NCBI GenBank assembly: GCA_016871315.1
Contig: VFZE01000031.1
Location: 1 to 64,000 of the forward strand
Source of the DNA: Acidimicrobiia bacterium
GTDB taxonomy: Bacteria > Acidobacteriota > Terriglobia > Bryobacterales > Bryobacteraceae
DNA length: 64,000 bases
Direction: 5' to 3'
Shown here: piece after piece, positions 1 through 64,000 of the stretch
How the letters are laid out: every line of letters starts with the position of its first letter
How positions within the stretch are numbered: position 1 is the stretch's first letter
Translations under genes and position numbers: made by a program
The notes under the pieces: generated by a model
Databases searched by the model: none
The model's input: the letters and a program-made list of their open reading frames with translations, nothing else
Told to the model about the DNA's origin: nothing

Positions 1-854
1 AAACCCAACCTTGCCTGCACCGCTCACTCTAAGCGTCCCAACGCGCAAGTCGACATCCCGCCAGGTCAAAAAGTAGAGTTCCCTCTTGCGTAGGCCGGTC
101 AATAATAGAGTCGCGAAAACGGCCTTCTTGAAGGCGTCGCAGCGGGCGAAGATTGCATCGAGTTCGGCTTGAGTGTACGTCGATGGTCGGCCACCGGCTT
201 TCTGCTTGGCATCGCGAAGTTTCTTGCAGCGAGCGCACGGGTTACGATCTTCAAACCCCGCTCGTTGATCAGATAGTAGAAGAAAGTCCGCAATGTGCCG
301 ACCTCGAAGTTCACCGTCGGCGCCGTAATAAGCCGGTCATGACGCGCGCTCTTCTCCTGGCGGCGCTGAATCTTGTACTCGTCGATGTCCGCCCGCGAGA
401 TTGCTTCTACGACTTTTTTGTGGCCCAAATGCCGTTGGAAGTGCTCCAGTACTTGGCGGTACCGGCGGACCGTTTCCGGCTTGTCGGGTGAATGCGCCGC
501 CACATGGGCCAGGAAAAGATTGACGGCATCAGCTATCGGAGTCCGAACGTCATTAGGGTTCTGCTCCGGGGACGACGCTGCAGGCTGGTTCGAAGCCGAC
601 TTGTTGCCGTTCCCGTCAAGCACGAGGGCGCCTGCGATTTCGGCTTGCTTACGTTTCTGCGCCTGAAGCGCCTGGGCGGGCGTGAGGCCGGCAAACTCAC
701 GGCGGCGGCGACCGGATTCGCGCCAGTCAAGAAAATACCCGCCCGGTCTTTCGTCCCAGACGTAGCGTTTGCCGTTCCGTTCCAAAGACACGAACTTCCA
801 AAGGCCGTCTACCCGAACTTTCTTTACGATTCGAACCGAACGTTTCAGGATCAT
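1..854 (-). pseudogene. tyrosine recombinase/phage-type integrase, frameshifted and cut by window edge
   Basis: Starts at an ATG at 854 with GGAGG about 6 nt upstream. Residues 1-80 are basic with an Arg-rich stretch; residues about 105-205 are a SAM-like core-binding domain of tyrosine recombinases, with IADAVNLFLAHV and ETVRRYRQVLEHF. The original frame loses similarity after INERGLKIV near 241-246. A one-base change of frame there restores an integrase-like sequence: NPCARCKKLRDAKQKAGGRP, then QAELDAIFARC, then LLLTGLRKREL, which carries the box I catalytic Arg, then TWRDVDL. This second frame stays open to base 1. The gene is therefore disrupted by a single frameshift, or the read has an error there. 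The His-x-x-Arg and Tyr boxes would lie outside the window. It sits directly beside the 3' end of tRNA-Gln, the usual position for an island integrase. Confidence 0.8.
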
Positions 855-897
855 AGACCACCTCCGCGAGGCGGGAGCCCTTGTCCAGAAAACGCTT

Positions 898-927
898 GGT
901 GTCCAATTTTGTCAAAACATGGACACC
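898..927. promoter_or_regulatory. inverted repeat upstream of the integrase
   Basis: GGTGTCCA at 898-905 and TGGACACC at 920-927 form a perfect 8-bp inverted repeat with a 14-nt spacer. A further TTGTCCA-like half lies about 26 bp to the left, near 881. The site lies between the integrase start (854) and the tRNA 3' end (981). It could be an operator, an arm-type integrase/excisionase binding site, or the end of an inserted element. The sequence alone does not separate these. Confidence 0.4.
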
Positions 928-980
928 ATGAACGGATGCGGTCTTGAAAGTGATTGTTTCTAAAAGGGGATGCCGGGAAG

Positions 981-1054
981 TGGCTGGGAGGCAGGGATTC
1001 GAACCCCGATAGGCGGATCCAGAGTCCGCAGTCTTACCGTTAGACGACCTCCCA
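981..1054 (-). tRNA. tRNA-Gln (anticodon CUG), CCA encoded
   Basis: On the minus strand a full cloverleaf folds: acceptor TGGGAGG/CCTCCCA, D-stem GTCT/AGAC, anticodon stem GCGGA/TCCGC with loop CTCTGGA giving anticodon CTG, 4-nt variable loop, and T-arm CGGGG-TTCGAAT-CCCTG with one G-T pair. Discriminator G and CCA (981-983) are encoded. The 5' end lies only 15 bp after the stop codon of the sugar isomerase-like gene, so it may be co-transcribed with it or use a promoter inside that gene. Its 3' end faces the broken integrase. Confidence 0.95.
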
Positions 1055-1069
1055 GTGGAGGGACAACCC

Positions 1070-2146
1070 CTATTTTATCACCGCGCCGGCCGACTGCGTA
1101 ATGCCGAGAATGCGGCGGTTCCGCTCGGCGTCGCTGGCGGCGCCGGCGAAGTCGTCAAAGGCCTTGGCGGGGGTCTCAATCAGCATCGAGGCGATGAAAG
1201 GCGCTCCTTCGGCGGCACCCTGGGCGGCATCCTTGTAGCAGCACTCCCACTCCAGCACGGCCCAGGAACTGTAGCCGACGGCGGTGAGCCGGGTGAAGAC
1301 TTGCTTGAAGTCGACCTGGCCATCGCCGAGGCTGCGGAAGCGGCCCGGGCGCTGCTTCCAGTCGGCGTAACCGCCATAAACGCCCGCGCGGCCGGAGGGG
1401 CGGTACTCGGCATCCTTGACGTGGAACGCCTTGATGAATTCCCCGTAAATATCGATGTGTTCGATGTAGTCCAGGCACTGCAGGATATAGTGCGACGGAT
1501 CGTAGTTGATGCAGACGCGGCTGTGGTTGCCGGTGGCCGCGCGGAACCTCTCAAACGAGAGGCCGTCGTGGAGATCTTCTCCAGGGTGGATTTCGTAGCA
1601 GAGGTCCTGGCCGTGCTGATCGGCGAAGTCGAGGATCGGCTTCCAGCGGCGCGCCAGCTCGGCAAAGCCTTCCTCCACCAGGCCGGCCGGGCGCTGCGGC
1701 CATGGATAGACGGTGGGCCACAGCAGAGCGCCACTGAAGGTAGGGACCGCGCTGAGGCCGAGATTGGCGGAAGCGCGGATGACCAGCTTCATCTGCTCAA
1801 CGGCCCATTCGGCGCGGGCCTTGGAGTTGCCCCGCACACTCGGATCGGCAAATGCGTCAAACAGTTCATCGTAGGCCGGATGAACCGCCACAAGCTGGCC
1901 CTGCAGATGACAACTCAATTCGGTGATCGCTAGCCCGTTGCACTGGCCCTGGAGTTCATCGCAATAGGCCTTGGATTCAGCGGCCTTCCTGACGTCCATC
2001 ACGCGGCCGTCCCAACTGGGAAGCTGAGCGCCGAGGTAGCCGAGCGACTTCGCCCAGGCCGTGATGTTGGGCAGGTTGTTGAACGGGGCGGCATCGCCCA
2101 TGAACTGGGCAAGAAAAATAGCGGGACCTTTGATCTGCGGCATCAC
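1070..2146 (-). CDS. sugar phosphate isomerase/epimerase (xylose isomerase-like TIM barrel)
   Basis: A 358-aa protein of the AP-endonuclease-2/xylose-isomerase-like fold. Likely metal ligands sit at strand ends: Glu in CYEIHPGED, Asp/His in YDPSHY, His in AFHVKDAEY and the late Glu in AVLEWE. No signal peptide, so cytoplasmic. Members usually isomerise or epimerise keto-sugars or inositol derivatives; the substrate here cannot be read from sequence. The N-terminus begins MMPQIKGPAIFLAQF, so the second Met is equally possible. The stop codon (TAG) is followed after 15 bp by tRNA-Gln. The next upstream gene, a small secreted protein, is 117 bp away on the same strand. Confidence 0.85.
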   Translation of the reverse strand: MMPQIKGPAIFLAQFMGDAAPFNNLPNITAWAKSLGYLGAQLPSWDGRVMDVRKAAESKAYCDELQGQCNGLAITELSCHLQGQLVAVHPAYDELFDAFADPSVRGNSKARAEWAVEQMKLVIRASANLGLSAVPTFSGALLWPTVYPWPQRPAGLVEEGFAELARRWKPILDFADQHGQDLCYEIHPGEDLHDGLSFERFRAATGNHSRVCINYDPSHYILQCLDYIEHIDIYGEFIKAFHVKDAEYRPSGRAGVYGGYADWKQRPGRFRSLGDGQVDFKQVFTRLTAVGYSSWAVLEWECCYKDAAQGAAEGAPFIASMLIETPAKAFDDFAGAASDAERNRRILGITQSAGAVIK

Positions 2147-2263
2147 TTTCCGATTATACGCCGATCAAAGGCCCCGCCGGTTCACGATGGGAAAGGCCCG
2201 TTACCCTTGGCGTCTCTGCTTTCCCTCTGGCGCATCCAGACAAACGGGCCGTGGTTTGGCAGC

Positions 2264-2485
2264 CTACTGCGGAATCACGACCACGCAGGGACCAAAGGAG
2301 TCACCATGACTTCTCACGTGCGCATCTGCCGCCTTCGGGGTCAGCTCCATCTCCCACATGTTCTCGGGGTTGTTGGGCTGATAGTGACAGATCAGAACCC
2401 TCTCCGGCCTCGCGGCCTGCAACCCGTGAAAAACAGGCAGGCCGAGCATCAGGGCGGCTGCCGCAAGAATCTCAGTCAGTTTCAT
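2264..2485 (-). CDS. small secreted protein with a CH-x-HGD-x-GPC type motif
   Basis: 73 aa. The start is fixed by a strong ribosome-binding site (TAAGGAGG, about 10 nt upstream). Residues 1-24 form a signal peptide (hydrophobic AAAALMLGLPVF, cleavage near LQAA). The mature part is RVLICHYQPNNPENMWEMEL, then LTPKAADAHVRSHGDSFGPC. The pattern 'hCH-x-PPGNP-x8-h-x-hs-x-x-A-h-x-AH-x-x-HGD-x-x-GpC' recurs as a small module in many secreted bacterial proteins. Here it is almost the whole mature protein, with two Cys that could pair and three His. Function unknown; an exported structural or binding module is the most that can be said. Confidence 0.75.
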   Translation of the reverse strand: MKLTEILAAAALMLGLPVFHGLQAARPERVLICHYQPNNPENMWEMELTPKAADAHVRSHGDSFGPCVVVIPQ

Positions 2486-2580
2486 TTACTCTTCTACCTC
2501 CTTAGGTAGAATTACCAGTGAACTGCGGGAAAAGAAATGGAGAAGTAGTACCAAAAGCAATCGGAGAATCGCTTAGGCGT

Positions 2581-2597
2581 GGCTAAGAGGATTAGCC
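2581..2597. other. hairpin in intergenic 2486-2632
   Basis: GGCTAA-GAGGA-TTAGCC forms a 6-bp stem. It competes with an overlapping CTTAG...CTAAG pair just to its left. The 147-bp gap holds no gene. It lies downstream of the amidohydrolase and upstream of the small secreted protein, both on the minus strand, so the hairpin could end the first or lie in the leader of the second. There is no T-run, so it is a weak terminator candidate. Confidence 0.3.
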
Positions 2598-2632
2598 TGC
2601 ACCTTCTTAGGGAGTTTCCCTCAGGAACCTGC

Positions 2633-4342
2633 CTATCTCATTGCAAACACGGAAGGATCTCCGTACACTAAACGGCCGCCTACAACCGTCGCCACTGCCT
2701 CAATCTCCTGAATCTCGTCCTCCGGCACCGTGAGAAAATCCCGGCTAAGTAAGGTAAAATCTGCCAGCTTGCCAGGCTCGATGCTGCCCTTCACGTTTTC
2801 CTCGAACGTCAGCCATGCTCCGTTGAGCGTCCACATCCTGAGCGCTTCCTCGCGTGTAATCTTCTGTTCCGGATTCAGGATGCGTCCGTCGGCCATCTTA
2901 CGGCTGATGGCCATCCACATGGAATAGAAGGGATGGTAGGCGTTGATCGCCCGCCGCGCATCGTATCGGATCATGTGATCGGAGCCGCCGGCCACGACAA
3001 TGCCGGCATCGAGCATCGTGCGCAATGGCTGAAACCAATTTGAGCGATCCGGCCCGAAGACGGTAGCCAGGGCTGGACCGTCGAAGTGGAACCACTGCGG
3101 CTGGCAGTCGAAGGCGACGCCCAGCCGCGCGGCGCGGCGGATCGCCTCGGCGTTTGGGAAATTGCCATGGGTCACGGTAAAACGCTTGCCCTTGATGGGA
3201 GTTTCCTTGTCCACGGCTTCGTAAGCGTCCAGCAGCGCATCGGTGGCGCCGCCGCCGGTGGTGTGCGAAGTCATCTGCCAGCCGAGCCGGCTGGCCGTGC
3301 GCGCCATCTCGATGAGATTCTCGCGAGGCACATTAAGAACGCCGCGATAGTCGGGGTCGACGTAGCCATAGACCTGCGTATGCTCGCCGTAGGGCTCGCG
3401 CAGATAGGCGGTACCGATGAGGATGCCTCCATCGACGATGGTCTTGATGGCGCCGACTCGGAACCACTCATCGCCGAAGCCGGTGACAAACGGGATGGCT
3501 TCGATTTCCCGACGAACCTCCTCCGGCTTGCCTTGCGCGCTGATCAGCTGGGTGACGGAGGTGCGCACGGTCATCTTGCCGCGGCGGTGCAGTTCCTGAT
3601 AGGTGCGGAAGCCTTCGGCGCGCTGGCCGCGGTCGATCGTGGAGGTGATGCCCACTTTGATATAGGCCTGCTGCATGGATTCCAGGGCGCGCAGCCGCTC
3701 CTCATCGGTGAAGCCGCGCGAGGCGCGCAACGGGCCAAGCAGTTGACCGGCACCCAGGATGAGACCTGTGGGTTCGCCTTTCTGGTCACGGATGATCTTG
3801 CCGTTGGCGGGCTCCTTGGTTTCCTTCGTGATGCCCAGCTTTTTCAGCAGGGCGGAATTGAGCACACTGGCGTAGCCGTTGTCGGTCATCGCCTCACGGC
3901 CGGCGGAGGCGGCGTCGAGTTCATAGCGCGTCGGGTAACGGCGCTCGGCGAGCCGCGTCGAATAGACCTTCGGAACAAACAGTACGCGCCCGGCCGGCGC
4001 CGAGGCGGCCAGCTTTTTGATATAGGCCTGCACTTCCGGGATGGTGTTCATCACCGGCACCGGGCCGTCGAATTCGCTCAGCGCGGCGCCGATGGGATGC
4101 GTGTGTGAGTCGTTCAGGCCGGGGGTTACAGTTCGGCCGCGTAGATCGACACGCGGCGTTCCTGGCTTGGCCGCGGCGAGCACCCCGGTATTCGAGCCGA
4201 CTTGCGCGAACCGGCCGTTTTCGACTAAAAACGCCTCCGCCAGCGGACGCCCGCTAGAAAGCGTGATCACCTTGCCGTTGTGGTAGACCGCGTCGGCGGC
4301 GGGCAGCGCGAGCGCCCACAGGGCCACAAGCAAGCGCCTCAT
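2633..4342 (-). CDS. exported amidohydrolase (YtcJ/Amidohydro_3 type)
   Basis: 569 aa from the ATG at 4342, chosen because it overlaps the msrB stop as ATGA and opens a clean signal peptide ([18 protein letters not shown]). An in-frame upstream start at 4402 would bury the signal. The metal-dependent hydrolase pattern is clear: HxH in [11 protein letters not shown] at about residue 80, a late His in [11 protein letters not shown], and the catalytic Asp region [10 protein letters not shown]. The C-terminal [14 protein letters not shown] stretch is the usual amidohydrolase beta-sandwich closure. Such proteins hydrolyse amides, imides or N-formyl groups; the substrate is unknown. Translational coupling to the lipoprotein MsrB suggests both act outside the inner membrane. 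Confidence 0.85.
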
Positions 4343-4920
4343 TTGGCTTGCGCCTTGCCTTTCGCCTGCGGCACAAACTCGAGCGAGGCGGAGTTCATGC
4401 AATAGCGCAGCCCGGTGGGCGCCGGACCATCGGGAAAGAGGTGACCCAGGTGGCCGTCACATCGCCTGCAGAGCACCTCCTCGCGCACCATCCCGTAGCT
4501 GACGTCGCGCTCCACATATAGGTTCTCCTCGGCGGCGGGGGCGTAGAAGCTCGGCCAGCCTGTTCCCGAGTCGAACTTCGTCTCGGCGCGGAACAGCACG
4601 GTCCCGCAGCCCCGGCAGCGGTAAAGGCCGTCTTCATAGTGCTTGTTGTACTTGCCGGTGAAGGCCATCTCGGTGCCTTTCCGGCGGAGCACTTCGTAGG
4701 ATGGCGGCGTCAGCCGTTCGCGCCATTCGGTGTCGCTTAGCACAACCTTGTCGACGGTGGCGGCGCCGGCCGGTTCGCCATCCTCGGAGAATTCGGTGAC
4801 CAGAACTTTTTCCACGGGCGCAGGCTCCTTTGCATGTGGGGTGTTGCGCACGATCTCCTGCTTCGGACTGTCCGCGCAAGCCGCGAGCAGCAATACCAGC
4901 AGAAGGGCGACGCTGTTCAC
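4339..4920 (-). CDS. msrB: peptide-methionine (R)-S-oxide reductase, lipoprotein
   Basis: 193 aa. Residues 1-15 are a lipoprotein signal with lipobox LAAC (Cys15), so the enzyme is predicted to be membrane-anchored outside the cytoplasm, unlike the common cytosolic MsrB. The MsrB domain spans about residues 65-185. It has the two zinc CxxC pairs (CRGCG and [12 protein letters not shown]), the GTGWPSFY loop, and the catalytic Cys in [11 protein letters not shown]. It repairs R-methionine sulfoxide in proteins, with electrons probably supplied by an exported thioredoxin-like partner that is not in this window. It overlaps the downstream amidohydrolase by 4 bp. Confidence 0.95.
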
Positions 4921-4949
4921 CCCCTCATTATCCTCAACCGTGGGCCGGT

Positions 4950-7900
4950 TCAGAAGGAGAGACGGCCTGTGAACTGGACTTGGCGCGGCGTCCAGTAGGA
5001 AGTCTGAAGCTGCATGATCCCGTCGGTAGTGCCCGGGTTGGTCAGCCCCTGAATGTTGAACGCGTTAAAGGCATCAATGTTGAACCGCAGCCGGAATCGC
5101 TCCGTCAGAGCGAACTCCTTGTACAGCGAGACGTCGGTCTGGATGTTCTTCGGCCCCTGCAGCACCATCGCATTGAAGGGATTGGCTCCGGCCGGACCCG
5201 GCGCGTAGGCGGTAACCACCTGCTGACCGTTGGACAGGCGCACCGGCACGTTATTGTTCCCGAAGTTCGGCTGGCCGGGCGTGTTGTTGATGGGCGCCAG
5301 ATAAGGCTGATAACCGGATGGAACACCTTGCACGCCGCGGTTAGAGGCGTTGATGACGGTCGGGGGCAGGTAGCCGTTGAACCACATGTAGGCCTGACGG
5401 CAGACGCCGGAGCGGCAATCGGTAACAGGCGCGGAATCCTTGTAAAGCTGGATGGGATTGGTGGCGCCCCAATTGGAGGCGGCAACCTGGAAGGACTGCG
5501 AAACCACCGTGCCGGCGAAGGCGACCTGATAGCCGCCGATGAGGGCGTCGAGGAACCGGTTGCTGCTTCTCAGGAATTTGCGGCCCTTGCCGAAGGGGAT
5601 ATCGACAATGCCGTTGAAGGAAATCCTGTGGAGCGGGATCGCCGTATCGGGACGGTAGTTCTGCCAGCGGTTGAATTCGCGGCTCGGCTCGAACAGCGTG
5701 CCGACATTCATGCCCTCGGGAATCGTGCCTGGCGCGTAAATCGCCGCTGGATAGAGGATGTTGTCGCGGAACGTGTTGCCTCCGACGCGGAAGGCGCGGG
5801 AGTAGACGTAAAAGACCTGGTATCCGACGCCGTTACGGAAGGGTCTTTGGTAGTTGAACTGCAACGCGCTGTCGTTGGAAAAGCCGAACTTCGTGGACTG
5901 CGTGATGCCGCCCCAGGTGCGGTTGTCGTAAGGACGGGTGGCCACACTGGCGAACCTTCCGGTGGGCTGCACCGCGCCTGTCCTCACCTGCCACACATAG
6001 GCGGAAGGAGCCTCGTTGATCAGATAATTCTGGTCGAGGTTTTCTCCGTGGGTGAAAACGTAGGAGGCGCGGAAGACCGACCCGTCTGAAAGCGGCTGCT
6101 CGATGGTGAAGTTGGCCTCCTGGACGCGCGCCGGAGGATAGTCGGCGCTGGCTCTGGTGCCGGCGCCGATTCCTGGCAGCAGCGCGTCGATGGAGTTGGT
6201 GTTGACGACGTCGCGGGAGTTGACGCCGGTGATCACCGTCAGCGGATTGCGGAGGAGGAAGTTGGGCAGCCCGTCCGGTGATTGAGCGGCGGCAGTGTAA
6301 CTCTGCGAATAGCTGGCGGTGAATGGATAGCCGGCGGTCAGGTAGCGGATCGAGTTCCGGATTGGCACGGGATAAATAAAGGTGCCGTAGCCGCCGCGGA
6401 TGACCATTCCCCGGGGGCCGAATGACGGCACATAGGCGAAGCCGAGGCGCGGCATGACATTCCCGTTGCTGCTGAAAAAGCCGCGCGAGGGCATACCCGC
6501 CTCTTGCATGTTCATGAAATTCACGCCGAGATTGCGCAGGTTGGTGACCAGTGCTTCGTGAGTGAGGCCTTCCTTGACGTAGTAATCCAAGGGACGCGGC
6601 AGCACCAGCGCGTTGTTCTTCACGTCAAAGGCGACCAAATAGTCGTTCGCCGCCCGGGGGGCAGGGTGTGCCTCCCAGCGGACCCCGGCGTTGATCGTCA
6701 ACTTTTGGGTCACGCGCCAGTTGTCCTGGAAATAGGTATCGAACTCGATGAGGGAGCAGTTGTTGAAGGGGGCGTTCCGGTTCTGGCTGAAGCTGGAAGC
6801 AGCACCGAGGAAGAAGTCGGCGTCCTGGTAGCCTGTGTTCGGGCGCGGGTTGAAGTTGGCTCCCGTGGTCGGATCATAGATGGCCGTGGCAAGGGTGGAG
6901 TAACCAATGAGGTCCGGCGAGCGGTCCGACATGTAGCCGAACTTCTCGTGACGGATGCGGTGGCCGAAGGCGAACTGGTGTTTGCCCCAGATCTTGTTCA
7001 GATTCTCGTCGATCGTCGTCAGGCGCTGGCTCATGCCGTAAAGCCACATTGATCCGCCGTAAGGCATGAGCAGATTCGCGCCGATGGCGGGGAAACCGTT
7101 CTGGCCGAAGTTGTTGGGCAGGCCAAACTGCTGTTCATAGTTCTTGTAGGAGACCTCGGGCCCTTCCACATACATGCGCTGCCATTGCATGCTGATGACT
7201 GTCTCGGAGAAAAAGGTGGGAGAAAAGGTTCGAGAATAGCCGAGGGCTCCGCTGATGGTTTGGATCGGGATGCGCTGGTAGCCGGTGGCGCCTTCCGGCA
7301 GCTCGCTGCTGGCGATGTTGGCGGGGGAATTAGAAGGATAGTTGCGCAGAGCCTGTTGCTGCTGGTCTATCTCGGTGAACCGGAAATAGGCGCGATTCTT
7401 CTCGTTGAAAACGTGATCGAGGCGAACCGTGTAGTTCGGCACGGTCTGCTCGGTCGGGTTCTGCCCGTTGAGGTTGAAGTTGACCAGCGGGTTGTCGGCC
7501 GAGTTGGGCAGCGGCGTCGCCGCATAGAGAGTCTTGGCCAGTGGACTAATCCGCGACAGCGGAATCTGGTTGTTGATGAACGGCATGCGCGCATAGTTGT
7601 TCTCCCTGCTCTGCGTCGAGTTCGGGTCATACAACTGCTGCAGAAGGCCGGCATTGTTCACCAGGCCGCTGAAATCACCGCTGCGCATCGGCACCGTGGG
7701 TACCCGCATGAGCTGCTGGCGGGATTGGCGCAGCGAGAACCGTTCATAGGCGTAAAAGAAGAAGGACCGGTTCCGGCCGTTGTATAGCCCTGGAATCAGA
7801 ATCGGGCCCCCGATCGAGGCGCCGAATTCATTCCGGATCAACGGCGGCGCGGAGAAATTCGTTGGATCCTGGCGGGCGCGGGCGATCCCGAAATAGTTGT

Positions 7901-8666
7901 TCCGCGTGGTCTCAAACATCGAGCCATGAAATTCGTTCGTGCCCGACTTGGTGGTGAGAATCACGGTGGCGGGCGTGGCAAACTGGGCGCTGGAGTTGAG
8001 AGTTTCAAAGCGCGCTTCCTGCACCGAGTCCGGGTCGGGCAGCGTCGCCTGCGCCGAATTGGACTCACCGCCGAAGTTGCGATTGGTCATTGGCGCGCCG
8101 TCTTGCGAATACTCCATCGCCTCCTGCATCAGGCCGTTGGCGCGCGTGCCGTTGCCTTCAAGGCCAGGCACGGTTCGCTGCGCCAGACCGAGGATGTTTC
8201 GTCCGTTCTGTGGAAGCTGCTGGATGCGGGCCGCGTCCAGGTGCGTATTCACCGTGCCGCTGTCGTAGGTGGCGAGTTGGATCGTTTCGCCGCTCACCGT
8301 CACCTTTTCGGTCACTTCGCCAACGGTCAACTGCGCGTTGAACACCAGCACCTGGCCGTTTTGGAGCCCTATAGTGGATTCAAACTTCTTCATGCCAGGC
8401 GAAGTGAAGGTAACCTTGTAGGTTCCCGCGAACAGTCCCTTGAGAGCGTAGAATCCGTTCTCGTTGGACAGGGTTTCAATCTTCACCCCCGTGGCCTCAT
8501 TCAACGCCTGCACCGAGCAGGCGGGGATAGCCGCGGATGTGGCATCCTGCACGGTTCCCTGAATCGTGCCCGCGCCGCTCTGTGCCCAGACGGCCACCGT
8601 GGCTGCCAAGAACAAGGCCGCAACGCGCAGTTTACGGCCTGAGAAAGCGAGATCCATGGACTTCAT
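4950..8666 (-). CDS. TonB-dependent receptor-like outer-membrane protein (Oar type) with N-terminal carboxypeptidase-regulatory domain
   Basis: 1238 aa. Start at 8666 is supported by GAGGAGGG about 5-6 nt upstream. A signal peptide ends near VAVWAQ (about residue 30). Residues about 35-115 are the CarboxypepD_reg beta-sandwich ([37 protein letters not shown]). A plug-like segment follows, with [19 protein letters not shown], then [14 protein letters not shown], then a long beta-barrel ending in the aromatic residue of FTGRLSF. This is the Oar/TonB receptor-like family, heavily expanded in Acidobacteria and usually assigned to import of large substrates or polymer fragments. No TonB box is obvious. 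It is divergent from the heptaheme-TPR gene across an 81-bp gap. Confidence 0.9.
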
Positions 8667-8747
8667 GCGAGCCCTCCTCTGAGAGCAATCGTCGAGAGCA
8701 TATCACAAGAATGGAGCGGCCGAAACATTTGTTAAGATGGGCCACTC

Positions 8748-10955
8748 ATGGCTGCGCGCCTCCTTCTGTTGCTGTTGGCGGGCGCCGTTTGGGGGCTCCC
8801 GCAGAGCCGGTCGCGGCTTTGCGCCGGCTGCCACCGGGAGATCTGGGACTCCTACCGGCGCACGGGCATGGGGCGCTCCTTCGCGCGGCCCTTTCCGGAG
8901 AATACGCCGGTCCCCGGAAGCAGCTTCTATCACGCCCCCTCAGAGAGCTATTTCACGATGCCGGTGCGCGGCGGCGAGTATTTCCAGCGGCGTCATCAAC
9001 TGGACCCTGCCGGCCGCGAGATCAACGTTATGGAGAAGCGCGTGGATTATGTGATGGGGTCGGGGAATCACGCGCGCGCCTATCTGCATCGCACCGCGGC
9101 GGACACCTTGGTCGAGCTGCCTCTGGGCTGGTACGCCGAACAGGGCGGCTACTGGGCGATGAATCCCGGCTATGACCGGCCTGACCATGACGGCTTCCGC
9201 CGGCCCATCACCTACGAGTGCATGTTCTGCCACAACGCGTATCCGCGGATTTCCAGCGCTGATGAGAAGCCATTGGCTGAGCCGGTATATCCGGCGGAGT
9301 TGCCCGAGGGCATCGATTGCGAGCGCTGTCATGGTTCCGGCGCGCGGCACATCGAGCTGGCCAGCCGGCCGGGCGCGGCGCCGGATCTGGTGCGCCGGGC
9401 GATTGTGAATCCAGCCCGGCTAAGCGCCGACCGCCAAATGGAGATCTGCATGGCGTGCCATCTGGAGTCGACCAGCTTTCCCCTCCCTGGCGCGCTCCAG
9501 CGCTACGGGCGAGGTCCGTTTTCGTTTCGCCCCGGGGAGCCGCTGGCGGACTTCCTGCTGAACTTCGACCATTCGCCGGATGCCGGCCGCCAGGACAAGT
9601 TCGAGATTGTGAGCGCGGCGTACCGATTGCGGAAGTCGGCTTGTTTTATTCAGAGCGCCGGCAAGCTGCTTTGCACCACCTGTCACAATCCGCATGGCGC
9701 GCCCCGAGGCGAGGAGGCAATCCGTCACTACAGCGCCGTCTGCCGGCAGTGTCATGGCGGACCATTGAGCACAGCCTCCCATGCGGGGAACCGCGATTGC
9801 ACCAGCTGCCACATGCCGAAGCGCCGGACTGAAGACGTCATCCACGTGGCGGTGACGGATCACAACATGCAGAGACGGATGCCTGCGGGCGACCTGCTCG
9901 CCGAGCGGGCCGAGCGGCGCGACGCCTATCGCGGCGAAGTGGTCTTGTATTATCCACCAGCGCTGCCGCCGACCCCGGAGAACGAGTTGTACCAGGCGGT
10001 CGCGCAAGTCAAGCAGCAGAGCAATCTGAAGAATGGCATTGCGCGCCTGGAGGCGGCCATAAACAAGCATGCCCCTCGGCGCGCCGCATGGTACCTGGAG
10101 CTGGCCGAGGCGCTCGTGCAGGATGGCCAGCCGGCGAAGTCAGTCGAGTGGTATCGCGAGGCGGTGCGGCGGGATGCGGCCTCGGCGGCAGTCTGGCAAA
10201 AGTTGGGCACGGCGTTGCGGCGGTCGGGCCAGCACGCCGAAGCGGTCCCCGCCCTGCGCCGTTCCCTCGACCTGGCTTCGCGCCGCGCGCTGAGCTGGCA
10301 CGAGCTCGGGCTTACTTACCAGTCGCTTGGGCGCACGCCGGAAGCGCTTGCTGCGTTGCGCAAGGCGGTGGAGCTGGACCGGGACTTTGCAGAAGCGCAC
10401 AGCAATCTCGGCATCGTGCAACTCGCCACCGGCGACGCCGCCGGCGCCGAGGCTTCTTTCCGTGAAGCCATCCGCATCCATCCCAGTTACGCCGATGCTC
10501 GCGGGAACCTGGCGAATCTGCTGTCGGCGGATGGACGGGAAGCCGAGGCGCTCACGGAATTTGACCGCGCGCTCCGGTTCCGGCCTAACGATCCCCGGGC
10601 GCGCTACAACTATGCGATGCTGCTTGGCAAGATGGGCCGCTACGGTGACGCGCAGCGCGAGTTGGAGCTCTCTCTGCGCGCCGATCCGGGCTTTGCCGAC
10701 GCTCATGAATTGTTGGGCGATCTGCTGCTGGGGCGGAATCAGCCGCAACAGGCTGCTTCCCGCTACCGCGATGCGCTGCGGTTGCGGCCCGAATCGGGCC
10801 GCGCCAATCTCGGCTTGGGCATGGCGCTAGCCGGCGCCGGAGACCGCGCGGGCGCGATCCCACACCTGCGTAAGGCCGCGGCTGGGCTGGACGAACAGAT
10901 CCGCAGGCGCGCGCTGGAGGTATTGCGGCAATTCGGCGACGGCGCCACCCCTTGA
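8748..10955 (+). CDS. secreted heptaheme c-type cytochrome fused to TPR repeats
   Basis: 735 aa. A signal peptide (MAARLLLLLLAGAVWG) is followed at once by the first heme motif CAGCH at residues 25-29. Six more CxxCH motifs follow within the first 360 residues: CMFCH, CERCH, CMACH, CTTCH, CRQCH and CTSCH. The CAGCHREIWDSYRRTGM beginning is typical of cytochrome c554/multiheme-TPR proteins. From about residue 415 to the C-terminus there are about eight TPR units (for example WYREAVRRDAASAAVWQKLG and ALRKAVELDRDFAEAHSNLG). Predicted role is periplasmic or surface electron transfer with a protein-docking scaffold; partners are unknown. The second Oar-type receptor follows 55 bp downstream on the same strand. 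Confidence 0.9.
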   Translation: MAARLLLLLLAGAVWGLPQSRSRLCAGCHREIWDSYRRTGMGRSFARPFPENTPVPGSSFYHAPSESYFTMPVRGGEYFQRRHQLDPAGREINVMEKRVDYVMGSGNHARAYLHRTAADTLVELPLGWYAEQGGYWAMNPGYDRPDHDGFRRPITYECMFCHNAYPRISSADEKPLAEPVYPAELPEGIDCERCHGSGARHIELASRPGAAPDLVRRAIVNPARLSADRQMEICMACHLESTSFPLPGALQRYGRGPFSFRPGEPLADFLLNFDHSPDAGRQDKFEIVSAAYRLRKSACFIQSAGKLLCTTCHNPHGAPRGEEAIRHYSAVCRQCHGGPLSTASHAGNRDCTSCHMPKRRTEDVIHVAVTDHNMQRRMPAGDLLAERAERRDAYRGEVVLYYPPALPPTPENELYQAVAQVKQQSNLKNGIARLEAAINKHAPRRAAWYLELAEALVQDGQPAKSVEWYREAVRRDAASAAVWQKLGTALRRSGQHAEAVPALRRSLDLASRRALSWHELGLTYQSLGRTPEALAALRKAVELDRDFAEAHSNLGIVQLATGDAAGAEASFREAIRIHPSYADARGNLANLLSADGREAEALTEFDRALRFRPNDPRARYNYAMLLGKMGRYGDAQRELELSLRADPGFADAHELLGDLLLGRNQPQQAASRYRDALRLRPESGRANLGLGMALAGAGDRAGAIPHLRKAAAGLDEQIRRRALEVLRQFGDGATP

Positions 10956-10980
10956 CAAGCTCAAGCGAAACAACTAATAG
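10952..10980 (+). promoter_or_regulatory. candidate sigma70-type promoter for the second receptor
   Basis: A perfect -35 hexamer TTGACA (10952-10957) overlaps the stop codon of the preceding gene. It is followed after 17 bp by TAATAG, a weak -10. The receptor ATG is about 30 bp further on. Acidobacterial promoters are poorly known, so this is only suggestive. Confidence 0.35.
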
Positions 10981-11010
10981 ATATGTGCAGATCTCGAAAG
11001 GTGGGTGACC

Positions 11011-14000
11011 ATGTACTTATATCAAAAGACGCTTGTTATTTTGACCGTGGCCTTGGCTTGTCTGCCAGCCACGGCCTACTCGCAGGTTCTTTACGGCTCG
11101 ATCGTCGGGACCGTGACCGATCCAAGCGGCTCGATGGTGCCGAATGCCGCGGTCACGATCACCAGCGCCCAGACCGGCGTCAGCCGGGAATCGAAAACGG
11201 ACGATCAGGGGCGCTTCCTGCTGGCCAACGTGGTGCCTGGCCGCTATGACCTGAAGGCCGAGGCTCGAGGCTTCCGGCCATCGATCCGTTCCGGTGTCGA
11301 AGTGGTGAACAACACCGTCGCGCGTCAGGATATCCGCCTGGAGCTCGGCGCCACCACGGAAGCCGTCACGGTGCAGGCCGACGCGGTCCAGCTGCAAACG
11401 GATAAATCCGACGTGCGCTCGCAGATCACCGCCACGGCGATGACGAAGCTGCCGCTGCCGGCTTACCGGAACTACCAAAGCCTGATTAACCTGGTTCCTG
11501 GCGCGACGCCCGCCAATTTTCAGAACGCGGTGGTGGACACGCCGGGCCGCGCGCTCACCACCAACATCAACGGTACGGCGCGGAACAACAACAACACGCT
11601 GGTGGACGGCGCGGTGAACATCTTCATCTGGCTCCCGCACCATACCGTGTATGTGCAGCCGGTGGAGAGCATAGAGAACGTCGACATCACGACCAATTCC
11701 TTCGACGCCGAGCAGGGCATGGCCGGCGGCGCGGCCATCACGGTGTCGACCAAGAGCGGCAGCAACCAGACTCACGGGTCCGCCTTCTGGTTCCATGAGA
11801 ACCAGCACCTGCGCTCCGGACCTTATTTCCGCGCTGCGACGTTCCGCCAGCCGGTTTCCATCTTCAATCAAGGGGGCGGAACGATTGGCGGCCCCATTAG
11901 AAAAGACAAGCTGTTCTACTTCGCCAGTATCGAGAAGACCTGGGAGCGGACCGGCTCGCAAGGCAACTTCTCCACGCCGCCGGCCGATTTCCGCGAAGGC
12001 GATTTCAGCCGCTGGACGAATTACTCGATCGTCTATGATCCGCTGACCGCGGCCTCCGATCCGCGGCTGCGCCGCCCCTTCCCGAATAACATCGTTCCCA
12101 AAGCGCGGTTCAGTCCCGTTTTCGATGCGCTGCAGCGCAGGTTGCCGATGCCGAACCAGGTTTCGCCCACCGATCCCAACAACCTCCAGGGCACCTATAA
12201 CTCGCAGGGAACGCTGCAGCTGGATCGCAACAACTATGACGTGAAGGTCAACTACAACGTGACGCCGAAGCTGGTGCTGTGGGGCAAGTACTCGCGCATG
12301 GATTCCCCCGTCCAGGGCCTCTACATTTTCGGCGACCTCGGCGGGCCGCCGCTCGGCACTGACGGCTTCGGGGACACCAACGTCAACATCCCGACCGTCG
12401 GCTTTACGCATACCTTCAGTCCGACGATGGTGATGGACGGCGTCTTCGGCTACACGCGGTTTGATCAGATCGTGGGCATTCCGGGCGTCGATCGCAATGT
12501 CGGCCTCGACGATTGGAAGATCCCGGGCACCAACGGCGGACGTCAGTTCGCCTCCGACACGCGCTACGGCGGTCCCCCGGCCATCAGCGGATTCGGCTTC
12601 TCCAACATGGGTGTCGCGGCCACCTGGACGCCGCTGTTTCGCAACGACCGCAGCTACACCTATCAGACGAATTTCACCAAGCTAAGAGGTTCGCATGAAT
12701 TCCGCTGGGGGTTTGAGCCGCGGCGGCACGAGATGAACCACTGGCAGCCGGAGACGGGCAATCCGCGCGGGGCGATCAATTTCGGCACGGGAGCCACCAA
12801 CATTCCGGGACAGGTGGGCCGCGAGCCCAATTCCTTCTCCTCGGCGCTGCTGGGCTTGGCTTCCAGCTACTCGAAATCGATCCAGTTTCTGATCATGAAC
12901 ACCCGCGAGTGGCAATACGCCTGGTATTTCCGCGACCGTTGGCAAGCAACGCGGAACCTCACTCTCACGCTCGGACTGCGCTACGAGTACTACCCGTTGA
13001 TCAACCGCGGCGACCGCGGCATCGAGCGCTGGGATCCGTTCACCAACCTCGTCACCATCGGCGGCCTGGGCAACGTGCCACGCAACAACGGCATGACGAT
13101 GAGCAAGACGCTGTTTGCGCCGCGCGTAGGATTTGCCTATCGCGCCGGCGACAACTGGGTGGTCCGCTCCGGCTACGGAGTTACCTACGATCCAATCCCG
13201 TTTTCGCGCCCGCTGCGGGGCTTGTATCCATCGACGCTCACAGGAAGCTGGAATGCAGGCGACCCGGCGGCCCAGTTCCGCGAAATCTCCTTCGGCTGGT
13301 TCAACAACATCAGTCAGGGCATACCGGATGTACCCACTCCCGACATCAGCTCCGGCCGGCTGACCCTGCCGCTGAATCTCGACATGGGCCCGCGCAGCCC
13401 ATGGGGAGGCCAGATCAACCGCGGCTACATTCTGAGCTGGAACTTCACGGTGGAGAGGAAGCTGCCTTTCGACATGGTGGGCAACGTCGGCTACGTGGCG
13501 ACACGAACCGTCGGCCAGCTGCTGGACCGCAACATCAACTCCGGCGGCCCGGGCTCCTCGCTCAATACTTCGACGCTGCCGCTGGCGCGTTTGTACGGCC
13601 GCGTCATCGGCTCCAGCATGTGGGACGGCATCGGCTTCGGCAGCTACCACTCACTACAGGCGACACTGAACAAGAACGTGTCGCGCGGCCTGTTCCTGAA
13701 GGGCGCCTACACTTGGTCAAAGACGTTGAACATGTCCGATGACACCGGCTGGGCGGGTCTTTCCATGTGGCACTGGGAGCCTGAGATCCACCGCAATTAT
13801 GCGCCCGCCGGCTATGACCGCCGCCACATGCTGACGATGGCCTGGGTTTACGATTTACCTGTTGGCCGCGGCCGCCGCGTGGATCTGCGAGGCATCGCCG
13901 ACCGCGCCCTGGGTGGCTGGCGAATCACCGGTATGTTCAGCGCCTACTCGGGGCTGCCGTTCAACGTGACCGGCAGCGGCGCATCGGTGCGCTGCGTCGG

Positions 14001-14415
14001 CTGCACGCAGACCGCGGATCAGATTGCGCCCATCCGGAAGATCGACACCGAGCGCGGTCCCGGTAAACCCTATTTTGATCCAATCTCGTTCCGAGACCCG
14101 TTGGTCACCTTCAACGCCGCCGATCCGGTGTTTCGTTCCGGCAGCATGGGCAGGAATCCTCTCTTTGGGCCAGGCTTCTGGCGGCTGGATCCGATGCTGA
14201 GCAAAGAGTTCACCATCACCGAACGGGTCCGCACCGAATTCCGCGCCGAGGCGCAGAACATCACTAACACGCCGCGCTGGTCCAATCCCAGCGGCGGCTC
14301 GGCATCCATGATTCTGAACCCGGACGGGTCAATCCGTCAGTTGAACAACTTCATGACCATCACCGGAGCGGGCGGTTTGCGGACCGTCCGGTTCGGCCTG
14401 CGCACGGAGTTTTGA
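11011..14415 (+). CDS. TonB-dependent receptor-like outer-membrane protein (Oar type), second copy
   Basis: 1134 aa from the ATG at 11011, chosen over a GTG six bases upstream because AAAGGTGG sits at the right distance. The signal peptide ends near TAYSQ. Residues about 28-110 are the carboxypeptidase-regulatory domain (GSIVGTVTDPSGSMVPNAAV, GRFLLANVVPGRYDLKAEA). Plug-like motifs follow: LVDGAVN, then VESIENVDITTNSFDAEQG, then STKSGSNQTHGSAFWFHENQ. The beta-barrel ends RFGLRTEF with a terminal Phe. Same family as the 4950-8666 gene but divergent, so not a recent duplicate. Convergent with the enolase-superfamily gene; the stops abut (TGATCA). Confidence 0.9.
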   Translation: MYLYQKTLVILTVALACLPATAYSQVLYGSIVGTVTDPSGSMVPNAAVTITSAQTGVSRESKTDDQGRFLLANVVPGRYDLKAEARGFRPSIRSGVEVVNNTVARQDIRLELGATTEAVTVQADAVQLQTDKSDVRSQITATAMTKLPLPAYRNYQSLINLVPGATPANFQNAVVDTPGRALTTNINGTARNNNNTLVDGAVNIFIWLPHHTVYVQPVESIENVDITTNSFDAEQGMAGGAAITVSTKSGSNQTHGSAFWFHENQHLRSGPYFRAATFRQPVSIFNQGGGTIGGPIRKDKLFYFASIEKTWERTGSQGNFSTPPADFREGDFSRWTNYSIVYDPLTAASDPRLRRPFPNNIVPKARFSPVFDALQRRLPMPNQVSPTDPNNLQGTYNSQGTLQLDRNNYDVKVNYNVTPKLVLWGKYSRMDSPVQGLYIFGDLGGPPLGTDGFGDTNVNIPTVGFTHTFSPTMVMDGVFGYTRFDQIVGIPGVDRNVGLDDWKIPGTNGGRQFASDTRYGGPPAISGFGFSNMGVAATWTPLFRNDRSYTYQTNFTKLRGSHEFRWGFEPRRHEMNHWQPETGNPRGAINFGTGATNIPGQVGREPNSFSSALLGLASSYSKSIQFLIMNTREWQYAWYFRDRWQATRNLTLTLGLRYEYYPLINRGDRGIERWDPFTNLVTIGGLGNVPRNNGMTMSKTLFAPRVGFAYRAGDNWVVRSGYGVTYDPIPFSRPLRGLYPSTLTGSWNAGDPAAQFREISFGWFNNISQGIPDVPTPDISSGRLTLPLNLDMGPRSPWGGQINRGYILSWNFTVERKLPFDMVGNVGYVATRTVGQLLDRNINSGGPGSSLNTSTLPLARLYGRVIGSSMWDGIGFGSYHSLQATLNKNVSRGLFLKGAYTWSKTLNMSDDTGWAGLSMWHWEPEIHRNYAPAGYDRRHMLTMAWVYDLPVGRGRRVDLRGIADRALGGWRITGMFSAYSGLPFNVTGSGASVRCVGCTQTADQIAPIRKIDTERGPGKPYFDPISFRDPLVTFNAADPVFRSGSMGRNPLFGPGFWRLDPMLSKEFTITERVRTEFRAEAQNITNTPRWSNPSGGSASMILNPDGSIRQLNNFMTITGAGGLRTVRFGLRTEF

Positions 14416-15606
14416 TCAGGCGGCCGTCGTGGTTTGGTTGACCAGATAACGCCCTAGAACGTCGAGGTTCACCTCGATGCCGAGCCCAGGCCCGTCCGGG
14501 ACAGGTACGTAGCCTTGTTCGGGCAATACGGGATGGGTCAGTAGATCGGTGCGCAACGGATTCGGGTTAGCGTCCCATTCAAGCAACGGCTCGTTGAAAG
14601 GCGCGACAGGTGCAGCCGTCGATGGACTGGGAGCAAGGGTGGAGAGGAACTGCAGTCCCGCGGCGAGGCCGACACCGCTGCCCCACACGTGCGGCATGCA
14701 CTGGATGTGAAACGCCGAGGCGAGGGCAGCGATGCGGCGCGCTTCGCTGAGGCCGCCGACGCAGGCCAGGTCGGGCTGGACGATGTCCAGGGCTCGAGAG
14801 GTGAACCACTTCAGGAATCCGAAGCGCGAGTATTCGCATTCCCCGCCCGCGATGGCGATGCGCGTCGAGGCTTTCACCTGCTGGTAACCAGCGAGGTCCT
14901 CCGGTTCAACCGGCTCTTCGAACCAGTAAATGTCGTGCTCCTCCATGGCCCGGGCCAGGCGGCAGGCAACGTGGGCGGCATAGGCGTGGTTGGCATCGAC
15001 CATCAACAGACGGCCCGTGCCGAGCACTTCGCGCGTGGCCGCGATGCGCACCAGGTCTTCTTCCGGTCGCAGCAAGCCAACTTTCATCTTCACGGCGGGG
15101 AAACCGGCGGCGGCGTAGGAGGCTGCCTCCTCACGGAGCTTGGGGAGGTCCTGTTCTAGCGTGATGGGTCCTTCGCCCCGGTAATAGAGGCCGGTAGCGT
15201 AGGTGCGTACCCGGCGGCGAAAAGCGCCGCCCATCAAGGTGTAGGCCGGGGCGTTGCAGGACTTGCCCAGGATGTCCCAAAGGGCGACATCTACTCCGCT
15301 GATGGCTTCCAGAATAGGACCTTTGCGGCCGAAGTCCCGGGTGAGAGAGTACATTTTGTCCCAAAGGACTTCTGGGGAGCGCGGATCGGCGCCTAGCAGC
15401 ACAGGCGCGAGCACGTGATGTACGGCAGAGGCAACCGGTTCGGCGGGACCGTACTGGCCGCCTTCGCCCCAGCCAGTGAGGCCGGCATCGGTCTGAATGC
15501 GGATGAGGAGGGCCTTGCGGGCATGGAAATAAGCCTGGGAGGACCAGAATTGGGCGCCTACGAGGGGGGTTCGGAGGTGGAAAGTGTCAATGGCCGTGAT
15601 CCGCAT
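14416..15606 (-). CDS. mandelate racemase/muconate lactonizing enzyme family protein (enolase superfamily)
   Basis: 396 aa, full length for the family. The N-terminal capping domain (about 1-125) and TIM barrel are visible. The general-base Lys motif is PAVKMKVG. Metal ligands are likely Asp in LMVDANHAY, Glu in WFEEPVEPED and Glu in AGGECEYSRFG. The acid/base His is in CMPHVWGSG, as in the MR subgroup that has Lys and His-Asp bases. Such enzymes dehydrate or racemise sugar acids or related carboxylates. The substrate cannot be called; sugar-acid dehydratase is the commonest role for this pattern. Cytoplasmic. No sugar-transport or aldolase neighbours help to narrow it. Confidence 0.85.
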   Translation of the reverse strand: MRITAIDTFHLRTPLVGAQFWSSQAYFHARKALLIRIQTDAGLTGWGEGGQYGPAEPVASAVHHVLAPVLLGADPRSPEVLWDKMYSLTRDFGRKGPILEAISGVDVALWDILGKSCNAPAYTLMGGAFRRRVRTYATGLYYRGEGPITLEQDLPKLREEAASYAAAGFPAVKMKVGLLRPEEDLVRIAATREVLGTGRLLMVDANHAYAAHVACRLARAMEEHDIYWFEEPVEPEDLAGYQQVKASTRIAIAGGECEYSRFGFLKWFTSRALDIVQPDLACVGGLSEARRIAALASAFHIQCMPHVWGSGVGLAAGLQFLSTLAPSPSTAAPVAPFNEPLLEWDANPNPLRTDLLTHPVLPEQGYVPVPDGPGLGIEVNLDVLGRYLVNQTTTAA

Positions 15607-15673
15607 TCAAGCCGCAGTCTAGCAGAGGCGGAGGCAAAACCTGGAAGGAATCGGCCTAAAACCTGAAAGGAGA

Positions 15674-15759
15674 GGGCCGATGAGACTAAGGGAACGGAGA
15701 CACCCAGAGCGAGCGTTGAAAGCCCGTGGTATGGGCCGAAACGGGTGAAAGGGAACGGA
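15674..15759 (+). repeat. imperfect direct repeat upstream of the CheY-like gene
   Basis: The 203-bp gap between two divergent genes is purine-rich. GGGCCGA occurs at 15674-15680 and 15733-15739, and AAGGGAACGGA at 15688-15698 and 15749-15759, in the same order, so a 25-27 nt unit is repeated about 60 bp apart. It may bind a regulator or be a chance product of purine-rich DNA. Confidence 0.35.
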
Positions 15760-15809
15760 AAGGACGCTTGCGCGGCCACCGAAAGAGATTAGGAACAGGA
15801 AGCAAGAAC

Positions 15810-16181
15810 ATGGGACTAGACGTGTTAATCGTAGACGATTCGGCAGCAATCCGAAAGATCCTGCAGCGCGTGCTGGTACAGGCGGACGTGCAGTTGGGGA
15901 GCGTACTTGAGGCCAGCGACGGAAAAGAAGCTCTGGACAAGCTAAAGGACACCAAGGTGAACCTGATCCTGTCGGACATCAACATGCCGAACATGGACGG
16001 GTTGGAGTTTCTCACGCATCTGAAGGCAATCCCTGAGCACAAGGATGTGCCGGTGGTGATGATTACCACCGAGGGCGGCCAAGCCAAGGTGATGGAGGCG
16101 GTGAATCTGGGCGCTGTCGGGTATGTGAGAAAACCGTTCACGGCGGATCAGATCAAGGAAAAGCTGGTCGGTATCATCTAA
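15810..16181 (+). CDS. single-domain response regulator (CheY-like)
   Basis: 123 aa from the ATG at 15810, preceded by AGGAACAGGA; a longer in-frame start at 15726 adds only a basic, non-homologous tail. Receiver domain complete: acidic pair in LIVDDSAAIRK, phospho-acceptor Asp in LILSDINMPNMDG, Thr in PVVMITTEGG, and Lys in YVRKPF. No output domain. It lies 34 bp before a CheX-like phosphatase gene, so phosphorylation here and dephosphorylation by its neighbour is the obvious pairing. No CheA or MCP gene is nearby, so the input kinase is elsewhere. Confidence 0.92.
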   Translation: MGLDVLIVDDSAAIRKILQRVLVQADVQLGSVLEASDGKEALDKLKDTKVNLILSDINMPNMDGLEFLTHLKAIPEHKDVPVVMITTEGGQAKVMEAVNLGAVGYVRKPFTADQIKEKLVGII

Positions 16182-16215
16182 GCGGCAGGCGCAGGAAGCG
16201 CCGGGGGGGCACGAC

Positions 16216-16740
16216 ATGCAACATGAGGATTTGGTGAGCCACATCACGCAGGTGACGCAGGATGTTTTCTGCACGATGTTGGGGCAAAGTACGTCGGTGG
16301 TACAGGTGAAAATGGAGAACGGAGGCACGGGGGAGGCCTGCGGCGTGGCGGCTCTGGTGGGCATCGCAGGGGGATGGCAGGGTACGGGAATCATAAGTTG
16401 CTCCTCCAATCTCGCCTGCAAGCTGGCCAGTCAAATGCTGACGACCGAATACGTGTCGGTCAATGACGATGTGCTGGACGCGATGGGGGAAATCGCGAAC
16501 ATAGTGGTCGGAAATATCAAGACCAATCTGGAAGAGAAACTGGGGATCCTGGCGCTCAGCATTCCGACAGTGGTTCATGGAAAGAACTTCGCGACGCGGA
16601 GCCTGGGCAAGCACGATTGGACGATCGTGGAGTTTGATTGCGATGGAAACCATTTCCTGGTCCAAATGATGCTGATCGAGAACACGAAGCATGCCGTCAC
16701 CCCGCGCGGCGGGTTCGCGGCGTTGCACCGTGTGAGCTAG
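16216..16740 (+). CDS. CheX-like chemotaxis phosphatase
   Basis: 174 aa of the CheC/CheX/FliY phosphatase family. The signature helix is seen once as DAMGEIANIVVGNIKTNL, matching the D-x3-E-x2-N active-site pattern whose Glu and Asn remove phosphate from CheY. One signature copy is what CheX has (CheC usually has two). It follows the receiver protein by 34 bp. Its stop codon shares the palindrome CTAG (16737-16740) with the peroxiredoxin gene on the other strand. The product probably dephosphorylates the neighbouring regulator in an adaptation or second-messenger circuit. Confidence 0.8.
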   Translation: MQHEDLVSHITQVTQDVFCTMLGQSTSVVQVKMENGGTGEACGVAALVGIAGGWQGTGIISCSSNLACKLASQMLTTEYVSVNDDVLDAMGEIANIVVGNIKTNLEEKLGILALSIPTVVHGKNFATRSLGKHDWTIVEFDCDGNHFLVQMMLIENTKHAVTPRGGFAALHRVS

Positions 16741-17186
16741 TCCGCTGAGGGGATTGCCGCCAGGATTTCATCGACGGAAGGTCTGCCGCGTTTGGAGAAA
16801 AGGATCTTGCCGTCCTTGCCGATGACATAGACGGTGCGGCGGACAATCAGCCCGGCAGCGTTGTAAAGGCGGGCAATGCGCTTGCCGTTGTCCACAAGAA
16901 GCGGGAGGGGGAGGGAATGCCTCTTGCGGAATTGCGCGTGGCTTTGCGCCTCCTGCGGATTGATGCCCACCACCATGACATCTCTTGCCATGAGCCGGGC
17001 CCAGTTGTCCCGGATCTCGCACATCTGCTTCGTGCAGATGGGGGTGTCGTCACCCGGATAAAAGACCAACACCACGTACTTGTTGCGGTGCAGATTCAGG
17101 ACAAAGACGCTACCTTCCTCATCGGGCAGCAGGAACGGAGGGGCCTCGGAGCCAACCGCCAATGGTTTCGAAAACCAGGAAAACAT
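16737..17186 (-). CDS. peroxiredoxin (AhpC/TSA family, BCP-like)
   Basis: About 149 aa from the ATG at 17186 (a GTG lies one codon upstream). Thioredoxin fold with the peroxidatic site YPGDDTPICTKQMCEIRDNW, where the first Cys is the peroxidatic residue and the second, five residues on, is the resolving Cys position of BCP-type enzymes. The downstream DGKILFSKRGRPSVDEIL is typical. It lacks a signal peptide, although the PhoD-like gene 12 bp upstream on the same strand codes an exported protein. It reduces hydroperoxides. The C-terminal stop is shared with the CheX-like gene as CTAG. Confidence 0.85.
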   Translation of the reverse strand: MFSWFSKPLAVGSEAPPFLLPDEEGSVFVLNLHRNKYVVLVFYPGDDTPICTKQMCEIRDNWARLMARDVMVVGINPQEAQSHAQFRKRHSLPLPLLVDNGKRIARLYNAAGLIVRRTVYVIGKDGKILFSKRGRPSVDEILAAIPSAD

Positions 17187-17198
17187 CACTGTTCGAAT

Positions 17199-18656
17199 TC
17201 AGGCCTCCCGCGGATATGATCGCTCGTAGACTTTCTCGCCGGCCACGTTGCGATGCTCGATGAGGAGCCGGGAGGACTGGCCTTCGGGCAGAACCTGGAT
17301 CGCCAGAAACCCGCCAAGCATGCGGTGGAAGCGGTGATACCGTGGTGTCTCGCCCGGTGAGCCGCTGGCGTGGGAATCGCTGGCGGCGCCGCAACCGAAC
17401 TCCTCGACCTTCGTTTCCGGATCGATGGAATGATACTGCCAGTGACGGTCGCCGCAAAGCACGAACGTATCGCCGCGGCTGCTGCCGGCCAGCCACTTAC
17501 GGAACTGTGTTCCTTCCGTGGCGAAGGTGCGATTGGAGTGGTTGTCCTTCTTGTTGGCGCGGTCCGGACCGACAACCGGCGTGGGGCTGATGATCAGCTT
17601 CCAATGCGCGTCGCTTGCGGTAAGCGACTGCTGCAGCCACCGCTTTTGCCGGGGACCCCAGATGGACTTTGACGGTCCGTCCTGCGTGGGGTTGGCGGTG
17701 CGGTAGTCGCGGCCCTCCAGCAGCCAGATTTCCAGCGCGCGCCCCCAGCGGAAGCTGCGGTAGGGACGCGGCCCCATGGGAACCTGCTCAGGGAAGATCT
17801 TGAGCCCCTGCTCGAAGGTGAACGGGTTCATCGTTTCATTCACCATGCCCGGCCAACAGTCGTCGGAGTAGCAGTCATGGTCGTCCTTGACCCAATAGCC
17901 GGGTACGGCGCGCAGGCATTCGACAAGCTTGGCTTGACTGAACATGCGGTGCCAGTGGTAGCGCGCCATCTCGACGGAGTTAACCACCGGGTCATCGCTG
18001 TCGTAGTAGACGTTGTCACCGACGGACAGATACGCGTGGGGCTGCATCTTGCGGATGGCGTCGTAGATCAGGAAGCCGCCGGGAGAATCAGTTTGCGAAT
18101 ACTTCTGACAGCTCATCATGGCAAGAGTGACGGGTGCGAGCACGGAGGCGGCAGGAGCGGTGCGGAACTGGCCCGTGAGCACGCCGTCCACTTTCATTCC
18201 CGCGCCGGCGCGCGTCTCCATGGTGTAGGTGTGGGCGGTATCCGGGCGCAGCTTGGTGATCGTGAACTGGCGAGTGAAATCGGAAGCCGCCCCGGCGGAC
18301 CCCCAACCGGAGTCGTGCACTTTCTTGCCATCAGACTGGCGTACAATCACTCGCAGCTGGCCCTCTTCGCCCGGGCAGGAGCCCTGCAGGGAACTGATGT
18401 CGAATTCGACCGGGAGCGTGGTTCCGCGCTGGCCCTTTCGCACCAAGCCGTCGGCGCGGCGCAGGGAATCCCGAGTGCGGCGTCCCCAGATAACGGCGGA
18501 CGTGGAAGAGACTTCGCCGGTGCGGACGCCGGTGGCTTGATGCGTTTCCACCTGCTGGGCGCGTACGGGGACCAGCGCGCCGAGCGCCAACCCAAGAACT
18601 TCGCGGCGGTTCGGCGGGCGGAAACCAGATTTCCGCAGTACTGCTATTTTGGACAT
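17199..18656 (-). CDS. PhoD-like alkaline phosphatase/phosphodiesterase, probable Tat substrate
   Basis: 485 aa from the ATG at 18656. The N-terminus has a twin-arginine signal (NRREVLGLALGALVPVRAQ), fitting the PhoD family. An N-terminal Ig-like domain (about 40-160, HQATGVRTGEVSSTSAVIWG) precedes the metallophosphatase domain. Likely metal-binding motifs are SVGDNVYYD, WVKDDHDCYSDD and VLCGDRHWQYH. The domain hydrolyses phosphate mono- or diesters in the periplasm. A longer in-frame reading to 19115 is an antisense extension into tldD and is rejected. Its start codon overlaps or lies within a few bases of the divergent tldD start. Confidence 0.88.
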   Translation of the reverse strand: MSKIAVLRKSGFRPPNRREVLGLALGALVPVRAQQVETHQATGVRTGEVSSTSAVIWGRRTRDSLRRADGLVRKGQRGTTLPVEFDISSLQGSCPGEEGQLRVIVRQSDGKKVHDSGWGSAGAASDFTRQFTITKLRPDTAHTYTMETRAGAGMKVDGVLTGQFRTAPAASVLAPVTLAMMSCQKYSQTDSPGGFLIYDAIRKMQPHAYLSVGDNVYYDSDDPVVNSVEMARYHWHRMFSQAKLVECLRAVPGYWVKDDHDCYSDDCWPGMVNETMNPFTFEQGLKIFPEQVPMGPRPYRSFRWGRALEIWLLEGRDYRTANPTQDGPSKSIWGPRQKRWLQQSLTASDAHWKLIISPTPVVGPDRANKKDNHSNRTFATEGTQFRKWLAGSSRGDTFVLCGDRHWQYHSIDPETKVEEFGCGAASDSHASGSPGETPRYHRFHRMLGGFLAIQVLPEGQSSRLLIEHRNVAGEKVYERSYPREA

Positions 18657-20118
18657 GAATATGCATGATATCGCCAAACAGGCTTTGAATGCCGCCCTGC
18701 TTGAAGGCGTGGAATACGCTGACGCGCGCGTGGTGGAACAGCGCCAGCGCGCACTGAGCACGAAGAATGGCGCGGTGGCGCAGGTTTCCAGTGAAGAGTC
18801 TTTCGGCGCCGGCATCCGGGTGCTGGCCGGCGGCTGCTGGGGCTTCGCCTCCACCCATGATCTGAGGAAAGAGGGTCTGGAAAAGGCAGGACGCCTGGCG
18901 GTGGAGATCGCGCGCGCCAGCTGCGAGGCGCGGAAGCTTCCGGTGGAACTGGCGCCTGAGCCGGCGGTGCAAGTGGTGTGGAGTTCGCCGTGCAACATCG
19001 ATCCATTTACGATTTCCGTGGAGACGCAGGTCGCGCTGCTGCTGGAGGTGGATGGCGAGTTGAGGCGGGAGAAGGGCGTCACCTTGGCCGAAACGTCGAT
19101 GGTGTTTGACCGCACGCGGCAGGTTTTTGTGAGCTCGGAAGGCAGCTCGATTGATCAAACACGCACCTGGAGCGGGGCAGGCTACACGGCGCACAGTTTC
19201 GGTGAGCAGGAGATTCAGCGCAGGAGCTATCCAAATTCGTTCGGCGGGCAGTATCAGCTGAAGGGGTGGGAACTGGTGCAAGAGCTGCGGCTTAAAGATC
19301 ATGCGGCGGGAGTGGCTTCCGAAGCAGTGGCCCTGCATTCGGCCGATGCCTGCCCGGAGATGACCGGGAACCTCATCCTGGACAGCAGCCAGCTTGGGTT
19401 GCAGATCCATGAATCGGTCGGCCATCCGATTGAGCTGGACCGTGTGCTGGGTTCGGAGGCGAATTATGCCGGGATGAGCTTCCTGACGCTGGACCAGCTG
19501 AACAAGCTGCGCTATGGGAGCGAGATCGTGAACGTGGTGTGCGATGCGCGGGCCGAGCATGGTCCGGGACTGGGGACATTCGCGTTCGATGACGAAGGAG
19601 TGGAGGCGCAACGGGTGGAGATTATTCGTGACGGGCAGTTCCGCGGATACATGAGCTCGCGGGAGACGGCGCGCGCGATCGGGGAAACGCGGTCGAACGG
19701 AACGATGCGTGCCGCGGGATGGAACCGGCTGCCGTTGATCCGCATGACGAACGTGAGCCTGGAGCCGGGCGGCCAGAGCCTGGAGGAGGTGTTCGGCGGC
19801 GTGGACCATGCCATTTACATGGAGACAAACAAGAGCTGGTCGATCGATGATAAGAGATACAACTTCCAGTTCGGCTGCGAGATTGCCTGGGAGATCCGCA
19901 ACGGCAAGCGCGTGCGGATGCTGAAGAACCCGACCTATAGCGGCATCACGACGGAGTTCTGGAATGCGTGCCAGGCAATCGCGGGGCGAGAGCACTGGGT
20001 ACTTTGGGGAGTGCCCAACTGCGGCAAGGGGCAGCCTGAGCAGACGATGGGAACAGGACATGGCGCCAGTCCGGCGCGGTTCGCGGGCGTGAAGATTGGC
20101 GGCGGATTTCAGGAGTGA
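18655..20118 (+). CDS. tldD: TldD-family metalloprotease
   Basis: 487 aa from the ATG at 18655; ATG 18661 is also possible (a GGA lies about 7 nt upstream) and TTG 18649 is less likely. The zinc motif is HESVGHPIELDR at about residue 255 (HExxxH), the hallmark of TldD subunits. The RGYMSSRETA, NGTMRAAGW and RMTNVSLEPG blocks are also typical. In the TldD/TldE pair this subunit is catalytic and cleaves unfolded or leader peptides in the cytoplasm. The partner follows immediately (20125). No RiPP precursor was seen nearby. Confidence 0.92.
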   Translation: MNMHDIAKQALNAALLEGVEYADARVVEQRQRALSTKNGAVAQVSSEESFGAGIRVLAGGCWGFASTHDLRKEGLEKAGRLAVEIARASCEARKLPVELAPEPAVQVVWSSPCNIDPFTISVETQVALLLEVDGELRREKGVTLAETSMVFDRTRQVFVSSEGSSIDQTRTWSGAGYTAHSFGEQEIQRRSYPNSFGGQYQLKGWELVQELRLKDHAAGVASEAVALHSADACPEMTGNLILDSSQLGLQIHESVGHPIELDRVLGSEANYAGMSFLTLDQLNKLRYGSEIVNVVCDARAEHGPGLGTFAFDDEGVEAQRVEIIRDGQFRGYMSSRETARAIGETRSNGTMRAAGWNRLPLIRMTNVSLEPGGQSLEEVFGGVDHAIYMETNKSWSIDDKRYNFQFGCEIAWEIRNGKRVRMLKNPTYSGITTEFWNACQAIAGREHWVLWGVPNCGKGQPEQTMGTGHGASPARFAGVKIGGGFQE

Positions 20119-20124
20119 GTGGAA

Positions 20125-21480
20125 ATGGACTGTGAACTTCTTCCGCGGGCGCAATGCCGCGAGACGATGGAACAAGCGCAGGCGGAGGCGCGCGCGCATG
20201 GGGTGAAGGACGTCGAGGTTCTGATGCTTGCCGGCGCGGAGGCATTGACTCGCTTTGCCAACAACACCATTCACCAGAATGTGGCCGAGCGCACGCGCCA
20301 TGTTTCGGTGCGCTGCCAGGAGAACAACCGCACGGCACGTGCGACAACCAACCGCACCGATGCGGAGTCGATACGGCGAGCGACACGACAGGCCATCGCC
20401 ATTCTGCGCGTGCAGCAGGCCGATGAGAAGCTCCCTCCGATGGCGCGACCGGACAAGGTTGTTCCAGTCGCGCGATGGTATTCCGGAACCGCGGGGTGCG
20501 CTCCGATGAAGCGCGCGTTGCTGGTCAAGGAAGTTATCCAGCTTTGTGAAGAAGCCGGACTGACAGTGGCGGGCATCGTTTCGACGGAAGAAACAGTAGA
20601 GGCTTTGCTCAACAGCGAGGGTGTGTTCTGCTACCACCCGGAGACGATGGCGACGTTTTCCATCACGGCGATGGCGGCCGATAGCTCGGGTTGGGCGAAG
20701 TCGTCCAGCACGGACCTGGAGAAGCTGGATGTAGCGGCGCTGGCCAAGCGCGCCGCCGGCAAGGCGGTTTCCTCCGGTAATCCCCGCGAACTGGCGCCAG
20801 GGCGTTATACGGTGATTCTGGAGCCTCCGGCGGTCCTCGATCTTGTGGGGCAGATATTCGGTGATTTCAGCGGCACGGCGCTGGAGGACAAGCGGAGCTT
20901 TCTCACCGACCGGTTGGGAGAAAAACTGTTCGGGGAGAACATCACGATCCGCGACGACGTGTTTCATCCACTGCAAGCCGGCGCTCCCTTCGACGGGGAG
21001 GGCGTGGGACGCCAAGGGCTGTCACTGGTGCAATCGGGCGTGGCGGGAGAAGTGGCCTGGTGCCGGGCAGCGGCGGCACGCAACGGGCGACAGCCCACCG
21101 GGCATGGATTCCCGCTGCCGAATTCAATCGGGGAGATGCCGCAGAACCTCGCGATCGAGGGCGGCGGTTCGAGCCTGGATGAGATGATCCGATCCACGAA
21201 GCGGGGGATCCTGGTGACGCGGCTTTGGTATATCCGCGAAGTGGATCCTTACACGAAGCTGATGACGGGGATGACGCGCGACGGCACGTTCCTGATCGAA
21301 GACGGCGAGGTTCGCGGCGGGCTGCGGAATTTCCGGTTCAATCAGAGCGTGGTGGAATTGCTAGGCAATGTCGAGATGCTGGGCCCCGCACTGCGGACCT
21401 CCGGCGAAGAGACGTTCGACATGGTGGTTCCGGCGATGAAGGTGCGTGAGTTTCAGTTCAGCGAAGTGACTCGGTTTTGA
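20125..21480 (+). CDS. pmbA: TldE/PmbA-family subunit
   Basis: 451 aa. The tldD stop is followed by CAGGAG-derived spacing that places an ATG at 20125 correctly; a GTG at 20119 abuts the stop and is an alternative. Lacks the HExxxH of TldD, as expected for the non-catalytic TldE/PmbA partner, and keeps GRYTVILEPPAVLDLVGQIF, KLFGENITIRDD and GGSSLDEMIRSTKRGILV. It forms the heterodimeric protease with the upstream gene. The C-terminal TRF is followed after 7 bp by the end of the convergent membrane protein gene. Confidence 0.92.
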   Translation: MDCELLPRAQCRETMEQAQAEARAHGVKDVEVLMLAGAEALTRFANNTIHQNVAERTRHVSVRCQENNRTARATTNRTDAESIRRATRQAIAILRVQQADEKLPPMARPDKVVPVARWYSGTAGCAPMKRALLVKEVIQLCEEAGLTVAGIVSTEETVEALLNSEGVFCYHPETMATFSITAMAADSSGWAKSSSTDLEKLDVAALAKRAAGKAVSSGNPRELAPGRYTVILEPPAVLDLVGQIFGDFSGTALEDKRSFLTDRLGEKLFGENITIRDDVFHPLQAGAPFDGEGVGRQGLSLVQSGVAGEVAWCRAAAARNGRQPTGHGFPLPNSIGEMPQNLAIEGGGSSLDEMIRSTKRGILVTRLWYIREVDPYTKLMTGMTRDGTFLIEDGEVRGGLRNFRFNQSVVELLGNVEMLGPALRTSGEETFDMVVPAMKVREFQFSEVTRF

Positions 21481-21487
21481 GAAGAGA

Positions 21488-23797
21488 CTATTTCGCCGCG
21501 GCGGGCTTGCGCGCCATACACCAAGTGAGCAGCGCGCAGGCGTACATGGCCGCGCCGAAGATGACCGTCTCGCGCAGGCCGAGGTAAAGGGCGAGAAAGA
21601 TCGCCAGCGCCGAACCCAACACGCTGGAGGCGGCGTTGATCGACCAGCCCCAGCGTACGCTGGGCTTGTGCATGCTCTCCAGCCTCGCCAGTCCCGAGGG
21701 AAACGGCATCCCCATCGCGAAACCCGCCGGCGCGATCAGCAGCACGCTGACCAGGATGCGCCACGGAAGCGGCCAGCCCACGCCCAGTTCGGCAAGCGGA
21801 GCCAAAATGAGGGCCAGCACGGCGACAAGGCCGATCACTGCGGTGAGTGCCTTGTCCACCTGAACCCGGCGGCTAAAGAAGCTGCCGGCGCCACTGGAGA
21901 CCAGCATCGAGAAGATGATCACCGTCAGCGCGTAGGTCGGATGGCCTAGGAACAGAACAAACTTCTGGATCAGCGCCACCTGGATCAGGATGTAGCCGGT
22001 GCCGATGAAGAGAAAGTACATCAAGTACCAGCGCAGCCCGCGCTCGGTGGGAAGTCTCGATCCAAGCAGCAAAGGCGGCAGCGCCAACATGATCGCCGTC
22101 GCCGCAAGGCTGACGCCCACCAGTCCGAACAGCAACGGCACCGCGCGGTTGATCTTGTAATCAGCCGTGTCTTTGTCAGGATTGGCGAGGAATTCCCAGA
22201 CATCGCGCGGCTGCACCGTGTAGAAGAAGAACGGCCGGTTGTCACCGACAGGGGAGACATCGAACGGATAATCGTCGAAGAACGCCCGCCGGTCCTTTGC
22301 CTGCAGAAAGCGGGTGAAGGAGTTGTTCGCTGTCTCGCCCGGCAGATAGACCGCCTGCATGCTCGCCAACCGCATGCCGGTTCTTGCCCGTTCCACGTCG
22401 TCCGGACTTAGCGGTTTCCGGGAGATGATGACGGTATCGGTGGCTCCCCACTCCTCAATCAACTGCACGTTTTCCCGCGCCACCACGAAGTGCCGCGCCG
22501 GATCCTTTTCACCCAATCTTTCCAGCGCCTCCACTGCCAGCGTGATCAGCCGCAGCGATTCGCGCGGAGGCCGGAATCCCCACCGGGTGAAGGCAAGAAT
22601 CCCGTCATCGGTGAGATGGCTCAGATAGTCCTCAAAAGCCTCCACCGTGTAGAGGTTGTTCTCCGAGAGCGCAAACGCGCCCGCCGCCGTGCTGGCCCAG
22701 GTGTCAACCAGCGTCGCCTGAATCACCTGGTACGTTTCCTTGCTGCGGCGTATGAAGCTCCGCCCATCCTCCACAAAGATACGCAGCTCGGGCCGGAAGT
22801 AGATATTGCGGCTCAGCGCGGGAAACCGCTCCCGCATGATTGTGTTCGCGATGATCGGGTTTATCTCGACACCTGTGATGTCCTTGCTGCGGCCTGCCAG
22901 GGCGCGCGCCACGTCGTATCCGCCTCCCGGACCGATGATCAGTGTCTTGGCGCCGGGCCGGATCACGTAAGGAAACCCGGGACCTTGCCGCAGCAGATCC
23001 TGCCGCTCCTCCTCCTTCATCGTGTCAAATTCGAAGTTCGCAATACCCGTGCTGGCATCCGCGTCGATGAAGATAGTCAAGTGGCGGGATGGGTCGGGTG
23101 CGATCGCGATGCGCGAAAAGCCGTTCCATTTGACAAAGGTTTCGCCCCGCAGCTCCTGCGTCTTGGCGTACTTGACGTCGATCAGCCGGTGACGATGGTT
23201 GTAGCCGGTCAGCGCCACTAAAGCCAATCCCAGCACCACCGCCGCCATGCGCCCATGCGCCGAGCCGGCCAATGTGTACCAGACAGCCGCCGCCGAAACA
23301 TACAGCACTGCCGCGGCAATCACCGTGTTCGGTCCGCCCAGCAGGTTCAGCAGCGGCAGCAGCGCCAGGCAGCCTCCCGCCGCACCCAGCAGGTCGAAGA
23401 AATAGACCCTGTCCACCCGCTCGATGGTTTCCGAGATGGCGATCGATACCGCCGCGCCGGCCAGGATGAAAGGAGCCGCACTGATCAGGTATACAAGGGC
23501 CAGCGTGAGGTTGCTCATCTCGCCGCTGCGCGTCAGCACGTACGTCAGCGCTCCGACGACGGCCACTCCGTTGGCCATGGCGACCAGCCCCAAACGATGG
23601 AACAGCCTGTCTCCCTTCCCCGCGATCAGGTAGCTGACCACGCCACCCGCGCCCAATCCGAACAGCGCCACCGAAATGGCCAGGAACGCGAAGTGGTAGT
23701 AGAAGACGACGGAGAAAATGCGCGTGAGGGAGAGTTCCAGCAGCAGCGTGGCAAGAGTCGTCAGAGCGACCCCTGTGTAGAGCAGTGACCACCGCAT
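21488..23797 (-). CDS. polytopic membrane protein with spermidine-synthase-like SAM-binding domain
   Basis: 769 aa from the ATG at 23797, where the first membrane helix begins (MRWSLLYTGVALTTLATLLLELSL); an ATG at 23866 would add 23 polar residues. Residues about 1-215 hold about seven TM helices. The middle (about 245-525) is a Rossmann domain like polyamine aminopropyltransferases: LIIGPGGGYDVARAL, DITGVEINPI and VEDGRSFIRRS. The C-terminal part has further TM helices (LLFGLVGVSLAATAIML through LTWCMARKP). Similar fusions are common in environmental bacteria and often annotated as spermidine synthase, but the true reaction is unproven. No speD-like partner is nearby. Confidence 0.8.
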   Translation of the reverse strand: MRWSLLYTGVALTTLATLLLELSLTRIFSVVFYYHFAFLAISVALFGLGAGGVVSYLIAGKGDRLFHRLGLVAMANGVAVVGALTYVLTRSGEMSNLTLALVYLISAAPFILAGAAVSIAISETIERVDRVYFFDLLGAAGGCLALLPLLNLLGGPNTVIAAAVLYVSAAAVWYTLAGSAHGRMAAVVLGLALVALTGYNHRHRLIDVKYAKTQELRGETFVKWNGFSRIAIAPDPSRHLTIFIDADASTGIANFEFDTMKEEERQDLLRQGPGFPYVIRPGAKTLIIGPGGGYDVARALAGRSKDITGVEINPIIANTIMRERFPALSRNIYFRPELRIFVEDGRSFIRRSKETYQVIQATLVDTWASTAAGAFALSENNLYTVEAFEDYLSHLTDDGILAFTRWGFRPPRESLRLITLAVEALERLGEKDPARHFVVARENVQLIEEWGATDTVIISRKPLSPDDVERARTGMRLASMQAVYLPGETANNSFTRFLQAKDRRAFFDDYPFDVSPVGDNRPFFFYTVQPRDVWEFLANPDKDTADYKINRAVPLLFGLVGVSLAATAIMLALPPLLLGSRLPTERGLRWYLMYFLFIGTGYILIQVALIQKFVLFLGHPTYALTVIIFSMLVSSGAGSFFSRRVQVDKALTAVIGLVAVLALILAPLAELGVGWPLPWRILVSVLLIAPAGFAMGMPFPSGLARLESMHKPSVRWGWSINAASSVLGSALAIFLALYLGLRETVIFGAAMYACALLTWCMARKPAAAK

Positions 23798-23895
23798 CGG
23801 AGGCGGGGAAGAAACGTTCCAGACCCGGGACAATCTATTATGGTATGCCAACTCGGGCTGCCTCATTCATGCCGCTCGGCGTAAACTAGAAGCTA

Positions 23896-24786
23896 GTGCA
23901 TCTGAGGGCGATACTCACACTGGCTTTCGCCGCCGCCGCGCTCGCCGATGACCGGCTGGAGCCAATACTCAACCGCGTGTCGGAGGAGGCCGAGGTATTT
24001 CAACAGCAGGCGACTAGTGTCGTTGGCCGCGAGACGCTGCACCACCGCGGGCGCAAGACCGGCTCCCGGTTCCGCATCGGTAAGGCTGCCCTCGATGCCC
24101 CTAAGTTCAGCTATCTACAGCGTGAGATCGTCTCCGAATACGGATTCTCCACATTCCAGGAAGCGCCTGAGGCGCTCCGCGAATTCCGCCAGGTGATCTC
24201 GGTCGACGGGCGCGGCGTGCTGAAGGCGGATCAGGCCCGGCTTGCGCTCGCAGCCGGCATGAGTTCCGAAGATGACCGGCTGCGTAAACGCATGCTGCAG
24301 GATTTCGAGCGCTACGGCACTATTGGCGCGGCTACAGATTTCGGCCAGATGCTGCTACTGTTCCGGCGCCGCGGGCTTGCCGGCTACGAGTTCGAAATTT
24401 CAGGTCCGGGACGCATGGGCGCCGAGGAAGTCATCGTGATCAGGTACCGCCAGAAGGAGTCGCCCGACGCCTTCCGCGTCTACCACGGCCGCGAAATGAC
24501 TCGCGTCAACATGAGCGGAGAATTGTGGGTGCGCGCCTCCGACTACATTCCGCTGAGAGTCACCATGCAGGCTACCTTACCGGAAGACGGCATCCCGGTG
24601 ATTCACTCCTCCACCACCGACTATCTGCGCAGCTCGCACGGGCTGATGCTGCCGGCCGCGGTCCACTACAAGAAGATGGCCGAAGGCCAGATCATAGTCG
24701 AGAACCGCTATCAATACTCCCAGTACCAGATGTTCAAGGTGGAAGCAGAGATCAAGTTCATCGCAGAGGACACACCGCAACCGTGA
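23896..24786 (+). CDS. exported protein of unknown function
   Basis: 296 aa with a GTG start; residues 1-17 are a signal peptide (LRAILTLAFAAAALAD). The mature part begins RLEPILNRVSEEAEVFQQQA and ends with a beta-rich region (SGELWVRASDYIPLRVTMQA, IVENRYQYSQYQMFKVEAEI) resembling lipoprotein-localisation/outer-membrane carrier-like sandwiches seen in acidobacterial exported proteins. No catalytic motif recognised. Its stop overlaps the next start as GTGA, so it is translationally coupled to the esterase-like gene. Confidence 0.7.
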   Translation: MHLRAILTLAFAAAALADDRLEPILNRVSEEAEVFQQQATSVVGRETLHHRGRKTGSRFRIGKAALDAPKFSYLQREIVSEYGFSTFQEAPEALREFRQVISVDGRGVLKADQARLALAAGMSSEDDRLRKRMLQDFERYGTIGAATDFGQMLLLFRRRGLAGYEFEISGPGRMGAEEVIVIRYRQKESPDAFRVYHGREMTRVNMSGELWVRASDYIPLRVTMQATLPEDGIPVIHSSTTDYLRSSHGLMLPAAVHYKKMAEGQIIVENRYQYSQYQMFKVEAEIKFIAEDTPQP

Positions 24787-25409
24787 AGCGGATAGTCTAC
24801 CTGCACGGGTTTGCCTCCAGCCCGGCATCGTCGAAGGCCCAGTTCTTTCAACAGCGATTCGCCGCGCTCGGCCAGGAGATGGAGATTCCCGACCTGGCGG
24901 AAGGCGATTTCGAAAAGCTGACTCTCTCCGGTCAACTGGCCGTGATGGAGCGCACGGCACGAGGCGAGCCGGCGTCTCTGATCGGCTCCAGCATGGGTGG
25001 CTACCTTGCGGCCCTCTATGCCGCCCGCCATCCGGAAGTGGAGAAGGTGGTGTTGATGGCTCCGGCGTTCGACTTCGGACCGCGTTGGAGCCGCAGTCTG
25101 GGCGAGATCACACTCGAGAATTGGCGCCGCACCGGCTGGCTGCAGATCTTCCACTACGGCGAGAACCGCGACCAGAGGGTGCATTACCGGCTGCTGGAGG
25201 ACGCGGCGCAGTATGAATCCTTCCCCGCCGTTTCGCAGCCCGTGCTCATCTTCCACGGTCGTGGCGACGATGTGGTGACGCCGGACTTATCAGAGAAGTT
25301 CGCCGGGATGCACGCCGCTACGGAACTGCACTTGCTGGATTCCGATCACCAGTTGTTGAATGTCACCGAATTCCTGTGGGAGCGAACCCGGCGGTTCCTG
25401 CTCGGTTAA
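24783..25409 (+). CDS. YqiA-like alpha/beta-hydrolase (esterase)
   Basis: 208 aa from the GTG at 24783, overlapping the previous stop as GTGA; a longer in-frame reading upstream lies inside that gene and is rejected. Small alpha/beta-hydrolase: VYLHGFASSPASSKAQFFQQ at the N-terminus, nucleophile elbow LIGSSMGGYLAAL, acid region FHGRGDDVV and His in DSDHQLLN. The set matches YqiA-type esterases, which cleave short acyl esters; physiological substrate unknown. Cytoplasmic. Its stop codon is shared with the convergent DUF1552 gene in the palindrome TTAA (25406-25409). Confidence 0.85.
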   Translation: MKRIVYLHGFASSPASSKAQFFQQRFAALGQEMEIPDLAEGDFEKLTLSGQLAVMERTARGEPASLIGSSMGGYLAALYAARHPEVEKVVLMAPAFDFGPRWSRSLGEITLENWRRTGWLQIFHYGENRDQRVHYRLLEDAAQYESFPAVSQPVLIFHGRGDDVVTPDLSEKFAGMHAATELHLLDSDHQLLNVTEFLWERTRRFLLG

Positions 25410-26770
25410 ATGCCGGAGACGTGGTTCAGCCGGCCCGTGCTGTCACCTAGCTGCGACGTGTTGACGCCCATGTGTTCCAGCATCGTCAGGTAGAGATTGG
25501 TGAGGGGTGTCTCGCGCGCATAGAGCACATGGCGCCCGGTGCGCAGCTTCCCCTTCGCGCCGCCGCATAGCAGCACCGGCAAGTCGTGATGCGTGTGGCG
25601 GTTGCCGTCGGCGATACCGCTGCCATAGATGATCATCGAGTTATCCAGCAGCGTTCCGTCGCCGTCGGAAATCGAATCCAGCTTCGCCAGGAAGTAGGCG
25701 AATTGCTCGGTGTGATAGCGGTTGATCAGCTTGATCTTGTCGATCCATTCCTGGTTGTCGCGGTGGTGCGTCAGGCCGTGATGTCCGTCGGTGACACCAA
25801 TTTCGCGGTAGGCGCGGTTCGAGCCCTCGCGCGCCATCATGAAACTCACCACGCGCGACATGTCGGTACGCAGCGCGATGGTCATCAAATCAAACATCAG
25901 CCGCGCATGTTCGGCGTAATCGGCCGGAATGCCCATCGGCTTTTCCAAGCCGGGCGCCAGTTTGCTCAGATCCACGTCGGCCGCCGCTTTCTCGGCGCTC
26001 TCCAGCCGCGTTTCCATGTCGCGCACGGCGGTAAGATACTCATCCATTTTCCGGCGGTCGGTGGCGCCCAGCGTTCCCTGCAGCCGCGCCGTGTCTTCCT
26101 GCACGAAGTCCAGCACGCTCTTCTCATAACGGCGCCGGCGCGCCCGCGCCTCCGGCGTTTCGTTCGGATCTGCGTTGCCGAACATTCGCTCAAACACGAG
26201 GCGCGGATTGATCTCCGGGGGGTTCGGCGTATTGGGCGAACGCCAGCTGATGTTGTTCGAGTAGGCGCAGCTGTAGCCGGAGTCGCAGTTGCCCGCCTGC
26301 CGGCCGCCCTCCAGTCCCAGTTCCATCGACGCGAAGCGCGTCTTGCTACCGATGGCCCTCGCCGCCACCTGGTCCACCGAAATGTCCAGACTGATATCGG
26401 CGCCCGCCGTCTTGCGCGGATGAACGCCAGTAAGGAACGTGGCCGCGGCGCGCGCGTGATCGCCCGGCCCGTCGCCTAGCGCGCGGCCCGTATTGTGCGT
26501 CAGCCCCGACAGCACCAGCATCTTCCTGCGATGCGGTTCCAGCGGCTTCATGATCGGAAGGAATTCATAGCCAGCACCGGTAACGGCAGGCTTCCAGTCT
26601 TCCATGATGATGCCATTGGGCACGTAACAGAACACCATGCGGCAGGGGGAAACTTCTCCTTGGCGGCTGGCCGCGACAAGCGCCGGGCGCATCGCGTCCA
26701 AGGCGGGCAGTGCGATGGCGGTTCCCAGACCGCGTAACAAAGTTCGCCGGGAAAGTTTCTTCGGTGTCAT
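25406..26770 (-). CDS. DUF1552 protein, Tat-exported
   Basis: 454 aa. Twin-arginine signal at the N-terminus (KLSRRTLLRGLGTAIALPAL). The rest follows DUF1552: VLSGLTHNTGRALGDGPGDH, ISLDISVDQVAA, DGHHGLTHHRDNQEWIDKI and NRHTHHDLPVLLCGGAKG. The family has an alkaline-phosphatase-like look and is almost always found beside a DUF1587/1592/1588/1585 cytochrome, as here (23 bp downstream of it on the same strand). The biochemical role of the pair is not established. Confidence 0.9.
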   Translation of the reverse strand: MTPKKLSRRTLLRGLGTAIALPALDAMRPALVAASRQGEVSPCRMVFCYVPNGIIMEDWKPAVTGAGYEFLPIMKPLEPHRRKMLVLSGLTHNTGRALGDGPGDHARAAATFLTGVHPRKTAGADISLDISVDQVAARAIGSKTRFASMELGLEGGRQAGNCDSGYSCAYSNNISWRSPNTPNPPEINPRLVFERMFGNADPNETPEARARRRRYEKSVLDFVQEDTARLQGTLGATDRRKMDEYLTAVRDMETRLESAEKAAADVDLSKLAPGLEKPMGIPADYAEHARLMFDLMTIALRTDMSRVVSFMMAREGSNRAYREIGVTDGHHGLTHHRDNQEWIDKIKLINRYHTEQFAYFLAKLDSISDGDGTLLDNSMIIYGSGIADGNRHTHHDLPVLLCGGAKGKLRTGRHVLYARETPLTNLYLTMLEHMGVNTSQLGDSTGRLNHVSGI

Positions 26771-26792
26771 AGATGGTCCAGGTCCTAAGCGG

Positions 26793-29111
26793 TTAACGAG
26801 CGGCGCTCAAGACTCCGCTCTTGCCTTCATCCCCCCTCCGCTGCTGAAACGGAAGGCTGTTCACTATACCTAAAATCATACTCGAAAAGCGGTGTTCCTT
26901 TGCCGCCACTTCCTTGGCTATCGACCGGATCACCGGCTTGTCGTAGCTCTCCAAGCCTCTTCCCAGGGCGTAGGTAAGCATCTTTTCCACAAGCATGTGG
27001 GTGAAAAGTTCCTCGTCCTGCCGCAGGATCAGTTTCATCCCGGACGGCGTTTGGAACTTCTTCCCCCCAGGCAGCACGCCCGCCACGTCGATGGCGAAAT
27101 TGCCGTCCTGGCCGCGCCAGGCGCCCACCGCGTCATAATTCTCCAGACCGAAGCCGAGCGCGTCCATCTTGTCATGGCAGACCGCACAGCTGGGATCGGC
27201 GCGATGCTTTTCGAGTTGCTGCCGCAGCGACATCGTCTTGCCGATCTCTTCTTCCTTCAGCTGCGGCACGTTGGCGGGAGGCGCCGGCGGTGGCGTTCCC
27301 AGGAAATTCTCCAGCACCCACAGCCCGCGCAAAACCGGTGAGGTGCGCGCCGGATACGAAGTCACCGTAAGAATGCTCGCCTGTGTGAGAATGCCGCTTC
27401 GCTGCGCGCCGTCCAGATCCACCCGCCGGAACGTGCGCCCCTCCACTCCCTCGATGCCGTAATGCCGCGCCATCCGCTCATTCAGGAAGGAGAACTTGCC
27501 GTCGATGAAATCGAGGATGCTGCGATCCTCCTTCACCACGGCGTTGAAAAACAGCATCGTCTCGCGCCGCATCGCTTCGCGGAGATCGGCGTCGAAGGTA
27601 GGGAACTTCCGGATGTCCGGCGTAACGGAGTTCAGGTTGCGCAGCTCCAGCCACTGGCCCGCGAAATTCTCGGCAAAGGCTTGCGCGTTCGGATGATGCA
27701 GCATCCGCCGCACCTGCACACCCAGCAAAGTGGGCTCGTGCAGCTTCCCTTCCCCCGCCACCCGGAACAGCTCCTCATCCGGCATCGAGCTCCACAGGAA
27801 GTAGCTCAGCCGCGAAGCCAGTTCGTAGCCGTCCACGCGATGGGCACGCAAGGGATCGTTGGGGGCGGTGTCCCGCTCGATGCGGAACAGGAAGTTCGGC
27901 GAAACCAGCACCGCCTTCACGGCCAGCTGGATGCCGCGTTGGAAGCTGTCGCCCTCGGCCTCGGCCAGCTTCACAAATTCCAGCAGCTTCGCCAGTTCGG
28001 CATCCTTCACCGGACGCCGCCAGGCGCGGCGCGCGAACTGGCTGAGTATCCGCCTTGCGCAATCGCCGCCGGCCTGCGGCGTGCAAATGAAGATGCGCCG
28101 GTGCGTCTCCGGTAGCGCCGCCGTGTCCGCTAGAAATGGCCCGCGCACTTCCAGGCTGTCCACCAACAGCGTCTGCGACGGATCCGACGGCAAACCTTGC
28201 TTCGGGCCGGGCGCTACAAAGGCCGCGGCCAGTTCGGCTTCTCCGGCCGGCAGCGGCAACCGGAACTCCCAACTGCGCTGCTTGTTCTGGCCGTGCTCCA
28301 CTTCCACCGTGTGCATCTGCTTGCCGCTTACAACCACCACCAGCTTCTCGTTCGGTGCGTCCGGCACGCCACGGCCGCGAACCGTCACCTTGACGTCGTA
28401 TTCGGCTTCCCGCGGAAACGTATGCCGCGCCATCACTGCGCCCCGCCGCGACAGCCGCTCTCCTTCCGGATCGGCTGGCAACCGCTGCGCCTGTCCCACA
28501 CGATCCAGGTCGTAGCGGTCAAACATCGGCTTCGGCGCTGGAGCTGTCACGATCGCCAGCCGCGTGATCTCATCGGCCGCCTTCATGTACTTCTCCATCA
28601 ACGACGGCGACAGCGACAGTACATCGCCGATGTTGTCGAATCCGTAGCCGGAATCATCCACCGGAAAATCATCGGCCGGCCGGAAGCTGACACCCATCAG
28701 GTCACGGATCGTATTGTTGTACTCGGCGCGGTTCAGCCGCCGCGCGGTCACGCGGCCAGGGTCCGGTTTACGTGTCCGGTCCGCATGCTCGATCCGTTTC
28801 TCGATCCAATCCAGCACCACCGAGACCTGCTTCGGATCCGGTTTCGGGATCGGCGGCGGCGGCATCTGGCCCGTCTTCAACCGCACCGCCGCGCTCTCCC
28901 AGATATCGCGCTCGGCCAGCGCGCGGCTAGCCTCGCGCAGCGGCACCATATCGAACTGCCCGGCCTTCATCGACGAGTTGTGGCACCCCAGGCAGTTCTT
29001 CGTCAAGAACGGCTTGACCGTCTTCTCGAAGACCTCCACGCTTGCCTGTTGCGCCCAGGCGGCACATGCAATTACAAAGAGAGGGACCACTACTCTTGCC
29101 AGGACCAGCAT
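26793..29111 (-). CDS. DUF1587/DUF1592/DUF1588/DUF1585 multidomain exported cytochrome
   Basis: 772 aa. Signal peptide ends near AWAQQ. A heme motif CLGCH at residues 40-44 starts a planctomycete-type cytochrome c domain. The chain of domains of unknown function follows in order: DUF1587 (ARRLNRAEYNNTIRDLMG, about 132), a carbohydrate-binding-like part, DUF1595, DUF1592 (YELASRLSYFLWSSMPDEEL), DUF1588 (RSGILTQASILTVTSYPART) with a second heme motif CAVCHDKMD, and DUF1585 at the C-terminus. It precedes the DUF1552 gene, its constant partner. Probably a periplasmic redox protein; substrate unknown. Confidence 0.9.
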   Translation of the reverse strand: MLVLARVVVPLFVIACAAWAQQASVEVFEKTVKPFLTKNCLGCHNSSMKAGQFDMVPLREASRALAERDIWESAAVRLKTGQMPPPPIPKPDPKQVSVVLDWIEKRIEHADRTRKPDPGRVTARRLNRAEYNNTIRDLMGVSFRPADDFPVDDSGYGFDNIGDVLSLSPSLMEKYMKAADEITRLAIVTAPAPKPMFDRYDLDRVGQAQRLPADPEGERLSRRGAVMARHTFPREAEYDVKVTVRGRGVPDAPNEKLVVVVSGKQMHTVEVEHGQNKQRSWEFRLPLPAGEAELAAAFVAPGPKQGLPSDPSQTLLVDSLEVRGPFLADTAALPETHRRIFICTPQAGGDCARRILSQFARRAWRRPVKDAELAKLLEFVKLAEAEGDSFQRGIQLAVKAVLVSPNFLFRIERDTAPNDPLRAHRVDGYELASRLSYFLWSSMPDEELFRVAGEGKLHEPTLLGVQVRRMLHHPNAQAFAENFAGQWLELRNLNSVTPDIRKFPTFDADLREAMRRETMLFFNAVVKEDRSILDFIDGKFSFLNERMARHYGIEGVEGRTFRRVDLDGAQRSGILTQASILTVTSYPARTSPVLRGLWVLENFLGTPPPAPPANVPQLKEEEIGKTMSLRQQLEKHRADPSCAVCHDKMDALGFGLENYDAVGAWRGQDGNFAIDVAGVLPGGKKFQTPSGMKLILRQDEELFTHMLVEKMLTYALGRGLESYDKPVIRSIAKEVAAKEHRFSSMILGIVNSLPFQQRRGDEGKSGVLSAAR

Positions 29112-29133
29112 AATTTTGCTTTATTCTAGCATC

Positions 29134-30171
29134 GTGACCCCAACCAATCCGGTTGCCGCCGAAGGGCAGCAGCAGGATGTAAGCCAGCTCCAGGAAAAGC
29201 TCGCCGGCCAAGCCGTCATCGGCCAGAAATTCGGCACGTTCACCGGCGTTTTTACTCCCACCCTGCTTACCATTCTGGGCGTGATTATGTATCTGCGGCT
29301 GGGATGGGTGGTTGGCAACGCAGGGTTTCCCGGCGGCTGGCTGATCATCCTCATCGCCTGCACGATCACCACTTGCACCGGCCTGGCGATGTCGCCGGCC
29401 ACCACCAACATCCGCATCGGCGCCGGCGGCGCCTTCTCGATCATTTCGCAATCGCTCGGGCTGGAAGCCGGCGGTAGCGTCGGCATCACGCACTATCTGT
29501 CACAATCGCTCGCCGTCGCCATGTACATCTTCGGCTTCCGCGAAGGCTGGATGTGGATCTTTCCCCATCACAACGCGCTCGCCGTTGACATGATCACCTT
29601 CCTTGCCTTGTTCGCGCTGGCCTACGTCGCCGTCTTCTTCCCCGCCGTCACGGGAATTGTCGCCGGCGCCAACATGTCCGGCGACTTGAAGGATCCCCGC
29701 CGCAGCATTCCCATCGGCACAATGACCGCCATCGCGGTTTCCTCCTTTGTGTATCTGGTGCTGGCCTACTGGCTGGCCCGCACCGCCACACCACAGGAAC
29801 TCGTCAGCAACTACACCATCATGATTGACCGCGCCGCCTGGCGGCCCGTTGTGCTGGCGGGATTGCTCGGCGCCACGTTTTCCTCAGGGCTTGCCTCGCT
29901 GGCCGGCGCGCCGCGCATTCTGTTCGCATGGGGAGACCACCGCATCCTGCCGCAAGGCGCGTGGTTCGCCCAGCAAAGCGCCAAGGGCGAGCCTCGCAAC
30001 GCCACCTGGATTGCCGGAGGCATCATCCTGCTGGCCCTGCTGATTCGCGACCTTAATGCCATCGCTCCGCTCATCTCGCTGTTTTTCCTCATCCCCTACG
30101 GCATGATCGAAGAATCGCGCGCCTCCTGCGCCTTCCTGCTGGCCTCCGGAGAAGAAAGCTCCCTTGCCTGA
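29134..30171 (+). CDS. SLC12-like/amino-acid permease, C-terminally truncated
   Basis: 345 aa from the GTG at 29134. The first about 330 residues fit APC-superfamily cation-chloride-cotransporter-like permeases: FGTFTGVFTPTLLTILGVIM, YLRLGWVVGNAGFPGGW, then SGDLKDPRRSIPIGT, and LAGAPRILFAWGDHRILP. Around nine or ten TM helices are present. Similarity stops after APLISLFFLIPYGMI, where relatives continue with more helices. Instead there are about 20 unrelated polar residues (EESRASCAFLLASGEE) and a stop, and the next gene starts within 8 bp. This suggests a deletion that removed the C-terminal part. Function as a transporter is doubtful. Only 22 bp separate its start from the divergent DUF1592 gene. 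Confidence 0.7.
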   Translation: MTPTNPVAAEGQQQDVSQLQEKLAGQAVIGQKFGTFTGVFTPTLLTILGVIMYLRLGWVVGNAGFPGGWLIILIACTITTCTGLAMSPATTNIRIGAGGAFSIISQSLGLEAGGSVGITHYLSQSLAVAMYIFGFREGWMWIFPHHNALAVDMITFLALFALAYVAVFFPAVTGIVAGANMSGDLKDPRRSIPIGTMTAIAVSSFVYLVLAYWLARTATPQELVSNYTIMIDRAAWRPVVLAGLLGATFSSGLASLAGAPRILFAWGDHRILPQGAWFAQQSAKGEPRNATWIAGGIILLALLIRDLNAIAPLISLFFLIPYGMIEESRASCAFLLASGEESSLA

Positions 30172-31714
30172 GTCGCGCCCAGCCGTGGTCATATTGGCGC
30201 TGATAGCCGCCTCCGTTTTGCAGGCAGGCCCGCGCGAGTTCGGGCTCCAGGAACTTTACGCCGCGATGTCGGCCCGCGGCCTCGGTCCTGGTCAGCTCCG
30301 CCTTCGCATCGAGTTGAACAACGACCCGCCGCAGAGCTGGCGCATTGAAGCCACGCGGATCTCCGGCGGCGATCTCGCCGGTCTCATGTACGGCATGCTG
30401 GAGGCCGCCGAGCAGATCCGCCTGAAGGGCCGCCTGGAAAAGGCCCAAGGCTCCCCCGCCTTCGCCGTGCGCGCCGTACGCGTGCCGCTTTCCGAATCGC
30501 TACCCGCCGAAGTGAACGCCAACTGGCGCGACTTTCTTCAAATGCTCGCCCTTCACCGCTTCAACCGCGTACAAGTCCTGGCCGAGCCTCCGCCGGAAAA
30601 CTTCCTCCGCTCCCTCGCCGAGGCCGCGGCACAGTTTGCGATTGAAGTGGAGCCCAGACTTTGGCGGCCGCCGTTGCCGGAAAGCGTCGTCAGGGAGCAG
30701 CGTGTTTACCGCGCCCATTCTCCGCTCGAGGGGCTTGACTGGCTCTGGGCCGACCCCGTACATGCGCGCCGCGAAATCCGCGTCGCGATGATGGAAGGTT
30801 ACGGCGGCATCGCCATCGACGCCGCTATCCCCTTCCCCCCGCGCTGGCTCTTCTACCTTCTGTGGGGCCGGCTCGCTTTCCAGCCGAATCTCAAGGACAG
30901 CCTCCTCAGCGCCGAATTCCATCGCCGCTACGGGAAAGAGGCTCCGCTCATTTGGGAAGCCCTCACCCTCGCAAGCCGCGCCCTCAGTTTCCGCCGCCCG
31001 CCGGACCTGTTCTTCTCCTCTCCGGAAGAAGCCGCGCGCAACCGGGTGGAACAAAGGAAGTCGGCGAGACTCTCGCCTCTGGCTCTTGCCGGGGTTCTCT
31101 ACCAGCACGCCCGCCAGGCGGAGCTCGCCGTCAACCGCCTCAAGGAAAAGCCGGACATCGAGCCTGACTTGCGCAACCTCATCAAAGCGGCCCGGCTGGA
31201 GGCTCGCCGCCTCACCATCGAAGACTTCGCCGCCATGTACCATCTGACCGGCAACGATTCCGCTCTGCGCGCCGTCCGCCGCCTTCATCCGGCCGCGCAG
31301 AAACTGGCCGGCGAGCTGGGCGTCGAGCTTCGCGCACCCGGCCTCGGATCGGAGCAGCCGCGCAATTTCGACCTGCTGCGCTACCCCGCCGCTCCCGCGA
31401 AACCGGAATTCATCCACATTCCTCCGCCTCGCGCCACGGCCGGGCAACCTGCAACTCTCTCCCTTCGCGTGACGCCCGCCCTCGCAATCCAGACGGTGCG
31501 GCTCCATTACTCCACCTCCTCCGCGCCTTTTCAAACCATCCAAGCCCCCGCCGCGCACGCCTCTTTCACGGTGACGCCCGGCGATACTCTGCTCTACTAC
31601 TTCGAGGTGATCCACAAGAATGGATCAGGCTGGTTCCTTCCGGACCCCTTCTCAGACACCCCCTACTTCCACGTTCGCGTTCAGGAGAAGCCGATTGCGG
31701 TTCCCCAGCCCTGA
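30164..31714 (+). CDS. exported glycoside-hydrolase-like protein (unknown family)
   Basis: 516 aa with a TTG start overlapping the permease stop; GTG at 30185 is an alternative that gives a more compact signal peptide (VILALIAASVLQAG). The N-terminal 120 residues look like the alpha/beta domain preceding catalytic barrels of GH20/GH67-like enzymes (ISGGDLAGLMYGMLEAAEQI, AFAVRAVRVPL). A degenerate barrel follows (NWRDFLQMLALHRFNRVQVL) without a recognisable catalytic acid pair. The C-terminal 100 residues form an Ig/FN3-like beta-domain (PATLSLRVTPALAIQTVRLH). Predicted to act on or bind glycans outside the cytoplasm. It overlaps the next gene by 20 bp. Confidence 0.6.
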   Translation: MPESRPAVVILALIAASVLQAGPREFGLQELYAAMSARGLGPGQLRLRIELNNDPPQSWRIEATRISGGDLAGLMYGMLEAAEQIRLKGRLEKAQGSPAFAVRAVRVPLSESLPAEVNANWRDFLQMLALHRFNRVQVLAEPPPENFLRSLAEAAAQFAIEVEPRLWRPPLPESVVREQRVYRAHSPLEGLDWLWADPVHARREIRVAMMEGYGGIAIDAAIPFPPRWLFYLLWGRLAFQPNLKDSLLSAEFHRRYGKEAPLIWEALTLASRALSFRRPPDLFFSSPEEAARNRVEQRKSARLSPLALAGVLYQHARQAELAVNRLKEKPDIEPDLRNLIKAARLEARRLTIEDFAAMYHLTGNDSALRAVRRLHPAAQKLAGELGVELRAPGLGSEQPRNFDLLRYPAAPAKPEFIHIPPPRATAGQPATLSLRVTPALAIQTVRLHYSTSSAPFQTIQAPAAHASFTVTPGDTLLYYFEVIHKNGSGWFLPDPFSDTPYFHVRVQEKPIAVPQP

Positions 31715-33359
31715 GCGGTGGTTCTGGCCGGCCACCTGCGCCCTGCTGGCCTGTATGGGCCTTTCCATGACGCGCGCCGCGTTGGAAGAGTCCCTGACCT
31801 ACGACGAAGGCTTCCACCTCGTTGCCGGCTTCAGCTACTGGAAGACCGGCGATTACCGCTTGAACCCGGAACACCCGCCGCTGTCCAAACTCCTTTCCGC
31901 CGCGCCTCTCCTTTTCACTTCCGCTCAAATGCCGCACAAGCCAGACTCCTGGCGCGACGCCGATATGACCGGCCTGTTCCGGCCATTCCTTTTCGAAAAC
32001 AGAGTCAGCGCGGACCAACTGCTTTTCCTCGGCCGCTTGCCGATCATTGGTGTGACGCTCTGTCTGGGCCTGATGATTGCTCTGTGGGCCCGGCGAAGAT
32101 TTTCCGCCGGCGCCGCTCTGCTGGCACTCGCACTCTACGCCACCGACGCGAATTTTCTCGCCCATGGCCACTACGTCACCACCGACGTGCTCGCCTCGCT
32201 CGGCATCTTTCTCGCGGCGGTCACCTGGGTAGGTTACCTGGAGACCGGCCGCGGACGCGACCTGCTTTGGGCTTCACTCGCGCTGGGAGTCGCCCTGGCC
32301 AGCAAGTTCTCCGCGCTCTACCTGCTGGGCGTCCACCCGCTCCTCTACCTCTTGTTCCGTGCAAAGGTAGGACATCGCCGCGTTTACACGGCGCTTGCAG
32401 GAAGCGCTGTCGTGCTGGCGCTGGCCTACGGGCCGGAAACTCTGCGTATGTTCAGCAAGGAAGGTGTGGAGCCTCTGTCGAAGCAGATTCCCACGGAAAC
32501 GCGTCTGGGAGCGCTCGCTCATCAAGCGGCAGTCAGTCTCCATCTGCCGGCCCACAAGTTCTTGCTCGGCTTCGGCATGCTTGCGCAACACAATGCCGAA
32601 GGCCACAACAGCTACCTGCTTGGCAAGACCAGCAAGCAAGGCGATTGGCGCTACTTTCCCGTCGCGTTTGCCGTGAAGACTCCCTCTGGGACTTTGCTGC
32701 TGCTCGCCTTCTCGCTCGTAGCGTTTCCCCTCCGCCTTGCATGGCCGCCGTGGAAGGTGGCCTTGCTGGCTTATCCGGCGGCCTACATGGCCCTGTCCAT
32801 CGGCAGCAACCTGAACATCGGTCTCCGCCATCTGTTGCCGCTCTATCCGTTTCTGTTCGTCCTGACCGGCGCCGCAATGACAAACTGGAAACATAGACGC
32901 CACGCGGTGATTGCCGTTGCCGCCGTCCTTACGATCCATGGCGTGGAGCTGGCCAGAACGGCTCCCCATTACCTTGCCTTCTTCAACACGTTTGCCGGCG
33001 GTGCTGCCAATGGGCCTCGCTACCTGCTCGACTCCAATATCGACTGGGGCCAGGACGCCAGTCGTCTGAAGTCCTGGATGGAGAGGAGCAAACTCGATGA
33101 GGTCTGCCTTTCATATTTCGGTTCCGCTTCCGCGGAAGATTACGGGATTCGCCATATGCCCCTGCTGCACGCGCCCACCGACGCGGATCGTGCCAGGCTG
33201 GATTGCATCGCCGCCATCAGCGTCAACAACCTCTACGATCTCTACATGCCGGCGGGCACACACGCCTGGGCGCGCCGCCTGAAGCCCTTCTCCCACATCG
33301 GCCACTCCATTTATCTCTACGACCTGCGCAAGGATCGTAGCCAACCGTTATTGCCTTGA
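31695..33359 (+). CDS. polytopic glycosyltransferase-like membrane protein (GT39/PMT type)
   Basis: 554 aa from a TTG at 31695, chosen for the excellent AGGAG 7 nt upstream; the first ATG (31755) would cut the first TM helix. The first periplasmic loop carries the GT39/ArnT-type acidic motif TYDEGFHLVAGFSYW followed by YRLNPEHPPLSKLL. About 10-11 TM helices follow, then a soluble tail with SNIDWGQDASRLKSWMERSK. These proteins transfer sugars from polyprenyl-phosphate carriers to protein or lipid acceptors. The acceptor is unknown. Position after an exported glycan-related protein and before a sulfatase suggests a surface-glycan theme, but that is inference. Confidence 0.8.
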   Translation: MRFPSPERWFWPATCALLACMGLSMTRAALEESLTYDEGFHLVAGFSYWKTGDYRLNPEHPPLSKLLSAAPLLFTSAQMPHKPDSWRDADMTGLFRPFLFENRVSADQLLFLGRLPIIGVTLCLGLMIALWARRRFSAGAALLALALYATDANFLAHGHYVTTDVLASLGIFLAAVTWVGYLETGRGRDLLWASLALGVALASKFSALYLLGVHPLLYLLFRAKVGHRRVYTALAGSAVVLALAYGPETLRMFSKEGVEPLSKQIPTETRLGALAHQAAVSLHLPAHKFLLGFGMLAQHNAEGHNSYLLGKTSKQGDWRYFPVAFAVKTPSGTLLLLAFSLVAFPLRLAWPPWKVALLAYPAAYMALSIGSNLNIGLRHLLPLYPFLFVLTGAAMTNWKHRRHAVIAVAAVLTIHGVELARTAPHYLAFFNTFAGGAANGPRYLLDSNIDWGQDASRLKSWMERSKLDEVCLSYFGSASAEDYGIRHMPLLHAPTDADRARLDCIAAISVNNLYDLYMPAGTHAWARRLKPFSHIGHSIYLYDLRKDRSQPLLP

Positions 33360-33371
33360 TATAGTGGCGGA

Positions 33372-34865
33372 ATGCCGATCACTCGCCGTACGGCCATCAC
33401 GTCACTGGCCGCCGCGGCGGGCCGAGCTCAGCGTAAACAGCCCAACTTCCTGTTCCTGATTGCCGACGATCATGCCGGCTACGTACTCGGCGCCGCCGGC
33501 AACAAGCTCGCCGAAACGCCGAACCTCGACCGCCTCGCATCACAAGGCACGATCTTCCGCAGCCACTACTGCAACTCACCCGTCTGCACTCCTTCGCGAC
33601 AAAGTCTGCTCACCGGACAGATGCCGTCGATGGCGGGCGTCACGGTCCTGCGAACGCCGCTTGCCGAAGACAAACCCACTATCGCCAAGCAACTGAAGAT
33701 GGCTGGCTACTCCACCGCCGTCTTCGGCAAGATGCACTTCAACCGCCCCTCACGCAACGGCATGCACGGCTTCGACCATATGATGTGCGAGGATGCGCTG
33801 AACAAGACCTGGGGCGCGGCCGCGCCGAAACGCCCCGTCCCCTCAGACGTAAAGACCAAGCCCCAGTGGCGCCCGTTTCGCGATCCCTCGCGCATCTGGC
33901 TCAACGGCGACAAGCTGCCTTATCCCCGCTACGGTCAGGACATGAAGGGCACATTCCTCGCCGAGCAGGCCTGTCACTATCTCGAGGAGATGAAGGACAA
34001 ACCGTTCGCGCTATGGGCCAGTTTCCACGAGCCGCATTCGCCGTTCGATTTTCCTGTCGAGGACACGTCCCACTTTGATCCCAAGCGTTTTCCCGTCCCG
34101 CGCGCCGGCCCCGAGGACGGCCAGCAAATCCCGCTCATCTTCCGCGACCTTTCCCCCGAAGATAAGCAAGGCATCATCGCCTCCTACTACACCTCGGCGC
34201 GGTTCCTGGACCGCAACATCGGCCGAGTGCTCGACAAACTCCGCGTGCTCGGGCTGGAAGAAAACACACTCGTCGTCTACCTCGCCGACCACGGCTATTC
34301 GCTCGGCCAGCACGGCAGGTTTGAAAAGCACTGCGGCTATGATCCCGCCATGCACGTTCCGCTCATCATGCGCTGGCCCAGCCGCATCGGGCAGCGCGCC
34401 GTCCATACCATGACAGAGCACATCGACGTCGCGCCCACGATCCTGGACATGCTTGGCGCGCCGTCATTGGACCTCATGCATGGCCAGAGCCTCCGTCCCT
34501 ATCTCGAAGGCAGGCGGCACTCCTCCCCGCGCGATCACATCTTCAGCCAGTACCTGGAAAACGAAGAGGCCTTTGTTCGGACCGCCCGCTGGAAGTACAA
34601 CCTGTGCAGCGGCCGCCGCGAACGCACCGACGGCTACAAGACCGATAATCCAACCCCAGGCCGCTATCGCCGCCTCTACGACCTCAAGGCCGACCCCGAT
34701 GAGTTCACCGACGTCGCGGCAAAGTTCCCCAACATAGTCGCCGAGATGGAGGAGAAGATGCTCACACGCTTCCGCCGCACCCATCCGGAAGCGGACAAGG
34801 AACCCGCCCGGCTGGCGCGCGAGGAGGCCATCGAGTGGTACCTCAGGCCGCGCGACGCCGTATAA
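33372..34865 (+). CDS. sulfatase (formylglycine type)
   Basis: 497 aa, 12 bp after the GT39-like gene. Short N-terminal export-like stretch (MPITRRTAITSLAAAAGRAQ, a possible Tat signal). Sulfatase domain: metal Asp pair in LIADDHAGYV (residues 32-33), modification motif CTPSR with Cys72 to become formylglycine, then AGYSTAVFGKMHF, and the second metal block VVYLADHGYSLGQHGRFEKH. The C-terminus YDLKADPDEFTDVAAK is the usual sulfatase tail. Hydrolyses sulfate esters in the periplasm; substrate not predictable. No sulfatase-maturating gene in the window. Confidence 0.92.
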   Translation: MPITRRTAITSLAAAAGRAQRKQPNFLFLIADDHAGYVLGAAGNKLAETPNLDRLASQGTIFRSHYCNSPVCTPSRQSLLTGQMPSMAGVTVLRTPLAEDKPTIAKQLKMAGYSTAVFGKMHFNRPSRNGMHGFDHMMCEDALNKTWGAAAPKRPVPSDVKTKPQWRPFRDPSRIWLNGDKLPYPRYGQDMKGTFLAEQACHYLEEMKDKPFALWASFHEPHSPFDFPVEDTSHFDPKRFPVPRAGPEDGQQIPLIFRDLSPEDKQGIIASYYTSARFLDRNIGRVLDKLRVLGLEENTLVVYLADHGYSLGQHGRFEKHCGYDPAMHVPLIMRWPSRIGQRAVHTMTEHIDVAPTILDMLGAPSLDLMHGQSLRPYLEGRRHSSPRDHIFSQYLENEEAFVRTARWKYNLCSGRRERTDGYKTDNPTPGRYRRLYDLKADPDEFTDVAAKFPNIVAEMEEKMLTRFRRTHPEADKEPARLAREEAIEWYLRPRDAV

Positions 34866-34873
34866 TCACGGCC

Positions 34874-36949
34874 ATGGCCGGCAAATTCCTTCTCCTGGTT
34901 GCCATCGCCCCCGCCGTGTGGGCTCAGCTGAGCCCGCTGGCGAAACAGGTCACCATCCGGCGCGACACCTATGGAGTCCCGCACATCCTCGCCGAAACCG
35001 AAGAGGCGGCCGCTTACGGCATGGGGTGGGCTCAGGCCGAAGACCATGCCGTCGAAATCGCGCGCCGCTTTGTTTCCGCGCGCGGCGAAGCAGCGGCCTT
35101 CCTGGGAGCGGCAGGCGTGGAAACTGATTTCGAAGTGCGCCGCTACCGGAACCACACCTTCGCCGCCGAAAGTTTCTCCCGCCTCAGCCCGCTGATGCAG
35201 GCGATGCTCAAGGCATACGCCGCCGCCTACAACGACTATGCCGCCATGCACCGCAAGCAGTTGCCGGACTGGATTCCCGTATTCAACGGCGTCGACGTTT
35301 TCGCGCAAGGCCGCGCCGAGATCATGCGCTTCGCCTTCTCCCGCGCCCGCCAGAGCATGCAGGCGGTCCGCGTAAAATACGGCGAACCCGCGCCGCCTCC
35401 TCCGGAGGATGACGGCGGCTCCAACATGTGGGCTCTGGCGCCAAAACGCACCACCTCCGGCAAGGCGATCCTGCTCGGTAATCCGCACCAGTCCTGGTCG
35501 GCCCTCTACTGGGAGGCCCACATCACCGTCCCGGGAAAGCTCAACATGTTCGGCGGCACCTTCGTCGGCCGCCCGCTGCTCACCACCGGTTTCAACGAAC
35601 ACCTCGGCTGGACCCACACCGTTAACCTGCCGGATCTCGATGACATCTACGCCCTGAACCTGGACCCGGAAAAACCGCATCACTATCTCTACGACGGCAA
35701 GTCGATGCCACTCGGCAGCCGCGAGATCACCGTTCCGGTACGCGGCGCACAGCCGCAGACACGCACCTACTGGCACTCCCATCTGGGCCCCCTCGTGCAC
35801 CGCACCAAGGACAAGGCCTTCGCGATCAAATCGGCAATCCTCGATGCCTATGGCTATTACGAGCAATGGTACGAGCTAGGCAAGGCGCGGAACTGGAAAG
35901 AATTCCGCGCCACGCTGGAAAAGAACTCTCTCCCCATGTTCAACCTCACCTACGCCGACGTGGACGGCAACATCTTCTACCTCTGGAACGGCACGGTGCC
36001 GAAGCGCCTGGACGACGGCACCGACTATCGCGTGGACATCCCTGCTCCTAATCCCAAGCATGTGTGGAGCGCGTTTCATCCCACCTCGGAGCTGCCGCAG
36101 CTTCTCAACCCTTCCGGCGGCTACGTGCAGAACTGCAACGACCCGCCATGGTGGACTTCGCTGCGAAACCCGCTCGACAAGAAGCGCTATCCCTCTTACT
36201 TTGAGCCCGGCCGCACGCTGGGCCTGCGCACGCAGATGTCGCTCGAGATGATCGAAAGCCGGGAGAAGTTCTCCCTCGAAGACGTGATGCGGCTCAAGAA
36301 CAACACGCGCATGCTGCTGGCCGACCGCGTCAAGCCTGACCTGCTCAAAGCTCTGCGGGCGGTGAATCATCCCGGCGCCGCTCTGATGGAGACCTGGGAC
36401 AACTACACCAACGCCCAAAGCCGCGGCGCGGTCCTGTTCCAGCGCTTCTGGGATCAGTATCAAAAGGCCGCAAAGCCGGAACCCTACGCCGTGCCCTGGG
36501 ATGAAAAGAACCCCGCCCGCACGCCCTCCGGACTCCGCGACCACTCGCTTGCCGTGAAAATGTTCGACGAGGCGATGCAATGGACCCGCGACACCTATCA
36601 AGACCCCGCCGTTGCCTGGGGCGACGTGCATCGTTTCCGCCTCGCCGGCAAAGATCTGCCCGCTAACGGCGCCCCCGGCGAATACGGCCTCTTCCGGGTG
36701 ATGGGCTACCGCACGGAGAAAGACAACACGCGCGTGGCCACCGGCGGCGACGGCTGGGTGATGGCGATCGAATTCACGCGTCCGCCGCGGGCGCACTCCA
36801 TTTTGGCCTACGGCCAAACGTCCAACCCGGAATCCCCGCACAGCAAGGACCAGATCGAGATCTTCGCGCAGCACCGGTTCAAACCGGTGTGGTTTACTGA
36901 AGAACAGATTCGGGCGAACCTGAAAAGAAGTTACCGGCCCGGAGAGTGA
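34874..36949 (+). CDS. penicillin acylase-family Ntn hydrolase
   Basis: 691 aa from the ATG at 34874, which opens a signal peptide (MAGKFLLLVAIAPAVWAQ); an in-frame start at 34835 would overlap the sulfatase and bury it. The autocatalytic site is at residues 181-187, GGSNMWA, giving Ser183 as the N-terminal nucleophile of the beta chain. Preceding residues about 18-180 form the alpha chain plus a Pro-rich linker (EPAPPPPEDD). GNPHQSWSALYWEAHI and FNEHLGWTHTVN are typical of the family. Acts in the periplasm on N-acyl bonds, such as acyl-homoserine lactones, beta-lactams or acyl-peptides; which one is unknown. Confidence 0.9.
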   Translation: MAGKFLLLVAIAPAVWAQLSPLAKQVTIRRDTYGVPHILAETEEAAAYGMGWAQAEDHAVEIARRFVSARGEAAAFLGAAGVETDFEVRRYRNHTFAAESFSRLSPLMQAMLKAYAAAYNDYAAMHRKQLPDWIPVFNGVDVFAQGRAEIMRFAFSRARQSMQAVRVKYGEPAPPPPEDDGGSNMWALAPKRTTSGKAILLGNPHQSWSALYWEAHITVPGKLNMFGGTFVGRPLLTTGFNEHLGWTHTVNLPDLDDIYALNLDPEKPHHYLYDGKSMPLGSREITVPVRGAQPQTRTYWHSHLGPLVHRTKDKAFAIKSAILDAYGYYEQWYELGKARNWKEFRATLEKNSLPMFNLTYADVDGNIFYLWNGTVPKRLDDGTDYRVDIPAPNPKHVWSAFHPTSELPQLLNPSGGYVQNCNDPPWWTSLRNPLDKKRYPSYFEPGRTLGLRTQMSLEMIESREKFSLEDVMRLKNNTRMLLADRVKPDLLKALRAVNHPGAALMETWDNYTNAQSRGAVLFQRFWDQYQKAAKPEPYAVPWDEKNPARTPSGLRDHSLAVKMFDEAMQWTRDTYQDPAVAWGDVHRFRLAGKDLPANGAPGEYGLFRVMGYRTEKDNTRVATGGDGWVMAIEFTRPPRAHSILAYGQTSNPESPHSKDQIEIFAQHRFKPVWFTEEQIRANLKRSYRPGE

Positions 36950-36955
36950 GAGGGC

Positions 36956-37944
36956 ATGCCGCTGAAGGCGGGGGATCAACTGGGTAATTAATCGCGATCT
37001 CCAGCCGGAGAACATCATGATCGCCGGGGATGGCGTTCCAGGCACGCGCCTCTTTACATGAGTCCGGAACAGGCCTCCGGGCAGACGGTGGGTTATCGTT
37101 CCGATCAGTTCTCGCTGGGGCACATTCTGTACGAGATGGCCACCGGAAGACGGGCATTCGACCGGCCAACCTTGGCCGAAACGCTGGCCGCTGTCATCAA
37201 CGCCTCTCCGGAGCCGATTCCGTCCTCACATCCCTTGCCGGAGCAGGCCCGGTGGGCGATCGAGCGATGCCTTTCCAAGGAGCCGGAGGAGCGCTACGCC
37301 TCCACCGAGGACCTGTTTGGGGCCGTCAAACCCCTCGCTTCCAGCAGCAGTAGCGAGTCCCTGCCGGACTGGTCCCCGGATGGCGCTCAGCTCGCCTATG
37401 TGCTGGACCCTTCCGGCGATGGCGGACGGTCAACGGCTGGCGTGGTCTCCCGACGGCAACTGGGTGGCCTACCGCGCAAACGTCGGCCAGGTCCGCCAGA
37501 TCGAGAAAGCGCCCTCCGGCGGCGGCCCCCCCGGTTTTGGTGTGCCGGGGCGGGGCCGAAGCGATTGCCTGGGGCGGTGAATGGATTGCGTTCAGCAACC
37601 CGCAAGGCGTCCACGTTGTGCCCGCCGCGGGAGGGACGCCTCGCAGGCTCTCTTCTATGCGCACCAACTCCCTCGGTTTCTCCGCGAAAGCGGATGCTTT
37701 GCTCACCATCGCCATGCAGGACGCGCGCTGGGCTTTGTGGACCATCGATCTCCGGTCGGGTGCGGCGCGTATTCTGTTCCACCTTCCATTCCCCGCCTCC
37801 ACCAGTGTTGCGGGCTTCAGTTTTCTTCCCTCCAAGGGCAGGATGGCCACGGGAATCCTTACCGACCGCACCGATCTCTGGATCATGGAGAACTTCGCGC
37901 CGCCCTCTGTCGGTTCACGGCTCCGCGGCCTTCTGGGTTGGTAA
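36956..37944 (+). pseudogene. Ser/Thr protein kinase with PD40 beta-propeller, decayed
   Basis: Remnants lie in the right order but in all three frames. At 36956 an ATG gives MPLKAGDQLG, the usual opening of acidobacterial Pkn kinases. After a missing stretch, GTA at 36984 opens VINRDLQPENIMIAGDG, the catalytic loop (H of HRD replaced by N). Then the activation loop is missing and YMSPEQASGQTVGYRSDQFS resumes at 37055 with the C-lobe through RYASTEDLFGAVKPL. Propeller pieces follow: LPDWSPDGAQLAYVLD, then AWSPDGNWVAYRANV in another frame, then from about 37537 a third frame ending TDLWIMENF and a stop at 37944. At least two deletions and two frame changes make it non-functional. Confidence 0.85.
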
Positions 37945-37965
37945 CCACGGTGATAGGATAGCGAA

Positions 37966-38466
37966 GTGTTTGCCCGGGTTTTCCTGCTGGTGGCAACTGC
38001 GGTCATCGCCGCTCAGGTTCCGTCACCCAAGTACGTGCGTCCCGCCCCCGAACAGCCCCTGCCCTTCAGCCACAAAAAACACACCGGCGAGCTGAAACTT
38101 GCCTGCGCCGACTGCCACCCGATTCCCGGCAACGGCGACTTCGCCACACTGCCCGCCACCGCCCAGTGCATGAGCTGCCACACCACTATCAAGAAGGACA
38201 GCCCGCATGTCCAGAAGCTTGCCGCATGGCACGGCGAAGGCGTTAAGGTCCGATGGGCCCCCGTCTACCGCATTCCCGATTATGTCTTCTTCAACCACCG
38301 CATCCATGTGGCCGTCAACGGCGTGACGTGTGAAACCTGCCACGGCCCGGTTGCCGAACGCGAAGTGCTGCGGCGCGAGAAAGATATTTCCATGGCCGCC
38401 TGCATGGATTGTCACCGTGCCAAAGGGGCATCCAATGACTGCCTGCTGTGCCATGAACAGCGTTAA
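37966..38466 (+). CDS. exported pentaheme cytochrome c
   Basis: 166 aa with a GTG start; signal peptide ends near VIAAQ. Five CxxCH motifs: CADCH, CMSCH, CETCH, CMDCH and CLLCH, with extra His (FSHKKHTGELKL, FNHRIHVAV) placed as in cytochrome c7/c3-type proteins where they serve as axial ligands. Small soluble periplasmic electron carrier. It is followed after 14 bp by an exported FMN-dependent 2-hydroxyacid dehydrogenase, whose electrons it is well placed to accept. This coupling is inference from gene order. Confidence 0.9.
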   Translation: MFARVFLLVATAVIAAQVPSPKYVRPAPEQPLPFSHKKHTGELKLACADCHPIPGNGDFATLPATAQCMSCHTTIKKDSPHVQKLAAWHGEGVKVRWAPVYRIPDYVFFNHRIHVAVNGVTCETCHGPVAEREVLRREKDISMAACMDCHRAKGASNDCLLCHEQR

Positions 38467-38480
38467 GGAAAGGTGATGGA

Positions 38481-39668
38481 ATGAATCGAAGAAAAGCAGT
38501 GCAATGCCTGGCCGGCTTCTTCGCCGCTTCCCCGCTGGCCCGCGCCCAGCAGGATTTGCCTTACTCGGGCGAGCGCGTCCCCGCACTGGAGGATCTGGTC
38601 AACGTCTTTGAGTTCGAGCCCATCTGCAAAATGCGCATCCCGCGCCAGAACTACGACTTCATCGCCGGCGGCGTCGATCAGGAATGGTCCCTCCGCCACA
38701 ACCGCGAGGCATTCGACAAAATCAGCTTGCGCCCGCGCATGCTGGTGGACGCTTCCCACCTCGATCTCTCCCTCACCCTGTTCGGCGACAAGCTCAGCTG
38801 CCCCATTCTGGTCGCCCCCACCGCCGGCCACGCCCAGGCCAACCCGGAGGGCGAGTTCGCCACCGCACGCGCCGCCGCCGCCACCGAGACCATCCTCATC
38901 CTCAGCACCAACTCCAGCCATCCGCTGGAAAAGGTGGCGGAGGCATCCAACTTCCCCAAATGGTTCCAACTATACCCGGGTCCTGATCTGGAAGGTACCT
39001 GGGAGCGCATCCAGCGTGCCATGGATTCCGGCTACAAGACCATCGTGCTTACCGTCGACGCCGGCTACAATTCCCACCGCGAGCGGCTTCTCCGTAACCG
39101 TCTCCGTACGCAGACTCCTCCGGGCGTTCCTTCGCCGCAATCCCGCCGCGCGCGCGTTCGCGAGGAGGAGACTTCCACCCCTTCCCGTCCCGCCGTCTAC
39201 GGCCTCACCACCACGCTGATGCACAAACTGGACTGGCGCTTTTTCGATGAACTCAAAAAGCGCTCCCGCGTGCCCGTGCTGATCAAGGGAATCCTCGTCG
39301 CCGAAGATGCCGAACTGGCCGTCAAGCACGGCGCCGACGGGATCGTCGTCTCCAATCATGGCGCACGCTACCTGGATTACGCCCCTGCCACCATTGAAGT
39401 GCTTGCGGAAATCGTCGACGTGGTCAACAGGAAAATGCCCATTCTGGTGGACAGTGGTTTCCGCCGCGGTACCGACATCCTCAAGGCGCTGGCTATCGGC
39501 GCCACCGCCGTCTGCGTCGGCCGCCCGCCGCTGTGGGGCCTCGGCGCTTATGGCGAGCCTGGCGTCAGGCGTGTCCTGGAACTTTTGCGGACGGAATTGG
39601 CCTTGGCGATGGGCCTCTGTGGGAAGGCCAACCTCTCTCAGATCGACCGCAAGCTCGTCCGCATGTAG
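38481..39668 (+). CDS. exported FMN-dependent alpha-hydroxyacid dehydrogenase
   Basis: 395 aa. N-terminus MNRRKAVQCLAGFFAASPLA followed by RAQ is a signal with an arginine pair, unusual for this normally cytosolic or membrane-facing family. FMN/active-site blocks: YDFIAGGVDQEWSLRHNREA, APTAGHAQANPEGEFATARA, WFQLYPGPDLEGTWERIQRA, then VVSNHGARYLDYAPA with the catalytic His, and VDSGFRRGTDILKAL with the phosphate-binding Arg/Gly, then CVGRPPLWGLGAYG. Oxidises an L-2-hydroxyacid such as lactate or glycolate to the 2-oxoacid. If exported, O2 or a cytochrome takes the electrons; the adjacent pentaheme protein fits that role. Confidence 0.88.
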   Translation: MNRRKAVQCLAGFFAASPLARAQQDLPYSGERVPALEDLVNVFEFEPICKMRIPRQNYDFIAGGVDQEWSLRHNREAFDKISLRPRMLVDASHLDLSLTLFGDKLSCPILVAPTAGHAQANPEGEFATARAAAATETILILSTNSSHPLEKVAEASNFPKWFQLYPGPDLEGTWERIQRAMDSGYKTIVLTVDAGYNSHRERLLRNRLRTQTPPGVPSPQSRRARVREEETSTPSRPAVYGLTTTLMHKLDWRFFDELKKRSRVPVLIKGILVAEDAELAVKHGADGIVVSNHGARYLDYAPATIEVLAEIVDVVNRKMPILVDSGFRRGTDILKALAIGATAVCVGRPPLWGLGAYGEPGVRRVLELLRTELALAMGLCGKANLSQIDRKLVRM

Positions 39669-39674
39669 AAAACC

Positions 39675-39691
39675 CCGCCCGGCGCGGGCGG
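39675..39691. terminator. GC-rich hairpin between convergent genes (weak terminator candidate)
   Basis: CCGCCCG-GCG-CGGGCGG is a perfect 7-bp stem. On the minus strand it is followed by GGTTTTC, a short T-run, so it could end the rsfS transcript; on the plus strand no T-run follows. The 154-bp gap (39669-39822) also holds a distant inverted repeat AGGGGCGG (39725-39732)/CCGCCCCT (39770-39777) and an AT-rich end. No gene is seen in it. Confidence 0.4.
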
Positions 39692-39822
39692 AAATCACCC
39701 GTATAGGTTTGCTGCTTAGGGAGAAGGGGCGGGAATGGCGCTCAAACCGCGTGTTTTCGCCTATCCAAACCGCCCCTAACCGATTGATATTATTACATCA
39801 AGAAGATTAACAAAGCTAAATC

Positions 39823-40239
39823 TTAGCCGCCGGTGAACTCCACTGCTGTCGCGTCCCGCCACAGCCGGTCCAGATCGTAGAATAGCCGCGCCTTCTCCGA
39901 GAAGATATGCACCAGCAGATCTCCGTAATCGGCCAGGATCCACTCCGCGTTCTCGTAACCTTCCACCGAAATCGGCATCTCCCCGCGCAGCTTCATCACG
40001 CGCGTCACTTCGTCGGCGATCGCCTGGATCTGGCGCTGATTGGCTCCATTGCAGAGCACGAAGTAATCGGCGAAGGTAGTCACCGGACGCAGGTCGAGCA
40101 CGCGGATCGAATTCGCTTTCTTCGCTTCGGCGGCGCGGACGCACTCCAACCACGTCGGGGTGGGCGGCGCGGCCGGTTTCTTACGGGGAATGCGGTTGGT
40201 TCGGGTGGGACGTCTTGAGGCGGCTTTCTTTTTACTCAC
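39823..40239 (-). CDS. rsfS: ribosomal silencing factor RsfS (Iojap family)
   Basis: 138 aa. A basic tail of about 30 residues (KKKAASRRPTRTNRIPRKK) precedes the Iojap domain: ANSIRVLDLRPVTTFADYFV, LCNGANQRQIQAIADEV, and EGYENAEWILADYGDLLVHI then FYDLDRLWRDA. RsfS binds ribosomal protein uL14 and blocks subunit joining when nutrients are low. The basic extension is longer than in the E. coli protein. It usually sits beside nadD, but not here; the divergent neighbour is an exported protein 51 bp away. Confidence 0.95.
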   Translation of the reverse strand: MSKKKAASRRPTRTNRIPRKKPAAPPTPTWLECVRAAEAKKANSIRVLDLRPVTTFADYFVLCNGANQRQIQAIADEVTRVMKLRGEMPISVEGYENAEWILADYGDLLVHIFSEKARLFYDLDRLWRDATAVEFTGG

Positions 40240-40290
40240 TATCGCTGCGGTAACCTGCTCCTGAGGCGTATCGTACTACAATCTAGAAGA

Positions 40291-41106
40291 ATGCGTCGAA
40301 TCGCCACGCTGTTGCTGGCCGCCGCTTGGGTCTGCGCCCAGACAACGGCCTCCGCTCCGCTCCCGCAGGAGCAGGAGCGCGACCGCGTGCGCGCCCTGGT
40401 GGAAGCCGGCGCGCTTCCCGCCAAGGCGCTGGCCGAAGCCGAGGAAGCCGTCGAGCAGGCCCGCGACGCCGAGAACCTCCGCGCCACCCTCTACGGCAGG
40501 CTGCCGGTGGAGGAACTGACCGAGGAGACTTCCGAACGGATGCTCTCCGCCGCCACGCGCCAGTGGGAGCGTCATCAACGAAAAGTGGCCGATGCGCAGC
40601 GCCTGGTGGACGCGGGCGCGCTTTCCCGCACCAGCCTGACGCCGTTTCTCATCGACTTGGACCATCACCGCCGCGTCTATGACGAGGCCGTTTCCCGCTC
40701 CCGCCTGTTTCAGGAACTGGCCGCCATTGTGAAGGCGGAGCAGGAGTTGGCGCTGGAAGAGCCCACGCCGGGAGTCCCTCAGCTGGCCGAGCGCTTCGAT
40801 GGCAGCGGCGTTTTCTCCAATGGCCAGTTGGAATATATCACCTCCGCCTACCGCCGCGAATTCGGCAAGCCGCTGCCCGTCAGCGCGCGTGGGGAAACCG
40901 CGCTGCACCGCTCGCTCGGCTTTGACCACCGCGGCCGGCTCGATGTGGCCCTCTATCCGGACTCCAAGGAGGGTGCCTGGTTGCGCCGCCAACTTGAGTT
41001 CCTGCGAATCCCCTACTATGCCTTTCGCGGATTTGTGCCCGGAAAATCCACCGCCGCCCACATCCACATCGGCCCGCCCAGCTTGCGCATCGCCAGGACG
41101 GATTGA
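40291..41106 (+). CDS. exported coiled-coil protein of unknown function
   Basis: 271 aa. Signal peptide MRRIATLLLAAAWVCAQ. Residues about 25-170 are Glu/Ala/Arg-rich and helical, likely coiled coil (VRALVEAGALPAKALAEAEE, EQARDAENLRATLYG). A conserved-looking C-terminal block contains several His and Asp: TALHRSLGFDHRGRLDVALY, then FRGFVPGKSTAAHIHIGPPS. That His/Asp pattern could bind a metal, vaguely as in D,D-peptidases, but no family motif matches exactly, so no function is assigned. The HPRT gene follows 33 bp downstream. Confidence 0.65.
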   Translation: MRRIATLLLAAAWVCAQTTASAPLPQEQERDRVRALVEAGALPAKALAEAEEAVEQARDAENLRATLYGRLPVEELTEETSERMLSAATRQWERHQRKVADAQRLVDAGALSRTSLTPFLIDLDHHRRVYDEAVSRSRLFQELAAIVKAEQELALEEPTPGVPQLAERFDGSGVFSNGQLEYITSAYRREFGKPLPVSARGETALHRSLGFDHRGRLDVALYPDSKEGAWLRRQLEFLRIPYYAFRGFVPGKSTAAHIHIGPPSLRIARTD

Positions 41107-41139
41107 AACCCACGCCAATGGGGACTGGAGGAGACGTCA

Positions 41140-41664
41140 TTGTCTAATCAGCCGATGCGGGTGTTGATCCCGCATGAAAAGATACAGGCCCGGATCGCGG
41201 AGATGGGCAACGAGATTGCCGCCGACTACGGCGACGCTCCCATCTATCTGGTGGGCATCTTGAAAGGCGCCTGCATCTTTCTGAGCGATCTTGCCCGCGC
41301 CATCCCCAAGCCCGTTCGCATCGACTTCATGGGCATTTCCAGCTACGGCAAGGGCACCACCTCCTCCGGCGAAGTCCGCCTTACCAAGGACCTCGACGTC
41401 TCGCTGGAAGGCATGGACATCCTGCTGGTGGAGGACATCGTCGACACCGGCGTCACGCTTACCTACCTCACCCACGTGCTGGATCAGCGCAAGCCGCGGT
41501 CGATACAGATCGCCTCTCTGCTCGACAAGCCCTCCCGGCGCCTGCGGCCCATCGAGGCCCGCTACGTCGGTTTCACCATCCCGGACGAGTTCGTCGTCGG
41601 CTTCGGCCTCGACTACGCCGAGGACTACCGCAACCTCAAAGACATCTGCGTACTGGAAACCTGA
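41140..41664 (+). CDS. hpt: hypoxanthine phosphoribosyltransferase
   Basis: 174 aa with a TTG start, supported by GGAGGAG 6-8 nt upstream; the ATG at 41155 is too far from it. PRPP-binding signature is GMDILLVEDIVDTGVTLTYL; the pyrophosphate loop VGILKGACIFLSDLARA and the purine-contact end PDEFVVGFGLDYAEDYRNL are present. It converts hypoxanthine or guanine plus PRPP to IMP or GMP in purine salvage. Length matches bacterial Hpt. Cytoplasmic. A YbaK-type deacylase follows 40 bp later. Confidence 0.95.
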   Translation: MSNQPMRVLIPHEKIQARIAEMGNEIAADYGDAPIYLVGILKGACIFLSDLARAIPKPVRIDFMGISSYGKGTTSSGEVRLTKDLDVSLEGMDILLVEDIVDTGVTLTYLTHVLDQRKPRSIQIASLLDKPSRRLRPIEARYVGFTIPDEFVVGFGLDYAEDYRNLKDICVLET

Positions 41665-41704
41665 TCGCGGTTTGGCCGACAATGGAGTTGGAAGGAGGTG
41701 CTCC

Positions 41705-42178
41705 ATGCCAGTCAAACAGCTGCGGGATTTTCTCGACAGCAATCACGTTCGCTACGAAACCATATCGCACTCTCCCGCCTACACGGCGCAAGAGATCGCC
41801 GCCGCCACGCATATCAGCGGCCGCGAGATCGCGAAGACCGTTATCCTGAAGATCGACGGAGAACTAGCCATGATGGTTCTTCCCGCTTCCCAACTCGTCG
41901 ATCTGCGCCACATTCAGGGCGAACTGCAAGCCCAGTCCGTGGAACTCGCCACCGAAAAGGAGTTCAAGGACCGTTTCCCGGATTGCGAAACGGGCGCCAT
42001 GCCGCCCTTCGGCCACCTCTACAACATGAAGTTGTTCTCCGATCACGCTCTGAGCAAGGACCAGGAGATCGCCTTTAACGCGGGCAATCATCGCGAGTTG
42101 ATCAAGTTAAGCTACGACGACTTCGTCCGGCTGGCCCAGCCGAAAATACTCCGCCTCTGCACGGTGGCATTCGCCTGA
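41705..42178 (+). CDS. YbaK/EbsC-type aminoacyl-tRNA deacylase
   Basis: 157 aa. Start fixed by GAAGGAGGTG upstream of the ATG at 41705. One YbaK/prolyl-tRNA-editing domain: YETISHSPAYTAQEIAAATH, then GREIAKTVILKIDGELAMMV with the key Lys, LPASQLVDL, and DCETGAMPPFGHL. Free-standing members remove mischarged amino acids from tRNA (for example Cys- or Ala-tRNAPro); specificity cannot be told. Its stop is 3 bp from the end of the convergent porin-like gene. Confidence 0.88.
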   Translation: MPVKQLRDFLDSNHVRYETISHSPAYTAQEIAAATHISGREIAKTVILKIDGELAMMVLPASQLVDLRHIQGELQAQSVELATEKEFKDRFPDCETGAMPPFGHLYNMKLFSDHALSKDQEIAFNAGNHRELIKLSYDDFVRLAQPKILRLCTVAFA

Positions 42179-42181
42179 AGT

Positions 42182-43633
42182 TTACCGGAACCGGTACATC
42201 AGCTCCATGTAGCCGAACGATCCGTCTTTGTCCCGCGGATAGATGGCCGCTGTGACCGATTTGCCGATCGCGTAGCCGAAATAGCCGCTCAGGGTGACCT
42301 GAGGAGTTACGCGCAGGTCGACCCCTGTGTCGAACAGGTTCGCCAGCGACCGCGCGCCATTGCTCGGCCGCCCGATATAACCGAAACTCCACGGCTGGAA
42401 TGCACCGCCACCCAGGTACCAGAGGTCATTCCTGTTGGCCAGCCGCAGCGCGTGCGCCTCGGCGTTAAAGGTCACTTTCGCGTGCGGCCGCAGCATCAGC
42501 ATCGTGCCGAAATCCTCGTTGTTCATCATGTTGAAGAACGGGAAACGTGCATAGGGACGGGGCGTCGGCAGCATCTGGAAAAACGTGGTGTGCTTGTTGT
42601 CGTTGGGATCGTTGTCTCCCGTGCCGTGTGAGTAGGCGGCGCGCAGCCAAGGCTTCAGCTTCGGCAGCCCGTCCGGCTGCCAGCCCAACTCCGCCGCGAT
42701 GACTCCGCCGGAATGATCCAGCCTTCCCCATCGCCCGGTCTGCCCGACACCCCACAGCATGATGTCGAACGGTCCAGCGCCGCTTTGCACCTTTTGCAGG
42801 TAGTGGCCGCCGAAGCTGCCAATGCGTACATTGCCGATGTTGGCGCGCCGGGCGGCCGGCGGCAGGTTGTCGGTCATCAGGACATTGCGCCAGTCATGGT
42901 AGTAGATGCCCATGAGGCGCCACTCGCCGTTATTCTCTTTGGCGTGCACCTGCCCGGTGGCCGCCGCGTAGAGGAAGCCAGTGTGCAGATTGCCCCAGCC
43001 GTCCACCTGAAATACGCCCCGCGTCGGCATCGCGCCAACGAGGGTGAAGTTGAACTTCGGCTTGTTGTAGACGTAGTGGAAGCCGTCGAAACTGCGCATC
43101 ACGTGTGTGAATCCAAAGGTGCCGATCAGCCTCACCACGATCCGCTCGCGCTTCAGCGCCGCCAGAACCGGATCCTTCGGCATCACCTCCGTGCCGTCGT
43201 TGAATTCAAACCGCCCCAGCCGTACGCTGTGTGTGGCTTCGTCAAATTTCCAGCGCAGAAACCCTTCCTTGAGGAACACCATCCCGGCGTTGCTCCGGCG
43301 CTTGTTTGCCGCAAAGTAGTTTCCGCCGAGGCCAAGCTGCAACTGCGGCGCCGGAGCAATCGCGTCATCGGGCAGCCCGAGGAAAAACGGCGCGGCGAAA
43401 TCCAGTTTCCAATCAAAGGCACCCCGCTGCTGGCTGATACCCAGCCTCAGGTGATTCCCGGAAAAGGCATAATTGCTGTTTTGCGTGCCGCCGAACCAGT
43501 TCCAGCCCTCCACGCGGCTGCGCAAAAACCCGTTGCATTGCACCTTCCCGGCGGCGGCAGGCGCTGGTTGGCCCATCGCGGCAACGGCCGCCATCGCGGA
43601 AACGGCCGCGATCCGTACAAGATGACTGATCAT
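42182..43633 (-). CDS. outer-membrane porin-like beta-barrel (alginate-export type)
   Basis: 483 aa from the ATG at 43633, which overlaps the nrfA stop as ATGA; a longer reading into nrfA is an artefact. Signal peptide through AVAAMGQPAPAAAG. Then alternating aromatic/polar strands: GFLRSRVEGWNWFGG, LRLGISQQRGAFDWKLDFAA, FEFNDGTEVMPKDPVLAALK, ending MELMYRFR. The pattern fits long porin/alginate-export-like barrels with short N-terminal strand. Coupled translation with nrfA suggests it passes nitrite, nitrate or another substrate needed with the nitrite reductase; that link is inference. Confidence 0.75.
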   Translation of the reverse strand: MISHLVRIAAVSAMAAVAAMGQPAPAAAGKVQCNGFLRSRVEGWNWFGGTQNSNYAFSGNHLRLGISQQRGAFDWKLDFAAPFFLGLPDDAIAPAPQLQLGLGGNYFAANKRRSNAGMVFLKEGFLRWKFDEATHSVRLGRFEFNDGTEVMPKDPVLAALKRERIVVRLIGTFGFTHVMRSFDGFHYVYNKPKFNFTLVGAMPTRGVFQVDGWGNLHTGFLYAAATGQVHAKENNGEWRLMGIYYHDWRNVLMTDNLPPAARRANIGNVRIGSFGGHYLQKVQSGAGPFDIMLWGVGQTGRWGRLDHSGGVIAAELGWQPDGLPKLKPWLRAAYSHGTGDNDPNDNKHTTFFQMLPTPRPYARFPFFNMMNNEDFGTMLMLRPHAKVTFNAEAHALRLANRNDLWYLGGGAFQPWSFGYIGRPSNGARSLANLFDTGVDLRVTPQVTLSGYFGYAIGKSVTAAIYPRDKDGSFGYMELMYRFR

Positions 43634-44964
43634 TTCTTCGAGTTCCTCGCCGCAAGCCGCGCCGCCGCCAGCTGGCCCTGCCGCGCGTAATCGATCGCCT
43701 CGCCCAGAATGCGCGCCGCCTCTTGAGGCGCATGAAAGCCCGTGGAGTTTTCCGCATTCACAAAGTCCACCCGGAACTGCGCCTTGCGTTGCAGCTTCCG
43801 GGCCGAATCGAGGGGCCCATCCGCCACCCCGGCCGACTGCGCCGCCTTCACTTCGTCGTACAGCGCCAGCAGCGCATCTTCGGCCTGTATCAACAGCCGC
43901 GCGTTGCGCTGTTGAATGATCTCCACCCGCGTCTTCATCTCCTCGGCCGAAAACGGGTGGCAAACCAGGCACGCCCGCTCGACGTTCAGCATCGGGCTGC
44001 GCACATGATGATCGCTGACCTTCATCGCCCCCTCGCGCTTGTAGGGCATGTGACAGTCCGCGCAGGCGACGCCCGAGCGCGCATGGATGCCCTGACTCCA
44101 CAATTCAAACTCCGGGTGCTGCGCCTTCAGCACTCCGGCGCCGGTTTCGGCATGCTTCCAGTCACTGAAACCCACCTCGTCGTAGTAGGCTTCGATCTCC
44201 TCCACCTTCAGCCCCTTTGACCACGGGTAGGTGACCAGCTTCTTCTCGCCGGCGAAATAGTACTCCACGTGGCACTGGCCGCAGACGTAGCTGCGCATCT
44301 CCTGTCGCGTCGCCATCGTGTTGGGATCGTAGTTGCCGATTCCCTGGGACTTCTTGAACGCCTTGATGCCGTTGATAAAACCCGGCCGATTCACTTCCAG
44401 CGCCATCGTCTTCGGGTTATGGCAGTCCAGGCAGACCACCGGGTGGGTCACCAACTTGCGCGCCTCGGAAAACGGCTTCTGGCAGATCTCCTCGAAGCCC
44501 TTCATGATGTCGCCGCCGCCGGCCTTGCGGTAGGCGGGAATCACCGACGCGTGGCAATGCAGGCAGGAGCCCGGCTGGTTCCGCTTTTTCGTCCTCTCCG
44601 TTTCGTCCTGGTCTTTCAGGGAATAGTAGTGTCCCCGGTCCTCGCGGAAGTCCAGCGCAAAGGCGTAGCCGGCGAAGATGCGGCGGAGCCGGGGGTCTTC
44701 GTCCAGCCGCTGAAACGCCTCGCTGCCGCCGAACTTGGTGCGCTGCGTGTCGACAGTGCGCATGTAGCCGTCGTATTGGCGCGGGAAGTTCTTACCCCAC
44801 TCCGCCGGGTCCACCGTGTCTTCATGGATGTGCGCCAGTGGCAGGTAGGTCTGCTGGGCCTCCTGCTTGCGCTCGGTGATGTTCATGAGCAGTCCGGTGA
44901 CGATGAATGTCGCCACCGCCACTCCGGCAATCAGCGTGATGTACAGAATCCGCGAGTTCTTCAT
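43630..44964 (-). CDS. nrfA: ammonia-forming cytochrome c nitrite reductase, CxxCH variant at heme 1
   Basis: 444 aa from the ATG at 44964 (AAAGGA upstream); an upstream in-frame start at 45069 runs into nrfH. One N-terminal membrane anchor or uncleaved signal (YITLIAGVAVATFIVTGLLM). Five heme motifs: CLHCH 134-138, CLDCH 178-182, CGQCH 228-232, CADCH 301-305, CLVCH 332-336. Spacing matches NrfA exactly in order, but heme 1, the active-site heme with Lys ligand (CxxCK) in canonical enzymes, is CxxCH here. VEYYF and the QGIHARSG His keep the catalytic Tyr and His. Reduces nitrite to ammonium with six electrons, supplied by NrfH encoded 19 bp upstream. Confidence 0.92.
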   Translation of the reverse strand: MKNSRILYITLIAGVAVATFIVTGLLMNITERKQEAQQTYLPLAHIHEDTVDPAEWGKNFPRQYDGYMRTVDTQRTKFGGSEAFQRLDEDPRLRRIFAGYAFALDFREDRGHYYSLKDQDETERTKKRNQPGSCLHCHASVIPAYRKAGGGDIMKGFEEICQKPFSEARKLVTHPVVCLDCHNPKTMALEVNRPGFINGIKAFKKSQGIGNYDPNTMATRQEMRSYVCGQCHVEYYFAGEKKLVTYPWSKGLKVEEIEAYYDEVGFSDWKHAETGAGVLKAQHPEFELWSQGIHARSGVACADCHMPYKREGAMKVSDHHVRSPMLNVERACLVCHPFSAEEMKTRVEIIQQRNARLLIQAEDALLALYDEVKAAQSAGVADGPLDSARKLQRKAQFRVDFVNAENSTGFHAPQEAARILGEAIDYARQGQLAAARLAARNSKK

Positions 44965-44983
44965 GATTCCTTTCTCCCGCGCC

Positions 44984-45487
44984 TCAGCGCCGGGGACCGT
45001 GGCCGACGCCCGAGTGGCACTTGGTGCATCGCGTCTCCTGCCTGGCGCCGAGACTGGCTCGCAGCTCATGCGTCAGATCCAGATGGCACCGCACGCAGTT
45101 GGCCTCCACGACCTCAAAATTGATCTGGCGTATCCGGATCGGCTCGGCGAAGTTCTGCAACGTGAACTTTAGTGAATGGTTCCAGCCGTTGTCGGCCTTG
45201 TTGATGAGCTTGGGCAGCGCCGCCGCCGGTGCGTGGCAGTCATTGCACGTGGCCTCGCCGTGGTGGCTGGACTTCTGCCACGAGGCCAGGTGGTCGTTCA
45301 TGATGTGGCAGTTGGCGCACGCCGCCGGATCATTGCTGAAGTAGGCCAGCCCCTTGGCAAATTGGAAAGTATAGGTTCCCAGGCCCAGTAGAAGGCCGAT
45401 GGCCAAGGTCAAGATCAAGGGCAATCCGGAGTGGCCAATCAAGGCGTTCCGCCGGCCGCCTCTGATTTCAGATAAGCAGCACCGCAA
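44984..45487 (-). CDS. nrfH: tetraheme quinol dehydrogenase NrfH
   Basis: Up to 167 aa; the TTG at 45487 is uncertain and a TTG at 45442 is equally possible. One TM helix (LPLILTLAIGLLLGLGTYTF) anchors a NapC/NirT-type domain with four hemes: CANCH, CNDCH, CVRCH and CTKCH. The first has the CxxCHxM pattern (CANCHIM) typical of NrfH, where the Met is a heme ligand. It passes electrons from menaquinol to NrfA. It begins 8 bp after metW and ends 19 bp before nrfA, so all appear co-transcribed. Confidence 0.93.
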   Translation of the reverse strand: MRCCLSEIRGGRRNALIGHSGLPLILTLAIGLLLGLGTYTFQFAKGLAYFSNDPAACANCHIMNDHLASWQKSSHHGEATCNDCHAPAAALPKLINKADNGWNHSLKFTLQNFAEPIRIRQINFEVVEANCVRCHLDLTHELRASLGARQETRCTKCHSGVGHGPRR

Positions 45488-45495
45488 ATCCTATT

Positions 45496-46122
45496 CTACC
45501 GCCGGATCTGGTACACCGCAACTTCCGCCAATAGGTTCGGCAACACCCCCACCTGATGTGGCCCCCTCAGGAATATCCGCTTCTCCACCGTCCAGCTTTC
45601 CTTTCCCGCAAGCGATTCGAAATCATCCACGGTCAGGAAATGCACGTTCGGCGAATCGTACCAGTTGTGGGGGAACAACGCTGTCTGCGGTGCACGCCCG
45701 CTCACCAAGTGCGACCACCTCACACGCCAGTGGCCGAAATTGGGGAACGCCACAATCGCGCGCTTGCCCACCCGCAGCATCTCCCGCAGCACCTTCAGCG
45801 GCCGCAGAGACTCCTGCAGCGTCTGACTCAAAATGACGTAGTCGAACGCCTGATCCGGGTAGCCCTCCAGGCTCTGCTCGAGATCGCCCTGGTAGACCGA
45901 AACTCCGCGCGCGATGGCCACTCGTACCTTGGCGGCGTCGATCTCGACCCCGCGCGCCCGGATGTCCTTGTTCTCGACGAGCCACGCCAACAGCTCCGCC
46001 TCGCCACATCCCAAATCGAGCACCATCGAGCCGGGATCAATGATCTCTCCGATGATGGCGTAATCGCTGCGGCCCAGGATCTCATGCACCTTGGGCCGCC
46101 GCCGCGGTTCGGCGGCGCTCAT
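45496..46122 (-). CDS. metW: MetW, methionine biosynthesis partner of MetX
   Basis: 208 aa methyltransferase-fold protein with SAM-type glycine loop VLDLGCGEAELLAWLVE and the MetW core GVEIDAAKVRVAIARGVSVY, then DYVILSQTLQESLRPLKVLR. The end (NVHFLTVDDFESL, KRIFLRGPHQVGVLPNLLAE) is also typical. MetW is needed with MetX for homoserine acylation in many bacteria. Overlaps the metX stop by 4 bp (ATGA), the usual order metX-metW. Unusually the run continues into nrfH-nrfA. Confidence 0.95.
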   Translation of the reverse strand: MSAAEPRRRPKVHEILGRSDYAIIGEIIDPGSMVLDLGCGEAELLAWLVENKDIRARGVEIDAAKVRVAIARGVSVYQGDLEQSLEGYPDQAFDYVILSQTLQESLRPLKVLREMLRVGKRAIVAFPNFGHWRVRWSHLVSGRAPQTALFPHNWYDSPNVHFLTVDDFESLAGKESWTVEKRIFLRGPHQVGVLPNLLAEVAVYQIRR

Positions 46123-47228
46123 CGGCGGGCAACCTCCTTGAGCGTCCGTGCCAGAAAACCGCCCACCATCTCCGCCTGCTCGCCCACCTCCACCAGGAAC
46201 GCGTCATGCCCGTAGTTGGAGGTCAGTTCACAGTAAGCCACATCGCGGTTGCGGCCGCGCAACGCGTTCACGATCTCCAGCGACTGATAGCTCGGATACA
46301 GCCAGTCGGAGGTGAAACTCAACACCAGGAACCGGCACGTGGCGCGCTCAATCGATGCGGCCAGCGACGGATAGCCGGCGCTCAGATCGTAATAGTCCAT
46401 CGCCTTGGTGATGTACAGGTAAGAGTTGGCGTCAAAACGGTCGACAAACTGGCTCCCGCGGTAGCGCAGATAGCTCTCCACCTCGAAATCAACCGAGTCA
46501 AAGCCCGGCCCGCCGTTCTTTTCGCGCTGCCTTCGCCCGAACTTCTCACGCATGGAATCGTCGCTCATGTAGGTGATGTGGCCCACCATGCGCGCCACCG
46601 ACAGCCCGCGCGCCGGCATCCTGCTGCCGTAGTAGTTGCCGGTGTTCCAGTCCGGATCGGCCATGATCGCCTGCCTGCCCACCTCGTGGAATGCGATCTG
46701 CATCGCCGAATGCCGCGCCGTCGAGGCAATCGGAATTGCCGAAGCAACTTGGTCCGGATACGCCACCGCCCACTCCAGCGCCTGCATGCCGCCCATCGAT
46801 CCACCGGAAACAGAAAGCAGCCGTTTAATACCGAGGTGGTTGATCAGTTTGTTCTGTAGCCGCACCATGTCGCCGATGGTGACCGCCGGAAAAGAGCTGC
46901 CATAGGGACAGCCGGTGGCGGGATTGATGGAACTCGGACCTGTCGTCCCGCGGCATCCGCTCAACACGTTGGAACAGATCACGAAGTACTTGTCCGTATC
47001 GAAACCCTTGCCCGGGCCGATCATATTATCCCACCAGCCGGGCTTGCCATCGGGGCCGATTCCGGCCGCGTGCGCATCCCCGGAGAAGGCATGCTCGATC
47101 AGGATCGCGTTGGAACGGTCCTGGTTCAGTTCGCCGTAGCTCTCATAGGCTACATCGACCGGCGCCAGCGTGACGCCGCAATCCAGTTTCAGGGAATCGA
47201 AACGAACAATCTTAGTCTCGGTTGTCAA
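46119..47228 (-). CDS. metX: homoserine O-acetyltransferase (or O-succinyltransferase) MetX
   Basis: 369 aa with a TTG start and no other in-frame start nearby. Alpha/beta-hydrolase fold: YESYGELNQDRSNAILIEHA, GWWDNMIGPGKGFDTDKYFV, nucleophile SVSGGSMGGMQALEW, acid region near SFTSDWLYP, and His in NYGHDAFLVEVGEQ. Transfers an acyl group to L-homoserine, the first committed methionine step. Acetyl versus succinyl specificity cannot be read safely from the fold. Upstream of it only 41 bp separate the divergent hydrolase gene, with no room for a SAM riboswitch. Confidence 0.95.
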   Translation of the reverse strand: MTTETKIVRFDSLKLDCGVTLAPVDVAYESYGELNQDRSNAILIEHAFSGDAHAAGIGPDGKPGWWDNMIGPGKGFDTDKYFVICSNVLSGCRGTTGPSSINPATGCPYGSSFPAVTIGDMVRLQNKLINHLGIKRLLSVSGGSMGGMQALEWAVAYPDQVASAIPIASTARHSAMQIAFHEVGRQAIMADPDWNTGNYYGSRMPARGLSVARMVGHITYMSDDSMREKFGRRQREKNGGPGFDSVDFEVESYLRYRGSQFVDRFDANSYLYITKAMDYYDLSAGYPSLAASIERATCRFLVLSFTSDWLYPSYQSLEIVNALRGRNRDVAYCELTSNYGHDAFLVEVGEQAEMVGGFLARTLKEVARR

Positions 47229-47269
47229 GGCACAACCCCGGGGGAAACGATCATGATAACAGTATGGTG

Positions 47270-49522
47270 ATGCGCGTGTTGATCCTTTGGTTGCTGCTGT
47301 TTTCTCCGGCCTTCGCTCAGACGCCGCTAGCCGGCACCCAGCGGCTTGACACCACGGTGGATTTCGCCGACGCGCTCATGGACGGCGCCCACCTCTACAT
47401 CGAGCGCCAGATCGCCCAGGCCCAGACCGCACGCCAGCGGCACTGGCGGCGCGATCTCTCCTCCCCGGCCGCCTACCGTGCCTCCATCGAACCCAACCGC
47501 GCCCGGCTCCTGCGCATGATCGGCGCCGTTGACCCGCGGCTGCCCGTCCGTATGGAGCGTTTCGGCGATGATGCCGGTCCAGCCCTCGTTGCCGAAACTG
47601 CCTCCTACCGCGTCTATCAGGTCCGCTGGCCCGTGCTCGAAGGCGTCTTCTCCGAAGGGCTCCTCCTGGAGCCGGTTGGCAAGCCCGTGGCCGCCGCCGT
47701 CGCCATCCCGGACGCCGATCAGACGCCGGAACAGTTCGCCGGTCTGGCGCCGGGCATCGAACCGGCCCGGCAGTTCGCGCGGCGCTTGGCCGAAAGCGGC
47801 TGCCTCGTCATTGTCCCCGCCCTCATCGACCGCTCCTCACGCTATTCCGGCCGCCCCGATATCCGCCTAACCGACCAGCCGCACCGCGAATGGATCTACC
47901 GTCAGGCGTTCCAAATGGGCCGCCACATCATCGGCTATGAGGTACAGAAAGTGCAATCGGCCATTGACTGGCTCGCCCAGCGCCATGCCGGACTGCCCGT
48001 CGCACTCGCCGGCTACGGCGAAGGCGGCCTCATCGCTTTCTACGCCGCCGCCGTCGACACCCGCGTTTCCGCAACGCTCGTCAGTGGTTACTTCCGCTCC
48101 CGCGAACTGGTCTGGACGGAACCGATCTACCGCAACCTCTGGGGCCTGCTCGCCGAGTTTGGTGACGCCGAGATCGCCTCACTCATCGCCCCCTCCGCTC
48201 TCATCGTCGAACATGCCCCTGAACCGGAATTCCGCTCCATGAAAGGCGACCTTTCCACACCGTACTTCGAGGAAGTCGAGGCTGAATTCCGCCGCATCGC
48301 CACCCTCGTTCCGGACAGCTTCCAGCGCCGGCATCTGGTCCGCGATTCCACCGCCGCGCTGAATGCTCTGCTCGGCTCGCTCCGCATCGGGCTAGCCGAG
48401 CCCCGCCCGCCGGGCAAGCTCCGCGGCTCCTCTTCCACCGAACGCCAGCGCACGCTCGTCAAGCAGCTTGAGTCTCACGTCCAGAACCTCGTCAGTGAAT
48501 CGGAGCAGACGCGCGCCGCCTTCTTCCTCCACAAAGTCGCGCCCGAGATGGCCGACACAACCTGGTTCACCGCCCTCCGCAAGCCGTCGGTGTCCGCGGA
48601 CCGCTTCGTCGAAGCTTCCCGCTGGTATCGCAATCATCTCTGGGAAGAAGTGATCGGCAAGTTCACCGAGCCGCTGCTCCCACCCAATCCCCGTACACGC
48701 CGCATCTACGACACGCCGGAATATACCGGCTACGACGTCGTCCTCGACGTATTTCCCGAGCTGACCGCCTGGGGCGTGCTGCTGCTGCCGAAAGACCTCC
48801 GGCCCGGCGAGCGCCGTCCCGTCGTCGTCTGCCAGCACGGCCGCCGCGGCATCCCCAGTGACCTCATCGAAGACGAATCCAACGTTTATCAGCGCTTCGC
48901 CGCCAAACTGGCCGCCCGCGGCTTCGTCGTCTTCGTACCGCATAACCTCTACCGCGCCGAAGAACGCTACCGGTGGCTTGACCGCAAGGCCAACTCCGTC
49001 AAGGCGTCGCTGTTTTCCTTCCTCCTCGCTCAGCATGACCAGATCCTCCGCTGGCTCGCGGCGCAGCCCTTCGTCGACCCGGCCCGCATCGGCTTCTACG
49101 GCCTCAGCTACGGCGGGGAAACCGCCGTCCGCGTCCCCACCATCCTGGAAGGCTACAGCCTTTCCATCTGCTCCGGCGATTTCAATAACTGGACCCGCAA
49201 GGTCGCCTCCACCCGCGAAGCCTTCAGTTTCATGTTCACCAATGAATGGGAGATGCCCTACTTCAACATGGGCTCCACCTTCGACTACGGCGAACTCGCC
49301 TACCTCATGATTCCCCGCCCCTTCATGGTCGAGCGCGGCCATCACGACCGCGTCGGCCGCGACCGCTGGGTCGCCTATGAGTACGCCAAGGTCCGCTGGC
49401 TATACACCCAATTCGGCCTTGCAGACCGGACCGAAATCGAGTACTTCAACGGCGGCCACGCCATCAACGCCCACCAAACCTTCGACTTCCTACATAAGCA
49501 CCTGAACTGGCCCCTCCGCTAG
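47270..49522 (+). CDS. exported tandem alpha/beta-hydrolase, first active site lost
   Basis: 750 aa from the ATG at 47270 (ATG 47264 possible). Signal peptide MRVLILWLLLFSPAFAQ. Two hydrolase-like halves are visible. In the first (about residues 120-290) the nucleophile elbow reads ALAGYGEGGLIAF, with Gly where Ser is expected, so it is probably inactive. In the second (about 490-745) it reads GFYGLSYGGETAVR with Ser intact, followed by late FNGGHAINAHQTF with the His. PVVVCQHGRRGIPSDL is the oxyanion-side strand. Such large exported acetyl-xylan-esterase/dienelactone-like proteins are common in Acidobacteria and Planctomycetes. Substrate unknown; ester of plant or microbial polymer is likely. 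Confidence 0.75.
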   Translation: MRVLILWLLLFSPAFAQTPLAGTQRLDTTVDFADALMDGAHLYIERQIAQAQTARQRHWRRDLSSPAAYRASIEPNRARLLRMIGAVDPRLPVRMERFGDDAGPALVAETASYRVYQVRWPVLEGVFSEGLLLEPVGKPVAAAVAIPDADQTPEQFAGLAPGIEPARQFARRLAESGCLVIVPALIDRSSRYSGRPDIRLTDQPHREWIYRQAFQMGRHIIGYEVQKVQSAIDWLAQRHAGLPVALAGYGEGGLIAFYAAAVDTRVSATLVSGYFRSRELVWTEPIYRNLWGLLAEFGDAEIASLIAPSALIVEHAPEPEFRSMKGDLSTPYFEEVEAEFRRIATLVPDSFQRRHLVRDSTAALNALLGSLRIGLAEPRPPGKLRGSSSTERQRTLVKQLESHVQNLVSESEQTRAAFFLHKVAPEMADTTWFTALRKPSVSADRFVEASRWYRNHLWEEVIGKFTEPLLPPNPRTRRIYDTPEYTGYDVVLDVFPELTAWGVLLLPKDLRPGERRPVVVCQHGRRGIPSDLIEDESNVYQRFAAKLAARGFVVFVPHNLYRAEERYRWLDRKANSVKASLFSFLLAQHDQILRWLAAQPFVDPARIGFYGLSYGGETAVRVPTILEGYSLSICSGDFNNWTRKVASTREAFSFMFTNEWEMPYFNMGSTFDYGELAYLMIPRPFMVERGHHDRVGRDRWVAYEYAKVRWLYTQFGLADRTEIEYFNGGHAINAHQTFDFLHKHLNWPLR

Positions 49523-49607
49523 CCTCCCGGGCGCCCGTTCGTGGTCTAATAGATAGTTGCGCCGATTTGCTGGGAACCGCAAATACAGGCGCGCCATCTA
49601 TCTCTCC

Positions 49608-50357
49608 ATGCAACAAAAAGCCATCATCCTGACGGCGCTACTCGCGTGCGGCGCATTTCCTGTTCTGGCCCAGGATGCCGAGCCGGCCTATGTGCGCCGC
49701 TTCTCCGCGGGACCCATGCTCAGCGTACTTGGGTTAAGCCCCATCCCGGGAAATGATCAGACCGTGACGCTGACGGACCCTCCCTTCAACGCCGTTCACC
49801 GTACCACCTCCAAGCCCAAGCGTGTGGGCTATGGATTCGTCGCCCAGTTGGTTCTGACGGACCGCTTCGCATTGAACACCAACTTCCTGCTCCGCCGCAT
49901 GCAGTATGAATTGAGGAGCGACATTCACGAAGGCATCGACAACCCGCGAACCATCGTCGATGAGCGCCGTTTCAGCCAGCGTGTGGAAGAGACACGCGCC
50001 CGTGTCCTGGACATTCCCATCACCCTCCGCTTCTACGGTAAAAACCGCTTCGATTACGGCCCCCGCTGGTTTGTCGATGCCGGCGGCGCCATTCGCAACA
50101 TCCGGAGCATTGGTTCACAGATCAGCCGGGGTGAAGGCGGCGATCCTCCCGCCGTTGTCAGCAACAGTCCCATTACCCCGTCGAAGAAGACCATTCGCGG
50201 CGTTGTCGGCGGCTTCGGCGTACAGGCCATCGACGAGCTCGGCATCCGCATCATCCCCCAGATCCGCTACACCCGGTGGTTTGGCGCGAATTTCTCCACC
50301 CTCTCCACCGTCTCCCAGCGCAATCAAATCGAGGCCATCCTCGCGGTCACTTTTTAG
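49608..50357 (+). CDS. outer-membrane beta-barrel protein (OmpA-barrel/PorT-like)
   Basis: 249 aa from the ATG at 49608, which opens a signal peptide (MQQKAIILTALLACGAFPVL, cleavage AQDA). The mature part has regular amphipathic strands: VGYGFVAQLVLTDRFALNTN, LRRMQYELRS, DIPITLRFYG, RWFVDAGGAIRNI, GGFGVQAIDELGIRIIPQIR, and ends AILAVTF with the C-terminal Phe typical of BAM substrates. Size suggests an 8-10 strand barrel. Function unknown. No RBS is strong here, and the coding region upstream of this ATG is not supported. Confidence 0.75.
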   Translation: MQQKAIILTALLACGAFPVLAQDAEPAYVRRFSAGPMLSVLGLSPIPGNDQTVTLTDPPFNAVHRTTSKPKRVGYGFVAQLVLTDRFALNTNFLLRRMQYELRSDIHEGIDNPRTIVDERRFSQRVEETRARVLDIPITLRFYGKNRFDYGPRWFVDAGGAIRNIRSIGSQISRGEGGDPPAVVSNSPITPSKKTIRGVVGGFGVQAIDELGIRIIPQIRYTRWFGANFSTLSTVSQRNQIEAILAVTF

Positions 50358-50450
50358 AAGCCGCCGCTGAGGCTGTACAGAAACGGGTGCATCAAGAAGT
50401 GAGGGTGCCATGAGCGCCGCTTGCCTTTTCTTTCGCGATAGCATAGCGGA

Positions 50451-52076
50451 ATGCGGCTGCTCGAAATCTTCGTCATCGCGGTTACCCTTACCGCCCAAAC
50501 CAAGGCTCCGGCCATCGACGGCATCCGCCGTGACGAGCTCAAGGCTGATCTCTTCTTTCTCGCCTCCGACGCCATGCGCGGGCGGCTGACCAACACGCAG
50601 GAGTATCAGATCGCCGGCGAGTGGATCGCCTCCCGCTTCGCGCGTCTCGGCCTGAAGCCACTCACCGAGGATGGCTCCTTTTTCCAGAGATTCGACCTGG
50701 TGACAGCGCGGCTCGGGGAATCCAACCGGCTCATCATCGGCGGCGCCGAGGCCCGCCGTGTCGCGCGCATGGGCGAGGAGTATTATCCGCTCGCCTACAG
50801 CGGCAACGGCGAAGTGCGCGGCAGCGCCGTGCTCGTTGGTTACGGAGTCAAGGCGGACGAGCATGGCTGGGACGATTACCGCGGCCGTGACCTGAAAGGC
50901 TCCATCGTAATGCTGTTCGAGGGTGACCCCGCCCCCGATGATCCGAAAAGCATCTTCGACGGCCTCGTGACCAGCGAATATGCCAACAGCCTCCGCAAGG
51001 CGCTTCTCGCGCAGGAGAGCGGAGCCCGGGCGATCTTGGTCGTCAGCAGCCGCCGTGACCGCGAAGGGCCACGCTCGTTTGCCTCCAGTGGCTCGGGTTA
51101 CTGGCCGAAGAATCCGGCGCGGATTGAACGGTACCAGCTTGCCGGATACACGGAGCGCATCCGGATTCCCGTGGTGCAGATTTCTCAGGGGGTCGCCGAG
51201 CACATTTTAGGCTCGGATCTGGAGGCTTTGCGCAAGCAGGCCGATGGCGCCGGCGGGGCCGTCTTCGCTCATTCCGCGATGCCATTGGAGCTGGTAGCAT
51301 CGGTTTCGCGCACCGTGGTCACCGACCGCAACATCGTGGCGAAACTCGACGGAGCCGACCCGAAACTGAAGCAGGAGGCGGTGATCATCTCCGCCCACCA
51401 CGATCATGACGGCAGCGACGGAGCCCGCGTCTTCAACGGCGCCGATGATAACGGCTCCGGCACCGTCGGCGTGCTGGAGATCGCCGAAGCTTACGTGGAA
51501 GCCGCCCGCGGCGGGAATCGCGCCAAACGCACCATGATCTTCGCGCTGTGGGGCTCAGAAGAACGCGGTCTGCTCGGTTCCTGGGCCTGGGTGGAGCATC
51601 CTCTGTGGCCGCTGGAGCACACCGTCGCCACGCTGAACATGGATATGATCGGCCGCAACGAGGAGATTCCCGAAGGTGGCGGGCGGCGCTTCAACGGCTT
51701 AACGCCGCAGAGCGGCGCGGCCAACGCCAATAGCGTCCATGTCATGGGCTATAGCTTCAATCCGGATCTCGCCGCCGCGGTACGCCAAGCCAATCGCGAA
51801 ATCGACCTCACCCTGCGCATGGAGTACGACAATAATCGGTCCCAGCTCGTCCGGCGCAGCGATCAATGGCCGTTCCTGCAACGCAAGGTGCCGTCCGTCT
51901 TCTTCCACACCGGGCTCCATCCGGATTACCACACCACCGGCGACCGGCCGGAGCGCATCGAATACGGCAAGATGGAACGCATCGTTCGTCTGGTCTACCA
52001 GACCAGCTGGGACGTGGCGAATGCGGCGGGGCGGCCGCGGGTTCCCGCAAAGCGCGAAATTCCTCCAGCGAAGTAA
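50451..52076 (+). CDS. exported M28-family metallopeptidase
   Basis: 541 aa with a short signal (MRLLEIFVIAVTLTAQ). A PA-like insert (about 115-270, GSAVLVGYGVKADEHGWDDY) precedes and interrupts the peptidase, as in many M28 aminopeptidases. Zinc ligands: His and Asp in ISAHHDHDG and NGADDNGSGTVG, Glu-Glu in LWGSEERGLLG, Asp in LNMDMIGRNEE, and His in FHTGLHPDYHTTGDRPERI. Removes N-terminal residues from peptides or acts on gamma-Glu/Gln substrates; specificity unknown. The radical SAM gene begins 9 bp downstream. Confidence 0.9.
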   Translation: MRLLEIFVIAVTLTAQTKAPAIDGIRRDELKADLFFLASDAMRGRLTNTQEYQIAGEWIASRFARLGLKPLTEDGSFFQRFDLVTARLGESNRLIIGGAEARRVARMGEEYYPLAYSGNGEVRGSAVLVGYGVKADEHGWDDYRGRDLKGSIVMLFEGDPAPDDPKSIFDGLVTSEYANSLRKALLAQESGARAILVVSSRRDREGPRSFASSGSGYWPKNPARIERYQLAGYTERIRIPVVQISQGVAEHILGSDLEALRKQADGAGGAVFAHSAMPLELVASVSRTVVTDRNIVAKLDGADPKLKQEAVIISAHHDHDGSDGARVFNGADDNGSGTVGVLEIAEAYVEAARGGNRAKRTMIFALWGSEERGLLGSWAWVEHPLWPLEHTVATLNMDMIGRNEEIPEGGGRRFNGLTPQSGAANANSVHVMGYSFNPDLAAAVRQANREIDLTLRMEYDNNRSQLVRRSDQWPFLQRKVPSVFFHTGLHPDYHTTGDRPERIEYGKMERIVRLVYQTSWDVANAAGRPRVPAKREIPPAK

Positions 52077-52085
52077 GCTGAAGGT

Positions 52086-53159
52086 ATGCACCACAAGCCG
52101 CGTGACTATGCGCAGACGCCGCTGAATATCTATTGGGAAGTCACGCAGGCCTGCGCGTTGGCTTGCACGCATTGCCGGGCGGAAGCGATGCCCATGCCGC
52201 ATCCGATGGAGCTGAACTTCGAGGAGGGTAAGCGGCTGCTTTCGCAAATCCAGGAGTTTGGGGAACCGATGCCGCAATTGATTCTCACCGGCGGCGACCC
52301 GCTGGCGCGCGGTGATCTGTACCAGTTGATCGAGGAGGCGCGGCGTTTGGGGATCGGAGTGTCAATCACGCCGGCTGCCACTCCCGCCTTGACCAAACAA
52401 GTGCTGGAGAAACTACTGGCGTATGGAGTTGAGGGGCTGGGCTTGAGTCTGGATGGATCTACGGCGGAGAAGCATGACTCCATTCGCGGAATCGCGGGCA
52501 CCTTCGACAGGACCGTCGCGGCCATGGGCTGGGCGCGCGATTTGAAGATGCCGCTGCAGGTGAACACCTTGGTAACGTCGCAAACCGCGGCCGATGCCCC
52601 GGCCATCTACGAACTGTTGAAGCCTTTTGACGTGGCGCGCTGGAGCCTGTTCTTTTTGATTTCGGTGGGCCGCGGCAAGACCCTGTTGCCGCTGGCGCCG
52701 GCCGAGGCGGAGCAGTTCATGGGCTGGATTCACGAAATCTCCCGCGGCGCCGATTTCATCGTGGCCACCACCGAAGCTCCCTCCTACCGCCGCGTGGCTC
52801 TGGAGAAGATGCGCGCCGAAGGCATGACCGGCGAGCAGATCAAGCGCAGCGGGGTGGGGCGCGGATTCGGCATCCGCGACGGGCATGGCATCATGTTCGT
52901 GTCGAACACGGGCGATATCTGTCCGGCGGGATTCCTGCCGCTGGTTGCGGGCAATGTGAGGCGAGACTCGGTGGCCGGCGTCTACCGTAACGCGCCGCTG
53001 TTCCAGGCCCTGCATGATCCGGATCAACTCGAAGGCCGCTGCGGCGTCTGCGAATACCGCGCATTATGCGGAGGCTCTCGCGCGCGGGCCTTCGGCGCCA
53101 CGGGCAACCCGCTGGCCACCGACCCGCTGTGCGAATACGAGCCGCAGCAGCCGAACTAG
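52086..53159 (+). CDS. radical SAM/SPASM protein (TIGR04053-like)
   Basis: 357 aa. Radical SAM cluster CALACTHC (C-x3-C-x2-C) at about residues 19-26, then LILTGGDPLARGDLYQLIEE and GLGLSLDGSTAEKHDSIRG. C-terminal SPASM-like Cys set: CPAGFLPLVAGNV, then GRCGVCEYRALCGGSRARAF and DPLCEYEP. The overall layout matches the TIGR04053 group of radical SAM/SPASM proteins near heme/peptide-modifying enzymes. The group's substrate is not established. No small precursor peptide was found beside it. Its stop shares the palindrome CTAG (53156-53159) with hpnE on the other strand. Confidence 0.85.
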   Translation: MHHKPRDYAQTPLNIYWEVTQACALACTHCRAEAMPMPHPMELNFEEGKRLLSQIQEFGEPMPQLILTGGDPLARGDLYQLIEEARRLGIGVSITPAATPALTKQVLEKLLAYGVEGLGLSLDGSTAEKHDSIRGIAGTFDRTVAAMGWARDLKMPLQVNTLVTSQTAADAPAIYELLKPFDVARWSLFFLISVGRGKTLLPLAPAEAEQFMGWIHEISRGADFIVATTEAPSYRRVALEKMRAEGMTGEQIKRSGVGRGFGIRDGHGIMFVSNTGDICPAGFLPLVAGNVRRDSVAGVYRNAPLFQALHDPDQLEGRCGVCEYRALCGGSRARAFGATGNPLATDPLCEYEPQQPN

Positions 53160-54418
53160 GGAATCAGATATCGCGCGGGCCGGCCTAGAGAAGCCGCCGC
53201 CGCTTCCGCCGCCAGATAGCCTGAACGCACGGCGCCTTCCATGGTCGCCGGCCAGCCGGTCCGGGTCCAGTCTCCGGCGAGAAAAAGGTTGTCTATGGCG
53301 GTGGTCTGCAGCGGACGCATCGCTTCCAGGCCGGGGACGGCGGAGAAGGTGGCCCGAACCTCCTTCACCACGTGAGCCATTTCGAGTTTCGCGGAGCCGG
53401 CTTCGGGCAGAAACTCGGCCAACTCACCCAGCGCCAGATCGATCACCTGCTGGCGCGGCAGTTCCGTAAGAGACCGCGAAGCGCTGACCACCAGTTGCAA
53501 CTGGCGGCCCTCACTCTTGTTGAAGAACCATTGAATCGTGCGGTCCACCAGCGTGGCGTGAGGCAGCTTGGTAACAGCGCGGTCGAACCACAGGTGAATG
53601 CCGGTGATGGGCGAATGCCGCCAGCCCGAAAAATCAAGTTCCAGTTGCGGGGCGACCTGGCCTGCTCGCTCAAAGGGCAACGCGCATATGACGGCATCCC
53701 CCTGATAGCCGCGGCCGCCGGCTTCGACCGTGCTGTTCTCAATCCGGTCCACCGGTGTGCGGAAACGCAGCGTGGCGTGCGGCAGCCGGCTCCATGCCTG
53801 GGCCGAGTACAACTGGCTCAACGGCACCGCCGGGACGCCCATATGGGACGCCTCCGGCGCCCCGAAGAAAGCCGTCAGGAAGACTTGGAACCCATGGGAA
53901 GCCGCCATCTGGTCCAATTCTTCATTAACGGCGCTGACGAGAATCTGGCCCCAGAAGCGGCGGATGGCGCGCTCGGGCTGCCGCTGCTCCCGCAACCAGT
54001 CGAGCATGGTGAAGCTGTCCAGATCGGTGCGGTGTTGCTGGGCGCGCAGGGCCAGCAGCGCGCGGAGGACCGCCAATTTTTCCTTGAAAGCGAGACAGCC
54101 AAAACCCAGAAATCCCATCAAGCCGGGACGCAGCGTGGAAAGCTTGCCACCGGGCTCCAGGAAGTAGAACTCGGAATGAAAGCGGATCTGGGACTCAGCG
54201 CCGAGGCGGCGGTAGAAGTCAACCAGGTTGGTGCAACATGCCAGCAACACGTGCTGGCAGTTATCGATATGCTCGGAATCGGAAAGGGGAAAGGAAGAAG
54301 CGCGGCCGCCCAAATAGGCCCGGGATTCGAACAGCTCGACGTCGAAGCCCGATTGAGCCAGCGCGATGGCGGCAGCCATGCCCGCAAGCCCTCCGCCCGC
54401 AACAAGGATTCGCGGCAT
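53156..54418 (-). CDS. hpnE: hydroxysqualene dehydroxylase HpnE
   Basis: 420 aa FAD-dependent amine-oxidase-like protein: dinucleotide loop ILVAGGGLAGMAAAIALAQS, ELFESRAYLGGRASSF. The HpnE mark is HIDNCQHVLLACCTNLVDFY, followed by VNEELDQMAASHGFQVFLTA and the C-terminal FAD contact NLFLAGDWTRTGWPATMEGA. HpnE reduces hydroxysqualene to squalene in the HpnC-HpnD-HpnE route feeding hopanoid synthesis. HpnC/HpnD are not in this window. It follows directly after a 36-codon ORF, with the TAG of that ORF abutting this ATG. Confidence 0.9.
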   Translation of the reverse strand: MPRILVAGGGLAGMAAAIALAQSGFDVELFESRAYLGGRASSFPLSDSEHIDNCQHVLLACCTNLVDFYRRLGAESQIRFHSEFYFLEPGGKLSTLRPGLMGFLGFGCLAFKEKLAVLRALLALRAQQHRTDLDSFTMLDWLREQRQPERAIRRFWGQILVSAVNEELDQMAASHGFQVFLTAFFGAPEASHMGVPAVPLSQLYSAQAWSRLPHATLRFRTPVDRIENSTVEAGGRGYQGDAVICALPFERAGQVAPQLELDFSGWRHSPITGIHLWFDRAVTKLPHATLVDRTIQWFFNKSEGRQLQLVVSASRSLTELPRQQVIDLALGELAEFLPEAGSAKLEMAHVVKEVRATFSAVPGLEAMRPLQTTAIDNLFLAGDWTRTGWPATMEGAVRSGYLAAEAAAASLGRPARYLIP

Positions 54419-54529
54419 CTATCGGGCGGCGGGAACGCGGCTCCACCGGCCGCCGCCGCCACCACCGTCGAATTGAATGGCAAGCCAGACGACAACGACA
54501 AGGAACAGGATGTAAATGATGTCGCCCAT
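54419..54529 (-). CDS. 36-aa Gly-rich single-span membrane peptide
   Basis: A short ORF from ATG 54529 to TAG 54419. It reads MGDIIYILFLVVVVWLAIQF, then DGGGGGGRWSRVPAAR, that is one N-terminal TM helix, an Asp, a run of six Gly and a basic tail. Its stop is followed immediately by the hpnE ATG, so it would be translationally coupled. RBS is only GTAGGG. Its composition and placement look like a real small membrane protein, but no known family is recognised and homologues should be checked. Confidence 0.55.
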   Translation of the reverse strand: MGDIIYILFLVVVVWLAIQFDGGGGGGRWSRVPAAR

Positions 54530-54543
54530 GGCTACCCTACAAG

Positions 54544-54563
54544 TATCGGCGCCTTCGCCGATA
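54544..54563 (-). other. stem-loop between the Cys-rich membrane gene and the 36-aa ORF
   Basis: TATCGGCG-CCTT-CGCCGATA is a perfect 8-bp stem with a 4-nt loop, about 14 nt before the small ORF on the minus strand. No T-run follows in either direction, so it is not a classical terminator. It may be an RNA-processing, attenuation or translation-control site within the trpEG-hpnE transcript. Confidence 0.5.
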
Positions 54564-54577
54564 AAATACAACAGGCT

Positions 54578-54931
54578 TTAGTCCCAGTACCCGGTCCACA
54601 ACCCTAGTACCAAGGCCAGGATTGCACCTGAGATCGGGAACGCCGCCAGGCTCGCTGCCAGGCGTACGGCCCAGCTCCAGCCGGGAAGAAAACTGAATGC
54701 CAGCTGAGAAACCAGCATGACGCCATAGACCACCGCGTAGCCGGTGGTGCCGTAAACGCACCACGGACAATGCTTGCCCGTGGCATTGTGAATGTTGCAG
54801 TGCGCGGCTCCGGTGGACCAGATGGCCTGGCAGCCGCACTGAAACACCGTCGCGCAGAATTGAATGAAGAAAAGGCTGGTTACGGTGGCGGCCACGGCAA
54901 AGATCACGGCCGAACCAAGCCGCCTTTTCAT
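54578..54931 (-). CDS. Cys-rich four-helix membrane protein with HCPWC motif, unknown function
   Basis: 117 aa from the ATG at 54931, which overlaps the trpEG stop as TGATG; a GTG one codon upstream is possible. Three or four TM helices (VIFAVAATVTSLFFIQFCAT, GYAVVYGVMLVSQLAFSFLP, AFPISGAILALVLGL). A loop between helices has CGCQAIWSTGAAHCNIHNAT then GKHCPWCVYG: five Cys and three His packed within about 30 residues, including CxC and CPWC. That resembles redox or metal sites, loosely as in DsbB/VKOR-like membrane oxidoreductases, but no family signature fits. Function not assigned. Confidence 0.75.
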   Translation of the reverse strand: MKRRLGSAVIFAVAATVTSLFFIQFCATVFQCGCQAIWSTGAAHCNIHNATGKHCPWCVYGTTGYAVVYGVMLVSQLAFSFLPGWSWAVRLAASLAAFPISGAILALVLGLWTGYWD

Positions 54932-57093
54932 CACGAACTGACTCCGGTTGCCACACCGGAGCGGCGCAACTGCTTAACCGCGTTTTCCATCAGGCGCAGC
55001 CCGCAGCTGTCTTCCATCGTGAGGATCGATTCCGGATGAAACTGCACCGCCTCGATAGGCAGCTCACGATGCCGGACGCCCATAATGACGCCGTCATCGG
55101 ACTCGGCAGTCACCTCCAGCGCCGCGGGAAAGGTTTCTCTCCGGGCATACAGGGAATGGTAACGGCCCACCTTGAACTGCTCCGGCAGGCCCTGGAAGCA
55201 GCCCGCGCCGCGGTGCTGGACCATCGACGGCTTGCCGTGCACCGGATAGTCGAGCACGCCCAATGCGCCGCCGAAAGCTTCGACAACGCCTTGCAGTCCG
55301 AGACAGACGCCGAAAACGGGATAGCCTTTCGACGCCGCATATCGGACCAGCGCGGGCACGCCGAAGTCGGCCGGGCGGCCCGGGCCGGGGCTGATCAGAA
55401 TCAGGTCCGGGTTAATCTCCTCTATCAGGGAATGCGGAAAGCCGGCGCGGTAGGTGACCACTTCCGCACCGGTCTGGCGCGCGTAGTTGGCAAGGGTGTG
55501 AATGAAGCAGTCGTCGTTATCCACCAACAGCATCCTGCAGCCCTGGCCAGCCGTCGATTTCCGCGCCGCCGGCTTCTTCTTCGCGCTTTCCTGCGCGATG
55601 GCGAGGAAAAAGCCAGTGGCCTTGTGCCGTGTTTCCATCTCCTCGTTCGCCGGTATCGAATCGTAGAGAATCGTGGCGCCCACCGGATACTCGGCGATGC
55701 CATTCCGCAGATGGACCGTCCGGATCAGAATGCCCGTGTTGATGTCGCCGTTGAGCGAGATCATGCCCACCGCGCCGCCGTACCAGCCGCGGGCGTTCTT
55801 CTCGATCCGCTCAATGTCCTGCGCCGCCGCCTTCTTCGGAGCTCCAATCACCGTGACGGCCCACATGTGCGTCAGAAACGCGTCGAGTGAATCGAACTCC
55901 GGCGCCAAAATGGACTCCACGTGATCGACAGTGTGGAATACGCCGGCGTAGGATTCTATGAGCCGCCGCGCGATCACCTTCACCGATCCGGGTGCCGACA
56001 CACGCGACTTGTCGTTGCGGTCCACATCGGTGCACATGGTCAGCTCTGACTCTTCCTTCACCGAACTGAGCAGTTCGCGGATATTATCGGCGTCGCGCAG
56101 CGGATCCCCCGTGCGCCGCGCCGTACCCGAGATCGGGCAGGTCTCAATCCGCGACCCCTCCACCCGCACGAACATCTCCGGCGATGCGCCGATCAGAGCT
56201 TCGTCGCCGAACTGAAGCAGGAACTCGTACGGGCTGGGCGAGGCCTTCTGAATGCGCTCGAACAGCGCCGAAGGGCTGCCGGAATAGGGTGCGCGGAAGG
56301 TCTGGCGCAAGACCACTTCGTAGTAGTCGCCGCGCTTCATGCCCTGGCGGACCTTCTCGACCCCGGCCATGTATTCCTCGGCCGTGTGATCGGACGCTAT
56401 TTCCCCGGAACCCGTCTCGGGTGGTAGTACGATCTCCTCGCCTCCGCCGCCAAGCGCCAGCGTCGAGATGCCGTCCATTTCAAAGTCGTACTGGTAGCGC
56501 TCGATCTGCTCCTTCTTGCGGTCCATGAAATAGATGTCGTCGCACAGAAACAGCTGTAGGTCCTTGGCGCCTTCCCGAGGTAGCGCCAACTCGATCGGGT
56601 CGAACTGGAACAGCAGGTCGTAACCGAACGCCCCCACCAGCGCCAACCGGTTGTCCTTGGGATTGCCGAACTCCTCCATCAGCGCGCGCAGTATGGAAAA
56701 CGCCGAGGGCTGCCGGCTGCGCTGCTCTTCCGGGAACAGGGCGGGAAGCGGCTTGAGCCGCCCACGGATCGCTCCGCTCTCCAGCGACAGCTCCTCCCAA
56801 TGCGCATGATCTTTCAGCACGCGGTGGAGCATCTGGCAGAGCATCTCCCCGCGCACGTTGAGCGGACTGATCTCGAGGTCACGCCCGGCGCCGATGATCT
56901 GGATCGGCGGACAGAGGCTGGCCACGTCCCAGCGAGAATAGCGGCCCGGGTATTCGTAGCCGGAGGAAAGATAAATGCCTCGGTTGCGATCCAGCTGCTT
57001 GCGCAGGGCGCTCAGCCCCCGCTTGTAGGGAACCTTGGAAACGGAACGGGTGACCGAAATCCCGCCCGGAGTTTGATAACGGAACTGACGCAT
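54931..57093 (-). CDS. trpE(G): fused anthranilate synthase TrpEG
   Basis: 720 aa. Start supported by AGGTGGAGAG 1-8 nt upstream. Residues about 1-510 are the chorismate-binding TrpE part: IGASPEMFVRVEGSRIETCP, ISGTARRTGDPLRDADNI, SELTMCTDVDRNDKSRVS, TVIGAPKKAAAQDIER. After a basic linker (ESAKKKPAARKSTAGQ) residues about 530-710 are the class I glutamine amidotransferase: LILISPGPGRPADFG, catalytic Cys in FGVCLGLQGVVEAFGG, His/Glu in VQFHPESIL. Single-chain form as in rhizobial TrpE(G). Makes anthranilate from chorismate and glutamine. No Trp-rich leader peptide is seen upstream. Confidence 0.92.
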   Translation of the reverse strand: MRQFRYQTPGGISVTRSVSKVPYKRGLSALRKQLDRNRGIYLSSGYEYPGRYSRWDVASLCPPIQIIGAGRDLEISPLNVRGEMLCQMLHRVLKDHAHWEELSLESGAIRGRLKPLPALFPEEQRSRQPSAFSILRALMEEFGNPKDNRLALVGAFGYDLLFQFDPIELALPREGAKDLQLFLCDDIYFMDRKKEQIERYQYDFEMDGISTLALGGGGEEIVLPPETGSGEIASDHTAEEYMAGVEKVRQGMKRGDYYEVVLRQTFRAPYSGSPSALFERIQKASPSPYEFLLQFGDEALIGASPEMFVRVEGSRIETCPISGTARRTGDPLRDADNIRELLSSVKEESELTMCTDVDRNDKSRVSAPGSVKVIARRLIESYAGVFHTVDHVESILAPEFDSLDAFLTHMWAVTVIGAPKKAAAQDIERIEKNARGWYGGAVGMISLNGDINTGILIRTVHLRNGIAEYPVGATILYDSIPANEEMETRHKATGFFLAIAQESAKKKPAARKSTAGQGCRMLLVDNDDCFIHTLANYARQTGAEVVTYRAGFPHSLIEEINPDLILISPGPGRPADFGVPALVRYAASKGYPVFGVCLGLQGVVEAFGGALGVLDYPVHGKPSMVQHRGAGCFQGLPEQFKVGRYHSLYARRETFPAALEVTAESDDGVIMGVRHRELPIEAVQFHPESILTMEDSCGLRLMENAVKQLRRSGVATGVSS

Positions 57094-57141
57094 CTCTCCA
57101 CCTGCAAGTGGGGCTTGTCCATCAAGGATAACACGCGAAGT

Positions 57142-57474
57142 TCAGCCGGCAGATGGAATCTCCTCGGCGGCAATTCCGCGCGCGGCGAGTTCCGCCAGTA
57201 GCTGCCGGACCGCTTCCGTCATCGGTTGCTCCCCGCGCACCACATAGGCCCACTTGAGATCCTCGCGGAACTCCCGCGTGCTGATGCTCCAATGCCGCAA
57301 TTCCGGAGGCGTGGCTTTTCCGATCTGGATGAGCGACCAATGCCGAACCAGGGCTAGGGCTGTCTCCGGACCCGGGCGGGGGCCGCGAACGATGAAGTGG
57401 TTGTCGCCGTGAACGAGGATGCCGACCGTGGAGCGGGAAGCAGTAGTCAAACTCCACTGATAGCACGAGTTCAT
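57142..57474 (-). CDS. conserved-looking protein of unknown function
   Basis: 110 aa if the ATG at 57474 is used; a TTG at 57450 is also possible and would start just before the more regular part. The core STVGILVHGDNHFIVRGPRP then ALALVRHWSLIQIGKATPPE looks like a small alpha/beta protein, with WAYVVRGEQPMTEAVRQLLA at the C-terminus. No motif, signal or TM helix. It precedes trpEG by 48 bp on the same strand. Function unknown; it could be a real gene of an environmental family. Confidence 0.5.
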   Translation of the reverse strand: MNSCYQWSLTTASRSTVGILVHGDNHFIVRGPRPGPETALALVRHWSLIQIGKATPPELRHWSISTREFREDLKWAYVVRGEQPMTEAVRQLLAELAARGIAAEEIPSAG

Positions 57475-57523
57475 GCGAGAAATGGCGATCCGCCGCCACC
57501 AAGTTTGTATGGCAGCGACGAAG

Positions 57524-58063
57524 ATGGCATTAGCGAAGCGGAGCTCCTTGCGGCTGGTAAACGTCGAAAAGAGGATCTACTGGCTGCGGGGTCAAAAGGT
57601 CATGATTGACGCCGACTTGGCCGAACTGTACGGAGTGGAGACCAAACGTCTCAAGGAGCAGGTGAAACGGAATCGAAGCCGGTTTCCCGAGGATTTTCTC
57701 GTCGAGATGACTATGAAGGAGACGGAGAAGTGGCTACGTTCAAGGTCGCAAATTGCGACCTTGAACAAGCGAGGAAAGAACGTGAAATACCGGGCGTTTG
57801 CCTTCACCGAGCAAGGCGTCGCCATGCTGTCCAGCGTCCTCAACAGCAAACGCGCAATTGAAGTGAATATCGCGATCATGCGGGCATTTGTCAAACTGCG
57901 CGAAGTGGCTGCGGCACACCAGGACCTGGCGGAAAAGATCAGAGAATTGGAACGAAGGTCAAAGAAGCACGATCTCCAGTTCGATCAGGTTTGGGAAGCA
58001 TTGCAGGAGTTGATCGCGCCTTCGGTGCAGGAACCCCGGAAGAAGATCGGATTCGCTGGCTAG
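57524..58063 (+). CDS. ORF6N-domain protein (phage/mobile-element DNA-binding type)
   Basis: 179 aa from the ATG at 57524; ATG 57509 and 57473 are other in-frame choices and none has a strong RBS. ORF6N core: IYWLRGQKVMIDADLAELYG, VETKRLKEQVKRNRSRFPED, then AFAFTEQGVAMLSSVLNSKR and EVNIAIMRAFVKLRE. C-terminal Lys/Glu-rich helix likely coiled coil (LAEKIRELERRSKKHDLQF). These proteins bind DNA and occur in phages, islands and some chromosomes. Nearby bases look less GC-rich than neighbours, consistent with lateral transfer, though no integrase is adjacent. Confidence 0.85.
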   Translation: MALAKRSSLRLVNVEKRIYWLRGQKVMIDADLAELYGVETKRLKEQVKRNRSRFPEDFLVEMTMKETEKWLRSRSQIATLNKRGKNVKYRAFAFTEQGVAMLSSVLNSKRAIEVNIAIMRAFVKLREVAAAHQDLAEKIRELERRSKKHDLQFDQVWEALQELIAPSVQEPRKKIGFAG

Positions 58064-58087
58064 AGGTTGTAGTAGACTCGATCCTTC

Positions 58088-60202
58088 ATGATCGTCCGAG
58101 TCCTGCTTCTGCTTGTCCTTTGTCTACCGGGCTGGGGGCAACGAAAAGCTCCCGACGCCGGTTATCGCGGCTGGGAGATTTACGGCGGCGGTAACGAAAG
58201 CATTCGCTATTCAGCGCTGACCGGGATCAACCGCGACAACGTGAAGCGGCTGCGCCAGGCTTGGAGCCACGACACCGGCGACGGTTTTGACGGCTCCGAG
58301 ATTCAGTGCAACCCGATTGTCGTCGATGGCGTGATGTACGCCACAAGCCCGAAATGGAAAGTGATCGCGCTCGATGCGGCCACGGGCACCGAGATCTGGA
58401 GTTTCCGCCCGGAGGTGGAGGGACGCGTTCTCGGCGGGAAGGTTCGCAACCGCGGAGTCACCCACTGGGCGTCCGGTCAGGACAAGCGGATTCTGTTCGC
58501 GGCCCGGCATCTGCTGTTTGCCCTCGATGCCGCCACGGGCAAGCCGGTGACGAGTTTCGGCAACAACGGCACGGTGGATCTGCGCGAGGGGCTGGGACGC
58601 GATCCCAAAACGCTCAACATCTCTGCCACCACTCCGGGGATTATCTACAAAGACCTCCTGATTCTCGGCAGTATCACCGGAGAAGCGCTTCCGGCTGCCC
58701 CAGGCGACATCCGCGCCTACGATGTGCGCACCGGCAAGTTGCGTTGGAACTTCCGCACCATTCCTCGGCCCGGCGAGTTCGGGCACAACACCTGGCCCGG
58801 CGATGGCTGGCAGTATCTCGGCGGAGCCAACAACTGGGCGGGCATGAGTCTGGATGAAAAGCGCGGGCTCGTGTTCGTTCCCACCGGCTCTGCCGCGTTT
58901 GATTTCTATGGCGCCAATCGCGCCGGCGACAACCTGTTCGCCAATTGCCTGCTCGCGTTGAAGGCCGATACAGGCGAACGCGTCTGGCATTTCCAGTTCG
59001 TCAAGCACGACGTCTGGGACCGCGACCTTCCCACGCCGCCAAGCCTGGTGACGGTGAATCGCAACGGACGGTTGATCGATGCCGTGGCGCAGACCACCAA
59101 GTCCGGCCACATCTTTGTATTCGATCGCGTCACCGGCAAGCCGCTGTTTCCGGTGGAGGAAAAGCCGGCGCCTGCCTCTCCCGTGGATGGCGAGGTGCTG
59201 GCGCGCACGCAGGTGCTGCCGCTCAAGCCTCCGGCGATCGCGCGGCAACGGTTGACCGAGGATATGCTCACGCGGCGCACACCGGAGGCGCACAAGGCGG
59301 TGGTCGAGCACTTCCGCCGCCTGCGTAGCGGAGGACAGTGGGAGCCTCCCTCGAAGGAAGGCACGATTATTTTTCCGGGCTTCGATGGCGGTGGCGAATG
59401 GGGCGGTCAGGCGTTCGATCCGGCGACCGGGCTCTACTACGTGAACTCGAATGAAATGGCATGGGTGCTGCGGCTGGTGGAAATCGTCGGCCGCGACGGG
59501 CCGACCTCGGGCCGCAAGCTGTACGAGCAGTACTGCGCCGGCTGCCACCGCTCCGATATGGCCGGTACGCCGCCCGAGTTCCCCTCGCTCACCGACCTGG
59601 CGGCGCGGATGACGCCGGCCGCTGCCGCCAACGTGATCCGCCTTGGCGCGGGGCGCATGCCGGGCTTCGCGGGGCTGGACGCCGAATCGCGCGACGCGCT
59701 GGTGAAACTGATGATGACCGGCGAGGATGTACCACTGGCGGCGCGGCCTCGCGCGAAATCGCCGATGACGCAGAAATACACCATCGACGGGTACAACAAG
59801 TTCCTCGATCCGGACGGCTATCCCGCGGTGGCGCCTCCCTGGGGCACGCTCAACGCGGTGAACCTCGACACGGGCGAGATCGACTGGAAGATCCCCTTCG
59901 GCGAGTTTCCCGAGTTGGCGGCAAAGGGGATGAAGAACACCGGTACGGAGAACTACGGCGGCCCGGTGGTGACGGCCGGCGGGTTACTGTTCATTGGAGC
60001 GACTAATCACGACCGCAAGTTCCGCGCCTACGATAAGACAACCGGAGAGTTGCTGTGGGAAACACTGCTGCCCGCTTCCGGCAACGCGACACCCGCGGTG
60101 TATGAGGTGAAGGGCCGCCAGTACGTCGTGATCGCGGCCGGCGGCGGCAAGTCAGGCGCCGCCTCCGGAGGCAGTTACGTGGCCTTCGCTTTGCCTGAGT
60201 GA
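58088..60202 (+). CDS. PQQ-dependent dehydrogenase with inserted cytochrome c domain
   Basis: 704 aa. Signal peptide [18 protein letters not shown]. Eight-bladed quinoprotein propeller: repeats such as [35 protein letters not shown] and [36 protein letters not shown] and [15 protein letters not shown] are typical of glucose/polyol-type PQQ enzymes. Instead of at the C-terminus, a cytochrome c domain lies inside the propeller at about 472-555 with CAGCH at 483-487 and Met in GRMPGF, after which blades resume ([15 protein letters not shown]). Oxidises a sugar or alcohol in the periplasm and passes electrons through its own heme. PQQ synthesis genes are not in the window. Confidence 0.9.
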
Positions 60203-60206
60203 GCCC

Positions 60207-60650
60207 CTACCGGATAACCAGCAGGCCCAGGGCGCTGAAATCGTCGTCAAAGCTCAAGCAAGGGGCCTTCCTGCCGAGCCGCCGGGTAATCAGCACGTAG
60301 GAGAGCGCGTCGCACAGGCTGAGGCGCCTTTCCTTACCCCTCTTCAGAAACTCCGCCATGGCCAGCAGCCGCTCCTCGTCATCCGGGTATAGCAGCGTAA
60401 GTTCGGGTACGATTTCGGCCAGGAAAATCTTCGCCGCCTGGTCGTGAAGGCGGTAACGCAGCAAAGTAGCGCATTCGACGACAATCTCCCAGGACGTGGT
60501 TACTTCCGGTGCGTGGCTCTCGAGGGCAGCGGCGATTTCCCTGGCGCGCGTGTGATGTGGGGCGCCGGGATCCAGAAGTTCGAAGAAGAAGGCGGTGTCA
60601 GCGAATACTCTTCGGCTTTGCTGAAGGATCGATAAGTCCGCCTTCCCCAT
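60207..60650 (-). CDS. PIN-domain toxin (VapC-like)
   Basis: 147 aa. PIN active-site acids: VFADTAFFFELLDPG, then SWEIVVECATLLRYR, then LSLCDALSYVLITRR and SFDDDFSALG. These chelate Mg2+ for RNA cleavage. The likely start at 60650 overlaps the antitoxin gene by 53 bp; a later start would trim only the non-conserved N-terminal tail. Expected target is tRNA or rRNA, but which one is unknown. Its end is 4 bp from the PQQ dehydrogenase stop on the other strand. Confidence 0.85.
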   Translation of the reverse strand: MGKADLSILQQSRRVFADTAFFFELLDPGAPHHTRAREIAAALESHAPEVTTSWEIVVECATLLRYRLHDQAAKIFLAEIVPELTLLYPDDEERLLAMAEFLKRGKERRLSLCDALSYVLITRRLGRKAPCLSFDDDFSALGLLVIR

Positions 60651-60909
60651 AAAGCTGCTCCCGATAATTCCGGACAGAACCCAAAGATGCGCCCTGGGGC
60701 ATCATCTGCTCCATCTTCCTGGCCGCTGCCAGCATCGCCTTGCCGGGAGCCAAGTTCGATTGGCGCGCCGCAGGCGCCTTCAATTCGGCAATGCACTTGC
60801 CCCGCACCGTGATCCGGTAACCGGTCGCCGGATCTTCTTCAATCTCCCGTAACAGGTGAGAAAAAGTGCGGCGTGCTTCGCTGAGGTTGATTTCTTTCGG
60901 CCGCTTCAT
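60598..60909 (-). CDS. antitoxin of Phd/YefM type
   Basis: 103 aa. N-terminal Phd/YefM-like DNA-binding part EINLSEARRTFSHLLREIEE then YRITVRGKCIAELKAP (the usual 'hs-x-x-G-x-x-hA-x-L' strand), followed by a charged linker for toxin binding (APGKAMLAAARKMEQMM, VRNYREQLYGEG). Precedes and overlaps the PIN toxin as a standard antitoxin-toxin order. A perfect palindrome lies right at its start and is the expected autoregulatory operator. Confidence 0.82.
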   Translation of the reverse strand: MKRPKEINLSEARRTFSHLLREIEEDPATGYRITVRGKCIAELKAPAARQSNLAPGKAMLAAARKMEQMMPQGASLGSVRNYREQLYGEGGLIDPSAKPKSIR

Positions 60910-60910
60910 A

Positions 60911-60935
60911 TGTACAGAATATCACATTCTGTACA
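60911..60935. promoter_or_regulatory. 10-bp perfect inverted repeat: toxin-antitoxin operator
   Basis: TGTACAGAAT (60911-60920)-ATCAC-ATTCTGTACA (60926-60935). It ends one base before the antitoxin ATG (complement of 60907-60909), so an antitoxin dimer bound here would block transcription. It overlaps the last 14 bases of the DUF420 gene (60922-60935), including its stop codon. Palindromes of this size and position are typical operators of Phd-type modules. Confidence 0.75.
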
Positions 60936-61338
60936 ACATCCAATAAACCACCACCCCCGTCACCGATACATAGAGCCAGATGGGCAGTGTCCAGCGCGCG
61001 ATGCGGCGGTGCTTATCGAATCGCGACTGCAAGCCGCGCACCAGCGTGATGACGGCGAGGAAGGGCACGGCGGCGGCAAGCACGGTATGTGTCAGCAGGA
61101 TGGAGAGGTAAACGGTGCGGATGGTCCCTGTCTTCTGAAACCGCACGGAGCCGACCTGGAAATGATAGACGAGGTAGGAAACCAGAAACAGGCACGAGAC
61201 AGTGAAGGCGGCCAACATCACCTTCTTGTGAGCTTCGCGGTTACCCTGGCGGATGAGCAGATAGCCGGTGACCAGCATCAGCGAAGCAGTGGCGTTCAGC
61301 GTGGCGTTGACCGCGGGCAGGTCGGTGGCGGAAATCAT
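60922..61338 (-). CDS. DUF420 membrane protein (cytochrome-oxidase assembly type)
   Basis: 138 aa with four TM helices: LNATASLMLVTGYLLI, VMLAAFTVSCLFLVSYLVYH, IRTVYLSILLTHTVLAAAVP and WTLPIWLYVSVTGVVVYWML. Conserved DUF420 His are present (HKKVM, YHFQVG, LTHTVL, DKHRRIA). The family includes CtaM/YozB-like proteins needed for cytochrome oxidase assembly. It overlaps the sco stop as ATGA. Its last codons form part of the toxin-antitoxin operator. No oxidase subunit genes are in the window. Confidence 0.85.
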   Translation of the reverse strand: MISATDLPAVNATLNATASLMLVTGYLLIRQGNREAHKKVMLAAFTVSCLFLVSYLVYHFQVGSVRFQKTGTIRTVYLSILLTHTVLAAAVPFLAVITLVRGLQSRFDKHRRIARWTLPIWLYVSVTGVVVYWMLYRM

Positions 61339-61889
61339 GTGGACTCTTTGAGAAGCGCCTTCACGTCGCGCACGAGGTCCGGGATGTGGAAGCCCTCGCT
61401 GGTGGCGTAATACTTCCTGACGCGGCCCTGCCGGTCCACCAGCACGAAGCGGGTGGAGTGATCCATCTGCTGCCCGTCCACTTTGCCCAGCATGAAGGTG
61501 TCCATCGAGAGCTGATGCAGAGTCGCCTCGGCGCCGGTGAGGAAGACCCAGCGGCCGGCGGCGGCGCCATAACGCTTGGCGTAATCGGCGAGGGCCTCAG
61601 GTGTATCGTTGTTCGGGTCGACGCTGAAGGAGACCAGCCGCAGATCGGGCAGCTCGCGCGTAGCGGCCTGCACCTGCTTCATTTGGTTGCTCATGCGCGG
61701 GCAGGGGCCCATACAGGTGGTGAAGATGAAGTTGGCGATCCAGATCTTGCCCTTCAGATCCGCGCTGCCGAAGGCCTGCCCGGTTTCCGCCGTGAGCGTG
61801 AACTCCGGAACTGTGTTGAAGGTCTCCAGCTTCGGCGGTGGCGCCGAGCAGGCACAAAGGACCAACAGGACACAAACGGCGTATCTCAT
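61335..61889 (-). CDS. SCO1/SenC copper chaperone, lipoprotein
   Basis: 184 aa from the ATG at 61889, overlapping the ABC permease stop as ATGA; the long upstream reading is an artefact. Lipoprotein signal MRYAVCVLLVLCACSAPP. Thioredoxin-like SCO domain: FTLTAETGQAFGSADLKGKI, copper Cys pair in FIFTTCMGPCPRMSNQM, LRLVSFSVDPNNDTPE and copper His in MDHSTRFVLVD. Delivers copper to cytochrome oxidase CuA. Coupled to DUF420 downstream, another oxidase assembly factor, which strengthens the reading. Confidence 0.92.
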   Translation of the reverse strand: MRYAVCVLLVLCACSAPPPKLETFNTVPEFTLTAETGQAFGSADLKGKIWIANFIFTTCMGPCPRMSNQMKQVQAATRELPDLRLVSFSVDPNNDTPEALADYAKRYGAAAGRWVFLTGAEATLHQLSMDTFMLGKVDGQQMDHSTRFVLVDRQGRVRKYYATSEGFHIPDLVRDVKALLKEST

Positions 61890-62629
61890 GCGTTGCTTCG
61901 CGATACTTTCTGGCTGGCCGCGGCGGTCGAGGCGATCCATAGCGCCAAGCCGCAGCCAAGGGTGACGGCGACGCTCACGGCAAGCGCGGGCGAGCCGTCG
62001 GCAACCGACGGTTCCAGCAAACGCCGGATCGCGGCTACGGAATAGGTGAGCGGATTGACGCGCATCAACCATTGCATCCAGCCGTGTGCCTGCTGCATGG
62101 AAAACAGCGAGCCGGAGACCATCCACAGGGGAAACAGCACCAGGTTCATGATCGCGTGGAAGCCTTGCGTGGAATCCATCTTCCAGGCGAACAGGAATCC
62201 GAGCGAGGTGAAAGTGAAGGCGATCAGGAATAGTACGGCAGCCAGCTGTGCAAGCAGGTGCAGCGAAACCGGATAGCCGGCCAAAGGCAGAAAGACCAGC
62301 AGCACGACAGATTGCAGCCACGCCAACGTCGAGGAGCCAAGCACCTTGCCGAGCACCATGGAGGCGCGCGGCGCCGGCGACACCAGCATCGAAAGCAGGA
62401 ACCCTTCGCGCCGGTCCTCGATCAGGCTCATCATGGAAAAAATCGCTGAGAACATCACCGTAAGCGTGAGTGTTCCGGGGTAATAGAAGCCCATATCGCC
62501 GAAGCCGGAACCGACGATGAGCCAGAAGATGAGCGGCGTTCCCAGGAAGCCGAGCACGCGCGTGCGCTCGCGCCAGAAGCGGATCAGATCGCGGCGCCAG
62601 AGCGTGTAGACGGGCAGCCAGAAGGTCAC
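61886..62629 (-). CDS. ABC-2 type transporter permease
   Basis: 247 aa with a GTG start overlapping the ATPase stop as GTGA. Six TM helices and the ABC-2 pattern: RERTRVLGFLGTPLIFWLIV, LSMLVSPAPRASMVLGKVLG, FPLWMVSGSLFSM followed by MRVNPLTYSVAAIRRLLEPS. Forms an exporter with the upstream ATPase; in this gene order it resembles exporters sitting with SCO/DUF420 in oxidase assembly clusters, so a role in that process is possible but unproven. Followed by sco with ATGA overlap. Confidence 0.9.
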   Translation of the reverse strand: MTFWLPVYTLWRRDLIRFWRERTRVLGFLGTPLIFWLIVGSGFGDMGFYYPGTLTLTVMFSAIFSMMSLIEDRREGFLLSMLVSPAPRASMVLGKVLGSSTLAWLQSVVLLVFLPLAGYPVSLHLLAQLAAVLFLIAFTFTSLGFLFAWKMDSTQGFHAIMNLVLFPLWMVSGSLFSMQQAHGWMQWLMRVNPLTYSVAAIRRLLEPSVADGSPALAVSVAVTLGCGLALWIASTAAASQKVSRSNA

Positions 62630-63537
62630 GTGAGATGCTCTCCGGTTTCGTCCAGGAATACGTCCTCAAGCGTCGGCTTGTGCAGTTGGATGGAAGTGAT
62701 CGCCCCCGGAAAAGCCTCCATGACGGAGGCGATGAAACGATGTCCGTCGGCAATCTCGACGCGGATGTGGCCGTCGATGACTTGCGGCTCCACCTGGAAA
62801 CGTTGGCGAATCTGTTCGGGCAGGCCGTCGCGGGCGATGGTTTCCATCTCGACGACATCGCCACCGACCCTGGATTTCAGCTCAGCCGGAGACCCTTCGG
62901 CAACACGGCGGCCCTGGTGGATGAGAAGCAAACGGTCGCAGCGCTCAGCCTCCTCCAGAATATGGGTGGTCAGCAGCACGGTGACTCCGCGCGTGGCGCG
63001 CAGCTCTTCAATGTGCTGGGAGAGTTCGCGGCGCACGCCGGGGTCAAGGCCCGTGGATGGTTCGTCCATGAGCAGCACTTGCGGCTCGTGCATCAGCGCT
63101 TTGGCGATCTCGACGCGGCGCTTCAAGCCGCCCGACAGCGTGTCGACCGGGTCGTCGCGGCGATCGCCCAAACGCATCCGCGCCAGCGCAACCTCCAGAC
63201 GCTTGGATAGGTCCGCGCCGGAGAAACCGAACAGATGGCCCTGTGCGCGCAGGTTTTCCCCGACGGTCAGCTTGCGGTCCAGGCTCTGTGTTTGGAAGAC
63301 GACGCCGATGCGGCGGCGTACGGCGCTGGAAGCGGAGACGACATCAAAGCCGGCGATTCGCGCGCTGCCGGTCGAAGGCGCCATCATGGTCGCCAGAATG
63401 CGGAAGAGCGTCGACTTGCCGCCGCCGTTGGGCCCCAGCAGGCCGAAGATACGTCCCTTTTCCACTCGAAAGCTAAGCCCATCGAGCGCTTTGCGGGAAC
63501 CGTAGAGGTGGGAAAGATTATCGACTTCGACGATCAC
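62626..63537 (-). CDS. ABC transporter ATP-binding protein
   Basis: 303 aa. Walker A GPNGGGKST near residue 40, Q-loop VVFQTQSLDRKLTV, signature LSGGLKRRVEIAKAL, Walker B VLLMDEPSTGLDPGV, and switch His in LLTTHILEEAERCD. A C-terminal domain of about 80 residues (VVEMETIARDGLPEQIRQRF) is usual for ABC-2 (CcmA/NatA-like) ATPases. Pairs with the permease at 62629. First gene after the Gfo/Idh/MocA-like gene, 16 bp away. Confidence 0.93.
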   Translation of the reverse strand: MIVEVDNLSHLYGSRKALDGLSFRVEKGRIFGLLGPNGGGKSTLFRILATMMAPSTGSARIAGFDVVSASSAVRRRIGVVFQTQSLDRKLTVGENLRAQGHLFGFSGADLSKRLEVALARMRLGDRRDDPVDTLSGGLKRRVEIAKALMHEPQVLLMDEPSTGLDPGVRRELSQHIEELRATRGVTVLLTTHILEEAERCDRLLLIHQGRRVAEGSPAELKSRVGGDVVEMETIARDGLPEQIRQRFQVEPQVIDGHIRVEIADGHRFIASVMEAFPGAITSIQLHKPTLEDVFLDETGEHLT

Positions 63538-63553
63538 TTGGGGTGAAGAACTA

Positions 63554-64000
63554 TTACACCACAGCGCGGCGCATCACTTGCTCGGTAACCCAGTCGGTCC
63601 ATAGCGAGCTTGCTCCGCTGGCCGCCAGTTCCGCCTTGCCGGTAAGCGCGTCGACGAAATTCTCGACACACGGATAGTGGACATTGCCGTGGCAGGGCAG
63701 TTGCTCCTCGCCGCCCGGATAGCGCAGCGTGGGGCCGCTGAGCGGGGTAAGTTCGATCGCGCCATCGGTGCCGATGATGCGGAATTCATCGCGGTCGACA
63801 CGCGAGTGCCAGCGGACATCGACAACGCCGCGCACCAGGTTCTCATACTCGACAAGCAACGTGGCGGAATCCTCAACCCGCGTCTGGTGAACCACGTTGC
63901 TCAACTGGCCCGTCACTCGCGAAGGCCGCCCGAACAGGTAATTCAGAATGTCGATGCGGTGCGAGGCGATGTCGTATAAAGGGCCGCCTCCGGCCATCTC
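63554..64000 (-). CDS. Gfo/Idh/MocA family oxidoreductase, N-terminus outside window
   Basis: The last about 148 residues are present. AGGGPLYDIASHRIDILNYL is the conserved start of the C-terminal dimerisation/substrate domain of NAD(P)-dependent sugar dehydrogenases (His in DIASHRID is the usual catalytic-site residue), followed by VEDSATLLVEYENLVRGVVD, IIGTDGAIEL and ENFVDALTGKAEL. The Rossmann part and start codon lie beyond base 64000. Substrate unknown. It is the first visible gene of a tightly packed minus-strand run leading to sco and DUF420, but its function has no clear link with them. Confidence 0.88.
   Translation of the reverse strand, partial: EMAGGGPLYDIASHRIDILNYLFGRPSRVTGQLSNVVHQTRVEDSATLLVEYENLVRGVVDVRWHSRVDRDEFRIIGTDGAIELTPLSGPTLRYPGGEEQLPCHGNVHYPCVENFVDALTGKAELAASGASSLWTDWVTEQVMRRAVV

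Follow-up and report, generated by a model that had tools for sequence, protein, structure and literature searches.

The window analysed here (the whole stretch of DNA, 64,000 nucleotides), from an uncultured acidobacterium, carries two adjacent genes for a pentaheme c-type cytochrome and an FMN-dependent 2-hydroxyacid dehydrogenase (FMN_dh). Together they probably constitute a periplasmic 2-hydroxyacid:cytochrome c oxidoreductase: electrons taken up by FMN would go to a pentaheme cytochrome dedicated to this role. The export, the substrate and the transfer of electrons are all predictions. With somewhat less assurance, we favour a broader proposal that a soluble, ActA-homologous pentaheme family in Bryobacterales serves as a plug-in acceptor for exported FMN, FAD-containing GMC and PQQ dehydrogenases, each class having its own matching cytochrome subfamily. 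On this view, exported hydroxyacid dehydrogenases of the FMN class would form a large and as yet undescribed branch of the periplasmic system. This wider partner pattern (GMC, PQQ, FMN) is judged more interesting than the pair alone.

The cytochrome reading frame runs from a GTG start at 37966 to a TAA stop at 38464-38466, and the most hydrophobic 19-residue segment of the protein (mean 1.85) begins at residue 1, versus a best value of 0.55 past residue 20. Pfam searches matched it to Cytochrome_C7 (PF14522, 45.1 bits, cut-off 24.8) and also to Cytochrom_CIII. Judged by sequence, the protein is a member of the ActA/QrcA-like pentaheme family. In particular, it is homologous to 6btm, a structure named alternative complex III subunit A, and also matches 6f0k, 6lod and 8k9e, which we take to be alternative complex III structures. 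Assignment as QrcA itself was rejected (NF041781, 91.6 bits, below the cut-off of 180), as was assignment as an ActA subunit, as no ActB iron-sulfur or ActC NrfD-type genes adjoin it in the window. Its neighbours are a broken kinase gene on one side and the FMN_dh gene on the other, and the flanks of the pair vary among genomes. The AlphaFold model of the cytochrome is of low confidence (mean pLDDT 60), and a docking argument for the pair is therefore unsupported. The original prediction of a five-heme protein 14 bp ahead of the FMN enzyme agrees with the coordinates, the gap, the five CXXCH motifs and the Pfam families (Table 1).

Table 1. Features of the cytochrome and FMN_dh genes, in window coordinates
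Feature	Position	Strand	Basis or remark
Pentaheme c-type cytochrome gene, 166 aa, ActA/QrcA-like	37966..38466	+	Cytochrome_C7/Cytochrom_CIII
Putative cytochrome signal peptide, ~residues 1-17	37966..38016	+	hydrophobic N-terminus
Heme motif 1, CADCH, residue 47	38104..38118	+	CXXCH
Heme motif 2, CMSCH, residue 68	38167..38181	+	CXXCH
Heme motif 3, CETCH, residue 122	38329..38343	+	CXXCH
Heme motif 4, CMDCH, residue 146	38401..38415	+	CXXCH
Heme motif 5, CLLCH, residue 159	38440..38454	+	CXXCH
Intergenic gap, 14 nt, containing AGGAAAGG, a likely ribosome binding site	38467..38480	+	
FMN-dependent 2-hydroxyacid dehydrogenase gene, 395 aa	38481..39668	+	PF01070 E 1.2e-117
Twin-arginine-like N-terminal signal, residues 1-23, MNRRKAVQCLAGFFAASPLARAQ	38481..38549	+	RR then hydrophobic stretch
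Tyr165, equivalent of glycolate oxidase Tyr129	38973..38975	+	1gox alignment
Asp193, equivalent of glycolate oxidase Asp157	39057..39059	+	1gox alignment
Lys269, equivalent of glycolate oxidase Lys230	39285..39287	+	1gox alignment
His293, equivalent of glycolate oxidase catalytic base His254	39357..39359	+	1gox alignment
Arg296, equivalent of glycolate oxidase Arg257	39366..39368	+	1gox alignment

The FMN_dh frame starts with ATG at 38481 and stops with TAG at 39666-39668. PF01070 covers it over profile positions 2-349 of 350 (393.3 bits, cut-off 24.9), and no fused cytochrome b5-like domain was found in the protein by Pfam search at E<=0.01. Spinach glycolate oxidase 1gox matches it by sequence (E 3.3e-86) and ranks second, behind 5zbm_B, in a Foldseek search; the AlphaFold model of the enzyme is usable except at residues 195-248. 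The five active-site residues listed in Table 1 are invariant across an alignment of 16 sequences; their roles and the plant glycolate oxidase numbering are presumed. At the position of glycolate oxidase Tyr24, the enzyme has Phe60 and its relatives have Phe, Tyr or Asn, while the Trp108 position is occupied by Asn144; because of these two positions, the substrate cannot be read from the active site. Three named members of the family were rejected as identities for the enzyme on profile scores: LldD (NF033901, 201.8 bits, cut-off 550), L-lactate oxidase (TIGR02708, 244 against 645.5) and the pre-mycofactocin synthase MftD (TIGR03966, 226.6 against 470.85).

The form of its N-terminus suggests that FMN_dh is exported to the periplasm, probably in a Tat-like manner. 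The signal lies ahead of the catalytic domain, which starts at about residue 38, and its arginine pair (residues 3-4) is invariant in all five aligned orthologues. An RR extension was present at each of the 19 close FMN_dh loci found in a GTDB scan. Further, 83 of 94 FMN_dh matches passed an RR-plus-hydrophobic rule with a hydropathy cut of 0.9, a value of our own choice; the RR signals of four matches (L089, L107, L111 and L112) score just under this cut, and one match (L116) seems to pass through a chance fit at the point where the domain begins. The N-terminal RR is absent from five matches (L072, L073, L076, L092 and L115), and domain-only relatives lack the extension. Contrary to the premise that FMN hydroxyacid dehydrogenases are normally cytosolic or membrane-facing, an RR signal is the rule among the matches examined. 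The export signal originally proposed for this enzyme is conserved and Tat-like in form, and TatC is encoded in the same genome, but the Tat-signal model TIGR01409 gave no match at E<=10 to seven FMN_dh N-termini, that of the window enzyme included. The hydrophobic stretch is also short, and its mean of 1.51 over 15 residues is little above the inner best of 1.34 over 19 (residue 333). The one PQQ partner tested carries a near-threshold Tat signal (TIGR01409, 15.2 bits versus a cut-off of 16.7).

The pair was expected to recur beyond one genome, and it does. Among 200 genomes of the order Bryobacterales, 12 of the 15 FMN_dh loci with the highest scores carry the pair, and the cytochrome adjoins 13 of the 26 FMN_dh matches at E<=1e-120. 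In the GTDB scan, whose set overlaps these genomes, 14 of the 19 close relatives have the pair and five lack an adjacent cytochrome. By our arithmetic for a 6-Mb genome with three cytochromes, an FMN_dh gene would fall within 40 nt of a cytochrome gene about once in 25,000 cases; set against this expectation, the 13 paired matches out of 26 place the pairing beyond chance. In a tree of FMN_dh proteins, the pair is kept in all five members of the window enzyme's clade, and two other clades are paired with four-heme and six-heme cytochromes. No multiheme gene lies inside the distance rule used for 49 of the 73 tree proteins, and the FMN_dh paralogue in the same genome (at C32) has no adjacent cytochrome. 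These unpaired proteins, together with the five close relatives, show that such enzymes can occur with no acceptor encoded beside them. FMN-type cytochromes also occur unlinked, and four of the five genomes concerned (G100, G175, G049 and G054; not G033) have an FMN_dh match at E<=1e-120 elsewhere. Pentaheme cytochromes of the family as a whole number between one and seven per genome in 197 of the 200 genomes. Apart from the cytochrome and FMN_dh, no coding-strand family is common to all seven loci compared (stretches of 7.7-18 kb), and no third conserved module gene was found across these loci.

Relatives of the cytochrome adjoin other dehydrogenases. Among the 150 listed cytochromes of the family in this order, at least 61 lie after a GMC flavoprotein gene, at least 31 after a PQQ-type dehydrogenase gene and at least 13 ahead of an FMN_dh gene, leaving at most 44 with no assigned partner. 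The PQQ and GMC matches were selected by eye among those listed, so that the partner counts are lower bounds and the partnerless figure an upper bound; for example, a cytochrome counted as partnerless (L138 of G007) does adjoin a GMC gene. For the FMN partners, all 26 matches of the order search and one more (G053) were counted, and the Pfam names of partners were verified for three examples, one of them GMC and the others PQQ. Some orphan pentaheme genes (family f3) sit between genes named by eye as formylglycine-enzyme-like and dxr-like.

A tree of the cytochromes, for which 114 profile hits were reduced to 56 by removing duplicates and sequences without exactly five CXXCH motifs, sorts by partner type. 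With only the FMN-, PQQ- and GMC-paired sequences, it requires two partner changes, as few as three labels allow; with the full set of six, it requires 11, versus a shuffled mean of 31.7. In the genome of the window, a pentaheme paralogue (L156, on C48) lies in an alternative-complex-III-like locus with a 4Fe-4S protein and NrfD. A search of this genome with a short piece of PQQ-type cytochrome added just two weak matches to the copies already known. PQQ and GMC dehydrogenases are classes known to pass electrons to c-type cytochromes. The adjacency of paralogues to their genes strengthens the acceptor role in the originally proposed electron flow from a 2-hydroxyacid to the cytochrome; the flow itself and the substrate stay at the level of prediction.

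The two genes would form a compact module that oxidizes a 2-hydroxyacid on the outer face of the inner membrane. As its RR signal suggests, the FMN enzyme would fold with its cofactor in the cytoplasm before Tat export. It may then take a hydride from an L-2-hydroxyacid such as lactate, glycolate or a similar compound, using the His/Asp/Tyr/Arg mechanism standard for the family; the residues for this are present and the activity is predicted. Reduced FMN would deliver single electrons to the co-encoded soluble five-heme cytochrome, a step suggested by gene linkage and by the partners of the paralogues, and the cytochrome could hand them to a periplasmic cytochrome pool and on to a terminal reductase or oxidase. 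Relatives of the cytochrome seem to play this part for PQQ and GMC dehydrogenases. The module may be described as a bacterial version of flavocytochrome b2 split into two proteins, with an ActA/QrcA-type pentaheme cytochrome as its wiring.

Four other readings of the pair were considered. The exported enzyme might act as an oxidase producing H2O2 from oxygen, with the cytochrome a general carrier merely in the same operon. This is unlikely: the nearest solved structures are indeed oxidases (lactate oxidase constructs and glycolate oxidases), and the linked cytochrome is missing in 5 of 19 close relatives, as is a multiheme neighbour for 49 of 73 tree proteins, but a cytochrome subfamily linked to this enzyme clade and the four-heme and six-heme cytochromes paired with the other two clades suggest a cytochrome acceptor. 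The fold does not decide the question, because flavocytochrome b2 matches the same fold. The missing TIGR01409 match and the short hydrophobic region, together with the cytosolic-side membrane association of bacterial LldD and mandelate dehydrogenase, would suit an enzyme whose RR stretch is a non-working signal or a membrane tether, and which acts in the cytosol or at the membrane, LldD-like and quinone-using, next to a functionally unrelated cytochrome. We consider this quite unlikely in view of the RR extension at all 19 close loci, the 83 of 94 matches passing the RR rule while domain-only relatives lack the extension, the near-threshold Tat signal of one PQQ partner and the partner itself, a c-type cytochrome, a class that works outside the cytoplasm.

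Electrons might also run in the opposite direction, from the cytochrome as donor, which would make the pair a periplasmic 2-oxoacid reductase. Low-potential multiheme cytochromes are able to donate electrons and ActA/QrcA relatives exchange them with quinone modules; however, the characterized enzymes of the family are, from the names of the matched structures, oxidases or dehydrogenases, and the paralogues of the cytochrome are encoded beside PQQ and GMC dehydrogenases, classes whose known members act oxidatively, which makes this direction very improbable. It is scarcely credible that the two genes are accidental, hitch-hiking neighbours with uncoupled functions, since the pair is kept across several genera despite changing surroundings, even though the variable flanks and the nearby broken kinase gene would be in keeping with such an origin. 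A 2-hydroxyacid:cytochrome c oxidoreductase in the periplasm remains the preferred reading.

No description of the gene pair was found in the literature searched, which consisted mostly of titles and abstract openings. In the available text of the sources, pentaheme cytochromes are mentioned solely as parts of alternative complex III (PMC6344600), and a report whose available text does not contain the terms FMN, pentaheme or PQQ states that most of the multiheme cytochromes in its MAGs have unknown substrates (PMC8100337). Similarly, membrane-bound multiheme cytochromes are reported for Paludibaculum fermentans (Bryobacterales) in a text that, as far as available, does not contain the word dehydrogenase (PMC8407742).

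If the proposal is true, a widespread and little-cultured order of Acidobacteriota oxidizes hydroxyacids in the periplasm and, on similar grounds, also sugars and alcohols, with the electrons gathered by one five-heme cytochrome family. Such a scheme would be a bacterial equivalent of flavocytochrome b2 and would resemble the incomplete oxidation carried out by acetic acid bacteria. Several genes that are annotated but unassigned, of the cytochrome c3-family, FMN_dh, GMC and PQQ kinds, would gain testable roles. It would also mean that a respiratory-complex subunit type and the partners of stand-alone dehydrogenases can be versions of each other. The matched cytochrome-enzyme subfamilies are a natural set for work on partner specificity.

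Several known systems resemble the pair in part. Two multiheme cytochromes, the alternative complex III subunit ActA and the Qrc complex subunit QrcA, are homologous to the window cytochrome, which, unlike them, has no directly adjoining iron-sulfur or NrfD-type genes. In gluconate 2-dehydrogenase-type systems (GMC flavoprotein, subunit 3 and cytochrome) and in PQQ alcohol and glucose dehydrogenases, a cytochrome gene adjoins the dehydrogenase gene, as here, and in Bryobacterales the GMC- or PQQ-linked cytochrome is a paralogue of that in the window. However, GMC and PQQ dehydrogenases differ from FMN_dh in fold and cofactor, and the cytochrome of classical gluconate dehydrogenase is a triheme protein of another family. 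The respiratory dehydrogenases LldD and (S)-mandelate dehydrogenase share the FMN_dh family with the window enzyme; they act on the cytosolic side of the membrane with a quinone acceptor, and in the alignment LldD of Escherichia coli has no RR extension. The glycolate oxidases of plants and humans (hydroxyacid oxidase 1) are the closest single-domain solved structures in sequence and fold, with the same catalytic residues, but they are peroxisomal, have neither export signal nor cytochrome and differ at the Tyr24 and Trp108 positions. Yeast flavocytochrome b2, the L-lactate:cytochrome c oxidoreductase of the mitochondrial intermembrane space, has the same fold (PDB 1fcb and relatives were matched) and likewise works outside the energy-conserving membrane with a heme acceptor. 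The original claim that no system of this layout was known holds for the pair in the literature searched, but flavocytochrome b2 is a precedent for an FMN lactate dehydrogenase outside the inner membrane that reduces cytochrome c; its b5-type heme domain is fused to the enzyme, whereas the window encodes a separate five-heme c-type protein.

The original prediction placed an FMN enzyme 14 bp after a five-heme cytochrome gene, and this spacing and gene order are borne out by the coordinates in the table below. An in-frame stop lies 12 nt before the GTG start of the cytochrome gene, and its product contains five CXXCH motifs (residues 47, 68, 122, 146 and 159) and matches Cytochrome_C7/Cytochrom_CIII in Pfam. 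Past the N-terminus no stretch of like hydrophobicity was found, so the mature cytochrome looks soluble. The gap between its stop and the ATG of the FMN_dh gene contains AGGAAAGG. The source genome is a 6.25-Mb draft of 166 contigs. It probably belongs to the order Bryobacterales (Acidobacteriota), judging by the taxon labels of close matches: Terriglobia for L097, the nearest, and Acidobacteria, Bryobacterales, Bryobacteraceae or Candidatus Sulfopaludibacter for others.

Features of the window and of compared loci (L numbers; clades B and C are FMN_dh clades of the same order other than that of the window enzyme, clade A)
Feature	Location	Strand	Remarks
Pentaheme cytochrome gene	37966-38466	+	GTG start; 166 residues; hydrophobic N-terminus
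FMN_dh gene	38481-39668	+	ATG start; 395 residues; Pfam FMN_dh
Serine/threonine kinase remnant, then PD40-like stretch	37058-37961		Just 5' of the cytochrome gene; Pkinase match sub-threshold; broken by frame changes
NrfH-like four-heme, NrfA-like cytochrome c552 and Alginate_exp-type porin genes, in a row	42182-45487	-	
GMC oxidoreductase, Gluconate_2-dh3 and pentaheme cytochrome together	L155:5757-8366		
Clade B operon, same-genus genome	L061:4882-7357		RR-signal FMN_dh first; RR-signal protein with weak Vgb_lyase (beta-propeller) match; third gene encodes an N-terminal region that Pfam does not match, followed by four CXXCH motifs
Clade C FMN_dh, six-heme cytochrome adjoining downstream	L057:6411-8065		4-nt overlap; seven similar loci
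Tandem FMN_dh pair converging on a five-heme gene	L225:979-3755		Other class of the phylum; seemingly same cytochrome family (by eye)

Among solved single-domain proteins, plant glycolate oxidases come closest to the FMN enzyme (1gox, E 3.3e-86), and an AlphaFold model (pLDDT 78.6, pTM 0.77) found its best structural matches in 5zbm and 1gox. Alignment with 1gox equates Tyr129, Asp157, Lys230, His254 and Arg257 of glycolate oxidase (plant numbering) with Tyr165, Asp193, Lys269, His293 and Arg296, each of which is the same residue in all 16 aligned sequences. Since these five catalytic equivalents are kept, the window enzyme should oxidize a 2-hydroxyacid. The position of Tyr24 is Phe in the window enzyme and Phe, Tyr or Asn in the others; thus, the particular 2-hydroxyacid is not readable from sequence. 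LldD, lactate oxidase and MftD were rejected as identities, with scores far under each NCBIfam cut-off.

The enzyme was also predicted to begin with an export signal, which agrees with the pattern of its N-terminus but drew no match from a Tat-signal model. The catalytic domain begins near residue 38, and residues 1-23 have the form MxRR-x-hydrophobic...AQ. The RR is invariant in five aligned orthologues and was seen in 19 of 19 close loci of a GTDB scan, while the distant loci L115 and L116 have no extension aligning with the signal-like N-terminus. A custom rule, which asks for RR followed by 12 residues with a mean hydropathy >0.9, was satisfied by 83 of 94 FMN_dh rows. Among the 11 failures, L072, L073, L076, L092 and L115 are without RR, L060 has RK, the RR of L089, L107, L111 and L112 precedes a hydrophobic stretch that is slightly too weak, and the start of L051_44 was poorly chosen. 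The pass of L116 seems to be a matter of chance. TatC is encoded in the genome. However, the Tat-signal model TIGR01409 gave no match at E<=10 to any of seven FMN_dh N-termini (a PQQ enzyme paired with a paralogous cytochrome reached 15.2 bits, where the cut-off is 16.7), and the N-terminal stretch of the window enzyme does not greatly exceed its best internal stretch in hydropathy. On balance, export is likely.

The pair is kept beyond its own genome. Orthologues of the window enzyme (64-81% identity) occur in four other genomes among 61 searched; in a tree of 73 FMN_dh proteins they fall with the window enzyme into a single clade with full support, and all five loci have a five-heme gene directly upstream. 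When these loci were compared with those of genomes G044 and G053 (7.7-18 kb each), the neighbour search found only FMN_dh and the cytochrome common to all seven on the pair's strand; a third common match overlaps the FMN_dh gene from the other strand. A search of 200 genomes of the order gave 26 FMN_dh rows at E<=1e-120, spread over 21 genomes. In 13 of these rows the cytochrome immediately precedes the enzyme on the same strand, with 2-38 nt between the two matches; this applies to 12 of the 15 best-scoring rows (exceptions G175, G077 and G142). G053 is a fourteenth genome with the pair, and its genes run PQQ dehydrogenase, cytochrome, then two FMN_dh genes.

A scan of GTDB release 220 with two peptide patterns, which overlaps with these genomes and is not independent of them, returned 21 loci, of which 19 have 57-80% identity to the window enzyme (nearest L097, 80% in its best segment). 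The upstream five-heme gene is present in 14 of the 19, its stop 4-31 nt from the FMN_dh match, and absent from L108, L109, L110, L113 and L117. Signal and cytochrome are both absent from the remaining two, L115 (Desulfobacterota) and L116 (Acidimicrobiia), whose identity is 42-43%. When 396 genomes from across the phylum were searched, matches better than 1e-120 came from the source genome alone, in two of three rows. Clade A thus looks confined to this order, among matches listed that include few members of it. In L108, L109 and L117, cytochrome-less members of clade A, FMN_dh lies between RR-signal aldo/keto-reductase-like and short-chain-dehydrogenase-like genes (named by eye).

Solved relatives of the cytochrome include 6btm (alternative complex III subunit A) and 6f0k, 6lod and 8k9e, which we take to be the same subunit type; its best NCBIfam model is QrcA, under the cut-off. 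A profile built from seven FMN_dh partners matched at E<=1e-20 in 197 of the 200 genomes, one to seven times each. The source genome has five such matches; at E<=1e-5 it has seven rows, of which two are fragments of a single gene. By gene calls, one copy (contig C50) has a PQQ-type dehydrogenase directly upstream and another (C69) has a GMC oxidoreductase and a Gluconate_2-dh3 gene alongside. Downstream of a third (C48) come the gene of a 996-residue 4Fe-4S protein, whose molybdopterin-domain match is sub-threshold, and an NrfD gene; this locus is read as alternative complex III. When 150 listed cytochrome places were joined to enzyme places, giving lower bounds, at least 61 cytochromes followed a GMC gene (by 15-84 nt, in one case 213), at least 31 followed a PQQ gene (by 2-144 nt) and at least 13 preceded FMN_dh; one (G033) is divergent from a PQQ gene, and at most 44 have no such neighbour. 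The GMC-pentaheme pair occurs in at least 58 of the 200 genomes. Orphan pentaheme genes of family f3 (L143, L145 and L147) lie between formylglycine-enzyme-like and dxr-like genes (named by eye).

In a tree of 56 cytochromes, rows paired with FMN, PQQ or GMC alone require two partner changes, the minimum possible. With six labels, unpaired rows included, there are 11 changes against a shuffled mean of 31.7 (by single label, GMC 1, PQQ 3 and FMN 6). The main FMN-type group takes in five unpaired cytochromes; four of their genomes (G100, G175, G049 and G054) have an FMN_dh row at E<=1e-120 elsewhere, and the fifth (G033) has none. The tree gives no firm order of partner acquisition: its two long branches (the alternative complex III-like row and L151) sit poorly, support is low at several deep forks, and its root is uncertain.

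Two more FMN_dh clades of the order have RR signals (RK in one row) and lie next to multiheme cytochromes that are built differently: a downstream four-heme protein in 9 of 17 rows of one, and a six-heme protein, also downstream, in 8 of 9 rows of the other. One aligned representative of each lacks the Tyr129 equivalent, and their substrates may therefore differ. Three clade C loci have a uroporphyrinogen-synthase-like gene upstream (named by eye). By a custom distance rule, 49 of the 73 tree proteins have no multiheme gene near by, including all of one RR-signal clade (L058, L070, L079 and others). Thus, cytochrome linkage recurs in three clades, each with its own cytochrome type, but is not the general case.

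With the two adjacent genes, their families, catalytic residues, kept linkage, conserved signal-like stretch and partner-matched cytochrome subfamilies established, the best reading is that the FMN enzyme would leave the cytoplasm by Tat export and oxidize an L-2-hydroxyacid. Its FMN would pass electrons one at a time to the pentaheme protein, which would hand them on to other periplasmic cytochromes. The rivals to this reading are that the enzyme is an oxidase, that it is cytosolic and quinone-linked, that the reaction runs in reverse, or that the two genes are adjacent by coincidence. The view that no such layout had been described agrees with our search of a PubMed Central subset, which turned up neither an exported FMN hydroxyacid dehydrogenase paired with a multiheme cytochrome nor a cytochrome partner common to FMN, GMC and PQQ enzymes. 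The component parts are of known kinds, and their combination is new to us. The nearest functional analogue of the pair is flavocytochrome b2, from which the window system differs in that its heme part is a separate protein.
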